Source: an uncultured Eubacteriales bacterium
Lineage (GTDB): Bacteria; Bacillota; Clostridia; Christensenellales; Aristaeellaceae
DNA length: 64,000 bases
Assembly: GCA_900315315.1 (NCBI GenBank)
Contig: OMYT01000010.1
Span: forward strand, 1-64,000
Reading direction: 5' to 3'
The position numbers were made by a program, and so were the translations under genes. The number at the start of each line of letters is the position of its first letter. Position 1 is the stretch's first letter. This document shows positions 1-64,000 of the stretch, piece by piece. The notes below the pieces were generated by a model. The model was not told where the DNA came from and did no database searches. It saw nothing but the letters and a program-made list of their open reading frames with translations.

Positions 1-2
1 GC

Positions 3-101
3 ATTGAGTATGGAGAAGAGGGAATGACCTACAGCGACGCGATGATCCTGCTGACGCAGTACAAGAGCGCACTGGCGAAATATCACAGGAGTCATATGTG
101 A
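3..101 (+). CDS. 3' end of an unidentified gene (partial)
   Basis: An open frame enters from the left edge and stops with TGA at 99-101, giving a 32-residue C-terminus rich in Tyr, Leu and charged residues. It has no start here and the reading is supported only by the absence of stops and by the terminator-like hairpin just downstream, so it could be chance. I do not recognise the family. Confidence 0.4.
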   Translation: MEYGEEGMTYSDAMILLTQYKSALAKYHRSHM

Positions 102-131
102 GAGTGAATTTGGAGGAAAGCTAAAATGAAA

Positions 132-166
132 TTGAAACACGCTACTCAACAGGTAGCATGTTTCAA
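132..166 (-). terminator. Hairpin downstream of the sugar ABC operon
   Basis: Arms 132-145 and 153-166 pair over 14 positions with one mismatch around a 7-nt loop. On the minus strand the hairpin lies about 15 nt after the stop of the permease gene and is followed by a T-rich run, as expected of an intrinsic terminator. It also lies after the plus-strand gene fragment ending at 101 and could serve both. Confidence 0.5.
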
Positions 167-180
167 TGAGTAAGTGGTTT

Positions 181-1050
181 TTATCCTTTGACTGCGCCAG
201 CTGCAACACCTTTGATAATATGCTTTTGGCAAGTTAAATAGAAGATTACGATAGGAAGCAGGCTCAAAATAATCAAAGCCATGGTGGCACCAAGATCTAC
301 ACGACCATAACTTCCTTGCAGATATTGGATATGAATAGGAATGGTTTTATATTTTGTGACATCCAGAACCAGATAAGGCAGGAGGTAATCATTCCAGACC
401 CACATAATCTCAAGAACACCAACGGAGATTAATGTGGGTTTCATCATGGGAAGTACTACGCTAAAGAAAGTGCGGAGAGGACCGCAACCATCGATAGCCG
501 CAGCTTCCTCGATATCAATGGGAATGGATTTGACAAAACCGACGAACATGAATACCGCCAGGCCAGCACCGAATCCGAGATAGACTACGGGAATAGTCCA
601 TGGAGTATCCAAATGCAGGTCACGGGCTGTATTGGCCAAGGTGAACATGACCATTTGGAAAGGAACAACCATGGAAAAAACGCAAAGGTAATAAACAACC
701 TTGGAGAAGGGATCATCCACCCTGGAAATATACCATGCGGCCATGGAAGTGCACAGCAAAATCAGAAAAGTGGAGGCAAGAGTAATGAAAACACTATAGC
801 CAGCAGACTGGTAGAATGGATAGTTCCCGAATGTCATGCCATTAATATAATTATCAAAACCGACAAAAGTCTGAGCATTGGGCAAGGAAAAAAGCTCTGT
901 GTTAACTGCTCCGTTCGCTTTAAAAGAGTTGTACAGTACGATAACGATCGGCATCATCCAGATTATGCTGATAATGGCAAAAACAACCGTCAGAACAACT
1001 TTGCCTGATGTTTGTTTTTCATCAATGTTTTTTCTGATTCGATTTTCCAT
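181..1050 (-). CDS. CUT1 sugar ABC transporter permease (MalG type)
   Basis: Inner-membrane permease of a carbohydrate ABC importer, 289 residues, six predicted membrane spans beginning at about residue 18. The cytoplasmic EAA loop that docks the ATPase is visible as EEAAAIDGCGPLRTFF followed by LPMMKP near residues 181-205. The start codon overlaps the stop of the upstream MalF-type gene by one base, so the two are translationally coupled. No ATPase gene is present in the cluster; CUT1 importers often borrow a shared MsmK-type ATPase encoded elsewhere. The substrate is inferred to be an alpha-glucoside because an alpha-glucosidase gene lies divergently beside the operon; the permease alone does not show this. 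Confidence 0.9.
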   Translation of the reverse strand: MENRIRKNIDEKQTSGKVVLTVVFAIISIIWMMPIVIVLYNSFKANGAVNTELFSLPNAQTFVGFDNYINGMTFGNYPFYQSAGYSVFITLASTFLILLCTSMAAWYISRVDDPFSKVVYYLCVFSMVVPFQMVMFTLANTARDLHLDTPWTIPVVYLGFGAGLAVFMFVGFVKSIPIDIEEAAAIDGCGPLRTFFSVVLPMMKPTLISVGVLEIMWVWNDYLLPYLVLDVTKYKTIPIHIQYLQGSYGRVDLGATMALIILSLLPIVIFYLTCQKHIIKGVAAGAVKG

Positions 1051-1946
1051 TACTGTTGCACCTCCTTGCTACGAGTGGCTCGGAGCTGAATCAAAGCGAT
1101 AGCCGTTACCAAAATGAAGAACAGGACAGCTTTTGCCTGGGCAACACCTCTTTGATTTGCAGTTGTAAAGTTATTAGCGATGTTGAGTGCCAGCATTTCA
1201 GTTAATCCAATACCGCGGCTCGTTGGTGCGCCATTGGTCAGAACAAGGTTCTGGTCATACAGCTTAAAACCATTGGTCAGACTTAAGAAAGTACAGATTG
1301 TGATGGAAGGCATAACATTAGGAAGAACGATATGCCAAAGAGATTTCCAACCATTCGCGCCATCAATTTTGGCAGCTTCCAGCATATCTTCCGGAACCGC
1401 TTGCAGACCAGCAATATAGATGATCATCATATATCCGATTTGCTGCCAACATAAGACAACAATCAGCCCCCAAAAGCCATAATTGGCCTGGATGGACATG
1501 CTGACCGGAAGAGCAGAATTGATAATGGTTTTCCATATATAGCCCAATACAATGCCGCCGATCAGATTTGGCACAAAAAATACACCGCGGAACAAATTGC
1601 TGCCGCGAATTTCTTTAGTAAGGGCGTAGGCCACAGCAAAGGCCAACACATTGATCAGAATCAGTGAAACAACGGCAACCAAAGCTGTAAACCCGAAAGC
1701 ATGCATAAACCCCTCATCACGGAAAGCTTTTAGGTAATTATTAAAGCCTACATATTTTGCGCTGCTGACTGTTGTAAATTTATGGAAGGACAGGAAAATT
1801 CCCTGAATGAACGGCCAGAGAAAACCGATGCAGAAGCAGGCAAATGTTGGCAGAAGAAAAATAGCGAAGTAGCGCTGAATAGGTTTACGAATCAGGGGCG
1901 AAGTGACGGCTCCCGCTGCCGCCCGGCCTGTTTTTTTCACGATCAC
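1050..1946 (-). CDS. CUT1 sugar ABC transporter permease (MalF type)
   Basis: Second permease of the importer, 298 residues. A positively charged N-terminus of about 25 residues precedes the first span; six spans follow. The EAA loop reads LEAAKIDGANGWKSLWHIVLP near residues 190-210, typical of MalF/UgpA-type subunits without the extra periplasmic loop of Escherichia coli MalF. The gene sits between the binding-protein gene (63 bases upstream) and the MalG-type gene with a one-base overlap. Its partner in the pore is the MalG-type subunit. Confidence 0.9.
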   Translation of the reverse strand: MIVKKTGRAAAGAVTSPLIRKPIQRYFAIFLLPTFACFCIGFLWPFIQGIFLSFHKFTTVSSAKYVGFNNYLKAFRDEGFMHAFGFTALVAVVSLILINVLAFAVAYALTKEIRGSNLFRGVFFVPNLIGGIVLGYIWKTIINSALPVSMSIQANYGFWGLIVVLCWQQIGYMMIIYIAGLQAVPEDMLEAAKIDGANGWKSLWHIVLPNVMPSITICTFLSLTNGFKLYDQNLVLTNGAPTSRGIGLTEMLALNIANNFTTANQRGVAQAKAVLFFILVTAIALIQLRATRSKEVQQ

Positions 1947-2009
1947 TCACTCCTTGTCAGTACTGAAAGGGGAGCGGGTATACCCGCTCCCCGAGGAAGG
2001 AAAGTTTAA

Positions 2010-3284
2010 TCAGTGAGTAGCTTCATAGCACTTGGCCCAACCATCCACGAATGCATACTCGAGTTCACCCCAGTCGGCAGTACCGGCGGAATACTGCTCC
2101 AGAGCGGAGACAATACCTGCGCGCCAATTATCGACATCAGGTGTGAAGTTGAAGGCCCAGGTAACAACATATTTGCCAGCATTGAGCAAGGCAGTGGAAT
2201 CATTGAAGAACACGTTATCAGAGTCTTTTGCATTCTTGAAGGGGATGGGGCCGAATTCTTTCGCCATCATTGTGGTGCCCTCATCGCTGGTAACGACCCA
2301 CTTCAGGAAATCCAATGTGGCCTTCTGGTCGGCTTCGGAAGCTTTGGAGTTTACAGCCCAGCAGTTCTCAGTACCGGCGCACAGGGCAGCATTCTCTTCG
2401 CCTTCAACACCGCAGTAGATGGGAATCATGGCCAAATCTTCAGATTTCATTCCATTCTCAATCAAAGTAGCATATTCCCAAGTACCATTCTGGAAGAATA
2501 CGGCCTTTCCAGTATAGAACTCTTCTTCAGCGGCTCCGCCGGTGTAGCCGGACAGCTTCTTCGCATCAGCGGCAGAATCAGAGACATACAGATCCCAAAT
2601 GTTCTTATATGCATTCAGGTAGGTGCCTTTCACGGTGGCGGGCTGCTCGGTAATGCCGTCATCACGGAACTCATAGAACAGAGGCATATTGGTCAGGTGA
2701 CCAGAGAAACGCCAGGAGGAAGAACCATCCAAACCAGCAGAAGTGAAGGCATCAAAACCAAGTTCTGCAGAACGGGCATGGATGTCATCGGCGATTTTCT
2801 TCAGGCTTTCGAAATCTTTGATGTCAGCCACAGTGTAGCCGGCTTTTTCGAGCAGGGCTTTATTGGTGATGATGCCATAGGCTTCATAGCAGTAACCGAC
2901 GGCAACCGTTTCACCATTAGCGTTCTTCAGATTAAAATCAGAGGTGGTCATTTCGTTGATCAGGTCAGTGCCATCCAGTGCGAGTGCATAATCACCCCAA
3001 GTGGCCACACCTTCAGCATTACCGATCTGGAACAGGGTGGGAGCAGCATCCTTCTTTTCCATCTCAGAGGTCAGCGTATCGCTGTATGTGCCGGAAGCGG
3101 CGGTCAGCACTTTAACCGGAACGCCAGTCTGTTTGGTATACTCAGCAGCCAAATCCTGCCACGCCTGATCTGCTTCGGGTTTGAAGTTCAGGTAGTAGAC
3201 CTTGCCGGCTTCGTCAGCAGAAGCCAGGGAGACGATGGTCAGCATCATGGCCAGAGCCAGGAGCAGAGCAACAAACTTCTTCAT
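2010..3284 (-). CDS. Extracellular sugar-binding protein of CUT1 importer
   Basis: Solute-binding protein (family 1, MalE-like), 424 residues from the ATG at 3284, chosen because AAAGGAGAG lies just upstream and the signal peptide MKKFVALLLALAMML follows directly; the longer open frame to 3347 would run through the operator. The export signal ends at a type I site (ASA-DE) and has no lipobox Cys, which is unusual for a Gram-positive binding protein that normally needs a lipid anchor. The mature part begins with a typical YYLNF beta strand and a QAWQDLAAEYTKQTG helix. It captures the sugar and delivers it to the two permeases encoded downstream. Likely repressed through the LacI-type operator in its leader. 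Confidence 0.9.
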   Translation of the reverse strand: MKKFVALLLALAMMLTIVSLASADEAGKVYYLNFKPEADQAWQDLAAEYTKQTGVPVKVLTAASGTYSDTLTSEMEKKDAAPTLFQIGNAEGVATWGDYALALDGTDLINEMTTSDFNLKNANGETVAVGYCYEAYGIITNKALLEKAGYTVADIKDFESLKKIADDIHARSAELGFDAFTSAGLDGSSSWRFSGHLTNMPLFYEFRDDGITEQPATVKGTYLNAYKNIWDLYVSDSAADAKKLSGYTGGAAEEEFYTGKAVFFQNGTWEYATLIENGMKSEDLAMIPIYCGVEGEENAALCAGTENCWAVNSKASEADQKATLDFLKWVVTSDEGTTMMAKEFGPIPFKNAKDSDNVFFNDSTALLNAGKYVVTWAFNFTPDVDNWRAGIVSALEQYSAGTADWGELEYAFVDGWAKCYEATH

Positions 3285-3324
3285 GATATTTCTCTCCTTT
3301 TTTGCGGAAAACCGCGTATTTTCG

Positions 3325-3346
3325 TGATTGGAAACGTTTCCAATCA
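3325..3346. promoter_or_regulatory. LacI-family operator, perfect palindrome
   Basis: A 22-bp perfect palindrome centred on CG at 3335/3336, core GGAAACGTTTCC. It lies immediately downstream of the promoter -10 of the sugar importer, about +5 to +25, the classical position for LacI/GalR repressors, which recognise centred CG palindromes. No LacI-type regulator gene is in the window. Confidence 0.85.
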
Positions 3347-3356
3347 ATCTGGTGAT

Positions 3357-3385
3357 ATTCTAGTTCGGTTTTTCTTCTTTGTCAA
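3357..3385 (-). promoter_or_regulatory. Promoter of the sugar ABC importer operon
   Basis: On the minus strand TTGACA (3385-3380), a 17-bp spacer and TAGAAT (3362-3357) form a near-consensus sigma-A promoter reading into the binding protein gene. Transcription should start near 3350, just before the operator palindrome. Confidence 0.85.
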
Positions 3386-3473
3386 TATATTGTTTTAAAA
3401 ATGTTTTTATATTTTGTTGAGCAATGCACCTATATTTACGAAACAATTCCCGAGCAAAACAATTACAAAAAAG

Positions 3474-3502
3474 TTGACACAAAAACAAGCGCATGGCAAA
3501 AT
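3474..3502 (+). promoter_or_regulatory. Probable promoter of the alpha-glucosidase gene
   Basis: TTGACA at 3474-3479, 17-bp spacer and CAAAAT at 3497-3502 (four of six consensus bases). A 7-bp inverted repeat CATAAAA/TTTTATG (3508-3514, 3527-3533) lies in the leader and may be a second control site or a leader hairpin. Confidence 0.5.
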
Positions 3503-3573
3503 GTAAGCATAAAACAATACAACATATTTTATGTCAAAGCCTTGAGATTTATCGGTTTATCGGAGGAACCACT

Positions 3574-5241
3574 ATGAACAATGAAAAGAGAACCTGGTGG
3601 AAGGAAGCGGTGGTGTACCAGATTTATCCTCGCAGTTTTGCCGACTCCAACGGGGACGGCATCGGGGACCTGAACGGAATCACCGCCCACCTGGACTACC
3701 TGAAAAACCTGGGGATCGACGTGATCTGGGTATCCCCGGTCTACGCGTCGCCGAACCACGACAACGGATACGATATTTCGGACTACCGGGCGATCATGAA
3801 AGAATTCGGCACGATGGAAGACTTCGACCGGATGCTTTCGGAGATCCATGCCCGGGGCATGAAACTGGTGATGGACCTGGTGGCGAACCACTCCTCGGAC
3901 GAGCATGCCTGGTTTGTGGAGAGCCGGAAGGGGAAAGACAATCCCTACCGGGATTACTATATCTGGCAGGACGGAAAGAACGGCGGACCGCCGAACAACT
4001 GGGGCAGCTGCTTCTCCGGATCGGCCTGGGAAAAGGACGAGGAAAGCGGCCAGTATTATCTGCACCTGTTCACGAAAGAACAACCGGACCTGAACTGGGC
4101 GAACACCAAGGTGCGGGAAGGTGTATTCAACATGATGCGCTGGTGGTGCGAAAAGGGCGTGGACGGCTGGCGGATGGACGTGATCGGCATGATCGGCAAA
4201 GAAAACTTTGACGACGGCCCGGTGGCGCCCGGGGCGCTGTACGGCGACTTCGGCCCCTCCTGCATGCACACGGAGACGACCCACCGCTATCTGAGAGAAA
4301 TGCGGAAGGAAGTGCTGGACAAATATGACCTGTTCACGGTGGGCGAGGCCGGCGGCACCACCGAGAGCGCGATCCGCTATGCGAACGAGGACGGATCGGA
4401 GCTAAACATGATCTTCTCCTTCGAGCATACTGATGGGCTGAACGACGGGACGGAGCTGGGCAAATGGAGCGACCACGGCGCACCGCTGAAGGAGGTGCGG
4501 ACGCCCTTCAACCGCTGGCAGACCGAGCTGCAGGGAAAGGCATGGAACACGGTGTACCTCGGGAACCACGACCAGCCCCGGCAGGTAAGCCGGTACGGCA
4601 ATGACAGCGAGCTGTTCCGGGCCCGCAGCGCGAAGATGCTGGCCACGATGATCCACATGATGCGGGGCACGCCCTATGTGTACCAGGGCGAGGAACTGGG
4701 CATGACCAACATCTACTTCACGGACGTGAAGCAGTATGACGACGTGGAAGTGCATAATGCCTGGCGGCAGTGGGTGGAAAGCGGCAAAGTGGACGGGCAG
4801 GATATGCTGAGGTACTTTGCCCGGATCGCCCGGGACAATGCCCGGACGCCCATGCAGTGGAACCGGGAGAAGAACGCCGGATTCACAACCGGGACGCCCT
4901 GGCTGCCGGTGAACAACAACTATCTGCTGATCAACGCGGAGGATCAGGTGAATGATCCGGACAGCGTTTACAACTACTATAAGAAACTGATTGAACTCCG
5001 GCATACCCACGACATTATCGTATACGGAAAGTTCATCCCGCTGCTGGAGAATGACGAGAACGTATACGCCTATGCCCGGGAACTGGACGGGAAACGGCTG
5101 ACGGTGATGCTGAACTGGACGGATCACACGGTGAACTGCACGCTGGCGGAGGAAACGGGCGGCGAGGAGCTGATCTCCAACTATCCGACGCACCAGGCAG
5201 GCAGGCTGCAGCCCTATGAGGCGAGGGTGCTACTTGCGTAA
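3574..5241 (+). CDS. GH13 oligo-alpha-glucosidase (MalL/oligo-1,6-glucosidase type)
   Basis: Cytoplasmic glycoside hydrolase family 13 enzyme, 555 residues, releasing glucose from short alpha-glucosides. Start at 3574 is set by GGAGG at 3562; the upstream in-frame ATG overlaps the promoter. The four GH13 regions are visible: DLVANHSSDEH (about 101-111), DGWRMDVI with nucleophile Asp202, acid/base Glu258 in TVGEAGG, and transition-state Asp333 in LGNHDQPR. The Val after the nucleophile Asp is the residue associated with alpha-1,6 preference, so isomaltose-type substrates are plausible. No signal peptide, fitting intracellular hydrolysis of sugars brought in by the divergent ABC importer. Confidence 0.93.
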   Translation: MNNEKRTWWKEAVVYQIYPRSFADSNGDGIGDLNGITAHLDYLKNLGIDVIWVSPVYASPNHDNGYDISDYRAIMKEFGTMEDFDRMLSEIHARGMKLVMDLVANHSSDEHAWFVESRKGKDNPYRDYYIWQDGKNGGPPNNWGSCFSGSAWEKDEESGQYYLHLFTKEQPDLNWANTKVREGVFNMMRWWCEKGVDGWRMDVIGMIGKENFDDGPVAPGALYGDFGPSCMHTETTHRYLREMRKEVLDKYDLFTVGEAGGTTESAIRYANEDGSELNMIFSFEHTDGLNDGTELGKWSDHGAPLKEVRTPFNRWQTELQGKAWNTVYLGNHDQPRQVSRYGNDSELFRARSAKMLATMIHMMRGTPYVYQGEELGMTNIYFTDVKQYDDVEVHNAWRQWVESGKVDGQDMLRYFARIARDNARTPMQWNREKNAGFTTGTPWLPVNNNYLLINAEDQVNDPDSVYNYYKKLIELRHTHDIIVYGKFIPLLENDENVYAYARELDGKRLTVMLNWTDHTVNCTLAEETGGEELISNYPTHQAGRLQPYEARVLLA

Positions 5242-5318
5242 AAGCGGGATTTGTGGTAAGGTAATCGAAGCACAAGAAAACACCCCATAAGGCTGCTCAA
5301 AACAAGGAGGTCATATCA

Positions 5319-6818
5319 ATGCGTAAACTGGTTGCTTTGCTGTTAGCTCTTTCGCTGGTGCTGGGCCTTGCGTCCACCGCATTTGCCGCAAAGGACTATA
5401 CACTGGACATCTACTGGATCGGAAACAAGGATGACGAAGAGATCCGCAAGGGTGTGGAAGAGGCCGTCAGCGAATATGTTGAACCGCTGATCAAGGCAAA
5501 GGTCGCCTACCACATCATCAACTGGGACGACTGGACCGAGAAGGCCCTGAAGCCCCTGCTGGAAGACGAGAAGATCGACCTGATCTTCACGGCTGACTGG
5601 CGGGACTATGTGCAGGAGATCCTGGCCAACAAGCTGCTGCCGCTGGACGACCAGCTGGAGCAGAACGGAAAGGATATTCTGGAAACCCTGCCGCAGGCAT
5701 TCCTGGACGGCGCAAAGTTCAACGGTGTGCTGTACGGTATTCCGACCAACAAGGAACTGTGCGTGCCCAGCGGCCTGATTGTGAACAAGACGGCAGCCGA
5801 GCAGATCGGCTGGGATCCGGAAAAGGATCCGGTGAAAACCACGGAAGAGCTGGAACCCTATCTGGCCAAATACAAGGAAATGTTCCCGGACCGCTATCCC
5901 TACCTGATGGAAAAGGACCGCTGGTCTGACGAACCCTGGATCCATGAATGGGCCGCCATCGAGGGCGATGCGCTGGACATGAAGATGGCCGCCGATGAGA
6001 ACGGCGAGTTTGACGAAACCATCTACAGCATTTATGAAACAGATGAGCAGGAAGCCCATATCCGCCTGATGCGCAAGTGGGCGGAAGCCGGCTATATCTC
6101 TCCGGAAGCGGCAAATCCCGATTTTGACTACAACAAGGTTTTCGGCACGGGCGAATTCCTGGTGTTCACCCAGCCGCTGAAGGGCAACAACATCAAGTCC
6201 GTGGAGATGTACGGGGCCAACAAGGCGCCGGATGTACCGGACTTTGAGCTGTGCGAGATCATCCTGCAGGACAAGTATCTGGTGACGAACCAGGCCGGCG
6301 GGTCCATGTTCGCGATCCCGAAGACCGGCAAGGCCAAGGCGGCTATGAAGTATCTGAACCTGATGCACAGCGATCCCACGCTGGTGAACCTGATGCTCTA
6401 CGGCAAGGAAGGCGTGAACTACAAGAAGGTCAACGACCAGCAGGTTGAGCTGATCGACGACGCCAACTGGTATGGCCTGCACGGCGGCGCCTGGACCGTG
6501 GGCAACACCAAGCTGCAGTATGTGCTGACCACCGAGGATCCGGAAAAGAACGCGATGCTGCAGTCCTACGCGGACGACGCGAAGAAGACTGCTTCCTACG
6601 GTTTCCGTCTGGACAGAAGCAAGTGTCAGGAACAGCTGGATGCCGTGGCGGAAGTGGTGAAGAAGTATGAGCGCGGGCTGATGGTCGGCGCGGTGGATCC
6701 GGACGATCCAGAACTTGGCCTGGAAGCGTTCCGCAAGGCGCTGAAGGATGCGGGGATTGATGAGCTGAAGGCGGAAGTTGAAGCGCAGTATGCTACGTGG
6801 AAGGATTCATTAAAGTAA
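5319..6818 (+). CDS. Extracellular solute-binding protein with DUF3502 C-terminus (LipO type)
   Basis: Secreted binding protein, 499 residues, with signal peptide MRKLVALLLALSLVLG and type I cleavage after AFA; again no lipobox Cys. The C-terminal 60 residues (YGFRLDR...WKDSL) match the DUF3502 domain found in LipO-like binding proteins of complex-carbohydrate importers. A strong AAGGAGG lies 8 nt before the ATG. No permease genes accompany it; it follows the alpha-glucosidase gene by 77 bases and may be cotranscribed with it, feeding a transporter encoded elsewhere. Substrate is unknown; a saccharide is the reasonable inference. Confidence 0.85.
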   Translation: MRKLVALLLALSLVLGLASTAFAAKDYTLDIYWIGNKDDEEIRKGVEEAVSEYVEPLIKAKVAYHIINWDDWTEKALKPLLEDEKIDLIFTADWRDYVQEILANKLLPLDDQLEQNGKDILETLPQAFLDGAKFNGVLYGIPTNKELCVPSGLIVNKTAAEQIGWDPEKDPVKTTEELEPYLAKYKEMFPDRYPYLMEKDRWSDEPWIHEWAAIEGDALDMKMAADENGEFDETIYSIYETDEQEAHIRLMRKWAEAGYISPEAANPDFDYNKVFGTGEFLVFTQPLKGNNIKSVEMYGANKAPDVPDFELCEIILQDKYLVTNQAGGSMFAIPKTGKAKAAMKYLNLMHSDPTLVNLMLYGKEGVNYKKVNDQQVELIDDANWYGLHGGAWTVGNTKLQYVLTTEDPEKNAMLQSYADDAKKTASYGFRLDRSKCQEQLDAVAEVVKKYERGLMVGAVDPDDPELGLEAFRKALKDAGIDELKAEVEAQYATWKDSLK

Positions 6819-6858
6819 GGGGGCTTTCCGATCGCCCCTGTACATATCCCTTCGGGGG
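6819..6858 (+). repeat. Hairpin element, TTTCCGATC-loop family (copy 1)
   Basis: Starts directly after the stop codon of the binding protein gene. Stem GGGGC/GCCCC around the loop TTTCCGATC, followed by a CCC-TTCG-GGG mini-hairpin. Belongs to the dispersed family also seen at 16977, 17038, 35807, 37702, 40055, 47910, 50326 (partial) and 53410. It may also act as the terminator of the preceding gene, although no T-run follows. Confidence 0.8.
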
Positions 6859-6957
6859 AAAACGGACAAGACCACCCCCTTTCCCCCTGCCCCCTTCCCC
6901 ACGCAGATACAAGTCTTTTATATTAATTGACTTGCGTGGGGACGGGGATTGTTTAGT

Positions 6958-7021
6958 GGTGGGGCTTCGCCCCACCGCCCTCAATAATCGTCCCCCTTGG
7001 CACAGTGTAAAACCAAGGGGG
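6958..7021 (+). terminator. Two hairpins, second with terminator character
   Basis: First hairpin 6958-6976: GGTGGGG/CCCCACC with CTTCG loop. Second hairpin: arms 6992-7000 and 7013-7021 (CCCCCTTGG/CCAAGGGGG) followed on the plus strand by ATGTGTTTTTT. It separates the plus-strand binding protein gene from the convergent feo cluster. An imperfect stem CCCCACGC...GCGTGGGG (about 6898-6941) lies just before. Confidence 0.55.
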
Positions 7022-7034
7022 ATGTGTTTTTTGT

Positions 7035-7187
7035 TTATGATTTGCGGTTGCAGAGGTTGCAGCCTTCACAGCTGCAACCGCAACTGCAGCTGCCTTTGCC
7101 TTGTTTTTTGCGTTTGCGGATCCGCAGGACGGCCAGGACGACGGCAATGCCGACGGCTGCGAGGATCAGGATATCTGAGAGATTCAT
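7035..7187 (-). CDS. FeoB-associated Cys-rich membrane protein
   Basis: A 50-residue protein too short for usual ORF calling. AGGAAG precedes the ATG at 7187. Residues 4-22 form one hydrophobic span (ILILAAVGIAVVLAVL), followed by a basic patch RIRKRKK and a C-terminus with six Cys in CSCGCSCEGCNLC spacing. This organisation matches the small Cys-rich proteins encoded downstream of feoB in Firmicutes, thought to assist ferrous iron delivery or FeoB assembly in place of FeoC. It lies 176 bases after the feoB stop; the gap carries two repeat elements, so cotranscription is likely but not certain. Confidence 0.82.
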   Translation of the reverse strand: MNLSDILILAAVGIAVVLAVLRIRKRKKQGKGSCSCGCSCEGCNLCNRKS

Positions 7188-7250
7188 TGTTCATCTTCCT
7201 TTCAGGGGAGAGGGGATTCACTCCTGTTACGGGGTTTAACCTGTTCCGAA

Positions 7251-7280
7251 GGAGATCCCTCCACTTCGGTCGGGATGACA
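7251..7280 (+). repeat. GAGATCC...GGATGACA repeat (copy 1)
   Basis: Reads GGAGATCCCT through CGGGATGACA with a short inverted repeat. Closely similar copies are at 7326-7353, 50358-50387 and, in frame, inside mfd at 54973-55000. Lies in the feoB to Cys-rich gene gap. Confidence 0.75.
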
Positions 7281-7325
7281 CGGGAAGGGGATGCGCTACT
7301 GTGATGGGGTTTTGCCTGTTACGGG

Positions 7326-7353
7326 CAAGATCTCGACTTTGTTCGGGATGACA
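7326..7353 (+). repeat. GAGATCC...GGATGACA repeat (copy 2, diverged)
   Basis: Second copy in the same gap, with CAAGATCTCGAC at its left end and the conserved TTCGGGATGACA at its right end, 11 bases from the feoB stop codon. Confidence 0.65.
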
Positions 7354-7363
7354 TGGGAAAAGG

Positions 7364-9697
7364 TTAGAAGAGAGAGCCGATCAGGCGGACGAGGAGGGCT
7401 ACGACCCAGGCGATCAGGCACTGCCAGATGACTACGCCGGCGGCCCACTTGCCGCCCAGCTCCCGGCGGATGGCGGCGATGGCGGCGACACAGGGGGTAT
7501 AGAGCAGGCTGAAGGCCAGCATGGAAGCGGCGGCCAGCGAGCCGAGAGATGCGAGTCCGTCGCCGAAGAGGGTCTCCATGATGGAAACAACGCTTTCCTT
7601 GGCCAGGAAGCCGGAGATCAGCGAGGTGACGATGCGCCAGTCACCAAGGCCGATGGGCTTCATGACGGGCACCAGCAGGCCGGCCAGGTTGGCCAGGATG
7701 CTGTCATGGGAATCGGTGACCAGATTCAGGCGGAAGTCAAAGGTCTTCAGGAACCAGACCACGATGGTGGCGATCAGGATGACGGAGAAGGCGCGGTGCA
7801 GGAAGTCCTTGGATTTTTCCCAGAGGAGCTGCGCGACGTTCTTCGGGCTGGGCATACGGTAATTGGGCAGTTCCATGACAAAGGGAACGGCCTCCCCCCG
7901 GAAGAGCGTTTTCCGGGAAATCAGAGCGGCAAGGATCCCGGTCAGGATTCCCAGAAGATACAGCCCGATAATGATCAGCCAGCCGTAACGGGGGAAGAAG
8001 GCGGTCACAAAAAATCCATAGATCGGCATCTTGGCCGTACAGGACATGAAGGGGGTCAGGAGGATCGTCATCTTACGGTCCCGGGCGCTGGGCAGGGTGC
8101 GGGTGGACATAACCGCCGGCACTGTGCAGCCAAAGCCGATGAGCATCGGGACGATGCTGCGGCCGGACAGGCCGATTTTCCGAAGGAGCTTGTCCATGAC
8201 GAAGGCTACGCGGGCGATATAGCCGCTGTCCTCCAGGAGGGAAAGGAACAAGAACAGGATCGCGATGATCGGCAGGAAGCTGACCACCGTGCCAACGCCC
8301 TCGAAGATGCCGCCCAACACCAGGTTCTGGATGGTTTCGTTGACATGGGCGGCAACCATACCCCGCTCCACAAGGCCCTGCAGGGCGTCAATGCCCTGCT
8401 GCAGAAGATCCTGGAAGAAGGGACCGATGAGGAAGAAGGTCAGGAAGAAGACCAGGCCCATGATCAGGATGAAGACGGGAATGGCGGTATACCGGCCGGT
8501 CAGGATCCGGTCGATTTTTTCGCTGCGGATATGCTCTTTGCTTTCGCGCGGTTTGATCACACATTCATCGCAGACCTTACGGATATAGGCAAAGCGCATA
8601 TCCGCGATGGCAGCGCTGCGATCCATACCGCGTTCCTTTTCCATCTGCAGGATGATATGGTCGAGCATCTCGGCTTCGTTCTGATCAAGGGCCAGACGCT
8701 CGAGAATCAGCGGGTCGCCTTCGATCAGTTTGGAGGAGGCAAAGCGGAGCGGGACCTCCGCGCGCTCGGCATGGTCCTCCACGAGGTGTTCGACGGCGTG
8801 CAGGGCCCGGTGGACCGCACCGCCGTGATCCTCCACGCCGCAGAAGTCTTGCCTTACCGGGTGTTCCTGATATTTCGCCACATGGATCGCGTGGCGAACC
8901 AGTTCATCCACGCCCTCGTTTTTGGCGGCCGAGATCGGAACCACCGGGACGCCCAGCATGGCTTCCATGGCGTTTACGTCCACGGTGCCGCCGTTGCCCC
9001 GCAGCTCATCCATCATATTCAGGGCAACGACCATGGGGATGTTCATCTCCAGCAGCTGCATGGTCAGGTACAGGTTCCGCTCGATGTTTGTGGCATCAAC
9101 AATGTTGATAATTGCTTTCGGATGCTGGTCCAGGACGAAACTGCGGGAAACCAGCTCCTCACTGGAATAGGGGGACATCGAATAAATCCCGGGCAGGTCT
9201 GTGATCAGCGTGTCAGCATGCCCGCGGATCACGCCGTCCTTCCGGTCCACGGTGACGCCGGGGAAATTGCCGACGTGCTGGTTGGAGCCGGTCAGCTGGT
9301 TAAAGAGGGTTGTTTTGCCGCAGTTCTGATTTCCCACCAGGGCGAAAGTCAGCTGTGTTCCCTCCGGCAGGGGATTGCCGGTACCCTTGGGATGAAAGCG
9401 GCCTTCCTCACCGAGACCGGGATGCTCCGGCGACGGCCGGTCTTTTTTCGGGGCGGCGTCTTCAGCCGCATTTTCCAGCAGAGTGATCCCGATCTGGCCG
9501 GCATCCGCCAGGCGGAGGGTCAGCTCGTATCCGTGGATCCGCAGTTCCATGGGATCACCCATGGGGGCGAGCTTGATCAGGGTCACCTCAGTGCCGGGGA
9601 TCACGCCCATATCCAGGAAGTGCTGGCGCAGGGCGCCTTCCCCGCCGACGGTTTCGATCCGGGCGGACTGGCCGGGCTTCAGTTCATTGAGTTTCAT
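7364..9697 (-). CDS. feoB: Ferrous iron transporter FeoA-FeoB fusion
   Basis: GTP-dependent ferrous iron importer, 777 residues. Residues 1-75 are a FeoA (SH3-like) domain, then a 40-residue linker, then the FeoB G domain: G1 GNQNCGKTT (122-130), G2 Thr149, G3 DLPG (167-170), G4 NMMD (227-230). The membrane part has the two Gate repeats (for example LIGFGCTVPAVMSTRTL and TPFMSCTAKMPIYGFF, with the conserved Cys). Most bacteria encode FeoA separately; the fusion places it N-terminal to the G domain. The Cys-rich partner gene follows. Expression is probably iron regulated through the inverted repeat overlapping the start of transcription. Confidence 0.97.
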   Translation of the reverse strand: MKLNELKPGQSARIETVGGEGALRQHFLDMGVIPGTEVTLIKLAPMGDPMELRIHGYELTLRLADAGQIGITLLENAAEDAAPKKDRPSPEHPGLGEEGRFHPKGTGNPLPEGTQLTFALVGNQNCGKTTLFNQLTGSNQHVGNFPGVTVDRKDGVIRGHADTLITDLPGIYSMSPYSSEELVSRSFVLDQHPKAIINIVDATNIERNLYLTMQLLEMNIPMVVALNMMDELRGNGGTVDVNAMEAMLGVPVVPISAAKNEGVDELVRHAIHVAKYQEHPVRQDFCGVEDHGGAVHRALHAVEHLVEDHAERAEVPLRFASSKLIEGDPLILERLALDQNEAEMLDHIILQMEKERGMDRSAAIADMRFAYIRKVCDECVIKPRESKEHIRSEKIDRILTGRYTAIPVFILIMGLVFFLTFFLIGPFFQDLLQQGIDALQGLVERGMVAAHVNETIQNLVLGGIFEGVGTVVSFLPIIAILFLFLSLLEDSGYIARVAFVMDKLLRKIGLSGRSIVPMLIGFGCTVPAVMSTRTLPSARDRKMTILLTPFMSCTAKMPIYGFFVTAFFPRYGWLIIIGLYLLGILTGILAALISRKTLFRGEAVPFVMELPNYRMPSPKNVAQLLWEKSKDFLHRAFSVILIATIVVWFLKTFDFRLNLVTDSHDSILANLAGLLVPVMKPIGLGDWRIVTSLISGFLAKESVVSIMETLFGDGLASLGSLAAASMLAFSLLYTPCVAAIAAIRRELGGKWAAGVVIWQCLIAWVVALLVRLIGSLF

Positions 9698-9747
9698 AAT
9701 TGTTACCCGCTTTCCTCATGGAACTTTCAGCAGAAGAAGTTAATTCC

Positions 9748-9770
9748 AGACACAAGAGTTTGCTGTGTCT
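9748..9770. promoter_or_regulatory. Candidate metal-responsive operator of feo
   Basis: Perfect 7-bp inverted repeat AGACACA (9748-9754) / TGTGTCT (9764-9770) with a 9-nt centre, located at the transcription start and first leader bases of the feo promoter. Position fits repression by a Fur- or DtxR-type protein, but the sequence is not a canonical Fur box, so the regulator is unassigned. Confidence 0.55.
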
Positions 9771-9775
9771 AACCC

Positions 9776-9805
9776 AATATAGCACAAGGATGGAACGGAT
9801 GTCAA
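9776..9805 (-). promoter_or_regulatory. Promoter of the feo cluster
   Basis: On the minus strand TTGACA (9805-9800), 18-bp spacer, TATATT (9781-9776). The start of transcription falls at about 9769, inside the inverted repeat described above. Confidence 0.75.
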
Positions 9806-9877
9806 TATCGAGCAAGTGCATTTTTCATTTGTTTATGATATTATATTTTCTCCCAATGAGATTTGACGGAGGTATAA

Positions 9878-10699
9878 ATGGCGTTAACGGCTTATTGCAA
9901 AAAATGCGGCAGGGAAGTGGACGCGGCGGAAGTTTGCCCGTACTGCGGGACAAGGCTCGGGAAGAACGCAGCCCACGCAGCCTGGTGCATAGAGACTGTG
10001 CCGGCGAAGAACTGGATCCGCTGGAACGCAGTGATGCGGCTGCTTCTGCCGGCGGCGCTGGTGATCCTGCTGTTGGTCCTGCTGATTGAAGGGATCAGCG
10101 GCGGGATCGGCGCGGTGGAGAAGATGATGACCTCCGGATTCCCGGTGGTGCTGCTGATCCTGCTGGGAACGATCCTGGCGGTGGTGCTGCTGGCACTGGT
10201 GCTGCAGGGAAAGGAACTGACGGACTATGTGGTGGACAACCGGGGGATTCATGAGATCCATTACCTGCCGAACCCCACGCCGCTGAAGCAACTGTGCAGG
10301 CTGAAGTCACCTTCACTGGCCGGGACGACGGGGGAGGACGGCAGGGCACCGGTGGTGAAACTGTCGGAGAAGGACCTGGCCTGGAAGGACGTGGCAAGGG
10401 TCCAGCTGTGGCCGGAGAAGTGCATGATCCTGTATTACGCCCCGGCGGGCTGGCTGCGGATCGCGGTTGAATGCACGCCGTTTACCTGGGATGATGTGAT
10501 GGGGCTGACCCGGGAGAAACTGGGGAAGAAGCGGAAGATCCGCCTGCCCCAGTCGCTGGTGATCCCTTCCGCTCCGAAAGCCAGAAAAGCGAAACCGCAG
10601 CCTGTGGCTGCACCGGAAGTGGAAGAAGCGCTGGAGCAGCTCCGGATGGAAGAACTGATGGAACAGCCGGAGGATGAATCATCGGGGACGGTTCTGTAA
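9878..10699 (+). CDS. Zinc-ribbon membrane protein of unknown function
   Basis: 273 residues, preceded by GGAGG 8 nt upstream. The N-terminus is a zinc ribbon with Cys7, Cys10, Cys20 and Cys23 (CKKC...CPYC). Two hydrophobic spans follow at about 51-72 and 88-110. The remaining cytoplasmic part (about 111-230) looks like a PH-like/YcxB-type beta domain (YVVDNRGIHEI..., DLAWKDVARVQLWPEK), and the tail is acidic and Glu-rich. Domain order zinc ribbon, two spans, PH-like is common in uncharacterised Firmicute membrane proteins. It is a single gene ending in the bidirectional terminator at 10733. I cannot assign a function. Confidence 0.8.
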   Translation: MALTAYCKKCGREVDAAEVCPYCGTRLGKNAAHAAWCIETVPAKNWIRWNAVMRLLLPAALVILLLVLLIEGISGGIGAVEKMMTSGFPVVLLILLGTILAVVLLALVLQGKELTDYVVDNRGIHEIHYLPNPTPLKQLCRLKSPSLAGTTGEDGRAPVVKLSEKDLAWKDVARVQLWPEKCMILYYAPAGWLRIAVECTPFTWDDVMGLTREKLGKKRKIRLPQSLVIPSAPKARKAKPQPVAAPEVEEALEQLRMEELMEQPEDESSGTVL

Positions 10700-10732
10700 G
10701 CATTGAACGAAAAAGACCGTTTCTCTATTCAA

Positions 10733-10761
10733 AAACCGGCTGCCATTTCGGCAGCCGGTTT
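10733..10761. terminator. Bidirectional terminator
   Basis: Perfect 12-bp stem AAACCGGCTGCC/GGCAGCCGGTTT with loop ATTTC between two convergent genes. On the minus strand it is followed by TTTTTGAA, a good T-run, ending the acyl-CoA ligase transcript. Confidence 0.9.
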
Positions 10762-10765
10762 CCTA

Positions 10766-13036
10766 TTACAGCTGGTTCCTCTGAATCTTCCCGGAAATCG
10801 TCTTGGGCAGCTCCTCCCGGAACACGATCTTCCGCGGATACTTGTACGGCGCGGTATGTTCCTTCACATACTGCTGAATCTCTTTCTTGAGTTCCTCGGT
10901 GCCCTCCGTCCCCTTCGTCAGCACAATGGACGCCTTGACGATCTGGCCGCGCACTTCGTCCGGCTCGGCGGATACGCCGCATTCCAGCACATAGGGCAGC
11001 TCCATGATCACGGATTCAATCTCGAACGGTCCGATGCGGTAGCCGGAGGACTTGATTACGTCGTCAATCCGGGAGACATACCAGAAGTAGCCGTCCTCAT
11101 CCCGCCAGGCCGTATCGCCGGTATGATACAGCCCGTCGTGCCAGGCTTCCTTCGTCTTTTCTTCGTCCAGATAATACTCGCGGTAAAGGCCGCAGGGTGT
11201 CGTTTTGTCCGTGTGAATCACGATTTCGCCCACTTCGCCGTTGGCCACGGGGTTGCCGTCCGGGTCCACGATGTCCACGTCATACTGCGGGCTGGCCTTG
11301 CCCATGGAGCCGATCTTCGGCACGGTACCGTACAGGTTGCCGATGGTCAGCGTCGTCTCCGTCTGGCCGAAGCCCTCCATGATCTTCAGACCCGTCGCCT
11401 TTTCAAACTGGCGGAAAACTTCCGGATTCAGCGCCTCGCCGGCGGTGGTCATATGATGGATGGAACTGAGGTCGTAGTTTTCCAGATCCACCTTGATGAA
11501 CATTCGCAGCATCGTGGGCGGCGCGCAGAAGGTCGTGATATTGTATTTTTTGAACATCGGCAGGATGTCCGCGGCGTCAAACTTGTCAAAGTCATATACA
11601 AACACTGCGCCTTCGCACAGCCACTGGCCGTACAGCTTGCCCCACAGGGATTTGCCCCACCCGGTATCGGAGATTGTCAGGTGCAGGCCGTCCCGCTCGC
11701 AGCAGTGCCAGTATTTGGCCGTGACATAGTGGCCCAGGGCGTAGGTATGCTTGTGCTGCGCCATCTTCGGGTTGCCGGTCGTTCCGGAGGTGAAGAACAT
11801 GAGCGCCGGTTCATCTCCGCAGGAAGCGTCCTCCGGCCGGCGATAGCGGCGGGTGAACAGCGGATATTCCGCGTTCAGGTCGTGCCAGCCCTCCCGGGTG
11901 CCGTTGACCATGATCAGAGTCTCGACAGACGGGCATTTCGCGGCAGCACGCTCGGCGATCTCGGCTGTGTCGCCGTCCGCCGTGCAGATCAGCGCCTTCA
12001 CGCCGGCGGCGTTGAACCGGTATTCAAAATCATGCTCCTTCAGCTGGTTGGTCGCCGGGATGGCGATGGCGCCGAGCTTGTGCAGGGCTACCATGGCAAA
12101 CCAGAACTGGTAATGCCGTTTCAGCACCAGCATCACCCGGTCGCCCCGGCGGATCCCGAGGGAGGTAAAGTAGTTCGCGCACTGGTTGGACGCATCCTTC
12201 ACGTCCTTGAAGGTGAAGCGGCGTTCCTGATGGTGCTTGTCCACATAAAGCATGGCCAGCTTGTCCGGATACTCCCGGGCAATCCCGTCCACAATGTCAA
12301 AGCCGAAGTTGAAGGTCTCCGCGTTCGGGAAGCTGATGGCGGTCAGCCTGCCCTGTTCATCCTCTTTGGCGTCGATGAACTTGGAGGCGATCAGGTGAGC
12401 TTTTTCCCGAACGGGCATCGGCGCCTCGACCGTTTCCGTCTCGGGCTGGGGCGCCTCCCGGGGCAGGATCATCGCGAGGAAAACGCAGTCCTTCCCGTCC
12501 ACCGCGATCATCCCGTGCGGCAGGGAGGAGTTGTAGTAGATGCTGTCGCCCTCGTGCAGAATCTCCGTATGATCGCCGACCTGCACCTTCAGCGTGCCGG
12601 AGAGCACCAGGTCAAATTCCTGGCCTCTGTGAGTCGTCGTATGGATCGGTTCGCTCTGCTGCTTTTCGGAATATTCATAGCGGACCCAGTAAGGTTCCGC
12701 CGCCTTGTCCCGGAATTTGGGCGCAAGGTTTGAGATGGCGATGCCTTCCTCCTTCGCGGTGGTCTCGCCCTTGCCGCGGCGGGTCACCGTATAGGTGGAC
12801 AGGAAAGCATTATGGCCTTCCAGCAGTTCCGTCAGCTCCATGTTGAAGGCCTGGGCGGACTTGTAGATGAAGGTGAAGGGCATATCCGTCTGACCGGCTT
12901 CATAAAGCTCGTATTCCGCCGGGGTGACTTCCGTCTTCTCCGCCATTTCCTCCGGGGTCCATCCCATAATCTCCCGCATCTCACGCAAACGGGAAGCGAT
13001 TGCCTGCAGCTGGTTGAGATCGGTCTGGGTATTCAT
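10766..13036 (-). CDS. XRE HTH - cupin - acyl-CoA synthetase (AMP-ligase) fusion
   Basis: 756 residues from ATG 13036 (GGGAGG upstream). Residues 10-70 are an XRE-type helix-turn-helix, 115-195 a cupin barrel (metal-type His in IHTTTHRGQE and LPHGM), and 240-756 an acetyl-CoA synthetase-like adenylate-forming enzyme with P-loop FTSGTTGNPK (415-424), the GYRIGPFEIES hinge region and catalytic Lys750 in TISGKIQR. HTH-cupin proteins are normally regulators, so one polypeptide seems to combine sensing and carboxylate activation as acyl-CoA. Acyl substrate unknown; the adjacent liv transporter suggests a branched-chain or amino-acid-derived carboxylate. Expression is controlled by a T-box leader. 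A helix-turn-helix could also be a degenerate protein-interaction domain. Confidence 0.9.
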   Translation of the reverse strand: MNTQTDLNQLQAIASRLREMREIMGWTPEEMAEKTEVTPAEYELYEAGQTDMPFTFIYKSAQAFNMELTELLEGHNAFLSTYTVTRRGKGETTAKEEGIAISNLAPKFRDKAAEPYWVRYEYSEKQQSEPIHTTTHRGQEFDLVLSGTLKVQVGDHTEILHEGDSIYYNSSLPHGMIAVDGKDCVFLAMILPREAPQPETETVEAPMPVREKAHLIASKFIDAKEDEQGRLTAISFPNAETFNFGFDIVDGIAREYPDKLAMLYVDKHHQERRFTFKDVKDASNQCANYFTSLGIRRGDRVMLVLKRHYQFWFAMVALHKLGAIAIPATNQLKEHDFEYRFNAAGVKALICTADGDTAEIAERAAAKCPSVETLIMVNGTREGWHDLNAEYPLFTRRYRRPEDASCGDEPALMFFTSGTTGNPKMAQHKHTYALGHYVTAKYWHCCERDGLHLTISDTGWGKSLWGKLYGQWLCEGAVFVYDFDKFDAADILPMFKKYNITTFCAPPTMLRMFIKVDLENYDLSSIHHMTTAGEALNPEVFRQFEKATGLKIMEGFGQTETTLTIGNLYGTVPKIGSMGKASPQYDVDIVDPDGNPVANGEVGEIVIHTDKTTPCGLYREYYLDEEKTKEAWHDGLYHTGDTAWRDEDGYFWYVSRIDDVIKSSGYRIGPFEIESVIMELPYVLECGVSAEPDEVRGQIVKASIVLTKGTEGTEELKKEIQQYVKEHTAPYKYPRKIVFREELPKTISGKIQRNQL

Positions 13037-13072
13037 CTTGACTTTCCTCCCATCAAACACATTTGAAATAAA

Positions 13073-13334
13073 ATGACCCGTCTCTGCTTTGAGACGGGTC
13101 ATCTGACTCGCGGTACCACTCAAATTGCGCGCCTTTGCGCACCACTTCAGGCACTGACATGCCCTATGCATTTACGCAGCATTCACGGGAGACGCCTACA
13201 AGGATTCGCGATCCGTTCGGATCTCCGGCTCAGAAGGGATGGGATGAAGCTTCAGCCCGCCGGTTCACACCACACCCGGCTCTCTGCGGGGCCTCCCGCT
13301 GTTCCGTCTTCGTCACAGCCTTGCTATGAAATTG
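13073..13334 (-). promoter_or_regulatory. T-box riboswitch leader
   Basis: About 260-nt leader on the minus strand between promoter and the acyl-CoA ligase gene. The T-box core GAGTGGTACCGCG is at 13121-13109, followed by an intrinsic terminator: arms 13102-13091 and 13084-13073 (12 bp) with a TTTTATTT run. Upstream are a Stem I with AGAGAG and a GGTGTGAACCGG apical segment and a Stem III hairpin GATCCGAACGGATC. T-boxes bind uncharged tRNA and allow readthrough on amino acid starvation. The likely specifier region is GAAGCTTCATCC; GCT (Ala) or TTC (Phe) are possible codons and I cannot decide between them by eye. Confidence 0.9.
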
Positions 13335-13339
13335 ACCGA

Positions 13340-13368
13340 ATTCTATCACAGGAAATCCCGGTTGTCAA
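13340..13368 (-). promoter_or_regulatory. Promoter of the T-box leader
   Basis: On the minus strand TTGACA (13368-13363), 17-bp spacer, TAGAAT (13345-13340). It begins only 16 bases after the livF stop codon, so the ligase has its own promoter although it follows the liv operon in the same direction. I see no terminator between livF and this promoter. Confidence 0.88.
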
Positions 13369-13383
13369 TACGCACCTGAATAT

Positions 13384-14133
13384 TCAGCTGCCGAGGTAGG
13401 CTTTGCGGACGTCGTCATTTTGGAGAAGCTCGGCGGCATTACCGGACATGGAGATGGCGCCGGTTTCCAGGACGTAGGCCCGGTTGGCGACGGAAAGGGC
13501 CATCTGGGCATTCTGCTCCACGAGGAGGATGGTGACGCCGGAGTTGTGCATTTCCTCAATAATACTGAAAATCTGATCCACAAGGATCGGGGCAAGGCCC
13601 ATGGAGGGTTCATCCAGCATGAGCAGCTTCGGGCGGCTCATCAGCGCCCGGGCCATGGCCAGCATCTGCTGCTCGCCGCCGGAGAGGGTGCCGCCGATCT
13701 GCTTTTCACGCTCTTTGAGGCGGGGAAAGCGGCCGAAGACATCCTCAAGGGAGGCTTCGATCTCTTCCCTGGGGCGGCTGAAAGCGCCCATTTCAAGATT
13801 TTCCCGGACGGTCATGTGCTGGAAGATCCGGCGACCTTCCGGGCAGAGACTCAGGCCCTTGTAAACCATCTTTGAAGCACCGGTGCCGTCCACAGGGACA
13901 CCGCCCAGGACGATGGAGCCCTGTCGGGGTTTCAGCAGGCCGGCGATGGTGTTCAAAGTAGTGGATTTCCCGGCACCGTTCGCGCCGATCAGGGTCACAA
14001 TTTCGCCCTCATGCACTTCCAGGGAGATGCCTTTGACCGCATGGATGGCGCCGTAGTATACGTGCAGGTCCTTTACCTTCAGCAGAGGCAGGTCCTGTTC
14101 CCGAACGGCGGCATTCGGATTATTCTCGCTCAT
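13384..14133 (-). CDS. livF: Branched-chain amino acid ABC transporter ATPase LivF
   Basis: Cytoplasmic ATPase, 249 residues, last gene of the liv operon. Walker A GANGAGKST, signature LSGGEQQMLAMARAL, Walker B LLMLDEPSMGLAP and the switch His replaced in the usual LivF fashion (ILLVEQN). It pairs with LivG to power import of Leu, Ile, Val and related amino acids. Two bases separate it from livG. Preceding gene order and protein lengths are those of a standard HAAT-family transporter. Confidence 0.96.
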   Translation of the reverse strand: MSENNPNAAVREQDLPLLKVKDLHVYYGAIHAVKGISLEVHEGEIVTLIGANGAGKSTTLNTIAGLLKPRQGSIVLGGVPVDGTGASKMVYKGLSLCPEGRRIFQHMTVRENLEMGAFSRPREEIEASLEDVFGRFPRLKEREKQIGGTLSGGEQQMLAMARALMSRPKLLMLDEPSMGLAPILVDQIFSIIEEMHNSGVTILLVEQNAQMALSVANRAYVLETGAISMSGNAAELLQNDDVRKAYLGS

Positions 14134-14135
14134 CT

Positions 14136-14996
14136 TCAGCCCTCCTTTTTCTTGCCCAGATAGGCTTCGATGACGGCGGGGTTTGCCTGGATCTCATCGG
14201 CGGTTCCCTTGGCGATGACTTTGCCGAAGTTCAGGACGCAGATGCCCTCGCAGACACCCATGACGAGACTCATGTCATGTTCAATGAGAAGGATCGCGAT
14301 CTGGAACTGATCCCGGATCTTCGCAATGTTTTCCATGAGCTCTTCAGTCTCATGGGGATTCATGCCGGCGGCAGGCTCATCCAGGAGGAGGAGCTTCGGA
14401 TCGGTTGCGAGGGCACGGACGATCTCCAGACGGCGCTGGGCCCCGTAGGGCAGGCTGCCGGCGGTTTCATCCGCCAGATCCTGCATGCCGAAGATATCCA
14501 GGAGCTCCATGGCCCGCTCGTGCTGGCGCTTCTCCTGCTTCCAGTAACGGGGCAGGCGGAGGATGCCGGTGAACATATCGTAGCGGATCTGATTATGCAG
14601 GCCGATGCGGACATTTTCTTCCACAGTCATCTTGTCAAAGAGGCGGATGTTCTGGAAGGTACGGGCGATGCCCAGACGGGAGGCCTGAACAATGCTCATG
14701 CCGTGCAGATCCTGCCCGTTGATCAGTACTGCGCCGGTGGTGGGCTCATAGACCTTGGTCAGGAGATTGAAGACGGTGGTCTTTCCGGCGCCGTTGGGGC
14801 CGATAAGGCCGGCGATCTCCGTTTTGCCGATGGTCAGGTTGAAATCATCAACCGCCTTCAGGCCGCCGAACTCGATGCCCAGATGGCGGGTCTCCATGAC
14901 CGGGATTTCATCGACATCCCGCTCGGGAATGATGGAATGGGAAGGCACCGGGACCATTTTGGTATCGGAACGATGTTTCTTTGGCTTCTGCGTCAC
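14136..14996 (-). CDS. livG: Branched-chain amino acid ABC transporter ATPase LivG
   Basis: ATPase of 286 residues with GTG start in a GTGA overlap with the livM stop and GGAGGAGG ahead. A 30-residue N-terminal extension rich in Lys and Pro precedes the usual start of the family. Walker A GPNGAGKTT, the LivG-type signature LPYGAQRRLEIVRAL, Walker B LLLLDEPAAGMN and switch LIEHDM are all intact. Works as heterodimer with LivF below the LivH/LivM pore. Confidence 0.96.
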   Translation of the reverse strand: MTQKPKKHRSDTKMVPVPSHSIIPERDVDEIPVMETRHLGIEFGGLKAVDDFNLTIGKTEIAGLIGPNGAGKTTVFNLLTKVYEPTTGAVLINGQDLHGMSIVQASRLGIARTFQNIRLFDKMTVEENVRIGLHNQIRYDMFTGILRLPRYWKQEKRQHERAMELLDIFGMQDLADETAGSLPYGAQRRLEIVRALATDPKLLLLDEPAAGMNPHETEELMENIAKIRDQFQIAILLIEHDMSLVMGVCEGICVLNFGKVIAKGTADEIQANPAVIEAYLGKKKEG

Positions 14997-16078
14997 TTGA
15001 CGTCACCTCCTCCGGCGGTTTCCCCGCGATTTTTACGGACAAGCTTTTTCGCCGGGGAAGCAAGCCTGTTGACGAAAGCACGGGTCGTCGGGTTGTTGGT
15101 AAAGATCATGACCAGGATCAGCACAACCGCGTAGACCAGCATGCGGTAATCCGCGAATTCCCGCAGGACTTCCGGCAGAATGGTGAGGAAGGTGGCGGAG
15201 ATGATGGAGCCCAGGACGTTGCCCAGACCGCCGAGCACCACGAAGACCAGCACGTTGATGGACTGGTTGAAGGTGAACTGGGTCGGGACGACGGTGGAGG
15301 AATTCAGGCCGTAGAGCGCGCCGGCCATTCCGGCCAGGACGGCGGCGGTGACGAAGGCCATCATCTTATACTTGGTTACGGAAACGCCCATCGACTCTGC
15401 AGCGATACGGTTGTCCCGGGTGGCCTGGATGGCGCGGCCCGCGCGGGAATTGACCAGGTTCAGGACAACAATCAGGGTGATCAGGATCAGGACGAAACCC
15501 ACCTCAAAGGTGGAGATCGGCTTGATTTTGACCGCGCCCTTGGCTCCGTCCACCAGCATGGTGACACCGGCGGGGAGTTTCTCCTTGTTCAGGAAGGCGA
15601 AGTGCAGTTTTCCGTTTGCGGTGCCGATATAGAGGACGTTAACCAGATTCCGGATAATTTCGCCGAAGGCCAGCGTCACGATGGCCAGATAGTCGCCCCG
15701 GAGACGGAGGACCGGAATACCGATGAGCACGCCGAAGATGCCGGCGAGGATTCCGCCGGCGAGAATCGCCAGCACCAGGCGCAGGAGGGGATCCTGCATG
15801 TCAAAGGCCGACAGGAGCCAGCCGCTGACAACCGCGCCGGTATAAGCGCCGATGCTCATGAAGCCGGCATGGCCGAGGCTGAGCTCTCCGGAAAAGCCGA
15901 TGACCAGATTCAGGGAGACCGCCATGATGATCCAGGCGCAGATGGGCACCAGCTGGCCCTTCAGGGAACGGCTGATGGCCTTGGCGGAGATCATGTTTTC
16001 CAGGATGATGAAGGCCACGATGACCAGGCCGAAGGTGACCAGGTTGTAGATGAGGCGTTTGCGCTTTGCTTTCGTCAT
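14993..16078 (-). CDS. livM: Branched-chain amino acid ABC transporter permease LivM
   Basis: Inner-membrane permease, 361 residues, about ten spans. The start at 16078 is chosen because GAGGTGAGG lies 6 nt upstream and this leaves a 10-base gap after livH; a longer frame to 16102 would overlap livH without a ribosome site. The family motif PVLRLRGDYLAIVTLAFGEI is present near the middle, as are NPTTRAFVNR and a basic C-terminal tail. Partner of LivH. Confidence 0.95.
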   Translation of the reverse strand: MTKAKRKRLIYNLVTFGLVIVAFIILENMISAKAISRSLKGQLVPICAWIIMAVSLNLVIGFSGELSLGHAGFMSIGAYTGAVVSGWLLSAFDMQDPLLRLVLAILAGGILAGIFGVLIGIPVLRLRGDYLAIVTLAFGEIIRNLVNVLYIGTANGKLHFAFLNKEKLPAGVTMLVDGAKGAVKIKPISTFEVGFVLILITLIVVLNLVNSRAGRAIQATRDNRIAAESMGVSVTKYKMMAFVTAAVLAGMAGALYGLNSSTVVPTQFTFNQSINVLVFVVLGGLGNVLGSIISATFLTILPEVLREFADYRMLVYAVVLILVMIFTNNPTTRAFVNRLASPAKKLVRKNRGETAGGGDVK

Positions 16079-16088
16079 ATTCCTCACC

Positions 16089-16967
16089 TCACACTTTCTC
16101 ACGCATGGGCTTGCCCAGCAGGCCGGCGGGCTTGACCAGGAGCACGATGATCAGCACGGCGAAGACGATGGCGTCCCCCAGCTCGGTGGAGATATAGGCC
16201 TTGCCGAAAATCTCGATCACGCCGAGGAGAATACCGCCCAGCATGGCCCCGGGGATTGACCCGATGCCGCCGAAGACGGCGGCGGTGAAGGCCTTGATGC
16301 CCGGCATGGAACCGGTGGTGGGCTGCAGGATGGGATAAGAGGAGCAGAGCAGAATGCCGGCGATGGCCGCCAGCGCGCTGCCGATGGCGAAGGTGAGGGA
16401 GATGGTCCGGTTGACGTTGATTCCCATCAGCTCCGCGGCGCCCCTGTCTTCCGATACGCAGCGCATGGCTTTGCCCAGCTTGGTCTTGGAGGTGAAGAGG
16501 GTCAGGCCGACCATGATGACCACATTAGCCAGGATCGTAATAATCGTGGCGGTGGAGATGTTCAGCTGGCCCAGGCGGATGCTGCTGCCGTTGATGAAGG
16601 TGGTGGGGAAGGACTTGGGGTTGGCTCCCCAGATCATCAGGGCGATGTTCTGCAGCAAATAGCTTACGCCGATAGCGGTGATCAGCACGGCGAGGGAAGC
16701 CGCCTGCCGCAGAGGACGGTAGGCGAGGCCCTCGATCGTGATGCCCAGGATGGTGCAGGCGACCATGGCGACCAGAATGGCCAGGACCGGGGGGAAGCCC
16801 CAGTACTGCAGGCCGCAGAAGGCGATATAGGCGCCGACCATGATGACGTCGCCGTGAGCAAAGTTCAGCATCTTGGCGATGCCGTAGACCATGGTGTAGC
16901 CGAGGGCGATGATTGCGTAGATGCTGCCCAGGCTGAGGCCGTTAATCAGATGATCAAGAAAAATCAT
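16089..16967 (-). CDS. livH: Branched-chain amino acid ABC transporter permease LivH
   Basis: Permease of 292 residues, about eight spans, beginning with the typical LINGLSLGSIYAIIALGYTMVYGI motif of LivH proteins. Conserved loops RPLRQAASLA and GAAELMGINVNR dock the ATPases. Separated from livJ by 176 bases that hold a stem-loop and two dispersed hairpin elements, which should lower livHMGF transcript levels relative to livJ. Confidence 0.96.
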   Translation of the reverse strand: MIFLDHLINGLSLGSIYAIIALGYTMVYGIAKMLNFAHGDVIMVGAYIAFCGLQYWGFPPVLAILVAMVACTILGITIEGLAYRPLRQAASLAVLITAIGVSYLLQNIALMIWGANPKSFPTTFINGSSIRLGQLNISTATIITILANVVIMVGLTLFTSKTKLGKAMRCVSEDRGAAELMGINVNRTISLTFAIGSALAAIAGILLCSSYPILQPTTGSMPGIKAFTAAVFGGIGSIPGAMLGGILLGVIEIFGKAYISTELGDAIVFAVLIIVLLVKPAGLLGKPMREKV

Positions 16968-16976
16968 AAGCTTGAT

Positions 16977-17063
16977 GCGAGGGCTTTCCGGTCGCCCTCG
17001 CGCTCCTTCGGGGATTTCGCGGCTGCGGCCGCGACCAGGGCTTTCCGATCGCCCTGGACCTTC
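16977..17063 (+). repeat. Two tandem hairpin elements, TTTCCG(A/G)TC-loop family
   Basis: Copy at 16977-17001: stem GCGAGGGC/GCCCTCGC around TTTCCGGTC. Copy at 17036-17058: stem CCAGGGC/GCCCTGG around TTTCCGATC. The loops match the family while both stems differ from other copies in a compensated way. Each is followed by CCTTCGG. They sit in the livJ-livH gap in reverse orientation to transcription. Confidence 0.85.
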
Positions 17064-17096
17064 GGCTTCCGCTTAATATTTTTGAAAACGAGCGAA

Positions 17097-17119
17097 ACCG
17101 GTCCTGAAAGAGGACCGGT
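17097..17119 (-). terminator. Attenuating stem-loop after livJ
   Basis: Perfect 9-bp stem ACCGGTCCT/AGGACCGGT with 5-nt loop, 25 bases after the livJ stop on the minus strand, followed by TTCGCTCGTTTTC. The weak T-run suggests partial termination or protection of the livJ 3' end, a common way to make binding protein in excess over permeases. Confidence 0.65.
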
Positions 17120-17143
17120 CCGCAAAAGAACTTACGGGATCAA

Positions 17144-18271
17144 TTACTTGAAGACATAGACACCGTTCTCGATGGTGGCGGCCATAGGCGTCTTGGTGAC
17201 GGCGCCGGACTCGTCCCAGGTCATGGAACCGGTGATGCCGTCCACCTGGATTTCCTTCATGGCGGCGATCAGCAGGTCGCAGGCTTCCTCGGGCGTGGTG
17301 TCGGCGGTGATGCCGGCCTTTTCGGCGGCGGCAACCAGGATGTAGATGCCGTCATAGGCGTCGGCAGCGAACTGAATGGGAGTCTCGCCGAACTTGTCTT
17401 CATACAGCTTGACGAAGTTCGCAACCTTGGCATCTTCAGAGGTGGCGACGAAGGGGGTCAGCAGCATGACGCCCTCTGCCAGGGAGGTGTCGAAACCTTC
17501 CACGGACAGGATGCCGTCCATGCCGTCCACACCGAAGAAGATTGGCTTGTAGTTCTTGTCAGCCGCGGTCTTCAGGATCAGGGAAGCGGGGGTGTAGTAC
17601 ATGGGCAGGAAGACGATTTCGGCGCCGGCTTCCTGGGCCTTGCCGACCTGGACGGTGAAGTCCGTGGTCTCATCGGTGAAGGTCTCCTCGCTGACGATTT
17701 CCAGGCCGAGGCCGGGAGCCTTTTCCACAAAGGTATCACGGATGCCGGTGGAATACACGTCGGCGTTGTTGTAGATCACGGCGATCTTGGTGCCCAGCTT
17801 GTGCTCAGCGATGTACTCAGCGGAGGCGGCACCCTGGTTCGGGTCGGTGAAGCAGACCTGGAAGACGTTGTCCTTGTCTTCGATGACGGCGGTGGAGGAA
17901 GCGGAGGGGGTCAGGAAGAACACACGGTCCGTGTATCCCTGAGCACCCGCGGCTTCACAAGGCTTGGAAGTGGTGGAACCGAGAATCATCTGGGCGCCGG
18001 CATCCAAAGCGGCGTTGTAGGCGTTGATGACCTTTTCCACATTGTGCTCGTCATCTTCATCGATCAGTTCGATCTTGTACTTTCCGCCGGCGGCGTTGAT
18101 TTCATCCACGGCGATCTGGGCACCGCGGCTGGTGGCGATACCGTACAGGGCGGCAGGGCCGGTCAGCGGGCCGATATGGGCGATCTTCAGAGTAATCGGC
18201 TCCTCAGCGAAGGCGGAGCAGACGGTCAGCGCCAGAACCAGCGCCAGAGCCAGAGCAATCAGCTTTTTCAT
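17144..18271 (-). CDS. livJ: Branched-chain amino acid-binding protein LivJ/LivK
   Basis: Extracellular binding protein, 375 residues. The start at 18271 has GAGGAGG 8 nt upstream and opens with signal peptide MKKLIALALALVLAL; the longer frame is in the promoter leader. A Cys occurs in LTVCSAFA, but the residue before it is Val and a type I site (AFA-EE) follows, so lipidation is doubtful. The mature protein has the family sequence ITLKIAHIGPLTGPAALYGIATSRGAQIAVDEINAAGG. First gene of the liv operon and expected to be its most abundant product. Confidence 0.94.
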   Translation of the reverse strand: MKKLIALALALVLALTVCSAFAEEPITLKIAHIGPLTGPAALYGIATSRGAQIAVDEINAAGGKYKIELIDEDDEHNVEKVINAYNAALDAGAQMILGSTTSKPCEAAGAQGYTDRVFFLTPSASSTAVIEDKDNVFQVCFTDPNQGAASAEYIAEHKLGTKIAVIYNNADVYSTGIRDTFVEKAPGLGLEIVSEETFTDETTDFTVQVGKAQEAGAEIVFLPMYYTPASLILKTAADKNYKPIFFGVDGMDGILSVEGFDTSLAEGVMLLTPFVATSEDAKVANFVKLYEDKFGETPIQFAADAYDGIYILVAAAEKAGITADTTPEEACDLLIAAMKEIQVDGITGSMTWDESGAVTKTPMAATIENGVYVFK

Positions 18272-18311
18272 GAATGTTTCCTCCTCAATAAATTTAGGTA
18301 CAATAAAGGCA

Positions 18312-18331
18312 ACAAAGCTTCCTTGCTTTGT
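18312..18331 (-). other. Leader hairpin of livJ
   Basis: Perfect 7-bp arms ACAAAGC (18312-18318) and GCTTTGT (18325-18331) with a 6-nt loop near the 5' end of the livJ mRNA. Could be a stabilising 5' hairpin or a regulatory site; nothing decides. Confidence 0.5.
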
Positions 18332-18338
18332 ATCGCCC

Positions 18339-18366
18339 ATTATACACCGGAATTTCGGTGAGTAAA
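18339..18366 (-). promoter_or_regulatory. liv promoter with operator-like palindrome in its spacer
   Basis: On the minus strand TTTACT (18366-18361), 16-bp spacer, perfect TATAAT (18344-18339). The entire 16-bp spacer (18345-18360) is an inverted repeat, CACCG...CGGTG with a one-mismatch AT-rich centre. A protein bound there would block RNA polymerase, so this is the likely control point of the operon. Confidence 0.72.
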
Positions 18367-18434
18367 GTGTTTTCATTGTTTTTTAAAAGGGGGCTTTCCG
18401 GCCAGTGAAAATATTTCAAAAATATTTCAAAACC

Positions 18435-18463
18435 TTGACAGGATTGGACTTTACCTTTAAAAT
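18435..18463 (+). promoter_or_regulatory. Promoter of the CARDB surface protein gene
   Basis: TTGACA (18435-18440), 17-bp spacer, TAAAAT (18458-18463). A half copy of the hairpin element (GGGGGCTTTCCGG, 18389-18401) lies upstream and a CCTTCGGG remnant (about 18534-18541) lies between GGAGGAAGGA and the ATG. Confidence 0.75.
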
Positions 18464-18554
18464 AATATAGATTTCCTATGTTGATCCATATTGACGCGTC
18501 CGTCCGGGCTTCCGGCGGAGGAAGGAGGAAGGAACCTTCGGGCTCTGAGACAAT

Positions 18555-20570
18555 ATGATCAGAAAACGTTTATTGCTTGCCCTGGCGGTGGGGATCGCGC
18601 TGGTGCTTCTGTGCGTCTCTGCCGCGCTGGCAGATGATCCGATGAAGGTTTCCATGGAACTGAGCACCAACAAGTTCAGTGAACCGAAGACGATCAAGGT
18701 GTCCATCACCGTGACCAATGTCGGCGATGTTGATATGCCCGGGCCGGTGAAGCTGTATTATCCCAGCGGCAAACAGGTGGATGAGTTCGGAGCTCCCACG
18801 CTGGCTATCGGCGCCAGCAAAAACTGGTCCGGCGACTGGACCGTGACCCAGAAGGAACTGGAAGCGGGCAAGATCACCTTCAAGATCAGGTATTCCGTGT
18901 ACAGCGACGAAGTGGATGAAGAAGGAAACAATACGCTGGTCAACAAGACCAAGAACTTCTCCAAAAAGATCCAGTACAGCGGCGCCGATCCTCAGATTGA
19001 CGTCCGGCGCACGATTGCGCCGATGACTGCCCAGAAGGGCCAGGAAGTCAGCATTACCTATGACATCGCCAACACGGGCCCCGTGGACGTGTCCGCAGTA
19101 ACGATCAAAGAAAACAGCTCTGTTTCCTCCAAGAGCGGAACGATTGATTCAATCCCTGCCGGGGAAACAGGCAGTTATACCTTTACCACCTACATGGGCC
19201 AGAAGGATATGACGAGTTCCGCCACGATTTCCTACAAGGCCGGCGGGAAAACCTTTACAACCAAGGTGGAGAACGAAACAATCAAGCACGGCGAGGTCAG
19301 GGTTGCCGCAACACTGACAGCGGATAAGAAGGGCGGCGCGCCGGGAGATACGGTCAAGCTGACCCTGAAACTGAAGAACAACGGTACTACGGACGTCACC
19401 AACGTGACGGTGACGGACGCCACGCTGGGAACCGTGTTCAGCGGGGAAACCGTCAAAGCCGGCGAGACGGTTGAACTGGAAAAGGAACTGACAATCACCG
19501 ATACCGTGGATCTCCAGTTCATCGTGAAGGCAGACGACGGAACAGGCAAAGAATTCGAGACGGCGACCGGGCGGGTGAACATCATTGCCACCGATCCGAC
19601 GCAGCAGATTGTGCTGACCCCGGAGGTTTCCGCAGACCGGGATAAGGTTTACAAACTGCCCGGAACAGTCCGGTTCTCCTTTACCGTCCATAACGACAGC
19701 GCGGTCGAGGTCAAGGATATCACCGTAAAAGCCGTGGACGTCACACTGTACAGCATTGACTCGATTGCGGCCGGGGAAAGTTTCTCCTTCATCCGGGATA
19801 CGGACGTCAGCATGGCGGGTACGTATCAGTTCACCGCATCCTGCAAGGATGTGCTGGGCCAAACGCTGGTATTCGAAAGCAACCCGGTCCGGATTGACTA
19901 CGCGGAGCCCACGCCGGTTCCGACCGAAGCGCCGCTGGTGACTCCGCCGGCGCCGGCTACCGAGCCAATGCCGACCGACCAGCCGGAACCCGAATGGCTT
20001 GATCAGGCGGAGAATATCGCCGGAACGGCCAAGTGGATCCTGGCCGGGATCGGCGGCGTGTTGCTGCTGCTCCTGCTGATCGGTGCGATCCGCCGCGGCA
20101 AGAGCCGGAGTGAATCAAAGAAAGCCATGGACCATCTGGACGGCGCGACCTACCGTGAATACGGCACGAAGCCGAAACGCCGCCGCAGTGAGATCAATAA
20201 CGGCGGAACCGAAGCGGACAAAGCAGCCGCGGACGCGAATGAGAACTCCGCCCACAGCAGCGAGCTGATGGCGGAAACCCTGAAGCGGCTCTATGACGAC
20301 AAAGTGACGGCAGAGGCGGCGAAGGGGACTGCCGAAGCCGTGACGGAAACGGCGGAGAAGGCGGAGCAGACCGCTGCGGAAGTGGCTGCACCGGCAGCCG
20401 AAGCTGCCGCGGAGACAGCCGAAGCCGTGAAGGAAGCTGCTGCCGAAGCCGAAGAAACCAAAACGGAAGCAGTCGAAGCCTCAGCGGAGACCATCGAAGC
20501 TGCGAAGGAAGCCCTGCAGGCCAGGGCCGAGGAAAACGGAGCGGGAAGACGGCGCAGGGGTAAGAAATAA
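18555..20570 (+). CDS. Surface-anchored CARDB-repeat protein with Ala/Glu-rich tail
   Basis: 671 residues. Signal peptide (1-27, cleavage ALA-DD), then several CARDB/DUF11-like beta-sandwich repeats (about 30-440; repeated TFTVHND, VTITNVGD-like starts and SIPAGETGSYTFT ends), a Pro/Thr linker (about 450-480), one membrane span (about 493-512) and a basic stop-transfer RRGKSR. The last 130 residues are cytoplasmic and strongly Ala/Glu-rich, probably helical or coiled, ending RRRRGKK. Such proteins usually act in adhesion or cell-surface organisation; the function here is unknown. The best SD (GGAGG) is about 25 nt before the ATG, with a small hairpin between, which is unusual. Confidence 0.85.
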   Translation: MIRKRLLLALAVGIALVLLCVSAALADDPMKVSMELSTNKFSEPKTIKVSITVTNVGDVDMPGPVKLYYPSGKQVDEFGAPTLAIGASKNWSGDWTVTQKELEAGKITFKIRYSVYSDEVDEEGNNTLVNKTKNFSKKIQYSGADPQIDVRRTIAPMTAQKGQEVSITYDIANTGPVDVSAVTIKENSSVSSKSGTIDSIPAGETGSYTFTTYMGQKDMTSSATISYKAGGKTFTTKVENETIKHGEVRVAATLTADKKGGAPGDTVKLTLKLKNNGTTDVTNVTVTDATLGTVFSGETVKAGETVELEKELTITDTVDLQFIVKADDGTGKEFETATGRVNIIATDPTQQIVLTPEVSADRDKVYKLPGTVRFSFTVHNDSAVEVKDITVKAVDVTLYSIDSIAAGESFSFIRDTDVSMAGTYQFTASCKDVLGQTLVFESNPVRIDYAEPTPVPTEAPLVTPPAPATEPMPTDQPEPEWLDQAENIAGTAKWILAGIGGVLLLLLLIGAIRRGKSRSESKKAMDHLDGATYREYGTKPKRRRSEINNGGTEADKAAADANENSAHSSELMAETLKRLYDDKVTAEAAKGTAEAVTETAEKAEQTAAEVAAPAAEAAAETAEAVKEAAAEAEETKTEAVEASAETIEAAKEALQARAEENGAGRRRRGKK

Positions 20571-20575
20571 TACAG

Positions 20576-20604
20576 AACACCGGAACCGATGCGGTTCCGG
20601 TGTT
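20576..20604. terminator. Bidirectional terminator
   Basis: Perfect 12-bp stem AACACCGGAACC/GGTTCCGGTGTT with GATGC loop, between convergent genes and followed by TTGTGTAATAAATT on the plus strand. Confidence 0.85.
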
Positions 20605-20626
20605 TGTGTAATAAATTCCTGTTCTA

Positions 20627-22852
20627 TTATTCCGCAAGGGCTGCCTTATACAGCGCTTCCAGCTTTTCGTAGCTCAGAGGCGCCTGGGCGTGGTAGGTCA
20701 CGACGCCCTGCGGATTCAGGACAATGGTCGAGGGCAGCGCCTCCGAGACATTCAGGAGCTTCATGATGCCCTTTTCCTTGCTGTCGGTGGCAAAGTCCAG
20801 GTGGTCCCAGCCCTTATCTTCGAGGAATTCTTTGGCCTTCTTGGCACCGGCTTTGGCATGGATGGCCAGGATCTCCACATCGGGATAAGCAACTTTCAGC
20901 TTCTCGTATTCCGGGAGTTCCGCAATGCACGGCGCGCAGGTGGTGCCCCAGAAGTTGAGGATGACGACGTGTCCCCGGTGATCCGACAGTTTGAAGTCGC
21001 CCCCATTCAGCAGATCCGTGGAGAAGTCCGGCAGCAGGCTGCCCTCAGCCGAGCCCACCGGCAGGTTTGCGGCCGGCGCCGCAGCTGCTTCAGGAGCTGC
21101 TTCCGCAGTTTCCTCCGCAGCCGCTTCCGGAGCCGTTTCCCCGGTTCCCTCCGCGGTTGATTCCGGAGCCGCTTCAGTTACGGTACCGTCAGTTTTTCCC
21201 TGATCGTCCGCCAGCGCCGCCTTATACAGCGTTTCCAGCTTTTCGTAGCTCAGGGGCGCCTGGGCGTGGTAGGTTACGACGCCCTGCGGATTCAGGACAA
21301 TGGTCGAGGGCAGCGCTTCCGAGACGTTCAGGAGCTTCATGATGCCCTTTTCCTTGCTGTCGGTGGCAAAGTCCAGGTGGTCCCAGCCCTTATCTTCAAG
21401 GAATTCTTTGGCCTTCTTGGCGCCGGCTTTGGCGTGGATGGCCAGGATTTCCACATCGGGATAAGCGACTTTCAGCTTTTCGTACTCCGGGAGTTCCGCA
21501 ATGCACGGCGCGCAGGTGGTGCCCCAGAAGTTGAGGATGACGACGTGCCCCCGGTGATCCGACAGGTTGAAGTCACCTCCGCTGAGCAGATCCGTGGAGA
21601 AGTCCGGCAGCAGATTTCCGACTTCCGAGCCTGCCGGCAGGCTGACGGCAGCGGTCTGAGGTTTTGCTGTTTTGTCCGCTTCGGATTCTTTTGTTTCCGG
21701 GGCGGCTTTTGTTTCGGCCGAACCGGTTTCGACGGCAACCTGCTCAGTAACGGCGGCCTGTTCCGTTACAGCCGCCGCGGCTGCCGGCTCATCCGCCTTT
21801 TCCAGGGCCGGTTCAATGAAATTGAACCAGCACAGGGCGAAGACCAGCACCGCAATGGCGACACCCCAGACAATCCGCACGATCTTCTTCCGCTTCTGAA
21901 CGACCGGTTCCGGATCGGCGTTCCTGCCGGTCTCCGGCCCCTTCAGGGTGATCTTCCCGCACTTCAGGGAGATTGCCCCCTGGGCGCAGGTGCTGATGCA
22001 CTTGCCGCAGGAGATACATTCGTGGTCCCCAACATGTCTGACATCCATCTGACACTTCATCACGCACAGGCCGCAGCCGTTGCAGCGGTCCGGGTTCACT
22101 TTGACGCCCGTCAGCGCGAAGCGGTTGAAGAAACCGTAGATCGCGCCCAGCGGGCAGATGAACCGGCAGAAGGAACGGTAGCAGAAGATACAGGCCAGAC
22201 CGATGACCAGCATGATGACCCATTTGTTGGTGAACACCGACCCCAGCTGGTAAAAGGAGGTGGCGTTGGCCGGATTCTGCAGCAGGCCCACCGCGCCCTC
22301 AAAGGTGCCGGCCGGACAGATGTATTTGCAGAAGCCGGGCAGGATAATGCCCCTGCCCACGCCGAAGATCAGCGGGATGGCGATGACAAACACCGCCAGG
22401 AAGACATATTTCAGGTAGGAGAGCTTCCGGGTGATGTGGCTTTTGCGGATCTTCGGGGTCGGGATCTTATGCAGCAGCTCCTGGATCAGGCCCAGGGGGC
22501 AGATCCAGCCGCAGATCGTCCGGCCCAGGATGACGCCGAAGAGCGCCAGAATGCCCAGGACATACCAGGGCGCGGTATGCCCGGCGGCGTTCAGGGCGTT
22601 CTGCAGGGAACCCAGGGGGCAGCTGGCGACGGCGCCCGGACAGGAATAGCAGTTAAAGCCCGGCACGCAGACCGACTTCAGGCTGCCCGTGTAAATATGG
22701 CCGTCAATGAAGCCTTTCAGATTCGCGTTATACAGCAGGGCGGCATACAGCTGGACCAGGCGGCGGGTTCCCGGACGCTGCATCTTTTCCCGTTTGGTTT
22801 CGGGAGCCTTCTTATCGAGGGTTTTGTTTTCGTTATTGATCGTATTATCCAA
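20627..22852 (-). CDS. Membrane 4Fe-4S protein fused to two TlpA thioredoxin domains
   Basis: 741 residues from a TTG start at 22852, which overlaps the upstream stop and has GGAG about 10 nt before it; the first internal ATG is at 22783. Residues 24-250 are a NapH/CcoG-like membrane part with CPLG/CP motifs; 257-289 hold two 4Fe-4S sets (Cys257, 260, 263, 267; 279, 282, 285, 289). After a last span (about 325-345) come two TlpA/ResA-like thioredoxin domains (about 411-546 and 603-738), each with a WGTTCAPC active site (Cys447/450 and 639/642). They are almost identical in protein and DNA. Inferred role: electrons from a ferredoxin-type centre pass over the membrane to extracytoplasmic thiol-disulfide chemistry, with the CXXC partner encoded just upstream. 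Confidence 0.88.
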   Translation of the reverse strand: MDNTINNENKTLDKKAPETKREKMQRPGTRRLVQLYAALLYNANLKGFIDGHIYTGSLKSVCVPGFNCYSCPGAVASCPLGSLQNALNAAGHTAPWYVLGILALFGVILGRTICGWICPLGLIQELLHKIPTPKIRKSHITRKLSYLKYVFLAVFVIAIPLIFGVGRGIILPGFCKYICPAGTFEGAVGLLQNPANATSFYQLGSVFTNKWVIMLVIGLACIFCYRSFCRFICPLGAIYGFFNRFALTGVKVNPDRCNGCGLCVMKCQMDVRHVGDHECISCGKCISTCAQGAISLKCGKITLKGPETGRNADPEPVVQKRKKIVRIVWGVAIAVLVFALCWFNFIEPALEKADEPAAAAAVTEQAAVTEQVAVETGSAETKAAPETKESEADKTAKPQTAAVSLPAGSEVGNLLPDFSTDLLSGGDFNLSDHRGHVVILNFWGTTCAPCIAELPEYEKLKVAYPDVEILAIHAKAGAKKAKEFLEDKGWDHLDFATDSKEKGIMKLLNVSEALPSTIVLNPQGVVTYHAQAPLSYEKLETLYKAALADDQGKTDGTVTEAAPESTAEGTGETAPEAAAEETAEAAPEAAAAPAANLPVGSAEGSLLPDFSTDLLNGGDFKLSDHRGHVVILNFWGTTCAPCIAELPEYEKLKVAYPDVEILAIHAKAGAKKAKEFLEDKGWDHLDFATDSKEKGIMKLLNVSEALPSTIVLNPQGVVTYHAQAPLSYEKLEALYKAALAE

Positions 22853-23309
22853 GGCCAACACACTCCGTACAGATGGTGGCGCCTTTGGCCAGCACGTCCT
22901 CCAGCCCGCCATTGAGAATTCCCGCGACGATCAGGCCCACCGCCAGCGCGATCACCGCGACGCGAAGATAGAGTTCACTCTGGGTTGCAACCTGGTGAAC
23001 CGCTTTTTCCCGGATGCTGCCCTGATCCCGCAGGAGTTTTTCATCCCGCACGGGCTTGTCCGCCTTTTCATCTTTGATGCCCAGGATCAGGCCGGAGACC
23101 GTCATCCCGAAGGCGCAGAACAAAAGCGGCAGGATGGGCAGCAGCTTGGCGCCGACCCTTTCCCGGGTGTACATGTAGTAGAACAGATCCCCTTCAGCCT
23201 GCTTTGCCGCGCCGTCAAAATACAGACAGAGCGCGGAGGCTGCCAGCAGCCCCGCGATCAGCGCGCAAAGCAGGGACTGAACGATCAGGAATGTTTTTTT
23301 GCGTGTCAA
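22845..23309 (-). CDS. CD1871A-type CXXC membrane protein with N-terminal extension
   Basis: 154 residues from TTG 23309. The in-frame ATG at 23324 would contain the ribosome site itself (ATGGAGGTGA), so TTG, 8 nt after GGAGG, is the better start. Three hydrophobic spans (about 5-28, 45-68 and 105-125). The C-terminus, RVAVIALAVGLIVAGI...GATICTECVGLG, matches the CD1871A family, whose members end in CTECxGLG and are usually only 40-50 residues; here about 100 residues precede it. The gene overlaps the next one by 8 bases. The CTEC pair near the membrane surface is a plausible relay to the TlpA domains. Confidence 0.82.
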   Translation of the reverse strand: MTRKKTFLIVQSLLCALIAGLLAASALCLYFDGAAKQAEGDLFYYMYTRERVGAKLLPILPLLFCAFGMTVSGLILGIKDEKADKPVRDEKLLRDQGSIREKAVHQVATQSELYLRVAVIALAVGLIVAGILNGGLEDVLAKGATICTECVGLG

Positions 23310-23497
23310 GCAAGTCACCTCCATATTGGTTTTCCATGCTAATTATACCATATTATATGAAACGCGGCTGAACCGCAACAAATTGTTCGTGATTTGCCGC
23401 TTTTTTCTCCGCTTTTCTCAGCAGACTGCAGGTGTTGCGGATTTGCTGCGGCCGGAGTATGATAAACAGACAGGAAGCAGCCGAAAGGAGAACCGAG

Positions 23498-25111
23498 ATG
23501 AAGAAGCCCGGCGAAAGCGTTGTTTTCAAAAGCATTATAGGGATTATCATCCCAATGATCCTGCTGTCTGTGATCATCGGGATTCTGGGATACCGCAGTT
23601 TTACAGACGGTATGCTGAAACTGTATGAAGACGGGGCGGTTGAGATCGCGAATACCGCCAGGACGGAAATAAACGGCGACCGGACGGATGCCTACGCGCA
23701 GAGCGAAGGGACAACGGAAGAATACATGGACGTCTGGACGGAAATGGACCGCCTGTGCAACTCCTCCGGGGCGACGTTCATCTATGTGATCCGGCCGGAT
23801 CTGTCCGATTACGCGCATATCACGTTCCTCTTTTCCACGATCAACAAAGAGAGCAAATATACGAAGTATGACTTCGGATACGTCCGGGACACGACCAACG
23901 ACGAATATAAGGAAAAATACCGCAGGCTGTATGACGGGGAATCCGACTCGGAGATTGTGATCCGCGACCGCGGCTACATCGAGACGGATGCGCATATCAC
24001 GGCCATGGTGCCGGTGAAGGGAACGGACGGGCAGACGAAGGCCATCCTGTGCGTGCAGCGACAGATGGAGAACCTGACGAGGGTGCGCAACCGCTTTATC
24101 GGGTTTGTGCTCCTGGTGCTGGCGCTGCTGGTGATCATCATCATCGTCGCGCAGCATTTCTATCTGCGCAGGGTGCTGCTGCAGCCGCTGACAAAGATCA
24201 CGGACGAAGCGGTACGATTTGCGACAGAGGAAGTGCCCGCCGAAACAAAACTGACGGAGACCATCAAAAACAAGGATGAGATCGGAAAACTGGCCGGATC
24301 CATCGACCATATGGAGGAGCAGGTCACCAAATATATTGATGAACTGACGACGGCGACGGCGGAGAAAGAGCGCATCAGCACGGAACTGTCGCTGGCGACC
24401 CGCATCCAGGCGGATATGCTGCCGAGCGTGTTCCCGGCATTCCCGGACCGCTCTGAATTTGACATTTACGCGTCCATGAAGCCGGCGAAGGAAGTAGGCG
24501 GCGACTTCTACGACTTCTTCCTGATCGATCACGACCATCTGGCGCTGGTCATGGCGGACGTGAGCGGCAAGGGCGTTCCCGCGGCGCTGTTCATGATGGC
24601 CTCCAAGATCATGATCCAGAACATCGCGATGACCGGTGTGAGCCCGCGGGAAATCCTGGAGACGACGAACAACCGGATCTGCCAGAATAACCAGCAGGAG
24701 ATGTTCGTGACCGTCTGGCTCGGCATCCTGGACCTGCGGACCGGGGAACTGAAGGCGGCCAACGCGGGCCATGAATATCCGGTGGTGACCCGGGCCGAAG
24801 GGGAATTTGAGCTGGTAAAGGACAAGCACGGCTTCGTCATCGGCGGAATGGAAGGCGTCCGGTATAAAGAGTATGAACTCAAAATGGAACCCGGGGAGGA
24901 ACTGTTCCTGTACACGGACGGCGTGCCGGAAGCCACGAACGCACAGAATGAACTCTACGGCACCGAGCGGATGATGGAGGTCCTGAACAGCAACCGGGGC
25001 CTGGAGCCGGAGAAGGTGCTGGAGACGGTGAAAGCCGATGTGGACCGTTTCGTCGGGGACGCGCCGCAGTTTGACGACCTGACGATGCTGTGCGTACGGT
25101 ACAACGGGTGA
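23498..25111 (+). CDS. Membrane sensor PP2C-type phosphatase (SpoIIE/RsbU family)
   Basis: 537 residues; AAAGGAG 7 nt before the ATG. Span 1 at about 10-32, an extracellular sensor of the single-Cache type (about 33-205), span 2 at about 212-235, HAMP-like linker with helical NKDEIGKLAGSIDHMEEQV, then the SpoIIE phosphatase domain (about 300-535). Metal-binding motifs are intact: EVGGDFYDFF, MADVSGKGVPAALFM, NAGHEYP and DDLTM at the end. Enzymes of this family dephosphorylate anti-anti-sigma factors or related STAS proteins in partner-switching. No STAS or anti-sigma gene is adjacent. A paralogue with a different sensor is at 43066. Confidence 0.92.
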   Translation: MKKPGESVVFKSIIGIIIPMILLSVIIGILGYRSFTDGMLKLYEDGAVEIANTARTEINGDRTDAYAQSEGTTEEYMDVWTEMDRLCNSSGATFIYVIRPDLSDYAHITFLFSTINKESKYTKYDFGYVRDTTNDEYKEKYRRLYDGESDSEIVIRDRGYIETDAHITAMVPVKGTDGQTKAILCVQRQMENLTRVRNRFIGFVLLVLALLVIIIIVAQHFYLRRVLLQPLTKITDEAVRFATEEVPAETKLTETIKNKDEIGKLAGSIDHMEEQVTKYIDELTTATAEKERISTELSLATRIQADMLPSVFPAFPDRSEFDIYASMKPAKEVGGDFYDFFLIDHDHLALVMADVSGKGVPAALFMMASKIMIQNIAMTGVSPREILETTNNRICQNNQQEMFVTVWLGILDLRTGELKAANAGHEYPVVTRAEGEFELVKDKHGFVIGGMEGVRYKEYELKMEPGEELFLYTDGVPEATNAQNELYGTERMMEVLNSNRGLEPEKVLETVKADVDRFVGDAPQFDDLTMLCVRYNG

Positions 25112-25223
25112 GCAAAAAAGCAAAACGGGTACTGCCATCACGGTATCCGGCTGCGTATAAACCTATGAGACCGCTATGGCGGTTCAAAAATAAAAAACAC
25201 TCAGTGTAAAGGAGATTTCCAAG

Positions 25224-26024
25224 ATGAAAAAAGTGACTGCAATTCTGACGGCACTGGTACTGGCCCTGGGACTGGGATGCACGTTCGCAATGGCGGAGGA
25301 GGATTATAAGCCGTCCACGCCTGAGATGAAGGTTTATGAGAGCATCTGGGTGTCGAACGACGGAAATGCCCGGGTATGGATCGGCCGGCAGGACGACGGA
25401 TTCCAGATCGAGGCGATGCAGAGGAACGGAGACGGTACCGTTACTGCCTGGGAATACCTGTCCAATTTCGACGAAGAGTCAAACTCCCTCAAGGACGCCC
25501 GGGGCATCAAAGGTGACTATAAGATCGCGGACGGCAAGGCAGAGCTTATCGAAGGCACAAACGAAGACGATGCCGGGGCCAGCTTTACGGTCGATCAAAA
25601 CGGCGTTCTGATCTGGAAGGAAGCGAAGGAGGGCGGTTTCGATATCGGCCTGCTGAGGATCGGCAACTTTGCCGGCCGGTATGTCCATGACCGGGCCGCG
25701 CTTGATTTCGTATGGGATGTTCACGATAATGAATATAACATCCTGCTGACCTGGGGCGAGAGCGCTGACCAAACCTGGGATTATATACTGAAAGGCACTT
25801 ATATTCCCGAGACCGAAACCGTGAAGTTCCAGGGCCTGAAGCAGCTGCTGACATACAAGGAAGACGGGGAAATTGACACGACGGCCGAGATCGAACAGGG
25901 TGAAGTGAAAGGAAGCTGCTTCTTCAATGAAAACGGCGGTCTGGTATGGCAGGCATCCGATCTCGATGAAGGAGAGATTGTGTTTGAAAACGAACTCCTT
26001 CCGATCTGGGAGCTGGAAATGTGA
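25224..26024 (+). CDS. Secreted protein of unknown function
   Basis: 266 residues with AAAGGAG 11 nt before the ATG and signal peptide MKKVTAILTALVLALGLGC...AMA-EE. The Cys does not sit in a proper lipobox (Gly-Leu-Gly-Cys), so type I cleavage is more likely. The mature protein is acidic and beta-rich with repeated Trp-containing strands (WVSNDGNARVWIGRQDDG, LIWKEAKEGG, LVWQASDLDEG), suggesting a lipocalin-like or beta-sandwich repeat. No family recognised. Ends at the terminator at 26060. Confidence 0.75.
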   Translation: MKKVTAILTALVLALGLGCTFAMAEEDYKPSTPEMKVYESIWVSNDGNARVWIGRQDDGFQIEAMQRNGDGTVTAWEYLSNFDEESNSLKDARGIKGDYKIADGKAELIEGTNEDDAGASFTVDQNGVLIWKEAKEGGFDIGLLRIGNFAGRYVHDRAALDFVWDVHDNEYNILLTWGESADQTWDYILKGTYIPETETVKFQGLKQLLTYKEDGEIDTTAEIEQGEVKGSCFFNENGGLVWQASDLDEGEIVFENELLPIWELEM

Positions 26025-26059
26025 TCACCGGCTTTTCCGGAACAGAAAGACTTTTTTAT

Positions 26060-26087
26060 CAGGACAAGGGCAGAACCCCCTGTCCTG
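26060..26087 (+). terminator. Terminator of the secreted protein gene
   Basis: Stem CAGGACAxGGG/CCCCxTGTCCTG followed by TTTCCCTT, 36 bases after the stop codon. Confidence 0.7.
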
Positions 26088-26104
26088 TTTCCCTTCTGCG
26101 GGGG

Positions 26105-26169
26105 TTGTAAAAAGAAGCCGTTTGCGGTATGCTCATGCTGTTGTTAACCGAAACGGTATCCGCAAACGG
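26105..26169 (+). promoter_or_regulatory. Promoter with spaced 10-bp inverted repeat
   Basis: TTGTAA (26105-26110), 17-bp spacer, TATGCT (26128-26133). Perfect arms CCGTTTGCGG (26118-26127) and CCGCAAACGG (26160-26169) are 32 bp apart: the first fills the promoter spacer, the second lies in the leader. This is the arrangement of a two-site operator, though an mRNA stem is impossible for the first arm because it precedes the transcript start. Confidence 0.55.
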
Positions 26170-26189
26170 AAAAGAGAGGAAGAACCAAA

Positions 26190-26729
26190 GTGAACGAAAC
26201 AACGAATGAATTAATCAAAAGACTTCATCGCGCCAAACTGGTGCCGGCTGTTATCAGTATTGCCTTCGGCATTGCACTGATCATCGCCCGGCAGTCCGCC
26301 ATGGAAGTGATTGTGAAGATCGCGGCCGCTATGCTGATCGCCTGCGGCGTCGGCTGCGTGCTGGTCTATCTGTTCGGGCCGGTCAAAGACTCCTCGCAGT
26401 TTGTCGTCGGCGGCTTTGCCGCATTGATCGGCTTCCTGGCCTGGTTCAACTCCGGCTTTGTCGTGGGTCTGTTCCCAATTATCACAGGCATCGTCCTGCT
26501 GATGAACGGTCTGAGCAACCTGGCCACGCTCAGCGCACCCGGATTCTATCCCAACAGGGGACTGATTGTGGTTTTCTCGGTGCTGATGATCGCGGCCGGC
26601 ATACTGATCCTGATCCATCCCGCCGCGATTGAAGGCGCGCTGATGGTCGTCATCGGCATCAGCTATCTGGTCAGCGGCATCTTTGACCTGATTCTCCTGT
26701 ACCAGGCGAAGAACATACTGATGAGCTGA
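26190..26729 (+). CDS. DUF308/HdeD-type membrane protein
   Basis: 179 residues with six hydrophobic spans arranged as three pairs, the HdeD/DUF308 pattern (GIALII, GVGCVLVYL, GFLAWFNSGFVVGLFPIITGIVLLMNGLSNL, ILILIHP). Family members are associated with stress protection in the inner membrane; direct function is unknown. First gene of a compact three-gene operon behind the inverted-repeat promoter. Confidence 0.8.
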   Translation: MNETTNELIKRLHRAKLVPAVISIAFGIALIIARQSAMEVIVKIAAAMLIACGVGCVLVYLFGPVKDSSQFVVGGFAALIGFLAWFNSGFVVGLFPIITGIVLLMNGLSNLATLSAPGFYPNRGLIVVFSVLMIAAGILILIHPAAIEGALMVVIGISYLVSGIFDLILLYQAKNILMS

Positions 26730-26731
26730 CG

Positions 26732-27253
26732 ATGAAAAGAATACGCAGAAACATCTCCCCGCTGATCCTTTCCGGAGTCGGAATCTGGATGCTGGTGAAC
26801 CAGAATGCTTCCATGCTGATTCTGGGGATCGCGATTGCCGCCCTGAGCGGAATCGGTATTGTGCTGGCAGCAACGGACAAAGAAACCTCCAAGACCGGCA
26901 AAGGCGTGCATATCGGACTGAACGGTATTTTTGCAGCGGCCGGCGCCCTGCTGGCGATCAGCCCCGGAATACTGCAAAAGTACCTGAAATATCTCATGGG
27001 AGGTTTCGCGATCATCTACAGCCTGCTGGTCCTGAGGCGGATGATTAAAAACAAATACCAGAAAGGCTTCATTATCGCGGAGTGTGTTCCGGTGCTTCTG
27101 GGCGCCGCATTGATGCTGGTGCCCATGGGTGAAGAAATCTGTGCGCCCGCCGCCGGCGGCGTACTGGCGGCTACCGGTATCATTACGCTGATCGGGAACC
27201 TGTTCGGGAAAAAGAAGGAAGACGAAAAGAGGATGGCTCATGAAAACGGATAA
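26732..27253 (+). CDS. Second small DUF308-like membrane protein
   Basis: 173 residues, two bases after the previous stop, so translation is probably coupled. Four to six hydrophobic spans with the same rhythm as its neighbour (GVGIWMLVNQNASMLILGIAIAALSG, GGVLAATGIITLIGNLFGKK) and a basic cytoplasmic end KKKEDEKRMAHENG. Probably a diverged paralogue. Overlaps the next gene by 14 bases. Confidence 0.75.
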   Translation: MKRIRRNISPLILSGVGIWMLVNQNASMLILGIAIAALSGIGIVLAATDKETSKTGKGVHIGLNGIFAAAGALLAISPGILQKYLKYLMGGFAIIYSLLVLRRMIKNKYQKGFIIAECVPVLLGAALMLVPMGEEICAPAAGGVLAATGIITLIGNLFGKKKEDEKRMAHENG

Positions 27254-27818
27254 ACTATGGGTGAACGGCAGCATCCGCCGGACCAGTGAAGTGAATGAGA
27301 TTCTGAGCGACTTTGCGCACAAGGCAGGTATCATCGGGAAGAACTTTCAGCACATGATTCTGCTGACAGAGGAAACTCTGGGCATGGCGAACCAGATGCT
27401 GAAGGATTTCGCCGGAGAAATCTGGCTGGAGACGACGCCCGGGGGCTATGATATCATCCTGGAAGCGGATGTAAGCGAATGTTCTTCGGACATGCCGAAC
27501 AAGACGGAAGGATTTATGGCGAAGATCGCGGAAATGCTGAACTGCTCCTATATGTTTGAGAACATTTCGGAGATGCCGGAGAACCTGGTTTCTGCGCTTC
27601 CGGATTATCTGAGCTACGGAATCCGGGAATCCGAAAATGCGCCGGTATGGGCCGGAAAATGGTCCCTGTCCGCTTACCGGGACCATCTGCGCGGTAATTC
27701 CGCTTCAGAAGTAAACCTGGATGAGCTGGAGAAGTCCATTGTTGCCCGCCTGGCAAATGAGGTGACGATCGGCATCCATGGCCACAGGATCCGGCTGGTG
27801 ATCAGCAGAAATGTTTAA
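27240..27818 (+). CDS. Soluble protein, possible degenerate HATPase (anti-sigma-like) domain
   Basis: 192 residues, overlapping the preceding gene by 14 bases. The segment FQHMILLTEETLGMANQMLKDF (about 35-56) resembles the N-box helix of RsbW-type kinases, and the C-terminal IGIHGHRIRLVISR could be the closing strand, but the glycine-rich ATP lid is not evident, so nucleotide binding is doubtful. Linked with two membrane proteins, it may be a cytoplasmic partner that reports on envelope state. This is inference; I would list it as unknown with a weak similarity. Confidence 0.7.
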   Translation: MKTDKLWVNGSIRRTSEVNEILSDFAHKAGIIGKNFQHMILLTEETLGMANQMLKDFAGEIWLETTPGGYDIILEADVSECSSDMPNKTEGFMAKIAEMLNCSYMFENISEMPENLVSALPDYLSYGIRESENAPVWAGKWSLSAYRDHLRGNSASEVNLDELEKSIVARLANEVTIGIHGHRIRLVISRNV

Positions 27819-27922
27819 TGCGGGCTAAAGACCCGTTCCTGCCGGCCTGTCCCTCTCCGGCCCATCAGCCATCGGTTTCAAAGTCCGGCGGGGGATTCCC
27901 GGTTCGTTTTCCGTTGGTCCGG

Positions 27923-27950
27923 AAGACTTTCCGCATGGAGAGTCTTTTTT
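27923..27950 (+). terminator. Terminator of the DUF308 operon
   Basis: Arms AAGACTTTCC (27923-27932) and GGAGAGTCTT (27937-27946), one wobble pair, 4-nt loop, followed by TTTT. Confidence 0.82.
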
Positions 27951-28091
27951 GTATGCTTCCGCTTTCTGGAAGAAGTGCCGATCTATATGGCCATGCCGGA
28001 TGCTGCAGACCGTTTCAACAGCCATGCTGAAGAGCGGGAACTTTGAGTCATAAGAGCTTATCTGAGTATTATCAGAGGCCTATGACATTCA

Positions 28092-28130
28092 AGGAGACAG
28101 AGAACCGTCCCTTGTCTCCTGTGTCTCCTG
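28092..28130 (+). repeat. GAGACAG...CTGTCTC repeat element
   Basis: Perfect 8-bp arms AGGAGACA (28092-28099) and TGTCTCCT (28113-28120) around GAGAACCGTCCCT, with a further GTGTCTCCTG repeated on the right. A related perfect stem occurs at 28731-28756. The two flank the XRE regulator gene. Confidence 0.6.
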
Positions 28131-28195
28131 TATTTAAGGATGGTTTTTTAATCTGACATATGGTAATATATAAATCCAAAATAAAGAAAAGGAAC

Positions 28196-28441
28196 ATGTG
28201 CGAAATGTATCTGAAACGATTAAAAGAGCTCCGTGAGGAACGCGGCCTGACATGTAAACAGGTGGGTGAAGTTCTCGGTAAAGACGGGAAAAAGTACAGG
28301 AAGATCGAGAACGGAAAAAAGAACCTGAAAATCAGCGAACTGATAAAATTGTGCGATTATTATGATGTTACGCCGGACTATCTGCTGGAACGTGATTCGA
28401 CTGTTAAGAGCGAAACAGCGGAAAATGAGGAACCGGGCTGA
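28196..28441 (+). CDS. Small XRE-family transcriptional regulator
   Basis: 81 residues from ATG 28196, which has AAAAGG directly upstream; a longer frame to 28160 has no ribosome site. A single helix-turn-helix fills residues 4-60 (LKRLKELREERGLTCKQVGEVLGKDGKKYRKIENGKKNLKISELIKLCDYYDVTPDYLLE), with a short charged tail. Free-standing, without an obvious target or toxin partner. Base composition is lower in GC than the neighbours, which together with the flanking repeats hints at acquisition. Confidence 0.85.
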   Translation: MCEMYLKRLKELREERGLTCKQVGEVLGKDGKKYRKIENGKKNLKISELIKLCDYYDVTPDYLLERDSTVKSETAENEEPG

Positions 28442-28835
28442 TGATGATCCGGAAATCGTTGCAAAAAAGATAAATTGGCCGTAAACATCGACAGCACCCC
28501 GAAAACAGAAGAATAAAACCCTGTATATGCCGGGAAACGCCAGAAAGTTCCGGAAGGGCGCCGAAAGTCCGGGAAGCCCTCTCGTTGACGCTTACGATCG
28601 AGCGGGCAAAATCGGAAATAAAGATCGATGTGCGGCCGTAAGCAGCAGGCGATTGCCGGGCCCTCAAATAACATCAGATGTGTAAAAAACCGATTCGATC
28701 CGGTAAAACCGTTACAGGGGACCGGAAGAGACAGGAGACAGAAAACTGTCTCCTGTTTTGTATAAGCTTAAAATGGCCGTAAGCTGACATTCATAAACAG
28801 CCATCTGCCGGATTGGTGACGAAAGTCATGGCTGC
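28442..28835. other. Intergenic stretch without a gene
   Basis: No supported gene on either strand. The only structure seen is the perfect 11-bp stem at 28731-28756. Confidence 0.5.
28731..28760 (+). terminator. Perfect hairpin with T-run
   Basis: Arms ACAGGAGACAG (28731-28741) and CTGTCTCCTGT (28746-28756), AAAA loop, followed by TTTGTATAAG. It may terminate the XRE gene, though 290 bases away, and shares sequence with the repeat at 28092. Confidence 0.65.
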
Positions 28836-29086
28836 TTAACGGACGTAGTACCTGGTCAGGAAGTAGGTTCTGTCCCAGTCAACAATATTCAGGTCGGATT
28901 CTTTCTCCGGATGGATGTCGAACTCATCGAAGACCATCACGTTCTTGTCCTCGGGGTCGTAGAGCGGCCACACCTTGGCCTTGCCGTCTTGTGGGCTGCT
29001 TCAGCAAAAACGGTGGTATAACCGGCTGTTGTGAGCAGCAACACCATGGTCACCGCCAAAAATCTCTGAATAAACCTGTGTTTCAT
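28836..29086 (-). pseudogene. Carboxylesterase gene reduced to its two ends
   Basis: ATG 29086 with GGGAGG upstream opens a signal peptide (MKHRFIQRFLAVTMVLLLTT...FAEA). After about 30 codons the frame shifts into a segment whose other frame, ending with TAA at 28836, encodes SPQDGKAKVWPLYD...VMVFDEF...DWDRTYFLTRYYVR. This matches the C-terminus of the intact carboxylesterase at 30327 (SPDGKAHEWPMYD...VMVFDEF...DWERTYFLTKYYCI). The core of about 480 codons, including the catalytic Ser, is missing. So a secreted paralogue was lost by internal deletion and only the signal peptide and about 55 terminal codons remain, out of frame. Confidence 0.88.
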
Positions 29087-29431
29087 AAATTTTTCCTCCC
29101 CCCAAAAAAGTGATGAATTATTGAAATGAAACCATTGCAATTCATCAATACGGGCAAAACCTGTATGAATACTGATCCATATGGAATACAGCAAAAAAAC
29201 CGGTTCAAAAACGATGAAATTTCCGTGAATTATTCCGAACAGGAGGCAAAGGACAAATGCTTAAGAGACAAATATACTGTTGGAAAGAAGATTGAAAAAG
29301 GTCGCTTGTCGGGAGACCGTTTAGAGGATGGGCCATGTAAAGGGGGGTGCAAAGTATTCATTTTTTTTGCATGAAAAAGGGCAGCTGCCTGTCGCGGGCA
29401 GCTGCCTGAGGAAGTGAAGGGGCTTCCTCTG
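29087..29431. other. Intergenic stretch without a supported gene
   Basis: AT-richer than its surroundings. An 82-codon plus-strand frame at 29126 has no ribosome site and no recognisable features. The right end carries the minus-strand terminator at 29374-29406. Confidence 0.5.
29374..29406 (-). terminator. Terminator of the small secreted protein gene
   Basis: Arms GGCAGCTGCC (29397-29406 and 29380-29389) with a 7-nt loop, then TTTTT on the minus strand. About 25 bases after the stop codon. Confidence 0.9.
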
Positions 29432-29974
29432 TCAGTTATTGATATATGCGGCGGTCGGATCCAGGATGGTCACGTCCATGTCTCCCTCATGGTCCTGCTC
29501 CAGCACGACGATCAGGTCATCACGCACGATCATTTCCTTGCAGTCCTTCAGATCGCCGTCGTCGTCGATCACGTACCGGGCGCTGCCGATGTTCGCGGCG
29601 TCAAAGGGAACCGCGTCGCCGTAGGTCTTTACCAGAATATCCTTGATGGCTTCATAGTTGGTGCCCTCTTCCAGATCGTAGTGGATAGCAACGAGGCTGT
29701 TGCCGACGAAGCAGAACTTCATGTCTCCGTTAATGCCGTCGCCGCCGTTGACATGATCATATTCCAGTTCCCAGAACTCCACGGCGCCGCGGGTCCGCTC
29801 CCTGTCAATTTCCGGATTTGGCAGGTTCATCAGCTGCATCACCTGGTCCATATCCATATTGAACTGGACGCCGGCTGTAAAGGTTGGCGCGGCGGATTCC
29901 TCCGCCAGGGCGGCGCCTGCCGCGACGGTTACCATCAGGGTCAGAGCCAGTAAGGTTGCAAGTACTTTCTTCAT
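29432..29974 (-). CDS. Small secreted protein of unknown function
   Basis: 180 residues; GAGGAGG 9 nt before the ATG. Signal peptide MKKVLATLLALTLMVTVAAGAALA-EE. The mature, acidic protein contains FNMDMDQVMQLMNLPNP near its start, which looks like the helical start of a BLIP/SmpA-OmlA-type fold (repeat of about 70 residues; second half NYEAIKDILVKTYGDAVPFD), and many Asp/Glu. BLIP-like domains bind other proteins, but the assignment is tentative. Monocistronic. Confidence 0.75.
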   Translation of the reverse strand: MKKVLATLLALTLMVTVAAGAALAEESAAPTFTAGVQFNMDMDQVMQLMNLPNPEIDRERTRGAVEFWELEYDHVNGGDGINGDMKFCFVGNSLVAIHYDLEEGTNYEAIKDILVKTYGDAVPFDAANIGSARYVIDDDGDLKDCKEMIVRDDLIVVLEQDHEGDMDVTILDPTAAYINN

Positions 29975-30326
29975 CGTTGTGTCCTCCTCTTTTTTTATAA
30001 CATCGTTTTCTTATACTTATTTGCGCCGGTCTGCCCAGCGGCCCGACATCTGTTTATACGCTAATCGTTTGCATGGTGGCAGCATGGCCATCACTTTTTT
30101 TTATCCACAGGACGAAGTTTTTCTTTTTGTTCACGCTGTACAGGAAAGGACAGGCAATGATGCCTGAAACGGTTGAAAAATAAGGGATTGAGCCATGACC
30201 GACGGAGGTGCAATCCACAGATCAGAAGGACAGATCTGAGTGAGACTTCCTTTGGGCTGCAGATGCTTTCGCTCCTGAACCTCTACAGCCTCACCCGGTA
30301 TGTGCCGTGATGGTGTGACAGTGCGG
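29975..30326. other. Intergenic stretch without a supported gene
   Basis: Contains the leader of the gene at 29974 (minus) and, at about 30216-30237, a small stem CAGATC/GATCTG. No gene-like frame with a ribosome site is seen. Confidence 0.45.
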
Positions 30327-31928
30327 TCATATGCAATAATATTTCGTTAAGAAGTATGTCCTCTCCCAGTCAAGGATCTTCATCCCGGCTTCCTTCTCTG
30401 AATGTATATTGAACTCATCGAAGACCATCACATACCTGTCCTTCGTGTCATACATCGGCCACTCATGTGCCTTGCCGTCAGGGGACTTCTCCGCGCTGAG
30501 TGACGGGTTACCGGTCTTTGCAAACTGAACCCACATCTTGCGCAGGATCTTGCAGAATGTTTCATCAAGCGCCCTTCCGGTGACAAGAGTTTCCTCCGGA
30601 TGATTGAATACGACCGAAAGCTCCAGACCGTGTCCGCAGCGAATCAAAGGCGTGCCGGACTCCGGCGTGAAGAAATAGGTGTAGTTTCTTCCGCCCCCCA
30701 TGGTCTGGTTCTCCGACATGCGAAACAGCGGCGCGATAAACACGATCTGATCAAACAAACGGCTTTCGCAGGTGTACTCAGGGCTTGTATCCTTCAAGTC
30801 CCTGCAGTAACTCTCCACCAGCGCTTTCTCATCCGCCGTCAGCTGTGTCATTTTTTTCGCCTTACGGCTGTCGGCGAACATATTGTAGGCGTCCAGCCCA
30901 AAGCCCCACACGAAATAACCCATTTCATCCTTGTTGCAGCCCTGGAGGAAGTCCACATTCTTCGCGGCCCCGTCCTTATAAGCCGCATAGGGATCCAGGG
31001 GCACAATCCTTCCGTCCCGTGCCGCCCAGACGCGCAGGTTGAGTGCGATTCCTGATTCATATAAGAGCTTTTCCACATCAACCTTTTGCAGATCGGCAAC
31101 TGTTTTGCAGCCGAGGCGTTCCATCACTTCATTTGTGCAGGCAATGGCTTCTTCCTCAGACCGCGTGAAAACGGGAGAACCGCTCTCGGCAATGACACGC
31201 CGGAAATATTTCTGAGCACCATCGATCAGCGGAAGCAGGGTCACGCTTCCCCCACCGGCGGATTCACCAAAGATCGTCACATTGTCGGGATCGCCGCCAA
31301 AGGCAGCGATATTCTCATGTACCCACTTTAAGGCCATTACCTGATCCAGGAGCCCCAGATTCTGGGCATCCGGATAGTCTCCTCCGTCCGGAAGATGGGA
31401 CAAATGGAAGAATCCAAAGACACCCAGGCGATACTCGACGGAAACGAGGATAACATCCGGATTCTCCTGAACGAAATTTGTGCCCTCCTCCCGCGGTTCA
31501 GCCGTCGCACCGATCTCAAAAGCGCCGCCGTGGATCCATACCATGACCGGTTTTTTCTTCCCGCTGTCTGCCGCCGCCCAAATATTCAGATACAGGCATT
31601 CTTCACTCTGCGGGTAAAACGATCCCACCTGACCCGCGCTTTCCCCCTGGCGGGGCGCTTTTCCAATGTAATACGCCTCGTAAACGTCGTCATCCGGCAC
31701 ACAGTCAACCGGTGCTTTCCAGCGCAGCCCGCCAACCGGCTGCTTCCCGACAAAAGGGATGCCCTTGTAAGCGATGACATCTCCAGACTTCTTACCGACA
31801 AAGGTGCCGTTCTTGCACTTCACCGCAAGCGACTTGTCGTAATTGCCGTCGGCGATCTTTTTGTTTTCCCCGTACAGTGCTTTCATTCTCTTTCTTGCTT
31901 CTTCCATGTTTAAGTCTGCGATACTCAT
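30327..31928 (-). CDS. Type-B carboxylesterase
   Basis: 533 residues from ATG 31928 (AAAGGA upstream), no signal peptide, so cytoplasmic. Alpha/beta hydrolase with the type-B signature: oxyanion-loop VMVWIHGGAFEIG, GNV-like [21 protein letters not shown] with nucleophile Ser in GESAG, and the catalytic His in CGHGLELSVVF near residue 440. Hydrolyses esters, perhaps of plant or host aromatic compounds; substrate not deducible. The first 45 residues (SIADLNMEEARKRMKALYGENKKIADGNYDK) are an extra helical segment before the usual start of the fold. A deleted secreted relative lies at 28836. Confidence 0.92.
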   Translation of the reverse strand: MSIADLNMEEARKRMKALYGENKKIADGNYDKSLAVKCKNGTFVGKKSGDVIAYKGIPFVGKQPVGGLRWKAPVDCVPDDDVYEAYYIGKAPRQGESAGQVGSFYPQSEECLYLNIWAAADSGKKKPVMVWIHGGAFEIGATAEPREEGTNFVQENPDVILVSVEYRLGVFGFFHLSHLPDGGDYPDAQNLGLLDQVMALKWVHENIAAFGGDPDNVTIFGESAGGGSVTLLPLIDGAQKYFRRVIAESGSPVFTRSEEEAIACTNEVMERLGCKTVADLQKVDVEKLLYESGIALNLRVWAARDGRIVPLDPYAAYKDGAAKNVDFLQGCNKDEMGYFVWGFGLDAYNMFADSRKAKKMTQLTADEKALVESYCRDLKDTSPEYTCESRLFDQIVFIAPLFRMSENQTMGGGRNYTYFFTPESGTPLIRCGHGLELSVVFNHPEETLVTGRALDETFCKILRKMWVQFAKTGNPSLSAEKSPDGKAHEWPMYDTKDRYVMVFDEFNIHSEKEAGMKILDWERTYFLTKYYCI

Positions 31929-32079
31929 TTTGCTTTTTCCTTTCTTTGTTTTTTTTCTGAAAACTGTTTTATCCATGAACCTGAATTGTTCAGGAGTATT
32001 CACCAGGACCCAGAACGCTGCCCAAATTACTGACAGGACATCATAAACGCCCGAAACCGTGTATGTGACGGTGTGACGT

Positions 32080-32322
32080 TCAGTGTACTACAATGCATGC
32101 ATTCGGACACAAAGCTTCCATTTGACATACTGTTTCACAGGTGGGAGGGGTACCGTCTGAAACGCACCAGCCGCCTCCGGAAATTGCTTCCAGTTGTCCC
32201 TGAGACAGCTCATATCCGGCTTCCTTTGCCAGGGCAAGAAGCTCTTCCGGGGTCTGTGCGGCTTAAACCATTTTCTTCTGCTCGTCCGTGAGTTTGCTGA
32301 GGATGCTTTCGTCAATGTTCAT
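32080..32322 (-). pseudogene. Nif11-type RiPP precursor with an in-frame TAA
   Basis: ATG 32322 (AAGGAAGG upstream), 80 codons to TGA at 32080, but codon 20 is TAA (32265-32263). Around it the protein is a normal Nif11-like leader: MNIDESILSKLTDEQKKMV, stop, AAQTPEELLALAKEAGYEL, QLEAISGG, then a core GWCVSDGTPPTCETVCQ... with five Cys. The intact paralogue at 32599 has Lys (K) in the stop position, so one base change (AAA to TAA) explains the loss. Leader DNA upstream is also homologous between the two, so they arose by duplication of the whole unit. Confidence 0.85.
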
Positions 32323-32502
32323 GATGAAGCCCTTCCTTGTTTTCAGTATGGTTTCTTTCTCTGCCATTTATTGTATATCGACTGTCTGCGTAAAGCAAGA
32401 ATAAATTCTGAATTGGGGGTATCGTCACGGCCGGCAACGTTTAATCTCTCCCTGACTGCAAGTCCGTCCTGTATCACCCGGATGCCGGGACGGCTAACCT
32501 GC

Positions 32503-32539
32503 AAAAAGTGCCTGACCGGCCCTTCGACCGGACAGGCAC
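32503..32539 (-). terminator. Terminator of the intact RiPP precursor gene
   Basis: Arms GTGCCTG(A)CCGG (32508-32519) and CCGG(A)CAGGCAC (32528-32539); on the minus strand followed by TTTTT. It lies 60 bases after the precursor stop, so the precursor is transcribed alone. Confidence 0.88.
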
Positions 32540-32598
32540 CAACCTGACCTATACGCTGCCCGCAACGACGATCACGGAGCAGTGAACCGGAACAATTC

Positions 32599-32817
32599 TC
32601 ACTCATTCCCCATCCATCCGTATATTGCCGGCTCGCAATGAAAATGCTTGCAGTACGGACAATTCCATCCGCCCGAAACCGCTTCCAGCTGGCCCGGAGA
32701 CAGTTCATAGCCCGCTTCCTTTGCAAAGGCAAGGAGCTCTTCCGGAGATTGGGCTGTTTTGACCTTTTTCTTCTGCTCATCGGTGAGTGTGTTAAGGATG
32801 TTCTCAGGAATATTCAT
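32599..32817 (-). CDS. Nif11-type RiPP precursor peptide
   Basis: 72 residues; AGGGGG 9 nt before the ATG. Leader MNIPENILNTLTDEQKKKVKTAQSPEELLAFAKEAGYELSPGQLEAVSGG is typical of Nif11-derived precursors (SPEELLAFAKEAGYELS) and ends with a double-Gly cleavage site at about residue 50, cut by a C39-peptidase transporter. The core of 22 residues, WNCPYCKHFHCEPAIYGWMGNE, has three Cys and is aromatic. Such peptides become lanthipeptides, sactipeptides or other RiPPs, but no LanM, radical SAM enzyme or C39 exporter lies in the window, so the class is open and the modifying enzyme must act in trans. Confidence 0.88.
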   Translation of the reverse strand: MNIPENILNTLTDEQKKKVKTAQSPEELLAFAKEAGYELSPGQLEAVSGGWNCPYCKHFHCEPAIYGWMGNE

Positions 32818-33032
32818 GACCGGACCCCCTCATTTCAGTATGGCCTTGCTTCTGCCGGATATTGTATAACGAGTTTTTTTTTCGATGCAAGGAGAATAAT
32901 TTCCTGAGCATGCCATCAAGATCATTGAACTGTATGAGGAGCCCCGGGAGGAATGAATTCCGGGCGGAATGGCCTTCGGGGGAACGGTCCTGACAGCATC
33001 GGGAAGAAAGCGGGAAGAAAGGCAAAGAAAAC

Positions 33033-33062
33033 TTGCGTCAGGGGGACTGGAAGTGGTATACT
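33033..33062 (+). promoter_or_regulatory. Promoter of secA
   Basis: TTGCGT (33033-33038), 18-bp spacer, TATACT (33057-33062). About 45 bases of leader before the ATG. Confidence 0.65.
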
Positions 33063-33112
33063 AAAATGTAATTTTGTGCGCTGTTTCAAGGCGCTTCGGT
33101 AAGGAGAAACGG

Positions 33113-35806
33113 ATGCTTGATTTTCTGAAGAAGGTGCTGGGGAACGGGAACGATACCCAGCTGAAGAAACTGGAAAAACCCGTCGGGGCCGTGATGGCGC
33201 TCGAGAACGAATACAGGAAGCTGACGGACGAGCAGCTGCAGGCAAAGACGGCTGAATTCAAAACGCGGCTGGCAAACGGGGAGACGGAAGACGACCTGCT
33301 GCCCGAGGCCTTTGCCACGGTGCGGGAGGCGGCGGACCGGGTGCTGGGCATGCGGCCGTACCGCGTTCAGGTGCTGGGCGGTATCGTGCTGCACCAGGGC
33401 CGGATTGCCGAGATGAAGACCGGCGAAGGCAAAACGCTGGTTTCCACGATGCCCGCGTACCTGAACGCCCTGCGGGGCGAAGGCGTCCACATCGTGACGG
33501 TGAACGACTACCTGGCCCGTCGGGACAGCGAATGGATGGGCAAGGTGCACCGGTTCCTGGGCCTGAGCGTGGGCCTGATCGTCCACGACCTGGACAGCGC
33601 GGAGCGGCAGAAGGCCTATGCCTGCGACATCACCTACGGGACGAATAACGAGCTGGGCTTCGACTATCTGCGGGACAACATGGTGATCCGGCAGAGCAAC
33701 CTGGTGCAGCGGGGCCACGCGTTCGCAATCGTGGACGAGGTGGACAGCATCCTGATCGACGAAGCCCGGACGCCGCTGATCATCTCCGGCCAGGGCGAAA
33801 AGAGCACGGAGCTGTATGACCGGGTGGACGCCGTGGTCCGGACGATGAAACCGGGCGTCCACTTTGAGGTGGAAGAGAAGAAGAAGGCCGTGACCCTTAC
33901 GGACGAGGGCGCCCAGAAGGTTGAGACGGCTTTCAGCATCGACAACATCAACGATCCGGAGAACAGCGAGCTGAACCACCACGTGAACTGCGCGCTGCGG
34001 GCGCATAACCTGATGAAGCGCGACGTGGACTACGTGGTGCAGAACGGCCAGGTGATTATCGTGGACGAGTTCACCGGCCGCCTGATGATCGGCCGCCGGT
34101 ATTCGGAAGGCCTGCACCAGGCCATCGAGGCGAAGGAGCACGTCAAGGTTGAGCGGGAAAGCAAGACCCTGGCCACGATCACATTCCAGAACTACTTCCG
34201 GATGTATAAAAAACTTTCCGGCATGACCGGTACGGCAAAGACGGAAGAGGCCGAGTTCCAGGGCATCTACGCGCTGGACGTGGTGGAGATTCCGACGAAC
34301 AAGCCGAACATCCGCAACGACCTGGAAGACATGGTCTACAAGAACAAGAATGCGAAGTTCAACGCCGTAGTGACCAGCATTGAAGAGCGCCACAAAACGG
34401 GCCAGCCGCTGCTGGTCGGCACGATCAGCGTGGAAGTCAGCGAGATGCTGAGCGACATGCTCAAGCGCAGGGGAATTCCGCACGAAGTGCTGAACGCCAA
34501 GAACCACGCGAAGGAAGCGGAGATCGTGGCACAGGCCGGCCACTGGGGCGCGGTGACCATCGCGACGAACATGGCGGGCCGCGGCACGGACATCCTGCTG
34601 GGCGGCAATCCCGAATATCTGGCCCGGAAGGCGCTGCGGCAGGAAGGCATCGACGAGGAGATTATCGAAGAGGCTGTCGGCCACAGCGAACAGGTGAGCG
34701 AGGAAGTGCTGGAAGCGCGGAAGCTGTACAACGAACAGTACAACCGCTTCAAGGCCGAGACGGACAAGGAACACGAGCGGGTGCTGCAGACCGGCGGACT
34801 GCACATCATCGGCACGGAACGGCACGAGAGCCGCCGGATCGACAACCAGCTGCGGGGCCGGAGCGCCCGGCAGGGCGACCCGGGTTCCACCCAGTTCTTT
34901 ATCAGCCTGGAGGATGACCTGATGCGCCTGTTCGGCAGCGACCGGATCGGCACGATGGTGGACCGGCTGGGCCTGAAGGACGACGAGCCGCTGACGGCCG
35001 GGCTGCTGACCAAGCAGATCGAGAGCGCCCAGAAGCGGATTGAGAGCCGGAACTACGAGACCCGGAAACACGTGCTGGAATATGACGACGTGATGAACCG
35101 CCAGCGCGAAGTGATCTACGGACAGCGCAGGCGCGTGCTGATGGGCGAGAACGTCCGGGACAGCATCCAGCGCATGGCAGACCACGTGATCGACTTTGCC
35201 GCCGGCCGATGGATGACCGGGGAGGACGCGGAAGAGTGGGAGTGGCGGGAAGCCACCAACTATCTGGAAAACCTGTGCAACCACCACGGCGTGCTGGAAG
35301 AGAACCGGAAGCTGGCTGAAGAAGAGAACCGCGAAGGCTTTATCGAAGCGCTGAAGGAGGACGCAAAGGCGTTCTACGAAGAGCGGGAGAAAATGATCAG
35401 CGATATGCAGATCGATATGCGCGAGGTGGAGCGGGTGATGCTGCTGCGCAGCGTAGACAGCCGGTGGATGGACCACATCGACGCAATGGACCAGCTGCGG
35501 GACGGCATCGGATACCGTGCATACAGCGGAAAGAACCCGGTGACAGAATACCAGATCGAAGCCGGGCACATGTTTGAGGAACTGAACCACCTGATCCGGG
35601 AGGATACGGTCAGACGGGTGTATCAGACCAAGATCCAGGTGACGCCGGAACGGGTGCAAGCCGCGAAGCCTACGGAAGCCCGGATAGCCGGGGATGGGCC
35701 GCGGCAGCCCCGGAAAGTGAGTGCTTCTGCCAAGATTGGCAGAAACGATCCGTGTCCATGTGGGAGCGGGAAGAAGTATAAGAATTGCTGTATGAATAAG
35801 GAATAA
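33113..35806 (+). CDS. secA: Preprotein translocase ATPase SecA
   Basis: Motor of the Sec export pathway, 897 residues from ATG 33113 (AAGGAG 7 nt upstream). Walker [13 protein letters not shown]-like Walker [18 protein letters not shown], preprotein cross-linking domain, second helicase half ([29 protein letters not shown]), helical wing and scaffold, and the C-terminal zinc-binding SEC-C tail ([18 protein letters not shown]) for SecB or lipid contact. Full length. Its stop codon forms part of the stem of a dispersed hairpin element. Confidence 0.98.
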
Positions 35807-35845
35807 GGGGGCTTTCCGATCGCCCCCTTAGACCCCTTCGGGTCC
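35804..35845 (+). repeat. Hairpin element overlapping the secA stop codon
   Basis: Nine-bp stem TAAGGGGGC/GCCCCCTTA around TTTCCGATC; the first three stem bases are the secA stop codon TAA. Followed by GACCC-CTTC-GGGTC. Same family as at 6819. Confidence 0.85.
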
Positions 35846-35894
35846 TGTGGGGAAGAGCAGGAAGAAAGAACCTCCTTCGGGTCCGTTGAGGAAA

Positions 35895-35914
35895 GCGGGA
35901 AGAAGTATAAGAAT
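35895..35914 (+). repeat. Duplicated fragment of the secA 3' end
   Basis: Twenty bases identical to 35766-35785, the part of secA coding SGKKYKN of the zinc tail; the similarity extends on as AAGGATAAGG against AAGGAATAAGG, followed in both places by a CCCCTTCGG motif. A third, more diverged copy begins at about 35849. The rightmost CCCCTTCGGAGGAG supplies the prfB ribosome site. Confidence 0.75.
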
Positions 35915-35952
35915 ACAAGGATAAGGGAACCCCTTCGGAGGAGATATAGGAT

Positions 35953-37053
35953 ATGCTGGAACTGGAACAATACGCGCAGGATATTACAGGGATCCGCAAG
36001 AGCATTCTGGCGGCCGGCGAGGCGCTGCACATCGATCACATCAAGGAACAGATTGATGAACTGACGGAAGAGATGAACCAGCCGGAATTCTGGAACGACA
36101 CGGACCGTTCCACAAAGGTGAACCAGAAGCTGGGTCACCTGAAGAACAAGCTGGAACACTATGAGCACCTGCTGGCTGCCGCGGACGACATCGACACCAT
36201 GATGGAACTCGCCAAGGAAGAGAACGACGAGGAAATGGTGGCGGAGATCGGCGAAGAGATGGCGAAGCTGAAGGAGCAGGCGGACGCGCTGGAACTGGAA
36301 ACCCTGATGCGGGGCGACTATGACGACAGCGACGCGGTGCTGAGCCTGCATGCCGGCGCCGGCGGAACGGAAGCCCAGGACTGGACGCAAATGCTGTACC
36401 GGATGTACACCCGCTACTGCGAGCGGATGGGCTTCCAGGTGAAACTGCTGGACCTGCTGGACGGGGATGAGGCCGGAATCAAGAGCGTGACCTTTGAAGT
36501 CAGCGGAGACCACGCGTATGGCTATCTGCGGGGAGAGAAGGGCGTGCACCGGCTGGTTCGGATCAGTCCGTTTGACTCCAACGCCCGGCGGCATACCAGT
36601 TTCTCCAGCCTGGACGTGGCACCGATGCTGGAGGACGACGGGGATGAGATCAAGATCGACATGAAGGACGTGCGGGTGGATACCTACCACTCCAGCGGCG
36701 CCGGCGGTCAGAACGTCAACAAGACCAGCTCCGCCGTGCGGATGACCCACTATCCCACCGGAATCGTGGTGGCATGCCAGACGGAACGGGATCAGGTGCA
36801 GAACCGCGCAACCTGTTTGAAAATGCTGAAGGCGAAGCTGCTGGAACTGCGGGAACGCGAGAAGGAACAGCAGATGGCGGATATCAAGGGCGAGATGAAG
36901 AAGATCGAATGGGGAAGCCAGATCCGGTCTTACGTGTTCCAGCCCTATACGATGGTGAAGGATCACCGGACGAATTACGAGAGCGGCAATATTGACGACG
37001 TGATGAACGGGAATCTTGAGGGATTCGTTACCGCATACCTCAAGATGCAATGA
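35953..37053 (+). CDS. prfB: Peptide chain release factor 2
   Basis: 366 residues, recognises UGA and UAA. SPF anticodon-mimic tripeptide at 205-207, catalytic GGQ at 251-253. The family normally carries a programmed +1 frameshift at about codon 25 (CTT TGA); here the frame runs through GCG CTG CAC ATC GAT without an internal stop, so the autoregulatory frameshift is absent. The SD GGAGGAG is supplied by a repeat-derived TTCGGAGG. The last bases overlap the next gene (ATGA). Confidence 0.97.
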   Translation: MLELEQYAQDITGIRKSILAAGEALHIDHIKEQIDELTEEMNQPEFWNDTDRSTKVNQKLGHLKNKLEHYEHLLAAADDIDTMMELAKEENDEEMVAEIGEEMAKLKEQADALELETLMRGDYDDSDAVLSLHAGAGGTEAQDWTQMLYRMYTRYCERMGFQVKLLDLLDGDEAGIKSVTFEVSGDHAYGYLRGEKGVHRLVRISPFDSNARRHTSFSSLDVAPMLEDDGDEIKIDMKDVRVDTYHSSGAGGQNVNKTSSAVRMTHYPTGIVVACQTERDQVQNRATCLKMLKAKLLELREREKEQQMADIKGEMKKIEWGSQIRSYVFQPYTMVKDHRTNYESGNIDDVMNGNLEGFVTAYLKMQ

Positions 37054-37730
37054 AAGCTGCGGGAATCATACTCGCCTGGGCGGTGATTCTTTTCACGGTG
37101 GCGGCGGCGGTATGCGGGATTGCCGGGAACGGCGGACTGCTGGCGTCGGAGATGCTGAGGAACGCGCCGCCGGAGGTTACCGGGCTGCCGGAGAAGGAAT
37201 ATGAGGCCGTGGGGCGGATGACGGCGGACTACCTGAGCGGACGGACGGACGTGTTCCAGCACACGTTTTCGGATGAGAACGGCACGATTTACCAGTGCTT
37301 TCAGCCCCATGAGGCGGAGCATATGGCGGACTGCCGGAAACTGATCCGACTGGCGGAGATCCTGAGACTGGTGTTCTGGTTGCTCGGGATGATGATCGTG
37401 ATTGCGGGAATCCTGATGCCGAAAAGACGGAAAGGGATTGCCCGGGGCGTAATCATCGGACTTGTGTCAGCGGGGGCTGTCGGGACGGTGCTCCTGATCT
37501 GGGGTGTGATCGATTTTGACGGACTTTTCACGGCGTTTCACCGGATCGCGTTTACGAACGACGGGTGGCTGCTGGATCCGCGGACGGATCTGCTGATCCG
37601 GCTGATGCCGACGGAACTGTTTATCAGGCTTGCAGCCCGAATCCTGCTTTGGGTGATGGGGGCAGCAATCGTTATGGCGATTGTTGCAAGAGTAATATAT
37701 AGGGGGGCTTTCCGATCGAATCCAACGTAA
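37050..37730 (+). CDS. DUF1461 integral membrane protein
   Basis: 226 residues, start overlapping the prfB stop. Four spans (about 6-26, 105-125, 135-160 and 198-218). Matches the DUF1461/TIGR01906 family through FHRIAFTNDGWLLDPRTDLLIRLMPTELF, the conserved signature after the third span. Function unknown. The final ten residues (YRGAFRSNPT) are encoded by a dispersed hairpin element, so the original C-terminus was probably shorter or has been extended by the insertion. Confidence 0.85.
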   Translation: MKAAGIILAWAVILFTVAAAVCGIAGNGGLLASEMLRNAPPEVTGLPEKEYEAVGRMTADYLSGRTDVFQHTFSDENGTIYQCFQPHEAEHMADCRKLIRLAEILRLVFWLLGMMIVIAGILMPKRRKGIARGVIIGLVSAGAVGTVLLIWGVIDFDGLFTAFHRIAFTNDGWLLDPRTDLLIRLMPTELFIRLAARILLWVMGAAIVMAIVARVIYRGAFRSNPT

Positions 37731-37769
37731 GCGCCACTGGCGCTTACGCCCCCAAACCCCTTCGGCCGG
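37702..37769 (+). repeat. Hairpin element with nested stem, extends the DUF1461 reading frame
   Basis: Begins GGGGGGCTTTCCGATC inside the reading frame, then a perfect 10-bp stem CGTAAGCGCC/GGCGCTTACG replaces the usual short return arm, and ends GCCCCCAAACCCCTTCGGCCGG. Confidence 0.82.
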
Positions 37770-37806
37770 ATCTTTTACCTAAACTCCGTCAAGTAAGGAA
37801 GTAATA

Positions 37807-38889
37807 ATGAATTACTATGAGATATCCCGCCGGAAGGCGGAGGAACTGAGAGAACGGGGTACGGCGCGGATTCTGGCGCTGGAGACCAGCTGTGACGAGA
37901 CGGCAGCAGCCGTGATCGAAAACGGCCGGAAGATCCTGAGCAACGTGGTATTCAGCCAGATTGACCTGCATGAGCTGTACGGCGGCGTGGTTCCGGAAAT
38001 CGCCAGCCGGGCGCACATGGAAGCCTGCGACCGGGTGGTGGATCAGGCGCTGAAAGAAGCCGGCATGGGACTGCAGGACACGGACGCGCTGGCGGTGACC
38101 AAAGGGCCGGGACTGGTCGGCGCGCTGCTGACCGGAGTCAACTGCATGAAGGGATTGGCTTTCGCTGCGGAGAAACCGCTGGTGGGCGTGAACCACATCG
38201 AAGGGCATGTGAGCGCCAACTATCTGAGCCATCCGGAACTTGAACCCCCGTTCCTGTGCCTGGTGGTATCCGGCGGACACAGCCACCTGGTGGAAGTGGC
38301 AGATTACGGAGTCTACCGTCCGCTGGGCCAGACGGCGGACGACGCGGCGGGCGAAGCCTTTGACAAGGCAGCCCGGGCGCTGGGACTGCCATATCCCGGC
38401 GGCCCGCGGATCGACGCCCTGGCAGAGGAAGGAAACCCGGAGGCATTCACGCTGCCAAGTCCGAAAACGGAAGGGCGGTACGACTACAGTTTCAGCGGAC
38501 TGAAGACCGCATTCATGAACACGGTGCACACGCTGGAGCAGCGGGGAGAATCCCTGCCGAAGGCGGATCTGGCGGCAAGCTTCCGGAGGGCCGTATGCCG
38601 GGAACTGATCGGGAAAGCCAGGCTTCTGATCGAAGAACGCGGCGGGGACGGATACCGGGGATTTGCCCTGGCCGGGGGCGTGAGCGCCAACCGGGAACTG
38701 AGACGAATGGCGACGGAGATGTGCACAGAGCTGGGAATGGCGCTGTATATGCCGGAGATCGGGCTGTGCACGGATAACGGGGCGATGATCGGGAGCGCGG
38801 GTTTCTATCGATTAATGAAGGGGGAAGTTGCTGACCTTGCATTGAATGCAATGCCAGCATTAAGACTTGTAGAACACAAAGGGGTGTAA
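37807..38889 (+). CDS. tsaD: tRNA threonylcarbamoyladenosine transferase subunit TsaD
   Basis: 360 residues. Completes t6A37 formation on ANN-decoding tRNAs with TsaB and TsaE. ASKHA-type nucleotide site LALETSCDETAAAV, metal-binding HIEGH (His130, His134), and SGGHSHL/GEAFDKAARALGL loops. About 20 residues longer at the N-terminus than usual. AAGGAAG precedes the ATG. tsaB and tsaE are not in the window. Confidence 0.97.
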   Translation: MNYYEISRRKAEELRERGTARILALETSCDETAAAVIENGRKILSNVVFSQIDLHELYGGVVPEIASRAHMEACDRVVDQALKEAGMGLQDTDALAVTKGPGLVGALLTGVNCMKGLAFAAEKPLVGVNHIEGHVSANYLSHPELEPPFLCLVVSGGHSHLVEVADYGVYRPLGQTADDAAGEAFDKAARALGLPYPGGPRIDALAEEGNPEAFTLPSPKTEGRYDYSFSGLKTAFMNTVHTLEQRGESLPKADLAASFRRAVCRELIGKARLLIEERGGDGYRGFALAGGVSANRELRRMATEMCTELGMALYMPEIGLCTDNGAMIGSAGFYRLMKGEVADLALNAMPALRLVEHKGV

Positions 38890-38896
38890 GCAGGCC

Positions 38897-40054
38897 GTGA
38901 AGGAAAAACTCCAATTCTGGAACCAGTACGGGTTTGAGATGGATGTCTTCGACAAGTACCGTGACTCGGTCACAAGAAGCAACCGGGTGGCAATCAAGGT
39001 GTTCAGCTCTCTGGTGCTTGTCATCACAATAGTGATCATTATCTTCGGACTTATCACCCATCAGCCGCTGGCAGGTGCGGTATTTTGCGGTATATCGCTG
39101 ATTGCCGGCATTTACAGCATGCGCATCACCTTCCGGGAGGAAAGCACAAGGAAGAAAATCCTGACAGCGGGTTATTTCCTGTGCATCGCGACCTATATGC
39201 TGTCCATTTACGGATCCTATTCGTTCCGGACCGATGTGTTCTGGGTTGGGACGCTGGTGGCAGTGGGATGTTACATTTTTGACTACGCATGGCGGGTGGG
39301 CCTTTTACAGATTGCCAGCTATGCTGCGATGATGCTGGTTTGGAATATGGCGGGTACCGAGCTGAACGCCATTCGGATTATTTTCAGCAGTATCTATCTG
39401 CTGATCAGCCTGGTGACGATCTACGCACTGAATCGGTCAAGAGTAAAGCTGATCGCGGGGCAGCAGCAGAGCCAGTACCAGGCGGATACGGACCTGCTGA
39501 CCGGGCTGACGATGCGGACGGCCGCGCAGAAACAGATTGAGGAACACCTGAAGACGGACGAGCATGGCGTGATGATGCTGTTGGACCTGGACCGTTTCAA
39601 GAGCGTGAATGACCGGCTGGGTCACCAAATGGGTGATGCAGTGTTGATTGATGTGGCGGCTGACCTGAAGCGGATGTTCCGGAACAGTGACGTGCTGAGC
39701 CGGCTGGGCGGCGACGAATTTGTGGTCTATATGAACAGTGTGCCGGAGAAAGAATGGGCACAGCAACGAGCCAGCCACGTGGTGCGTGCGGTACGCCGGT
39801 GGGTCGGCAACGGGACAACAAATATCCAGATCACAGCAAGCGTAGGTATTGTGATGACCGACATGGTGGAACGAAACTACGACGAGCTTTACAGAGCAGC
39901 GGATATCGCGATGTATGCGGCCAAGAGCCAGGGCGGAAACCGGGCGCTGTTCTATTCGCCTGAGATGCTGGAACACGCGCAGGAAATGGAAGATCAGCGG
40001 CATCTGACCAGCGAAAAGGTCAAGAGTGAAGAAGAGATGAGCGAGTTGAGATAA
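38897..40054 (+). CDS. Membrane diguanylate cyclase (GGDEF)
   Basis: 385 residues, GTG start 7 bases after tsaD. N-terminal membrane part with five to six spans (about 35-175), a helical linker, then GGDEF domain (about 200-360). The catalytic SRLGGDEF motif is intact, and RNSD five residues before it is a canonical RxxD inhibitory site, so the enzyme should make cyclic-di-GMP and be product-inhibited. The signal sensed by the membrane part is unknown. No EAL phosphodiesterase is nearby. Confidence 0.92.
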   Translation: MKEKLQFWNQYGFEMDVFDKYRDSVTRSNRVAIKVFSSLVLVITIVIIIFGLITHQPLAGAVFCGISLIAGIYSMRITFREESTRKKILTAGYFLCIATYMLSIYGSYSFRTDVFWVGTLVAVGCYIFDYAWRVGLLQIASYAAMMLVWNMAGTELNAIRIIFSSIYLLISLVTIYALNRSRVKLIAGQQQSQYQADTDLLTGLTMRTAAQKQIEEHLKTDEHGVMMLLDLDRFKSVNDRLGHQMGDAVLIDVAADLKRMFRNSDVLSRLGGDEFVVYMNSVPEKEWAQQRASHVVRAVRRWVGNGTTNIQITASVGIVMTDMVERNYDELYRAADIAMYAAKSQGGNRALFYSPEMLEHAQEMEDQRHLTSEKVKSEEEMSELR

Positions 40055-40090
40055 GGGGGCTTTCCGGTCGCCCCCAAACCCCTTCGGCCG
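40055..40090 (+). repeat. Hairpin element after the diguanylate cyclase
   Basis: Stem GGGGGC/GCCCCC around TTTCCGGTC, starting on the base after the stop codon, followed by AAACCCCTTCGGCCG. Confidence 0.85.
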
Positions 40091-40152
40091 AATTGCGTTA
40101 GTTTAGACCTTCGGACGAATAAAACAAGTTTGTTGGATGATTAAAAATATTT

Positions 40153-42987
<2,835 letters not shown>

Positions 42988-43065
42988 GGAAACGTACGTG
43001 CGCGCCGGCGCCCTGCTCCCTTCGGAGAAAACGGTATATTACAGGTTCTTTAGGAGTATAGTGCA

Positions 43066-45159
43066 ATGTGGACGATGATACTCAAGATGACGGGAGCAAC
43101 TCTGCTCTATGTGGCGATCACGGCAGGGCTGTGGTTCATGCGCCGGAAGAAGGAAAAACTCGGGACGGGACTTCAGGTGCTGATCGGGCTGATCTACGGC
43201 GGCTGCTCCGTGCTGGCGAATCATATCGGCATCGATTATGGCGATATGGTCCTGAACGTACGTGATATCGGCCCGCTGGCAGCCGGTCTGTTCTTCAGCC
43301 CGGTGAGCGGTATCATCGCCGGCATCATCGGCGGCGTGGAACGCATCCTGGCCGGGGAACTGTGGAACATCGGACGATTTACGGAGATTGCCTGCGGCAT
43401 AAGCACGTGCCTGGCAGGATTCCTGGCTGCCCTGCTCAATAAGAAGATCTATCAGGGAAAGCGTCCGCCGGTGCCCCAGGCCTTTTTCCTGGGCGCGGTG
43501 ATGGAAGTATTCCATATGTACGCGGTGCTGTTTACCAACCGGCAGGATATGGCGATGGCATACAGGGTGGTACAGACGGCGGCGGTTCCGATGATCAGTT
43601 TCACGGCGGTCGGCATGGCGCTGTGCTCCGCGGTGGTGATGAAGGTATCCGGCGAGAAGCGGGAATCCAGATTGCTGGACGACGAGGGCAGGATTCCGCT
43701 GACCGTCCATTTCCAGCGGCGCCTGGTCATTGTGACCACCGGGATATTCCTGGTTAACTTTGTCATTTCCTGGGGAATCCAGACACGGATAGCGGACTCG
43801 AACGCCTCCATCGCGCTGAGTTATATCAGCTACGGAAACAGAAAGATCTATGAGGAAAACGGAAAGAATATCGAGGCGCTGAAGAACCACCTGCAGGAAC
43901 AGTACCATACAGATATCTTCTTCTGGCTGGTCGACGCCGACAGCGGGGAATTCCTTATGGATCCCGGCCTTGAGATCCCCGGCAACAGAATCAAAGGGGA
44001 GGATCTGGAGAAAGCAAAGGAACAGGCGGACCAGGATGTTTACAGGATGGAGATCCGGACCGCGTATGATACGGAGGTGCTGTGCAGCAGCAGATACATC
44101 GGGGAGAAAGCGCTGCTGATGGTCATGGAGCCGCTCTCTATTGTCTATCAGAACCGGAACGGGCAGGTTTATGAGAACACGCTGTCAGATCTGCTGGTGT
44201 TCACGGTTCTGTACGTGCTGGTTGCGATGCTGCTGGACAAGCTGGTGATCAGAAGCCTGCAGCGGGTCAACGTCTCGCTGGACCGGATCACGGACGGCCA
44301 TCTGGACGAGAAAGTCTGGGTGCGCAGTTCTTCGGAGTTTTCGGAACTGAGTGATGACATCAACCAGATGGTGACAGCGCTGCGGGGGTATATCGACCAG
44401 GCGGAAAAGCGGATGCAGGACGAGCTGAAACTGGCGAGAAACATCCAGGATGCCGCGCTGCCAAAGAACTTTACCCTGTCTGAGGAAAGCATCGACCTGT
44501 ATGCCCTGATGACACCGGCGAAACAGGTCGGCGGTGATTTCTACGACTTCTTCTACTGTGACCGGGACAAGCTGTGCCTGGTGATCGCGGACGTGAGCGG
44601 CAAAGGCGTGCCGGCGGCGCTGTTCATGATGCGGGCCAAGACGGCCATCAAGAACTACGCAAGCCACGGGCATGGCCCCGCGAAGGTGCTGGAGCATGTG
44701 AACCATACCCTGTGCGAGGGCAACGACGCGGAGATGTTTGTGACGGTCTGGCTGGGAATCCTCGACCTGAACACCGGGAAGATCCAATGCGCAAATGCCG
44801 GCCATGAGTATCCGGTGCTGATGCGCGCCGGCGGCGACTATGAGCTGTTGAAGGACAAGCACGGGCTGGCACTGGCCGCGATGGATGGCATTTCCATGAA
44901 GGAATATGAGATCGACCTGGATCCCGGCGACAGGTTGTTCGTCTACACGGACGGCGTACCGGAAGCCATCAACGAAAAGGTGGAGGCATACGGGACGGAG
45001 CGGCTGTGCGAGAAGTTGAACGCGCTGAAGAACGTGTCGCAGCAGCAGACGCTGGAAAGCGTGCTGCGTGATATCCGGAATTTCGCGGGTGCAGCGGAGC
45101 AGTTCGACGATATTACGATGCTCGGGATCACATACGGGGGAGCGGTCAGCGGAGAGTGA
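43066..45159 (+). CDS. 5TMR-type membrane sensor PP2C phosphatase (SpoIIE family)
   Basis: 697 residues; AGGAG 10 nt before the ATG. The N-terminal five to six spans match the 5TMR-LYT sensor domain (DIGPLAAGLFFSPVSGIIAGIIGGVERI), as in LytS-type receptors. A further span (about 225-245), an extracellular segment (about 250-375), a last span (about 380-400), HAMP-like region and SpoIIE phosphatase domain (about 485-690) follow. Metal motifs QVGGDFYDFF, IADVSGKGVPAALFM, NAGHEYP and DDITM are complete. The catalytic half is close to that of the protein at 23498, the sensor is not. Confidence 0.92.
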   Translation: MWTMILKMTGATLLYVAITAGLWFMRRKKEKLGTGLQVLIGLIYGGCSVLANHIGIDYGDMVLNVRDIGPLAAGLFFSPVSGIIAGIIGGVERILAGELWNIGRFTEIACGISTCLAGFLAALLNKKIYQGKRPPVPQAFFLGAVMEVFHMYAVLFTNRQDMAMAYRVVQTAAVPMISFTAVGMALCSAVVMKVSGEKRESRLLDDEGRIPLTVHFQRRLVIVTTGIFLVNFVISWGIQTRIADSNASIALSYISYGNRKIYEENGKNIEALKNHLQEQYHTDIFFWLVDADSGEFLMDPGLEIPGNRIKGEDLEKAKEQADQDVYRMEIRTAYDTEVLCSSRYIGEKALLMVMEPLSIVYQNRNGQVYENTLSDLLVFTVLYVLVAMLLDKLVIRSLQRVNVSLDRITDGHLDEKVWVRSSSEFSELSDDINQMVTALRGYIDQAEKRMQDELKLARNIQDAALPKNFTLSEESIDLYALMTPAKQVGGDFYDFFYCDRDKLCLVIADVSGKGVPAALFMMRAKTAIKNYASHGHGPAKVLEHVNHTLCEGNDAEMFVTVWLGILDLNTGKIQCANAGHEYPVLMRAGGDYELLKDKHGLALAAMDGISMKEYEIDLDPGDRLFVYTDGVPEAINEKVEAYGTERLCEKLNALKNVSQQQTLESVLRDIRNFAGAAEQFDDITMLGITYGGAVSGE

Positions 45160-45175
45160 AGAGTGGAGAGATCCG

Positions 45176-45204
45176 TTGACAAAGAAGGCTTCGGGATATA
45201 CAAT
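45176..45204 (+). promoter_or_regulatory. Promoter of purA
   Basis: TTGACA (45176-45181), 17-bp spacer, TACAAT (45199-45204). It starts 16 bases after the stop of the phosphatase gene. Confidence 0.85.
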
Positions 45205-45287
45205 ATCAATATTCACCGGATTTTTTGGAACCGAGTTGTCAGACGAAACGAGACGAGACGAAAACAACCCGAAAGGTGGATCAGATT

Positions 45288-46565
45288 ATGGCATGCACAG
45301 CTATCGTGGGCATTAACTGGGGAGATGAAGGCAAGGGCCGGATGGTCGATTTGCTGACCGAGGCTTTCGACGTTGTTGTGCGCTTTCAGGGCGGCGGGAA
45401 TGTCAGCCATGAAGTAATCAATCAGTACGGACGGTTTAAACTGCATACGCTGCCTTCCGGGGTCTGCCGGAAAGGCGTCGTGAACATCCTGGGAAACGGT
45501 GTGGCGCTGGACCCGGAAAGCCTGTCCAAAGAGATCGAGGATGTACAATCCAAAGGCATTGAGATTACGCCTGATAATCTGAAAATCAGCGACCGGGCGA
45601 GCCTGCTGCTTCCATGGCACCGGGAACTGGACACGCTGGAAGAGGCGCGGCTGAAGGACAAGAAGTTCGGCAGCACGAAGCAGGGAATTGCCCCCTTCTA
45701 CAGCGACAAATATCAGAAGAAGACCGTCATGGCCGGCGAACTGTTCTATCCGAAGACGCTGAAAAAGCATCTGAAGGATCTGATGACCTGGAAGAACATG
45801 ATCCTGACCAAGGTGTACGGCGCGGAGCCGGTAACGGAAGCGGACCTTGACAAATGGATGAAGGAAAGCTGCGAGAAGATCAAACCCTACATCCAGGACA
45901 CGCGGGCCTACCTGCTGCAGGCGCAGAACGACAACAAACGGATTCTGTTTGAAGCGACGCTGGGCACGCTGCGGGACCTGGACTACGGGATTTATCCCTT
46001 CACGACGAGCTCCAACACGCTGGCGGCCTATGCACCGGTGGGAAGCGGACTGCCCGGCGCGGACATCGACCGCGTGATCGGCGTGGTGAAAGCCTACTCA
46101 ACCTGCATCGGTGAAGGACCGTTCGTCTGCGAGTATTTCGGAGAGGACGCGGAGCTCCTCCGGAAAATCGGTCATGAAGGCGGAGACGCCAGCGAACGGC
46201 CGCGCCGGATCGGCCCGATCGACCTGGTGGCTACACGCTACGGGGTGGAAGTTCAGGCAGCGACGGAAATTGCCCTGACGAAGCTGGACGTGCTGAGCGA
46301 ACTGGATGAGATTCCGCTGTGCACACATTACGAGCTGAACGGCGAAAAAATCGACTATATGCCTTTCCCGGCAGTGCTGAACGACTGCAAGCCGGTATAT
46401 GAGAGCATGCCGGGCTGGAAGTGCGACATCTCCAAGGTCCGGACCTGGTGGGACCTGCCGGAGGAAGCCAAGAACTACATCATCCGCATCGAGCACGCGC
46501 TTGGCCGGGTCGTCAAATGGATCTCCATCGGACCGGAACGTCACAGCATTATCCGCCGCGGATAA
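45288..46565 (+). CDS. purA: Adenylosuccinate synthetase, divergent form
   Basis: 425 residues from ATG 45288 (AAAGGTGG upstream). Joins IMP and Asp with GTP in AMP synthesis. GDEGKGR with catalytic Asp13, and His41, are kept. Several signatures differ from common bacterial PurA: GGGNVSHEVI for GGxNAGHTI, GSTKQGIAPFYSDK for GSTxRGIGPAY, EATLGTLRDLDYGIYPFTTSSNT for EGAQGxLLDIDHGTYPFVTSSN and ERPRRIGPIDLVATRYG for RRRRxGWFDxVALRYA. Length and order remain those of PurA. Probably a diverged lineage-specific clade; a change of substrate is possible but not shown. Confidence 0.9.
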   Translation: MACTAIVGINWGDEGKGRMVDLLTEAFDVVVRFQGGGNVSHEVINQYGRFKLHTLPSGVCRKGVVNILGNGVALDPESLSKEIEDVQSKGIEITPDNLKISDRASLLLPWHRELDTLEEARLKDKKFGSTKQGIAPFYSDKYQKKTVMAGELFYPKTLKKHLKDLMTWKNMILTKVYGAEPVTEADLDKWMKESCEKIKPYIQDTRAYLLQAQNDNKRILFEATLGTLRDLDYGIYPFTTSSNTLAAYAPVGSGLPGADIDRVIGVVKAYSTCIGEGPFVCEYFGEDAELLRKIGHEGGDASERPRRIGPIDLVATRYGVEVQAATEIALTKLDVLSELDEIPLCTHYELNGEKIDYMPFPAVLNDCKPVYESMPGWKCDISKVRTWWDLPEEAKNYIIRIEHALGRVVKWISIGPERHSIIRRG

Positions 46566-46644
46566 AAATCACACAGATGCGAAGCCGGACCGAAAGGCCG
46601 GAACGTCATAAAAAGAAATCTTATGAAAGAAGGGTATCTCACAC

Positions 46645-47904
46645 ATGAAAGGTAACGTTATTGTCGGTCAGTCCGGCGGCCCCACTGCTGTTATCAACTC
46701 CAGCCTTGCGGGCGTTTACAAGACGGCGATGGAGCGCGGCTTTACCAAGGTGTACGGCATGCGCAACGGCATCCAGGGCTTCCTGGACGAGCAGTACATC
46801 GATATGAGCCAGTATATCCGGAACGAGCTGGATCTGGAACTGCTGAAGCGGACGCCTTCCGCCTTCCTGGGCACCTGCCGCTACAAGCTGCCTGAGATCC
46901 ACGAAGGCAAGGAGATCTATGAGCGGATCTTCGAACTGCTGAACAAGCTGGATATCGAAGTGTTCATCTACATCGGCGGTAACGACAGCATGGATACCAT
47001 CAAGAAGCTGAGCGACTACAGCCTGCTGACCGGCGCCAAGCAGCGCTTCGTCGGCTGTCCGAAGACCATCGATAACGACCTGGCCATGACAGACCATACC
47101 CCCGGCTTCGGCAGCGCGGCCAAGTACATCGCCACCTCCACAAAGGAGATTATCTGCGACGCGATGGGCTTCAGCTACAAAAAGAAGAACGTGAATATTA
47201 TCGAGGTCATGGGCCGGAACGCCGGCTGGCTGACCGGCGCGGCGGCACTGTGCCGCAGCGAGGACAATGACGGTCCCGACCTGATCTATCTGCCCGAGCT
47301 GACCTTCGATATCGACAAATTTGTCGAGAAGATCCGGAAGCTGCTGGAGAAGAAGGACGTGATCGTGGCGGTTGTGAGCGAAGGCATCAAGACCGCGGAC
47401 GGCCACTATGTGTGTGAGAAATCTGCCGGTTCTGAGACCACGGACGCTTTCGGCCATATCCAGATGACCGGTACCGCCAGCTATCTGGCCAGTGTTGTGC
47501 AGAAGGAACTGGGCTGCAAGACCCGCGCCGTGGAACTCTCCACCCTGCAGCGCGCGGCGGCTCACCTGGCCAGCAAGATCGACGTGGATGAAGCGTTCAA
47601 CGTCGGCGGCGCCTGCGTGAAGGCTGCGGACGAAGGACGGACCGGCGTCATGGTCGTCATCGTGCGCGTGTCCGACGATCCCTATCAGAGCACGACAGAT
47701 GTGAACGACGTGCACCGGATTGCCAACGACGAGAAGATTGTTCCGCGCGAGTGGATCAACAAGACCGGCGACTATGTGACCGAAGAATTCCTGGACTATG
47801 TACGGCCGCTGATTCAGGGCCAGTACACGCCCATGATGGTTGAGGGCCTGCCGCGGCATCTCACCATGAATCTGAAGAATTACGATTGGGCTTCTCATAA
47901 GTGA
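46645..47904 (+). CDS. pfp: Diphosphate-dependent 6-phosphofructokinase
   Basis: 419 residues; GAAGG about 15 nt before the ATG. Converts fructose 6-phosphate and PPi to fructose 1,6-bisphosphate, reversibly. PPi use is read from GGND (111-114) in place of GGDG and Lys140 in PKTIDND where ATP enzymes have Gly. Active-site MGRNAGWLTG and PPi-type length agree. Saves ATP in glycolysis of fermenting anaerobes. A separate gene ended by its own terminator at 47953. Confidence 0.95.
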   Translation: MKGNVIVGQSGGPTAVINSSLAGVYKTAMERGFTKVYGMRNGIQGFLDEQYIDMSQYIRNELDLELLKRTPSAFLGTCRYKLPEIHEGKEIYERIFELLNKLDIEVFIYIGGNDSMDTIKKLSDYSLLTGAKQRFVGCPKTIDNDLAMTDHTPGFGSAAKYIATSTKEIICDAMGFSYKKKNVNIIEVMGRNAGWLTGAAALCRSEDNDGPDLIYLPELTFDIDKFVEKIRKLLEKKDVIVAVVSEGIKTADGHYVCEKSAGSETTDAFGHIQMTGTASYLASVVQKELGCKTRAVELSTLQRAAAHLASKIDVDEAFNVGGACVKAADEGRTGVMVVIVRVSDDPYQSTTDVNDVHRIANDEKIVPREWINKTGDYVTEEFLDYVRPLIQGQYTPMMVEGLPRHLTMNLKNYDWASHK

Positions 47905-47909
47905 TGACA

Positions 47910-47950
47910 GGGGGGCTTTCCGATCGCCCCCCAAACCCCCTTCGGTTCGG
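47910..47950 (+). repeat. Hairpin element after pfp
   Basis: Stem GGGGGGC/GCCCCCC around TTTCCGATC, then AAACCCCCTTCGG. A conventional terminator follows, so the element is not needed for termination here. Confidence 0.87.
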
Positions 47951-47952
47951 TG

Positions 47953-47980
47953 CCTCCCCGTAAAGACGGGGAGGTTTTTT
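47953..47980 (+). terminator. Terminator of pfp
   Basis: Stem CCTCCCCGT/ACGGGGAGG, AAAG loop, followed by TTTTTT. Confidence 0.95.
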
Positions 47981-48019
47981 ACGGAGATCTTTAAATTATT
48001 ACAAAAAGATGAAAAGTTG

Positions 48020-48048
48020 TTGACATTTTGTGACGATTAAGATACAAT
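48020..48048 (+). promoter_or_regulatory. Promoter of the peptidoglycan-binding protein gene
   Basis: TTGACA (48020-48025), 17-bp spacer, TACAAT (48043-48048). A leader hairpin GGGACA/TGTCCC with ACTG loop lies at 48071-48086 and the SD GGGAGG precedes the ATG. Confidence 0.85.
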
Positions 48049-48111
48049 CACCGTGTATACGAATGTCAACGGGACAACTGTGTCCCAAGGCTGTGTGCGG
48101 GAGGTTTTGAA

Positions 48112-50319
48112 ATGTTCAAGCTGAAAAAGAGACTTCACATTCTGCCGGTGCTGGCGATGGTGACCGTGCTTGCTTTCAGTGCTGTTCCGGTGACGGGCGG
48201 CGCGGCAGGAAGCGATGCGGAGCCGACGGCAACGCTGGAGATCGTGAGCAGCTATCCTTACACCACAAAAACAAAGGTGAAGGTGAATCTGCGCGCTTCC
48301 CGCTCTGTTCGCAGCGAACTGCTGAAACATATTCCGGCCGGCGCTGAGATTACGGTAAACAGCGTGAGCCAGAAAAGCGGCTGGGCCAATGTAACCTACG
48401 GCAAGTACACCGGCTATCTGAAATCCGAGTATATCGTGCTGAAGGAAGTCAAGAAGATCAAGGTGACGCCTACGCCCACCCCTGTTCCTACGCTGAGCCC
48501 GGAGGAAGATGCCGGCGGATATCAGATTCTTCAGAAAAACGATTCCGGAGCTGCCGTAAAAGCGCTGCAGGAAGCGCTGATTGAACTGGGATATCTGAAA
48601 GGAACGGCGGACGGCAAATTCGGCGCCGGCACAGAGAAGGCCGTGAAGGCTTTCCAGGAGAAAAACGATTATCCGGTTACAGGCATTATGGACGCCAACA
48701 TCCAGGCTTTCCTGTATACGGGATCACCGAAGAGCGCAAGCGGGGACAAAACCAATGTCAGAACCCTGAGCCCTGTGGAAGGCGTTTCCATGAAAAAAGG
48801 CAACAAAGGCTCCCAGGTCACGGCGCTGCAGGAGAGACTGAAAGAACTGGGCTACTATAAGGATGCGCCGACAGGCACCTATGATACGAACACCATCGGC
48901 GCGGTACGCTCCTTCCAGAAAAAGAACGGCCTGAAGGCAGACGGTACGGCAGGGGAAGAAACCCAGAAAGCGATTTATTCCGCAGATGCAATCACTGCTG
49001 ACGCCACACCGACGCCGAAGGTGACTGAGGAGCCGACACCCACGCCCACTGTGGCGGTGCCGGAGGAGTCCCTGAAGGACGGAGCCAAAGGCGCCGACGT
49101 CAAAACACTGCAGAAGCGGCTGAAAGATCTGGGCTATTTCAAGCATACCGTTGACGGCAAGTTCGGCCGGGATACCACGAACGCGCTCAAAGAATTCCAG
49201 GCGGATCACGGACTGGAAGCTGACGGCGTGGCGGGAAAAGCCACCTATGAGGTTCTGTTCAGTGAAAACGCGATGAAGAAAGGGACAACGCCGACGCCTG
49301 TTCCCACGGAGACACCGAATCCCGAAGATGAAGAGGATGCCGTCGCATGGCCCAAGCTGACAAAAGACAGCACGGGCGACAACGTGGCACAGCTGCAGGA
49401 AGCGCTGATTGAATTGGGCTACCTGAGCGGAAAGGCAGACGGAACATACGGGGAAAAGACCGTGACGGCGGTGAAGAACTTCCAGAAGGCCAATGGACTG
49501 ACCGCAGACGGTACGGCCGGAGAAGAAACCCAGAAGGTCCTTTACGGCGGAAACGCCAAGGCCGCTTCGGCAGCGGCAAAGGCTACGGCGACTCCGAAAG
49601 CGACAGCTACGCCCACTCCGACGCCGGAGCCCACCGTGCTGAAAACCGGATCCAAAGGCAGCGAAGTCAAGGAACTGCAGAACAAACTGATCAAGCTGGG
49701 ATATCTGACCGGCAAGGCGGACGGCGTATACGGAACGAAGACGGCAGAAGCTGTGGCTGCTTTCCAGAAAGCCAGCAAACTGACCGCGGACGGCGTGGCG
49801 GGAGAGAAAACGCTGAGTAAGCTGAACAGCGCTTCCGCGACGGCGGGCAGTACGACGACAACAGCAGCAAGCACTTCCTCAGCAAAGTCCAGCAGTTCGG
49901 GAGCGCAGTACGCGAACTGGTATGACAAGATTAAAGCCATAGCCCGGAAGTATCCGTATGTTACCATAACTGATATCGGTACCGGGATCAGCTGGCAGGG
50001 GCACATTATTTCCCTGGGCGCGCACGCAGACTATGAGCCTGTGACCGCGAACGATACGGCAAAACTTCTGAAAGCGTTCGGCGGCAATACCTGGACGCCC
50101 AGAGCGGTGTATGTCAAATTCTCGGACGGGAGCGTTTATATCGGATCGACGCATTCCATGCCTCACGATGTGTATCACATCAAAGACAATAACTTCAACG
50201 GACACAGCTGTATTCACTTCCCGCGGACGCAGGAACAGGTTTCTGCAATCGGACCGTACGCGACGAAGCATCAGGAGACAATCGACGCAGCCTGGGGAGC
50301 AAGTCAAAAGACGAAGTAA
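48112..50319 (+). CDS. Cell-wall protein: SH3b, five PG_binding_1 repeats, C-terminal HxC domain
   Basis: 735 residues, exported (signal 1-35). SH3b domain about 45-110; five PG_binding_1 repeats of about 60 residues (starting near 140, 225, 320, 420 and 515), each with the LQxxLxxLGYxxGxxDGxFGxxTxxAVxxFQ pattern and joined by Pro/Thr linkers (PTPTPVPTL and similar). The last 140 residues contain GSTHSMPHDVYHI and GHSCIHFPRT, whose HxC plus upstream His recall the L,D-transpeptidase site (SHGC) but in an unfamiliar fold context. Inferred role: wall-bound enzyme or scaffold acting on peptidoglycan. The catalytic assignment is tentative; a genuine YkuD enzyme is encoded next door. Confidence 0.85.
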   Translation: MFKLKKRLHILPVLAMVTVLAFSAVPVTGGAAGSDAEPTATLEIVSSYPYTTKTKVKVNLRASRSVRSELLKHIPAGAEITVNSVSQKSGWANVTYGKYTGYLKSEYIVLKEVKKIKVTPTPTPVPTLSPEEDAGGYQILQKNDSGAAVKALQEALIELGYLKGTADGKFGAGTEKAVKAFQEKNDYPVTGIMDANIQAFLYTGSPKSASGDKTNVRTLSPVEGVSMKKGNKGSQVTALQERLKELGYYKDAPTGTYDTNTIGAVRSFQKKNGLKADGTAGEETQKAIYSADAITADATPTPKVTEEPTPTPTVAVPEESLKDGAKGADVKTLQKRLKDLGYFKHTVDGKFGRDTTNALKEFQADHGLEADGVAGKATYEVLFSENAMKKGTTPTPVPTETPNPEDEEDAVAWPKLTKDSTGDNVAQLQEALIELGYLSGKADGTYGEKTVTAVKNFQKANGLTADGTAGEETQKVLYGGNAKAASAAAKATATPKATATPTPTPEPTVLKTGSKGSEVKELQNKLIKLGYLTGKADGVYGTKTAEAVAAFQKASKLTADGVAGEKTLSKLNSASATAGSTTTTAASTSSAKSSSSGAQYANWYDKIKAIARKYPYVTITDIGTGISWQGHIISLGAHADYEPVTANDTAKLLKAFGGNTWTPRAVYVKFSDGSVYIGSTHSMPHDVYHIKDNNFNGHSCIHFPRTQEQVSAIGPYATKHQETIDAAWGASQKTK

Positions 50320-50325
50320 AATAAT

Positions 50326-50387
50326 GGGGGGCTTTCCGAACCTCGGGATGACACGGAGGAGATCCCTCGACTTCGCTCGGGATGACA
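50326..50387 (+). repeat. Chimeric repeat: hairpin element half plus GAGATCC...GGATGACA copies
   Basis: Begins with GGGGGCTTTCCGA, the left half of the TTTCCGATC family (50326-50339), runs directly into ACCTCGGGATGACA (right half of the other family) and then a full copy GGAGATCCCTCG...CTCGGGATGACA at 50358-50387. The two families are joined at one site. Confidence 0.75.
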
Positions 50388-50447
50388 TAGTTTGCATGTG
50401 CGGAAACAAAAAAAGAAAAGAGTCGTTTCCTATATTCTGGCAAAACG

Positions 50448-50479
50448 AAAAGCCGGGCTTTAATGCTTCCGGCTTTTTT
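50448..50479 (+). terminator. Terminator overlapping the convergent gene's C-terminus
   Basis: Arms AAAAGCCGG (50448-50456) and CCGGCTTTT (50469-50477), then T to 50479. The right arm doubles as the last codons (KSRKH) and stop of the convergent L,D-transpeptidase gene. Confidence 0.88.
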
Positions 50480-51662
50480 CGTTGAGTTCGTCTATTTTTT
50501 CCCGGCGGCCCTGGGGGGCGCAGCCCGGGCAGGGGGTCAGTTTGCTGTAAGGCTTTTCATCCAGCTCGCCGTAGGTGAAGGATGTCATGGGCTCGTATTT
50601 ATCCTTGACGAGGGAACAGGTCGGCTGGGAGTGGTAGTTGGTTCCGCCTTTAGGATTATAGTACAGGAGCAGCTCATCGGAAGGATAGGTCAGCTCCCGG
50701 TCCAGATCATCCCAGATGATCACTTTGGTATAGGGTTTACGGTGCAGGTTATCCCAGAGCCACTTGGCATTGACGCCCTCGGGAGTGAGCTGGCGCTGCA
50801 CACGGATACAGCCATGGCTGGCTTTTTCGCCCAGATAGCGCTCACAGCGGGCATAGGAGGTGAAAGTTACCCCGTTCCGGTCGGTTTCTTCCCGGCTGGG
50901 CACCTCATGGACGAGGATACCGCTGTTGATGCGGATGCCGTAGGCGCACCAGAGCGTTTCCGCCTGGAAGCCGCCGACCCAGCTGACCATCAGGAATTCA
51001 CCGGCGGGGGTCTCGTGGAAGAGATGCTCTTTGTTCTTGGCAAAACCGGTGGAGCAGAGCATGGTTGTAAAAAGCTTGCCTTCTTTAAAGACATAGAGCC
51101 GCTGCTGCAGCTTATCGATGACGATGCCGTAGGTTTGGTCGACCTCTTCTTCTTTCAGGCGGTCGGTTCTGACATACCCCTGGAACTGCTCGGCAAAGAC
51201 CTTGACCGCGGAGCCTTCCTCCGAAGAGGAATAGGCTTCGATCAGTGTCCACGTATCGCCCCGCTCCAGGACATGGACCGCCTGGCTGGCACAGGTGACT
51301 ACCCCTACATAATCCTTGCAGTCCTCATCCGGCCGGGCAAGCACACGAACCTGTTCCCGCTGTTTGCCTGTGAGCACGGTGACCGGCTGGGTAAGGACTT
51401 TCCAGATGGCTTCCTCATCCATATGCCCCATTTCCAGCTTCCAGAAACAGACATCATGATCACATTTGACCGCGCTGTGCTCATTGGGTGTATGGTAAAA
51501 GACATCCGTGGCCAGCAGGGTATCCCCGGGACCGTCCGGAAGGTCCTCCCACTCTTCGATTTCGTCCTGTTCTTCGGACAGGTCGATCTCCTCATCCTCC
51601 GCAAGGGCAAAGGAGAAGAGAACTGTCAGACAAAGCAGCAGGGCTGTGATTTTCTTTTTCAT
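50460..51662 (-). CDS. L,D-transpeptidase (YkuD family)
   Basis: 400 residues from ATG 51662, which overlaps the asnA stop (TGATG); a GTG one codon upstream is possible. Signal peptide MKKKITALLLCLTVLFSFALA, an acidic stretch, an SH3-like region (about 85-175), then the YkuD catalytic domain (about 190-330) with GILVHEVP and the active-site motif ASHGCIRV containing the nucleophile Cys. Makes 3-3 peptidoglycan cross-links or attaches proteins. A C-terminal 60-residue segment with two Cys (CSLVKDKY, CPGCAPQGRREK) resembles an Excalibur-like metal site. No SD, so translation depends on asnA. Confidence 0.92.
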   Translation of the reverse strand: MKKKITALLLCLTVLFSFALAEDEEIDLSEEQDEIEEWEDLPDGPGDTLLATDVFYHTPNEHSAVKCDHDVCFWKLEMGHMDEEAIWKVLTQPVTVLTGKQREQVRVLARPDEDCKDYVGVVTCASQAVHVLERGDTWTLIEAYSSSEEGSAVKVFAEQFQGYVRTDRLKEEEVDQTYGIVIDKLQQRLYVFKEGKLFTTMLCSTGFAKNKEHLFHETPAGEFLMVSWVGGFQAETLWCAYGIRINSGILVHEVPSREETDRNGVTFTSYARCERYLGEKASHGCIRVQRQLTPEGVNAKWLWDNLHRKPYTKVIIWDDLDRELTYPSDELLLYYNPKGGTNYHSQPTCSLVKDKYEPMTSFTYGELDEKPYSKLTPCPGCAPQGRREKIDELNEKSRKH

Positions 51663-52666
51663 CACAGCAGGGGGATGTTGCCGTTATGGCAGGCGCGAAC
51701 GACTTCCTCGGGCCAGAGGCTGGCCTGGACTTCACCTACGTGGGCCTTGCGAAGGAAATAAACACACATGCGGCTCTGACCGATACCGCCGCCGATGGTC
51801 TGGGGCAGCTCACCGTTCAGGAGGGCCTTCTGGAAGGGCAGCTCCGCTCTTTCCTCACAGCCGCGGATGGCCAGCTGTTTCCGAAGGGTTTCCGGATCAA
51901 CACGAATGCCCATGGAGGATACTTCGAGGGAGATATCCAGCAGGGGATCATAGAGCAGGATATCGCCGTTCAGGCTCCAGTCGTCATAGTCCGGGGCGCG
52001 GCCGTCATGGATTTTGCCGCTGCGCAGCAGCCCGCCGACCTGCATCAGGAACACGGCGCCGTACTCCTTGGCGGCCAGGTATTCCCGCTCTTTGGAGGTT
52101 TTGTCCGGATAGCGGTCCTCCAGCTCCTGGGTGGTGACGAAAGAAATCTTCTCCGGCAGCTCCGGACGGATATGGGGATAATGGGCGCAGACATATCCTT
52201 CGGTTTTCCGGAAAGTCAGGTAGATTCGGTTGACAATTTCCCGGAGGAAGGCTTCATTGCGCTCACTGGGGGCCATGATCCGCTCCCAGTCCCACTGGTC
52301 GACGAAGATGGAATGGATATTATCGGTCATCTCATCCCGGCGGATGGCGTTCATATCCGTATAGAGGCCTTCCCCGACGGAAAACCCGTAAGTTTTGAGC
52401 GCCAGGCGCTTCCATTTGGCCAGGGAATGAACGATTTCCGCGTGAGCGCCGGTCTCCAGAATATCGAAGGATACAGGGCGCTCCACGCCGTTCAGGTTAT
52501 CGTTCAGGCCGCTCTCGGGCAAAACCATGATGGGAGCGGAAACACGGGTCAGGTTCAGCGCCTTGGCCAGTTCCTGCTCAAAGAAGTCCTTAACGAGCTT
52601 GATGGCGATTTCCGTATCGCGCAGGTCCAGGACGGGATTGTAGTTTTTCGGGATAATCAGGTTCAT
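51662..52666 (-). CDS. asnA: Aspartate--ammonia ligase
   Basis: 334 residues from ATG 52666 (GGGGGGC upstream; the longer frame lacks a site). Makes Asn from Asp, ammonia and ATP with a class II aminoacyl-tRNA synthetase-like fold. Family motifs: SFVTTQELEDRYPDKTSKEREYLAAKEYGAVFLMQ, SGKIHDGRAPDYDDW, LNGDILLYDPLLDISLEVSSMGIRVD and IGGGIGQSRMCVYFL (motif 3 Arg). Coupled with the L,D-transpeptidase gene by an overlapping stop/start. Confidence 0.97.
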   Translation of the reverse strand: MNLIIPKNYNPVLDLRDTEIAIKLVKDFFEQELAKALNLTRVSAPIMVLPESGLNDNLNGVERPVSFDILETGAHAEIVHSLAKWKRLALKTYGFSVGEGLYTDMNAIRRDEMTDNIHSIFVDQWDWERIMAPSERNEAFLREIVNRIYLTFRKTEGYVCAHYPHIRPELPEKISFVTTQELEDRYPDKTSKEREYLAAKEYGAVFLMQVGGLLRSGKIHDGRAPDYDDWSLNGDILLYDPLLDISLEVSSMGIRVDPETLRKQLAIRGCEERAELPFQKALLNGELPQTIGGGIGQSRMCVYFLRKAHVGEVQASLWPEEVVRACHNGNIPLL

Positions 52667-52730
52667 AAAGATGCCCCCCGGATGAAAAATGATATCAAAT
52701 AATAACACTTTTACGGCGAAAAAGAAAGTA

Positions 52731-52758
52731 TTGCCTGTGTTCTTGACAGTGCAGGCAA
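52731..52758. promoter_or_regulatory. Inverted repeat between asnA and pth
   Basis: Perfect arms TTGCCTG (52731-52737) and CAGGCAA (52752-52758). The centre contains TTGACA (52743-52748), a possible -35 of pth with a poor -10 (GAAACT, 17 bp on). Could be an operator for one or both divergent genes. Confidence 0.4.
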
Positions 52759-52835
52759 AAAATGAGAAACTGTGGGCAGCGAAGGTGGGGAAAGCTCATC
52801 TTCGCGAAAAGGTGTTTTTGGGGCTGGAGGAAAAA

Positions 52836-53405
52836 ATGGAAATCTATCTGATTATCGGGCTGGGAAACCCGGGAGAGCAATATGCCCACACCAGGCATAA
52901 CGCCGGGTTTGAAGTGATGAGCCGGCTGGAGGATCGGTTCGGCGTGAAGCTGAAGAAAAAACTGCTGCTGCAGGGCGCGACGGCGGAGATTACCGACGGG
53001 GAGAAGAAGATCGTGCTTTGTGAGCCGCTGACGTTTATGAACCGGAGCGGCGAGTGCGTGAAGCGGGTGAAAGCCCGGTTTCAGGTGCCGGACGAGCGGA
53101 TGCTGGTGATTTACGACGATATCGACCTGCCGCCGGGGAAAGTTCGGGTCCGGAAGAACGGTGGCCCGGGAACGCACAACGGCATGCGGAGCATTGCGGA
53201 GCAGCTGGGGGAGACCAATTTTCCGCGGATCCGGGTCGGCACGGGAGACCGGCCGGCCGGGCAGGATCTGGCAGCATGGGTGCTGGGGCATTACGCGGCG
53301 GAGGAAAAGCCGATGATGGAAGAGGCTTTTGATCGCGCTGCGAACAGCGCTGCGATATGGGTTAATGAAGGGATTGAGAAGGCGATGATGAAGGGGAATA
53401 GTTAA
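52836..53405 (+). CDS. pth: Peptidyl-tRNA hydrolase
   Basis: 189 residues from ATG 52836 (GGAGG 5 nt upstream). Recycles peptidyl-tRNA dropped from ribosomes. Motifs: IIGLGNPGEQYAHTRHNAGFEV with catalytic His, PLTFMNRSGE, YDDIDLPPGKVRVRKNGGPGTHNGMRSI and FPRIRVGTGDRP. Full length. Followed by a dispersed repeat and then mfd, the common Firmicute pth-mfd neighbourhood. Confidence 0.97.
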   Translation: MEIYLIIGLGNPGEQYAHTRHNAGFEVMSRLEDRFGVKLKKKLLLQGATAEITDGEKKIVLCEPLTFMNRSGECVKRVKARFQVPDERMLVIYDDIDLPPGKVRVRKNGGPGTHNGMRSIAEQLGETNFPRIRVGTGDRPAGQDLAAWVLGHYAAEEKPMMEEAFDRAANSAAIWVNEGIEKAMMKGNS

Positions 53406-53409
53406 ATGT

Positions 53410-53499
53410 GGGGGCTTTCCGCAAGGAATCGCACGCGCACCGCGGCCGGTGTGCCGGCTCGCGCACCGCGCGCGACATCGCCCAACCCCTTCGGCCGGG
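53410..53499 (+). repeat. Long variant of the TTTCCG hairpin element
   Basis: Starts GGGGGCTTTCCG four bases after the pth stop, continues with a GC-rich self-complementary insert (CGCGCACCGCGGCCGG...CCGGCTCGCGCACCGCGCG) and closes with GCCCAACCCCTTCGGCCGG. Same ends as the copy at 37702, with another insert. Confidence 0.78.
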
Positions 53500-53547
53500 T
53501 ATTTTTCAAGGCGTGTGGAATATTTTGAGTATGTTGTAAGGTAAGAT

Positions 53548-56500
53548 ATGATAGACAGAATCATTTCGATTCCGGAGATGCCGGGAATAGAGGAACTGAT
53601 GCGCACCGCGCCGGGAGAGGCGACGGTGCTTTCCGGCGTGAATCCAGCACTGGCGGCGATGATCGCCTGTGAGACAGCAGCGCAGGGGAAGAAAATCCTG
53701 ATCATCGCGGAGAACGACCTGAAAGCAGCGCGGCTGGCGGACGACGTGCGTCAGCTGACCGGCGGGGAAGGCAGCTGCCTGCCGGGCGGGGAGATCGACC
53801 TGACCCGGGCGGCCGGAAGCCTGGAGACCAGCTGGCGGCGGCTGGAAGCGCTGAGCGCGGTGAGCGAAGGGAAGGTCAGGATCCTGTGCGCCGGGGCGGA
53901 AGCAGCAGCCCAACGGATGGGGCGGCCGGAACCTTTCCGGGAGCTGAGCCTGCGGCTGAAGACAGGAGACGTGTTTCCGCCGACGGACCTGGACCGGCGG
54001 CTGAGCCGGATGGGCTACGACCGGGTGGGCATGGTGGAGGGCAAGGGACAGTTTGCCCGCCGAGGCTCGATCCTGGACGTGTATCCTCCGGCACTAAGCC
54101 AGGGATTGCGGATCGAGTTTTTTGACGACGAGATCGACGGGATCCGGCTGTTTGACTGTATCAGCCAGCGGAGCTTGGGAGAAGCAGAAGAAGCGGTGTT
54201 GACGCCGGCGGCCGAAGCTCTGCTGCCGGAAGGGGAATATCCCGAAGCCGCAAAGCGGATGCAGGAGGCGCTGGAGACGATCCCGGGAAGCGGGAACACG
54301 AACACCAATCTGTTTGACGACCTGCCGCCGCTGCCGGAAGACGAGGACGACGCGGCAGTGTTTGACAAGGCCGTCGGGCCGAAGGTTCGGGAAAAGAAAT
54401 ATCAGGAAGCACGGGCAGAAGAAGCGGACCGGCGGATCGAACGGCTGCGGGAGGACGCGGAGCTGCTGGAGCAGGGGATGCCCTTCCGGCGGATGCGCGC
54501 CTGGCTGCCGGTGCTGACAGACCGGACGGCCACGGTATGCGACTGGTTCGGGCCGGAACTGATCCTGCTGTGCGAGCCGGACCGCCTGCGGACGCGGATC
54601 GAAGAGCGGCTGCAGGGCTTCGCCGAGGACCTGAAAAGCGCGATGGAGCGCCGGGAGGCGGTGGCCGGACAGAGCGAGCTGCTGACAGACTGGACAGGCG
54701 TACTCCGGATGATTGCGCCTTATCCGCTGGGGCTTCTGACGGAACTGCTTCACGGACTGGGCGGGATCCGGCCGGAAACAGCGGTAAACCTTGACGCGGC
54801 GGGGATTCCCGGATACAGCGGACAGATGCGGAACCTGAAGAACGATATCGCGCAGTGGCGGGAGAAAGGATACCGGGTCTATCTGCTGAGCGGCGGAAGT
54901 TCCCGCGGAAAGCGGCTGGAGGAAACGCTGAGGGAGCTGGGAGAAAAGGCTGTCCTGTATGAAACGCCTGAGGAGATCCTTCACTGCGTTCAGGATGACA
55001 CGGACGGAGCCGGCATTCCGGTGATCCTGCCGATCACGCTGAGCGGCGGCTTTGTGCTGAAGGAACGCGACGGGATGCCGGGGACGGCGGTGGTCTCGGA
55101 CGCGGATATCTGGGGAGAAGGATACCGGCGGAGCAAGAGCCGGAAACACTGCGGCGAACGGATCTCCACCTTCACGGACCTGAAGGTGGGGGATTATGTG
55201 GTGCACGAGGATCACGGCGTGGGCATCTATCAGGGCATCACGCGGATCCAGAGCGAAGGCAGCTGGCACGACTACCTGCTGATCCTCTACGGCGGAAACG
55301 ACAAACTGTACGTGCCGGTGGAACAGCTGGAACGGGTGCAGCGCTATATCGGCAATCCGAACCAGGCGCCGAAGCTGAACCGGCTGGGCGGCGGCGAATG
55401 GGCCCGGCAGAAGGGCAAGGTCAAAGAGGGCCTCAAAACCCTGGCTTTTGACCTGAAGGCACTGTATGCCGAACGGAGTCAGAACACGGGGCATGCCTTC
55501 AGCCCGGACAGCGCGTGGCAGCGGGAGTTTGAGGACGAGTTTCCCTGGGAGCTGACGGCGGACCAGGCCCAGAGCGTGCGCGAGATCCGGGAGGACATGG
55601 AAAGCGACCGGAACATGGACCGGCTGCTGTGCGGCGACGTGGGATACGGGAAGACGGAGGTCAGCCTGCGGGCGGCGTTCAAGGCGATCGCGGACAACAA
55701 GCAGGTGGCCATGCTCGCGCCGACGACGATCCTCGTGCAGCAGCACTACAATACGATTGTCAAACGTTTCCGCCATACGGGTGCGCGGGTGGATTTCCTG
55801 AGCCGGTTCCGCACGGCGGCGGAACAGCGGGAAGTGCTGAAAAAGCTGGAGGCCGGGGATATCGACCTGATCGTGGGCACGCACCGGCTGCTGGCGAAGG
55901 ACGTGAAGTTCAAAGACCTGGGGCTGCTGATCGTGGACGAGGAACAGCGCTTCGGCGTGGCCCACAAAGAGATCATCAAAAATATGAAAAAGCAGGTGGA
56001 CGTGCTGACCCTGAGCGCGACGCCGATTCCGCGGACGCTGCATATGAGCATGACGGGGATCCGGGACATGAGCGTACTGGAGACGCCGCCGGAGGAGCGA
56101 ATCCCGGTGCAGACGGTGGTGACGGAATACTCTGATGCGCTGATCCGGGACGCGATCCTGCGTGAGCTTGGTCGGGGCGGGCAGGTCTATTTCCTGTACA
56201 ACCGGGTACGGAGCATCGGCAGCTTCTATGAGCGGCTGCGGGCGCTGGTGCCGGAAGCCCGGGTGGGCGTTGCCCACGGGCAGATGAAGGAGCATCAACT
56301 GGAAGACGTGATGATGGACTTCTACAGCGGGAACTACGACGTACTACTGTGCACGACGATCATCGAGAACGGGCTGGACGTACCCAGCGCGAACACCCTG
56401 ATCGTCTACGATGCGGAACGGTTCGGCCTGAGCCAGCTGTACCAACTGCGGGGCCGGGTGGGCCGGAGCAACCGGCAGGCATACGCTTACTTTACGGTAC

Positions 56501-57258
56501 GGGCGGACCACATGCTGACGGAGACGGCTCAGCAGCGGTTGACGGCGATCCGGGAATTCACGGAGTTCGGCGCCGGATTCCGGATCGCGATGCGCGACCT
56601 GGAGATCCGCGGAGCGGGCAACATTCTCGGTCCGGAGCAGCACGGGCACCTGGCCACGGTCGGGTATGACATGTACTGCAAGCTGATGGAAGAAACGCTG
56701 AACGAGGTGCAGGGAAAGCCTGCGGCCAGGGAACTGGAGACCCGGGTCGACCTGCGGGTGGATGCTTACCTGCCTTCCGACTATGTGACGGAAGAGAAGC
56801 AGCGGATGGAGATGTACAAGCGTATCGCCTCGGTGGTGACGGATGAAGACCGGGCGGACGTGACGGATGAACTGATCGACCGCTACGGCGAACTGCCGGA
56901 CGCGGCGAAAACGCTGCTGGATGTGAGCCAGCTGCGGGCGCTGTGCAACCGGCTGGGTGTGAGCCGGGTAACCCGCGGGAAAGAAGGGCTGATCATGATG
57001 CTGGATGAACGCTTCGTGCCGGATCCGGCATGCCTGCTGCAGGCGATCAGCGAGACGGACGGGCGGCTGGTCCTGAGCGCGCGGGCATCGGCCAGGATGA
57101 TCCTGAAGACGCCGAACCTGCAGGAACAGGAACTGCTGCAGGAGGCCCTGCAGGTGATCCGGAAACTGGCGGCGCGGGTGAGCGAACTGGAGGAAGCCGC
57201 GCGGGAAAAGGCGGAAAAGGAAGCGGCGGCAAAGGCGGCGGAGGAAGCGCGTGAATAG
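53548..57258 (+). CDS. mfd: Transcription-repair coupling factor Mfd
   Basis: 1236 residues. Removes RNA polymerase stalled at lesions and recruits UvrA. UvrB-like N-terminal part (about 1-380), linker, CarD-like RNA polymerase-interacting domain (about 545-600, LKVGDYVVHEDHGVGIYQGI), RecG-like translocase with Walker A GDVGYGKTE (696-704), DEEQRFGV and the TRG-type C-terminal helicase motifs, then the UvrA-masking D7 domain and an Ala/Glu/Lys-rich tail. Residues 476-484 (EILHCVQDD) are encoded by a dispersed repeat inserted in frame. Overlaps lspA by 8 bases. Confidence 0.97.
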   Translation: MIDRIISIPEMPGIEELMRTAPGEATVLSGVNPALAAMIACETAAQGKKILIIAENDLKAARLADDVRQLTGGEGSCLPGGEIDLTRAAGSLETSWRRLEALSAVSEGKVRILCAGAEAAAQRMGRPEPFRELSLRLKTGDVFPPTDLDRRLSRMGYDRVGMVEGKGQFARRGSILDVYPPALSQGLRIEFFDDEIDGIRLFDCISQRSLGEAEEAVLTPAAEALLPEGEYPEAAKRMQEALETIPGSGNTNTNLFDDLPPLPEDEDDAAVFDKAVGPKVREKKYQEARAEEADRRIERLREDAELLEQGMPFRRMRAWLPVLTDRTATVCDWFGPELILLCEPDRLRTRIEERLQGFAEDLKSAMERREAVAGQSELLTDWTGVLRMIAPYPLGLLTELLHGLGGIRPETAVNLDAAGIPGYSGQMRNLKNDIAQWREKGYRVYLLSGGSSRGKRLEETLRELGEKAVLYETPEEILHCVQDDTDGAGIPVILPITLSGGFVLKERDGMPGTAVVSDADIWGEGYRRSKSRKHCGERISTFTDLKVGDYVVHEDHGVGIYQGITRIQSEGSWHDYLLILYGGNDKLYVPVEQLERVQRYIGNPNQAPKLNRLGGGEWARQKGKVKEGLKTLAFDLKALYAERSQNTGHAFSPDSAWQREFEDEFPWELTADQAQSVREIREDMESDRNMDRLLCGDVGYGKTEVSLRAAFKAIADNKQVAMLAPTTILVQQHYNTIVKRFRHTGARVDFLSRFRTAAEQREVLKKLEAGDIDLIVGTHRLLAKDVKFKDLGLLIVDEEQRFGVAHKEIIKNMKKQVDVLTLSATPIPRTLHMSMTGIRDMSVLETPPEERIPVQTVVTEYSDALIRDAILRELGRGGQVYFLYNRVRSIGSFYERLRALVPEARVGVAHGQMKEHQLEDVMMDFYSGNYDVLLCTTIIENGLDVPSANTLIVYDAERFGLSQLYQLRGRVGRSNRQAYAYFTVRADHMLTETAQQRLTAIREFTEFGAGFRIAMRDLEIRGAGNILGPEQHGHLATVGYDMYCKLMEETLNEVQGKPAARELETRVDLRVDAYLPSDYVTEEKQRMEMYKRIASVVTDEDRADVTDELIDRYGELPDAAKTLLDVSQLRALCNRLGVSRVTRGKEGLIMMLDERFVPDPACLLQAISETDGRLVLSARASARMILKTPNLQEQELLQEALQVIRKLAARVSELEEAAREKAEKEAAAKAAEEARE
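54973..55000 (+). repeat. GAGATCC...GGATGACA repeat inside mfd
   Basis: Reads GAGATCCTTCAC, TGCGTT, CAGGATGACA and matches intergenic copies at 7251 and 50358. It is in frame and yields EILHCVQDD, before the RNA polymerase-interacting domain. Confidence 0.85.
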
Positions 57259-57709
57259 GAGAGGACTGTTTTGGGGGATTACCCTGGCGGTGATCGCGCT
57301 TGACCGGGTGACGAAGCTGCTGGCGCCGGGGCTGCCGGCGGAGGGGATTACGCTGATTTCCGGAGTGATCGGCCTGCGGTACGCGGAGAACCGGGGAATC
57401 GCTTTTTCCCTGCTGAGCGGCTATCCGAGACTGCTGGGAGTGGTGAGCCTGATGCTGATCGCTGCCGGGTATCTCTGGCTGCGGAAGAAGCAATTCGGCA
57501 GCTTTCCGCTGGCCGGACTGGCGCTGATGGCCGGGGGCGCGGCGGGAAACATGATTGACCGGCTGATCAGCGGATATGTGCCGGATATGATCGAGACGCT
57601 GTTTGTCCGTTTCCCGATTTTCAATATCGCGGACAGCTGCCTGACAGTGGGCTGTGTAATGCTGATCATCAGCCTGCTGGCACGGCCGGGAGACTGGGAA
57701 AAGCGCTGA
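57251..57709 (+). CDS. lspA: Lipoprotein signal peptidase
   Basis: Signal peptidase II, 152 residues, GTG start inside the mfd 3' end. Four spans; catalytic Asp103 in NMIDRL and Asp128 in FNIADS. Cleaves lipoprotein precursors after lipidation. Its presence shows the cell makes lipoproteins although the binding proteins in this window lack lipoboxes. Followed 37 bases on by the pseudouridine synthase gene, the usual lspA-rluD arrangement. Confidence 0.97.
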   Translation: MNRRGLFWGITLAVIALDRVTKLLAPGLPAEGITLISGVIGLRYAENRGIAFSLLSGYPRLLGVVSLMLIAAGYLWLRKKQFGSFPLAGLALMAGGAAGNMIDRLISGYVPDMIETLFVRFPIFNIADSCLTVGCVMLIISLLARPGDWEKR

Positions 57710-57746
57710 CGGGACGGAGATCTGATGATTTGAGGCTAAGGGAACG

Positions 57747-58691
57747 ATGAGCGAAAGAAAAGGAACGGAATACCGGGTTGTTTCCGATGGCCGGCGGCTG
57801 GATGTACTGCTGAGCGAGGAGACGGGCTTAAGCCGAAGCAGGGTGGCATCCCTGATGGAAGAAGGCCTGTGCGAAGCCGGCGGGAAGGAAATCCGGAAGG
57901 CCGGAACAAAGATTCCTGCGGGGCAGGAAGCGATTCTGCGGGTCCCGGCTCCGCGGGAGGCCATCCCGCAGGCGGAGGAGATTCCGCTGGAAGTGCTGTA
58001 TGAGGACGCGGACCTGGCGGTGGTGGTGAAACCGCGGGGCATGGTCGTGCATCCGGCGGCGGGCCATCCGGACGGAACGCTGGTGAACGCACTGCTGGCC
58101 CGGCTGGATACCCTCGGCGGGATCGGCGGGGAACTGCGCCCCGGAATCGTTCACCGGCTGGACAAGGATACCAGCGGGCTGATGCTGGTGGCAAAGAACG
58201 ACGAGACCCAGGCTGCGCTGAGTCAGATGCTGAAGGACCGGGAGATTGAGAAGCACTACCGGGCGCTGGCGGAAGGCCGGATGAAGGAACCGGAAGGCGA
58301 GATCGACGTGCCGATCGACCGGAGCAAAAAAGACCGGAAAAAGATGACGGTCGATCCGGAAGGCCGGCCGGCGGTGACGAGATGGAAAGTGCTGGCGGAA
58401 GGGCGGGACTGCACGCTGCTGGATGTGCGGATCCTGACCGGACGGACGCATCAGATCCGGGTTCACCTGAAAAGCATTCACCATCCGGTATGCGGGGATC
58501 CGCTGTACGGGTTTGAGAAGGGTGTGAAGGCGCCATGCCTGATGCTGCATGCGTACAGCCTTTCTTTTGCCCATCCCCGGACAAAAGAAAAAATGACCTT
58601 TCAGGCGCCTCTGCCGGAGGACTTTCTGAAAGGTCTGAAAATGAACGGGATAGAACGGGGAAATAAAAATGAAAGTATGGAACAGGGTTAG
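57747..58691 (+). CDS. RluD/RluA-family pseudouridine synthase
   Basis: 314 residues. N-terminal S4 RNA-binding domain (about 15-65, RLDVLLSEETGLSRSRVASLMEEG) and the RluA-type catalytic core with GIVHRLDKDTSGLMLVAK, catalytic Asp139, and RTHQIRVHL. Isomerises uridines in 23S rRNA, probably at the RluD positions. The C-terminus has an extra Lys/Glu-rich stretch of about 15 residues. Same transcription unit as mfd and lspA. Confidence 0.95.
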   Translation: MSERKGTEYRVVSDGRRLDVLLSEETGLSRSRVASLMEEGLCEAGGKEIRKAGTKIPAGQEAILRVPAPREAIPQAEEIPLEVLYEDADLAVVVKPRGMVVHPAAGHPDGTLVNALLARLDTLGGIGGELRPGIVHRLDKDTSGLMLVAKNDETQAALSQMLKDREIEKHYRALAEGRMKEPEGEIDVPIDRSKKDRKKMTVDPEGRPAVTRWKVLAEGRDCTLLDVRILTGRTHQIRVHLKSIHHPVCGDPLYGFEKGVKAPCLMLHAYSLSFAHPRTKEKMTFQAPLPEDFLKGLKMNGIERGNKNESMEQG

Positions 58692-58703
58692 GAGGCGTTC
58701 CGA

Positions 58704-59465
58704 TTAATGGGTTCTGTTTCCGCCGGAAAGTTCATACACGGTATACTCATGATCGAATTCGTAGCCGAGTTTTTCGGCTAATCTGACCGAATCCATGTTC
58801 TGGGCATCCCAGCTGGGATAGAGACCTTCTTTCAGACACAACAGAATCAGCGAGGCGCAGGCGATACTCGCGAGTCCTTTGCGGCGTTCTTCCGGAAAGG
58901 TGTCAACCTCGATCTCGATGCCTTCCCGGTATCTTGTATATGAGGACGCGCCTGAGGCGATTTTACCGTCTTTCAGGATCACAACACCCCGGCCCAGCCC
59001 GAGGTATTTTTCTTTGCTTCCAAAGGGAGCGACAAAGTCGGCTGTGACAGGATCCTGCAGGCAGAGATCGTACAGAGCGGCGTCGATTTCCTTCAGTTCA
59101 TAGCCCGCGGGAAGGCCTGAGACGATTTTTTGCAAAGCGTCTTTGTCAAAGCGGGTATCTTTCCTGATCGCGTAGCGTGCAGTCTTTTTTGCGTCCGGGA
59201 AGCATTCTTCGATCAGCCCGGCCCAGGCTTCATTCTGCGGCGTCATGATGACAAACCCTTCGGGCTTTGCGAGAACGAGTTCGCGATCCGGTTTTCCGGC
59301 GACAAACGCAAAGCAGCCTACGAAAGCCATGGCGGATTCCGGACGGGCCGGATCCGTAACGAATACTTTGCCCATGACTTTCTGCAGGCATGACCAGATC
59401 AGCGTTTCCTGCCAGCCGTCAAACAGGCCGGAGGCAAGGGATGTGTCTTCCAGTTCGTAAATCAT
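58704..59465 (-). CDS. GNAT-family acetyltransferase
   Basis: 253 residues from ATG 59465 (AGAGG upstream); a longer frame to 59504 has no site. The C-terminal half carries a GNAT acetyl-CoA fold: GIEIEVDTFPEERRKGLASIACASLILLCLKEGLYPSWDA, with the R/K-x-x-G-L-A pyrophosphate loop, then NMDSVRLAEKLGYEFDHEYTVYEL. The N-terminal 120 residues are of the PF12746 (GNAT_acetyltran) type. Substrate unknown. Ends 12 bases from the convergent rlu gene. Confidence 0.88.
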   Translation of the reverse strand: MIYELEDTSLASGLFDGWQETLIWSCLQKVMGKVFVTDPARPESAMAFVGCFAFVAGKPDRELVLAKPEGFVIMTPQNEAWAGLIEECFPDAKKTARYAIRKDTRFDKDALQKIVSGLPAGYELKEIDAALYDLCLQDPVTADFVAPFGSKEKYLGLGRGVVILKDGKIASGASSYTRYREGIEIEVDTFPEERRKGLASIACASLILLCLKEGLYPSWDAQNMDSVRLAEKLGYEFDHEYTVYELSGGNRTH

Positions 59466-59519
59466 GTTTCTGATCAGCCTCTTTCCGCATGTTCTTACAG
59501 CCATGCACGATCATGCACT

Positions 59520-59621
59520 GACGGGTTTGACAATGTGATGCCCGGCGGCGCGTCGGAAGTGATCCTGCGAAATGAAGAGGAACTGCGGGAGTATATGCTG
59601 AAGCTGAAGGCGGAGGGTTAA
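59520..59621 (+). pseudogene. Possible 3' remnant of a gene
   Basis: A 33-codon frame without a start, ending TAA at 59619-59621, encodes DGFDNVMPGGASEVILRNEE-type sequence with a charged helical end, which looks protein-like. It points into the 3' end of the nucleoside hydrolase. May be chance. Confidence 0.3.
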
Positions 59622-60553
59622 CCGAGGGACAGGATCCTTTCTTTCAGGATGGAGATGAAGCGGTCCCCGTCGAGCTTCAGCATCACGGTTGCGTTTTTGA
59701 AGGGGAACTGCTTGTCGCTGTACAGGTCGGTCACGGTTTTCCCGACGGTGACCGATCCGCTGAGCTCCACCGCTACCCCCGCCAGCTCGCCTTCGAACAG
59801 CTCGGGATGGATCAGATACATGACCGGACAGGCGTCGTGCATGGAAGCGCCGGTCAGCCCGTAACGCCTGACGCCTTTCATATAGCACTGCAGGCAGGCC
59901 CTGACGAAAGCGCCGGCTTTGGCGCCGCAGGAACCGAGTTCATCCAGGTCATCCGCCGTCAGCGCTTCCTGCAGCGTTACGTCCAGACCGAACATGAACA
60001 GCCTCGCCCCGCTGCGGAAGACGATGCCGGCAGCATGGGGATCGGCGTGGATATTGAACTCCGCCGCGGGGGTCACATTGCCGGCACCGGCAGAGCCGCC
60101 CATCAGGAGAATCGAGTGGAGCAGCTCCGACAGATCCGGATGCAGGCCGAGGGCAATGGCGATATTGGTCAGCGGCGCGGTTGCGACAAGCCGCAGCTCG
60201 CCCGGATGTGCCTTCGCGCAGGCATAGAGGGCCTCCCAGGCGTTTTCCTCCGGAACCACAGCATTTTCCGGAACGGGCAGATTTACATTGCCCAGGCCGT
60301 TTTCGCCGTGGAACAGGGTCGCGATCTTCAATTCCCGGATCAGGGGTTTTTCCGCCCCGCGGTAAACAGGATATGCCGTTCCGAGCAGACCGTTGAGCCG
60401 CTGGGTATTCCAGTAGGCCAGATCCTGCACCGTGTTGCCGCCGGCGGTCGAGATTCCCAGCAGCTCCAGCTCCGGGGAGGCGTGGGCAAGCATGATCGCC
60501 ACCGCGTCATCCGTTCCCGTGTCACAGTCCATCCAAACAGGGATCCTGTTCAT
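59618..60553 (-). CDS. Nucleoside hydrolase (IunH type)
   Basis: 311 residues. Splits ribonucleosides into base and ribose. Calcium-binding N-terminal motif MDCDTGTDDA (Asp9, Asp11, Asp15, Asp16), GNTVQ, a central STAP-like region and HDACPVMYLIHPELF near residue 240 are all kept. The first four bases overlap the upstream paralogue (ATGA). Last gene of the nucleoside operon. Confidence 0.94.
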   Translation of the reverse strand: MNRIPVWMDCDTGTDDAVAIMLAHASPELELLGISTAGGNTVQDLAYWNTQRLNGLLGTAYPVYRGAEKPLIRELKIATLFHGENGLGNVNLPVPENAVVPEENAWEALYACAKAHPGELRLVATAPLTNIAIALGLHPDLSELLHSILLMGGSAGAGNVTPAAEFNIHADPHAAGIVFRSGARLFMFGLDVTLQEALTADDLDELGSCGAKAGAFVRACLQCYMKGVRRYGLTGASMHDACPVMYLIHPELFEGELAGVAVELSGSVTVGKTVTDLYSDKQFPFKNATVMLKLDGDRFISILKERILSLG

Positions 60554-61509
60554 TCCGCGACCCCCTTTCCATAAGCGGCAATCAGGCCGACCAACGCATC
60601 GGCGAAGGCCTCCCTGTCCACATCCACGAGGCAGGTGGCATTCGGCGCCTCACCGGTAATCCCGTACCAGTCTGGGACGGTCGCGCCCCGGCAGTAATCG
60701 CCGCCGGTTTCAATCTGCACATAATAATCCCGCATGGTGAAGATCTCCGGATGGATGAGCGCCATTACCGCGCAGGGATCATGCATGGGGGCGCCTTTGT
60801 AGTCCAGATTCCGGTGGAAGCGGTAGAAAAACTCCAGCCACTGCCAGACGATCCCGCTGACGGGGTTTCCCAGGCTGCGGATCCTTTCAAAATCCTCCGG
60901 GTAAATCAGCGCTTTCTCCGTCACATCCAGCCCGGCCATGAGGATCGGGACGCCGGATTCGAAGACGATCTTCGCCGCCTCCGGATCCACGAGGATATTG
61001 AACTCCGCGGCCGGGGTCCAGTTGCCGAAACCCAGGCCGCCGCCCATCAGGCTGATCCGCCCGATCCGTTCCCTCAGCTCCGGATGGGACAGGAGGAAGG
61101 CGGCGGTATTGGTCAGCGGCCCCGTGGAAACGATCGTAACCTTCTCTTCGCAGGAGCGGATGACGCGCGCCATCAACTCCACGGCGGGCAGAGGCTCCTC
61201 TTCCATCACGGGAGCCGGCAGCGCCGGCCCGTCCAGCCCGGTTTCCCCATGGATGGAGGGGGCGTTCATCAGGTCCGCGAGCAGCGGATGCGAACAGCCC
61301 CGGGCGATGGGCGCCTTCAGGCCGATCAGCGTGCAGACCCGGCGGGCGTTATAAGTCGTTTTTTCAATGGTCTGGTTACCGGCGGCCGTGGTGACCGCAA
61401 GGATGCGGAACCGCCCGCTGCCATGGGCAATGGTCCAGGCGATGGCATCATCATGGCCGGGATCCCCATCCAGGATGACGGGGATCTTCGGAAAATCATT
61501 CATCTGCAT
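60550..61509 (-). CDS. Nucleoside hydrolase, second paralogue
   Basis: 319 residues; AAAGGAA before the ATG. N-terminal LDGDPGHDDA (Asp14, 16, 20, 21), GNQTIEKT, MGGGLGFGNWTPAAEFNILVDPEAA and HDPCAVMALIHPEIF. About a third identical to its downstream neighbour by eye, so they probably divide purine and pyrimidine nucleosides. Two non-identical hydrolases downstream of a nucleoside importer argue for substantial use of exogenous nucleosides. Confidence 0.94.
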   Translation of the reverse strand: MQMNDFPKIPVILDGDPGHDDAIAWTIAHGSGRFRILAVTTAAGNQTIEKTTYNARRVCTLIGLKAPIARGCSHPLLADLMNAPSIHGETGLDGPALPAPVMEEEPLPAVELMARVIRSCEEKVTIVSTGPLTNTAAFLLSHPELRERIGRISLMGGGLGFGNWTPAAEFNILVDPEAAKIVFESGVPILMAGLDVTEKALIYPEDFERIRSLGNPVSGIVWQWLEFFYRFHRNLDYKGAPMHDPCAVMALIHPEIFTMRDYYVQIETGGDYCRGATVPDWYGITGEAPNATCLVDVDREAFADALVGLIAAYGKGVAE

Positions 61510-61533
61510 TTCGGGCCGTTCCTTTATCGCATT

Positions 61534-62511
61534 TCATTTCTTTGCTTTTGCTTCGGAGACCGCGGCAAGGGTATGACGCTTTTTCATCCGGTTATTCCTG
61601 GCAACCGCGAAGATCACCAGGCCGATGATCGTCACCGCGTAGGGGATGGGAGAGGCCAGATTGGAATCCAGGCCGATGGCGGAGAATTTGATGCCAAGGG
61701 CCTGCGCAAAGCCGAAGACGAGTGCAGAGAGCGTGCCGCCCAGACATTCCCCGCCGCCCATGGCCTGGGCGGCCAGCGCGATGAAGCCGCGGCCTGAGAC
61801 CATATCCTGGGACCAGCCCTGGGCGTAGGCCATCGACATGAAGGCGCCGCCGAAGCCGCTCATCAGGCCGGAGAACGCAATCGCGGTATATTTGATTTTC
61901 AGGACGGAAACGCCGACGGAGGACGCGGCATTCGGATTTTCACCGGTGGCGCGGATGTTCAGGCCGAGCGGCGTTTTATAAAGCATGACTGAGGTCAGGA
62001 TGCAGAAGAGGAAGGCCAGGTAGGTCAGCAGATTATGGCCGGAAATGATCCCGCCCAGGAAAGGGATCTTTTCAATCAGCGGGATATCGATATTCGGGAT
62101 GCACAGCGCCCTGGTGATCAGGCCTGTGGTGGATGCCATGGCCTTGCCCTCCGTCAGGTTGGTGATGACCTTGCAGAGGAAGAGCGTTCCGCCGGAGCCC
62201 ATCATGTTTATCGCGATACCGACAAGGATAATATCCGTCTTCAGCCTGAAGGCGAAGAAACCCATCGCAAGCGACATCAAAACACCCGTGGCCAGCGCAG
62301 CCAGCAAGCCCCAGAACCAGCTGCCGGCATAATAACTGACCAGGGAACCGGACAGGGCGGAGAACATCATCAGGCCTTCCAGACCGATGTTGGCAAAACC
62401 GGCTTTTTCAACTACGATGGCCGCCAGCGTGGCGAAAATAATCGGAACGGAGATGCGGATAATCGAGAAGAAAAACTCCGGAGTGGCCAGCTTACCCAGA
62501 AAATCCAACAT
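61534..62511 (-). CDS. Nucleoside ABC transporter permease (NupQ/YufQ type)
   Basis: Membrane permease of the BPL_transp_2 family, 325 residues, about nine spans. Typical MFSALSGSLVSYY, LKTDIILVGIAINMMGSGGTLFL, GENPNAASSVGV and SGLMSGFGGAFMSM blocks. Forms the pore with the adjacent permease. In Bacillus the homologous NupNOPQ imports guanosine and other nucleosides; the downstream nucleoside hydrolases support a nucleoside substrate here. Confidence 0.92.
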   Translation of the reverse strand: MLDFLGKLATPEFFFSIIRISVPIIFATLAAIVVEKAGFANIGLEGLMMFSALSGSLVSYYAGSWFWGLLAALATGVLMSLAMGFFAFRLKTDIILVGIAINMMGSGGTLFLCKVITNLTEGKAMASTTGLITRALCIPNIDIPLIEKIPFLGGIISGHNLLTYLAFLFCILTSVMLYKTPLGLNIRATGENPNAASSVGVSVLKIKYTAIAFSGLMSGFGGAFMSMAYAQGWSQDMVSGRGFIALAAQAMGGGECLGGTLSALVFGFAQALGIKFSAIGLDSNLASPIPYAVTIIGLVIFAVARNNRMKKRHTLAAVSEAKAKK

Positions 62512-62514
62512 ATC

Positions 62515-63669
62515 TCAGTCCTCCTTCAGCGCGCCCGCCCGGGCCAGCTCTTCTTCCGCGGATTTCACGACCAGCTTCTGGCGATACTTCGACAGGAACC
62601 GGTCCGCCGCGAAGAACAGGAAAATGACCCCCTGGATGATATTGATCAGCTGCGCCGGGACCCTGGCATAGGTAGCCATCAGATCGCACCCCTTGGACAG
62701 GTAGGCCATAAAGAATGCCGCCAGGGGAACCATGTACGGATTGTTTCCCGCCAGGATCGCGATGGTGATACCGGTCCACCCGTACCCCGGAAGCGCGTTC
62801 CAGGAAAAGGTTTCGTAGCGCCCGAGCATCTCGATGCCGCCGCCCGCGCCGGCAAGGAAGCCGCCGATCAGCTGGGAAAGCACGATGGTTTTCCCGACAT
62901 TCATGCCGGAATAACGGGCGAATTCCTGATTGATTCCGATCATCCGGATCGAATAACCCCAGCGGGAGCGATACATAAACAACCCGCACAGCAGAACCGC
63001 AATGAGTGCAAGCGGGAAGCCCCATGTGAGCTTGGCGCCGATGAAGAGCGGATCGTTCACCATGGCCGGGATGTTGGCGCTTTCCAGAAAACGATGGGAC
63101 TGGATCTGGCCCTTGCTCTTGTCCGCCAGGAAGGAATTCATCAGGAATTTGATGACATACATGATGATGTAATTCAGCATCAGGGAACAGACCATCTCGC
63201 TCACGTTCAGCTTTGCTTTCAGCAAAGCCGGAATGAGCATGACAACGGAGACAGCCGTTCCGCAGAGCAGCACAGCCACCAGAGGATGGATACCTGCCGG
63301 CAGCGGCAGGTAGATCGCCACCATGGCCGCGACAAAGGCGCCCAGCATGATGCCGCCTTCGGCGCCCAGGTTGAACTGGTTGGCGGAGAACATCACACAA
63401 ACCGAAAGGCCGGTAAAGATGATGGGGATCATGGCGGCAAAGATATCCAGCAGCCGCTTTGCCTCAAAGCTGAGGCCGGCATTTTTGCTGAAGCGGAAAA
63501 TCGGCCCGAGAAGCAGTTGCTTGAGGGCTTCCCCGGTGGCCTGCAGCTTATCCATGAAGGTCTTGCCTTCCGCACTGATGAAAATCAGTACGGTGGCAAC
63601 CAGAAGCGCGATCAGGATCGCTACCAGGCTCCGGATGACGGTAAATCGAAGCTGTCTTTTCCTAGTCAT
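62515..63669 (-). CDS. Nucleoside ABC transporter permease (NupP/YufP type)
   Basis: 384 residues, about ten spans, with GLSVCVMFSANQFNLGAEGGIMLGAFVAAMVAIYLPLP and SGMNVGKTIVLSQLIGGFLAGAGGGIEMLGRYETF as the recognisable family blocks. Starts 8 bases inside the ATPase gene and ends 3 bases before the second permease gene, so the operon is tightly coupled. Confidence 0.92.
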   Translation of the reverse strand: MTRKRQLRFTVIRSLVAILIALLVATVLIFISAEGKTFMDKLQATGEALKQLLLGPIFRFSKNAGLSFEAKRLLDIFAAMIPIIFTGLSVCVMFSANQFNLGAEGGIMLGAFVAAMVAIYLPLPAGIHPLVAVLLCGTAVSVVMLIPALLKAKLNVSEMVCSLMLNYIIMYVIKFLMNSFLADKSKGQIQSHRFLESANIPAMVNDPLFIGAKLTWGFPLALIAVLLCGLFMYRSRWGYSIRMIGINQEFARYSGMNVGKTIVLSQLIGGFLAGAGGGIEMLGRYETFSWNALPGYGWTGITIAILAGNNPYMVPLAAFFMAYLSKGCDLMATYARVPAQLINIIQGVIFLFFAADRFLSKYRQKLVVKSAEEELARAGALKED

Positions 63670-64000
63670 GGCAAACCCTCCCGATTTCTTCCGCGCTCTG
63701 CTGCTTCAGGCCGAGCATGTATTCACCCATGATATCATCCGTCAGGTCGGAGGTGTCCTCAAAATACGCGGCAATCTGCCCGCCGTGCATGACGATCAGA
63801 CTGTCGGACAGCTCCATGACCTCGTTGAGGTCCGCGGAAACCAGCAACACCGCGACGCCCGACCGGGAAAGTTCCACCAGCTTCTTCCGGATGAACTCGG
63901 TAGCGCCCACGTCGATTCCCCGGGTGGGCTGGTCCGCGAGGATCAGGACGGGGCTGCTGGAAAACTCCCGGGCGACAACCACCTTCTGGATATTTCCCCC
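63662..64000 (-). CDS. Nucleoside ABC transporter ATPase, C-terminal part
   Basis: 113 codons of a gene that continues past the window. The second ABC module is visible: signature GGNIQKVVVAREF, Walker B VLILADQPTRGIDVGA (Asp-Gln for the usual Asp-Glu, as in the second site of several RbsA-like ATPases) and switch LLVSADLNEVMELSDSLIVMHGG. It belongs to the double-domain NupO/YufO type. The upstream lipoprotein gene should lie to the right, outside the window. Confidence 0.9.
   Translation of the reverse strand, partial: GGNIQKVVVAREFSSSPVLILADQPTRGIDVGATEFIRKKLVELSRSGVAVLLVSADLNEVMELSDSLIVMHGGQIAAYFEDTSDLTDDIMGEYMLGLKQQSAEEIGRVCHD

Follow-up and report, generated by a model that had tools for sequence, protein, structure and literature searches.

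A T-box leader with an isoleucine codon upstream of a proposed 2-methylbutyryl-CoA synthetase in an uncultured Eubacteriales bacterium

Why should a gene for an acyl-CoA ligase be preceded by a T-box leader, and which amino acid would such a leader report? The question is raised by a stretch of 64,000 nucleotides (the window) from an uncultured Eubacteriales bacterium with relatives that inhabit the ruminant gut, and whose 4.26-Mb assembly of 197 contigs is 89% complete. A gene on the minus strand (10766..13036) encodes a protein of 756 amino acids composed of an XRE helix-turn-helix, a cupin and an AMP-forming acyl-CoA ligase, with matches over the cut-off to HTH_19, Cupin_2, AMP-binding and AMP-binding_C. 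The leader of this gene occupies positions 13037-13368, and all of its parts lie on the minus strand, a point to be added to the preliminary description of the locus, which gave no strand.

The leader begins with a promoter (13340..13368, minus strand) formed by TTGACA at 13368-13363 and TAGAAT at 13345-13340, separated by 17 nt and with a TG before the −10 box. This promoter had been called perfect; it is present, with 11 of 12 consensus matches. Sites of equal quality are expected 0.3 times in the shuffled region, and TTGAC(A/G) is found at the equivalent place in the aligned leaders of relatives. The Rfam search that had been proposed as a check matched the leader over the full RF00230 model (13087..13325, minus strand) with 68.0 bits and an E value of 1.7e-14. 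The gathering score of 93 is not reached, so that membership in the T-box family follows from the E value only and a default Rfam scan lists no T-box at this site. An overlapping weak match to RF02617 (28.8 bits, E value of 0.003) spans the T-box core and the terminator hairpin.

The individual parts of a T-box can be read in the sequence. The core GAGTGGTACCGCG, which had been claimed from the start, was found at 13109..13121 (minus strand, running from 13121 to 13109) and also occurs in the aligned relatives. The window leader carries a UGGU bulge, which by the pairing rule would presumably fit a tRNA with A73. Pairing over 30 leaders places two hairpins before the core (13127..13164, minus strand), GGGCA/TGCCT and GTGCGC/GCGCGC, one of which corresponds to the Stem III hairpin described previously. 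The 12-bp terminator hairpin, ATGACCCGTCTC/GAGACGGGTCAT followed by TTTATTT (13073..13102, minus strand), is plain in the sequence at 13102-13073, as had been reported, though a simple terminator scan of the region listed no terminator, this hairpin included. The minimum-free-energy fold holds it in part, with 10 pairs in one run, and the fold of the whole leader has a z score of −4.28, none of 200 shuffles being equally stable. The 5' arm of the terminator is common to the antiterminator, as in a terminator/antiterminator switch. A ribosome-binding site (GGAGG) and the ATG at 13036 come next on the same strand, confirming that the leader stands directly before the XRE-cupin-ligase gene. It is close to certain that this leader is a real T-box. 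This genome has eight T-box matches, four of them over the cut-off.

Stem I (13227..13320, minus strand) presents an AGAGAG bulge in its upper helix and a GGTG distal loop. Its pairs include GGCT (13320-13317) with AGCC (13230-13227), GAAG (13311-13308) with CTTC (13236-13233), and GGA (13305-13303) with TCC (13244-13242). In 30 leaders, hand-picked by us from the isoleucine group, 90.8 to 100% of the cells in Stem I helices 1 to 4 are paired; helices 1, 3 and 4 show changes on both sides, and helix 2 is invariant. The GGGCA/TGCCT hairpin is 98% paired, with both-side changes in all five pairs, the antiterminator helix is 96.2% paired, and the GTGCGC/GCGCGC hairpin has 50.3% of its cells paired on the same alignment. 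Over all 37 pairs drawn, 89.2% of the cells are paired against a shuffle mean of 79.2, and 134 cells carry two-sided changes where shuffles give 49.1, whereas sliding the alignment by one to three columns leaves only 31 to 55% paired. This comparison of leaders shows that the structure is not due to chance.

The specifier codon, for which GCT or TTC had been favored, is instead read as AUC (isoleucine) by the Rfam alignment and by comparison with 150 homologous leaders, in agreement with the clade of the ligase (see below). The triplet occupies 13238..13240 on the minus strand, one base before the CTTC of the basal helix. The comparison used a scan for any triplet followed, after a single base, by a pyrimidine tetramer and GAGC-like bases, and the 150 leaders include duplicates (e.g., L006/L009 and L022/L039). 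The scan retrieved 86 ATC, 43 GTA and 4 GTC triplets, with 3 leaders misplaced and 14 unmatched. Inspection by eye assigned these 17 leaders to ATC (2) or to valine codons (15) and corrected one GTA (L110) to GTC, so that scan and eye together give 88 ATC and 62 valine codons. Three other triplets available within GAAGCUUC, namely, GCU (alanine), CUU (leucine) and UUC (phenylalanine), were rejected because the bases GCTTC are conserved in close relatives only and AUC is conserved more widely. Applied by eye elsewhere in this genome, the same rule retrieves UAC before tyrS and ACC before thrS. Stem I displays a codon for a plausible tRNA, and tRNA-Ile(GAU) is present in the single-contig relative G023; it was not seen in the 36 scanned loci of the 89% complete assembly, with some tRNA matches falling outside these loci. 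The window specifier is almost certainly AUC. The available part of the TBDB paper (PMC7778990) counts back from the end of the specifier bulge to place the codon at positions 2 to 4 and reports AUC as preferred for isoleucine, and the window leader agrees on both counts.

Covariation is also seen in the helix immediately above the triplet. Of 77 isoleucine leaders, 73 retain the third pair of this helix against 34.5 in shuffles, and the signal is weaker in 57 valine leaders, where 39, 40, 39, 38 and 42 are kept at five positions against shuffle values of 33.9, 30.7, 30.1, 26.8 and 24.6. Since an ATC or GTN triplet was the condition for including these 77 and 57 leaders, it is circular that the triplet is invariant in these pairing and entropy counts, and no weight is placed on it. 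The window leader resembles the T-boxes of RF00230 in its core, its Stem I with an AG bulge and a GGUG loop, its UGGN bulge and its terminator/antiterminator, but differs in the specifier loop, which consists of 2 nt (A-C) opposite 5 nt (Y-AUC-N). T-box specifier loops usually contain AGUA opposite GAA, a motif that is not treated here as obligatory. This S-turn or loop E motif was not found in the window, in the isoleucine leaders viewed or in most of the valine leaders viewed, and the Rfam alignment of the window leader has a 7-nt deletion at the place where it would be; its loss may explain the low Rfam score. In this genome, the tyrS leader does have AGUA. The valine leaders of L103, L110 and L116 (Erysipelotrichaceae/Solobacterium records) keep both AGUA and GAA in the specifier loop, so that its reduced form may be a derived state. 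Our impression, and no more than that, is that T-boxes stripped in this way are new.

The leader is not peculiar to the window. A T-box core is found within 430 nt upstream of 145 of the 164 homologous ligase genes that have at least 350 nt of upstream sequence, and L028, L048 and L087 have a core with one mismatch 92 to 172 nt upstream. The 16 genes without a core comprise 8 that are second of a pair, 4 that lie behind a LeuA-like/TIM-ligase pair (described below), and 4 with no evident reason (the first genes of L030 and L102, and L033 and L057). In a FastTree phylogeny of 160 ligases, of which 19 rows have no codon, a single branch with a support of 100 separates 87 isoleucine-coded from 54 valine-coded proteins, and none of 500 shuffles was as low. 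Within the valine clade, GUA, GUC and GUG require at least six changes among themselves. This genome carries both types, the window ligase with AUC and a sister ligase on contig C159 with GUC; in four relatives, the valine ligase reads GUA by eye. The proposed check of whether homologues bear T-boxes with the same codon gives a positive answer for the T-box itself, and for AUC in one clade only, the sister clade having valine codons. The central proposal of the preliminary description, a T-box that controls an acyl-CoA ligase fusion and ties it to a single amino acid, is supported, and the tie is conserved in many relatives. This argues that the leader is not a relic, and inheritance from a lost gene was rejected in view of the frequency of the core and of codons that follow the clades.

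Among more distant relatives, a set of ten loci of which eight were submitted to Rfam (L202 being the operon of genome G047 and L204 having no ligase at the coordinates used), L196 to L201 and L203 (44 to 50% identity) gave no T-box and L205 (about 54% identity) gave a weak one of 39 bits, so that seven of the eight are without an Rfam T-box. In some distant relatives the XRE-cupin part is a separate open reading frame. The valine leader of L005 (G000:C159, about 5667-5932) contains a tandem duplication, with CGCGAGTAGAGCCTTCCCGATCA repeated, downstream of Stem I.

The likely substrate was approached through the nearest characterized proteins. The best NCBIfam model of the ligase is MbcS (NF047394), with 445.1 bits against an equivalog cut-off of 850; the model aligns to residues 252-756 only, leaving the XRE-cupin part outside. 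The best solved relative is PDB 3ETC, the structure of MacsMa, with 615 bits against 337 for the next structure and with residues 239-754 aligned. MacsMa of Methanosarcina acetivorans favors 2-methylbutyrate, according to the accessible portion of PMC10455477. It differs from the window protein in being archaeal and in aligning outside the XRE-cupin part, but shares with it a glycine at the place of Gly461. From these similarities, the window ligase is proposed to be a 2-methylbutyryl-CoA synthetase; its shortfall from the MbcS cut-off speaks against the proposal.

A role in lipid synthesis has to be weighed at this point. MbcS of Staphylococcus aureus uses 2-methylbutyrate and isobutyrate, uses isovalerate poorly, and serves lipid synthesis (PMC10026030, in the part available). 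As the nearest NCBIfam model, it raises the alternative that the window ligase provides the starter units, as branched acyl-CoAs, of membrane fatty acids, in which case amino acid shortage would be merely a proxy, since branched acyl-CoAs normally derive from branched amino acids. We regard this as unlikely, because it leaves unexplained the split of isoleucine and valine codons by clade, the operon with VorB and IlvE, and the absence over the cut-off of ilvC, ilvD and leuB in the genus (both described below). The window ligase differs from MbcS in its score (445 against 850) and in its extra XRE-cupin part.

We consider it highly probable that the ligase with the AUC T-box serves to make isoleucine from 2-methylbutyrate, its sister to make valine, and a linked operon to make leucine. 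A transcriptional T-box would read tRNA-Ile through the AUC specifier, and uncharged tRNA-Ile would allow the antiterminator to form and the ligase gene to be transcribed. The ligase, converting ATP to AMP, would turn 2-methylbutyrate into 2-methylbutyryl-CoA, from which a VorB-type 2-oxoacid:ferredoxin oxidoreductase working in reverse would produce 3-methyl-2-oxopentanoate, and an IlvE-type transaminase would complete the route to isoleucine. The sister ligase, under its valine-coded T-box, would take isobutyrate to valine by a like route, and an operon with a LeuA-like gene and a TIM-barrel-ligase fusion, under a leucine-coded T-box, would probably serve leucine. The substrates of the ligases, the direction of the oxidoreductase and the response to tRNA are what we infer from these sequences. 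The link between tRNA charging and carboxylate activation that had been suggested holds insofar as a T-box sits on a ligase gene, but would not extend beyond amino acid supply, the ligase being probably the first step of synthesis.

The gene neighborhood in relatives gives strong support to a pathway from branched acids to amino acids, as judged from context. The genes for VorB, the beta and gamma subunits and a P-loop protein lie downstream of the ligase on the same strand in 39 of 45 loci (those, among 80, with at least 5 kb downstream), and IlvE is also downstream in 31 of the 45. The same-strand oxidoreductase set is missing from L039, L040, L043, L054, L113 and L117; in L039 and L113 the oxidoreductase genes are on the opposite strand. 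In L041, the locus that was scanned, VorB and IlvE are over their curated cut-offs. The row in G047 reads LeuA-like, TIM-ligase, T-box (AUC), ligase A, T-box (GUA), ligase B, IlvE, P-loop gene, VorB, beta and gamma. VorB is over the cut-off in 34 of 37 genomes of the genus (missing in G009, G025 and G028), and a strong ligase match is found in 35 of 37 (not in G031 and G034). In this genome, VorB is over the cut-off on contig C122 with a gamma-type subunit beside it. It counts against the route that the window ligase stands alone here and that VorB lies on a different contig, separated by more than 20 kb from the T-boxes found on that contig. The gene set for reductive carboxylation (ligase, VOR-type oxidoreductase and transaminase) is thus found via the operon of the relatives. 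The P-loop protein, of 220 amino acids (12931-13590 in L041, and related loci), adjoins the oxidoreductase genes in the 39 operons and has no match in Pfam (E value of 1e-5) or NCBIfam (E value of 1e-10). A carbon-nitrogen hydrolase gene lies inside some operons (10268-11062 in L063, and a few other loci).

The same enzymes could be imagined to run the other way, degrading branched-chain amino acids for energy under a T-box that is repurposed or a relic. VOR-type enzymes are reversible, the transaminase is common to both directions, and this genome has a liv importer upstream of the ligase. We nevertheless give this catabolic role very little credence, because a T-box that switches on at amino acid shortage has the wrong sign for it, an AMP-forming ligase costs ATP, and the core is kept at 145 of 164 genes with codons that track the clades.

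Further support for the route comes from the gene content of the genus. None of the 37 genomes of the genus has ilvC, ilvD or leuB over the cut-off, compared with 10, 11 and 12, respectively, of 24 genomes from other families. Many genomes of the genus are incomplete, but G001, G002, G023 and G035 are 97 to 99% complete, and by these cut-offs the classical pathway is missing. Below the cut-off, ilvD-like matches occur in G004, G014, G016 (a fragment), G024, G027 and G033, five of them at 503 to 510 bits, leuB-like matches of 240 to 251 bits occur in G015, G016 and G021, and two genomes have ilvC matches of about 20 bits. All 14 control genomes gave a signal for each family; the absence of leuB weighs less, as just 9 of the 14 pass the leuB cut-off. 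In the 24 genomes from other families of the order, ilvC and the ligase rarely coincide (1 with both, 9 with ilvC only, 11 with the ligase only and 3 with neither; Fisher P = 0.0028), in a table compiled by hand with a ligase E value of <1e-80 that includes relatives matching only after the XRE-cupin part. The one genome with both ilvC and the ligase is G048.

Residues that distinguish the two clades are concentrated in the N-terminal part of the protein. With fixed differences defined as at least 85% in each clade and at most 5% crossing, 13 columns separate the clades; 12 are found up to residue 230, and the ligase domain has one, Gly461/Ala. Lowering the limit to 80% gives 17 columns, the ligase domain then having Gly461 and Gly476, and a limit of 70% gives 30, of which 8 are from residue 231 on. 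This distribution, together with the matches to the helix-turn-helix and cupin models, would fit a protein that is mainly a regulator, its XRE-cupin part binding DNA and the T-box setting its level. Such a role seems quite improbable to us, given that the operon context is metabolic and that the ligase domain is the better conserved part (about 75% within clades and 70% between them, compared with 60 to 64% and 44% for the N-terminal part). The better conservation of the ligase domain also means that the N-terminal contrast between clades partly reflects faster change.

Position 461 is glycine in 86 of 87 coded and 11 of 11 uncoded rows of the isoleucine clade, and alanine in 54 of 54 coded and 8 of 8 uncoded rows of the valine clade. 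It aligns with Gly255 of MacsMa, four residues before Trp259, with a numbering offset of 23 derived by hand from Gly459-Tyr460-Lys461 and Arg490 in the 3ETC alignment. The larger pocket that Gly461 would leave may suit the larger acid. Six of seven distant ligases also have alanine at this position (L205 has glycine), so that Ala461 alone is no marker of a valine enzyme.

A broader scheme can be put forward tentatively, as one we find possible but would not yet expect to hold in full. Lineage-wide salvage of branched fatty acids would replace classical synthesis, with branches wired to tRNA, ligases with dual inputs and a Gly461/Ala switch. The isoleucine-, valine- and leucine-coded T-boxes would then label the ligase genes by substrate, the XRE-cupin sensor, diverged with the substrate class, could read the branched acid or its CoA ester, and Gly461/Ala may set 2-methylbutyrate against isobutyrate.

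About 20 of the 80 loci have the leucine branch close to the ligases, in the form of a LeuA-like gene followed by the TIM-barrel-ligase fusion. At L131 (92-4047; G000:C168) and in about 20 related loci, this fusion joins an AP_endonuc_2 TIM barrel to an AMP-forming ligase. A core is present upstream of 11 of 20 LeuA-like genes examined, and five of the nine others have less than 300 nt upstream. In 9 of the 11 leaders the scan reads CUC, CUG or CUU, although 6 of these 9 offered other triplets and the basal helix decided the choice; for L103 and L110, inspection by eye gives CUG. Of four further LeuA-like fragments, CUC is read in L091 (where the scan offered a second candidate), in L105 and, by eye, in L072, and no core was found in L107. 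The triplet of the leucine operon is CUG by eye both in this genome and in four relatives, with a less clear 5' partner of the basal helix. A T-box before leuA is mentioned in the available part of PMC2700814. The case for a leucine-coded linked operon appears good, but softer than the isoleucine and valine readings. A further T-box, with the core AGGTGGTACCACG, occurs in four relatives (L226, L228, L232 and L233).

Branched volatile fatty acids have reportedly been given as feed supplements in yak trials, and we know of no genetic handle on the bacterial genes that carry branched acids into amino acids or on their control. In the rumen, several microbes, methanogens among them, require branched volatile fatty acids or benefit from them, and the methanogens use branched acids for isoleucine and leucine (PMC10658910, in the part available); the conversion of 2-methylbutyrate to isoleucine is called a probable route for Methanobrevibacter ruminantium in the accessible text of PMC2812497. 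The present case differs in being bacterial and in placing the ligases under amino-acid-coded T-boxes. No publication tying a T-box to branched acyl-CoA ligases or to VOR was found among the matches listed, in a search of papers as distinct from the entries of TBDB, and the searchable portions of three T-box papers (PMC2494555, PMC7778990 and PMC3766115) mention neither acyl-CoA nor CoA ligase by term; ketoisovalerate and oxidoreductase do not occur in the first two, nor ferredoxin in the third. Compared with the T-boxes in the papers so searched, the window leader has a different class of target, an acyl-CoA ligase. This target class and the match of codon to clade are new as far as the open-licence literature with the term T-box shows. 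With a regulator that indicates the product, the acid used by each ligase would be predictable from the specifier codon. Reading the codon therefore offers a way to annotate many uncharacterized ligases and to predict, for uncultured bacteria, the acids on which they depend, and the comparison of clades makes substrate choice testable at one residue.

The surroundings of the ligase gene in the window add minor observations. Its upstream neighbor is a liv-type branched-chain amino acid ABC importer (13384..18376, minus strand), recognized from open reading frames of which the first and last were scanned; these end genes resemble LivF and LivK, although neither reaches the curated cut-off of its named model. 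This adjacency had been noted from the start. Among the genus loci L009 to L026, with a flank of at most 1.5 kb, livF stands beside the ligase only at the window locus; the importer was rejected as a part of the system and looks incidental. Just after the −10 box of the leader, AATTTCATA (13333-13325, minus strand; L002) is shared by most isoleucine leaders of the genus and by the leucine leader of this genome, and it is possibly an operator or a transcript start element. Elsewhere in the window, the translation of an open reading frame at 20627-22912 (minus strand) presents cysteine-rich ferredoxin-like motifs and two near-identical tandem TlpA-like thioredoxin domains.
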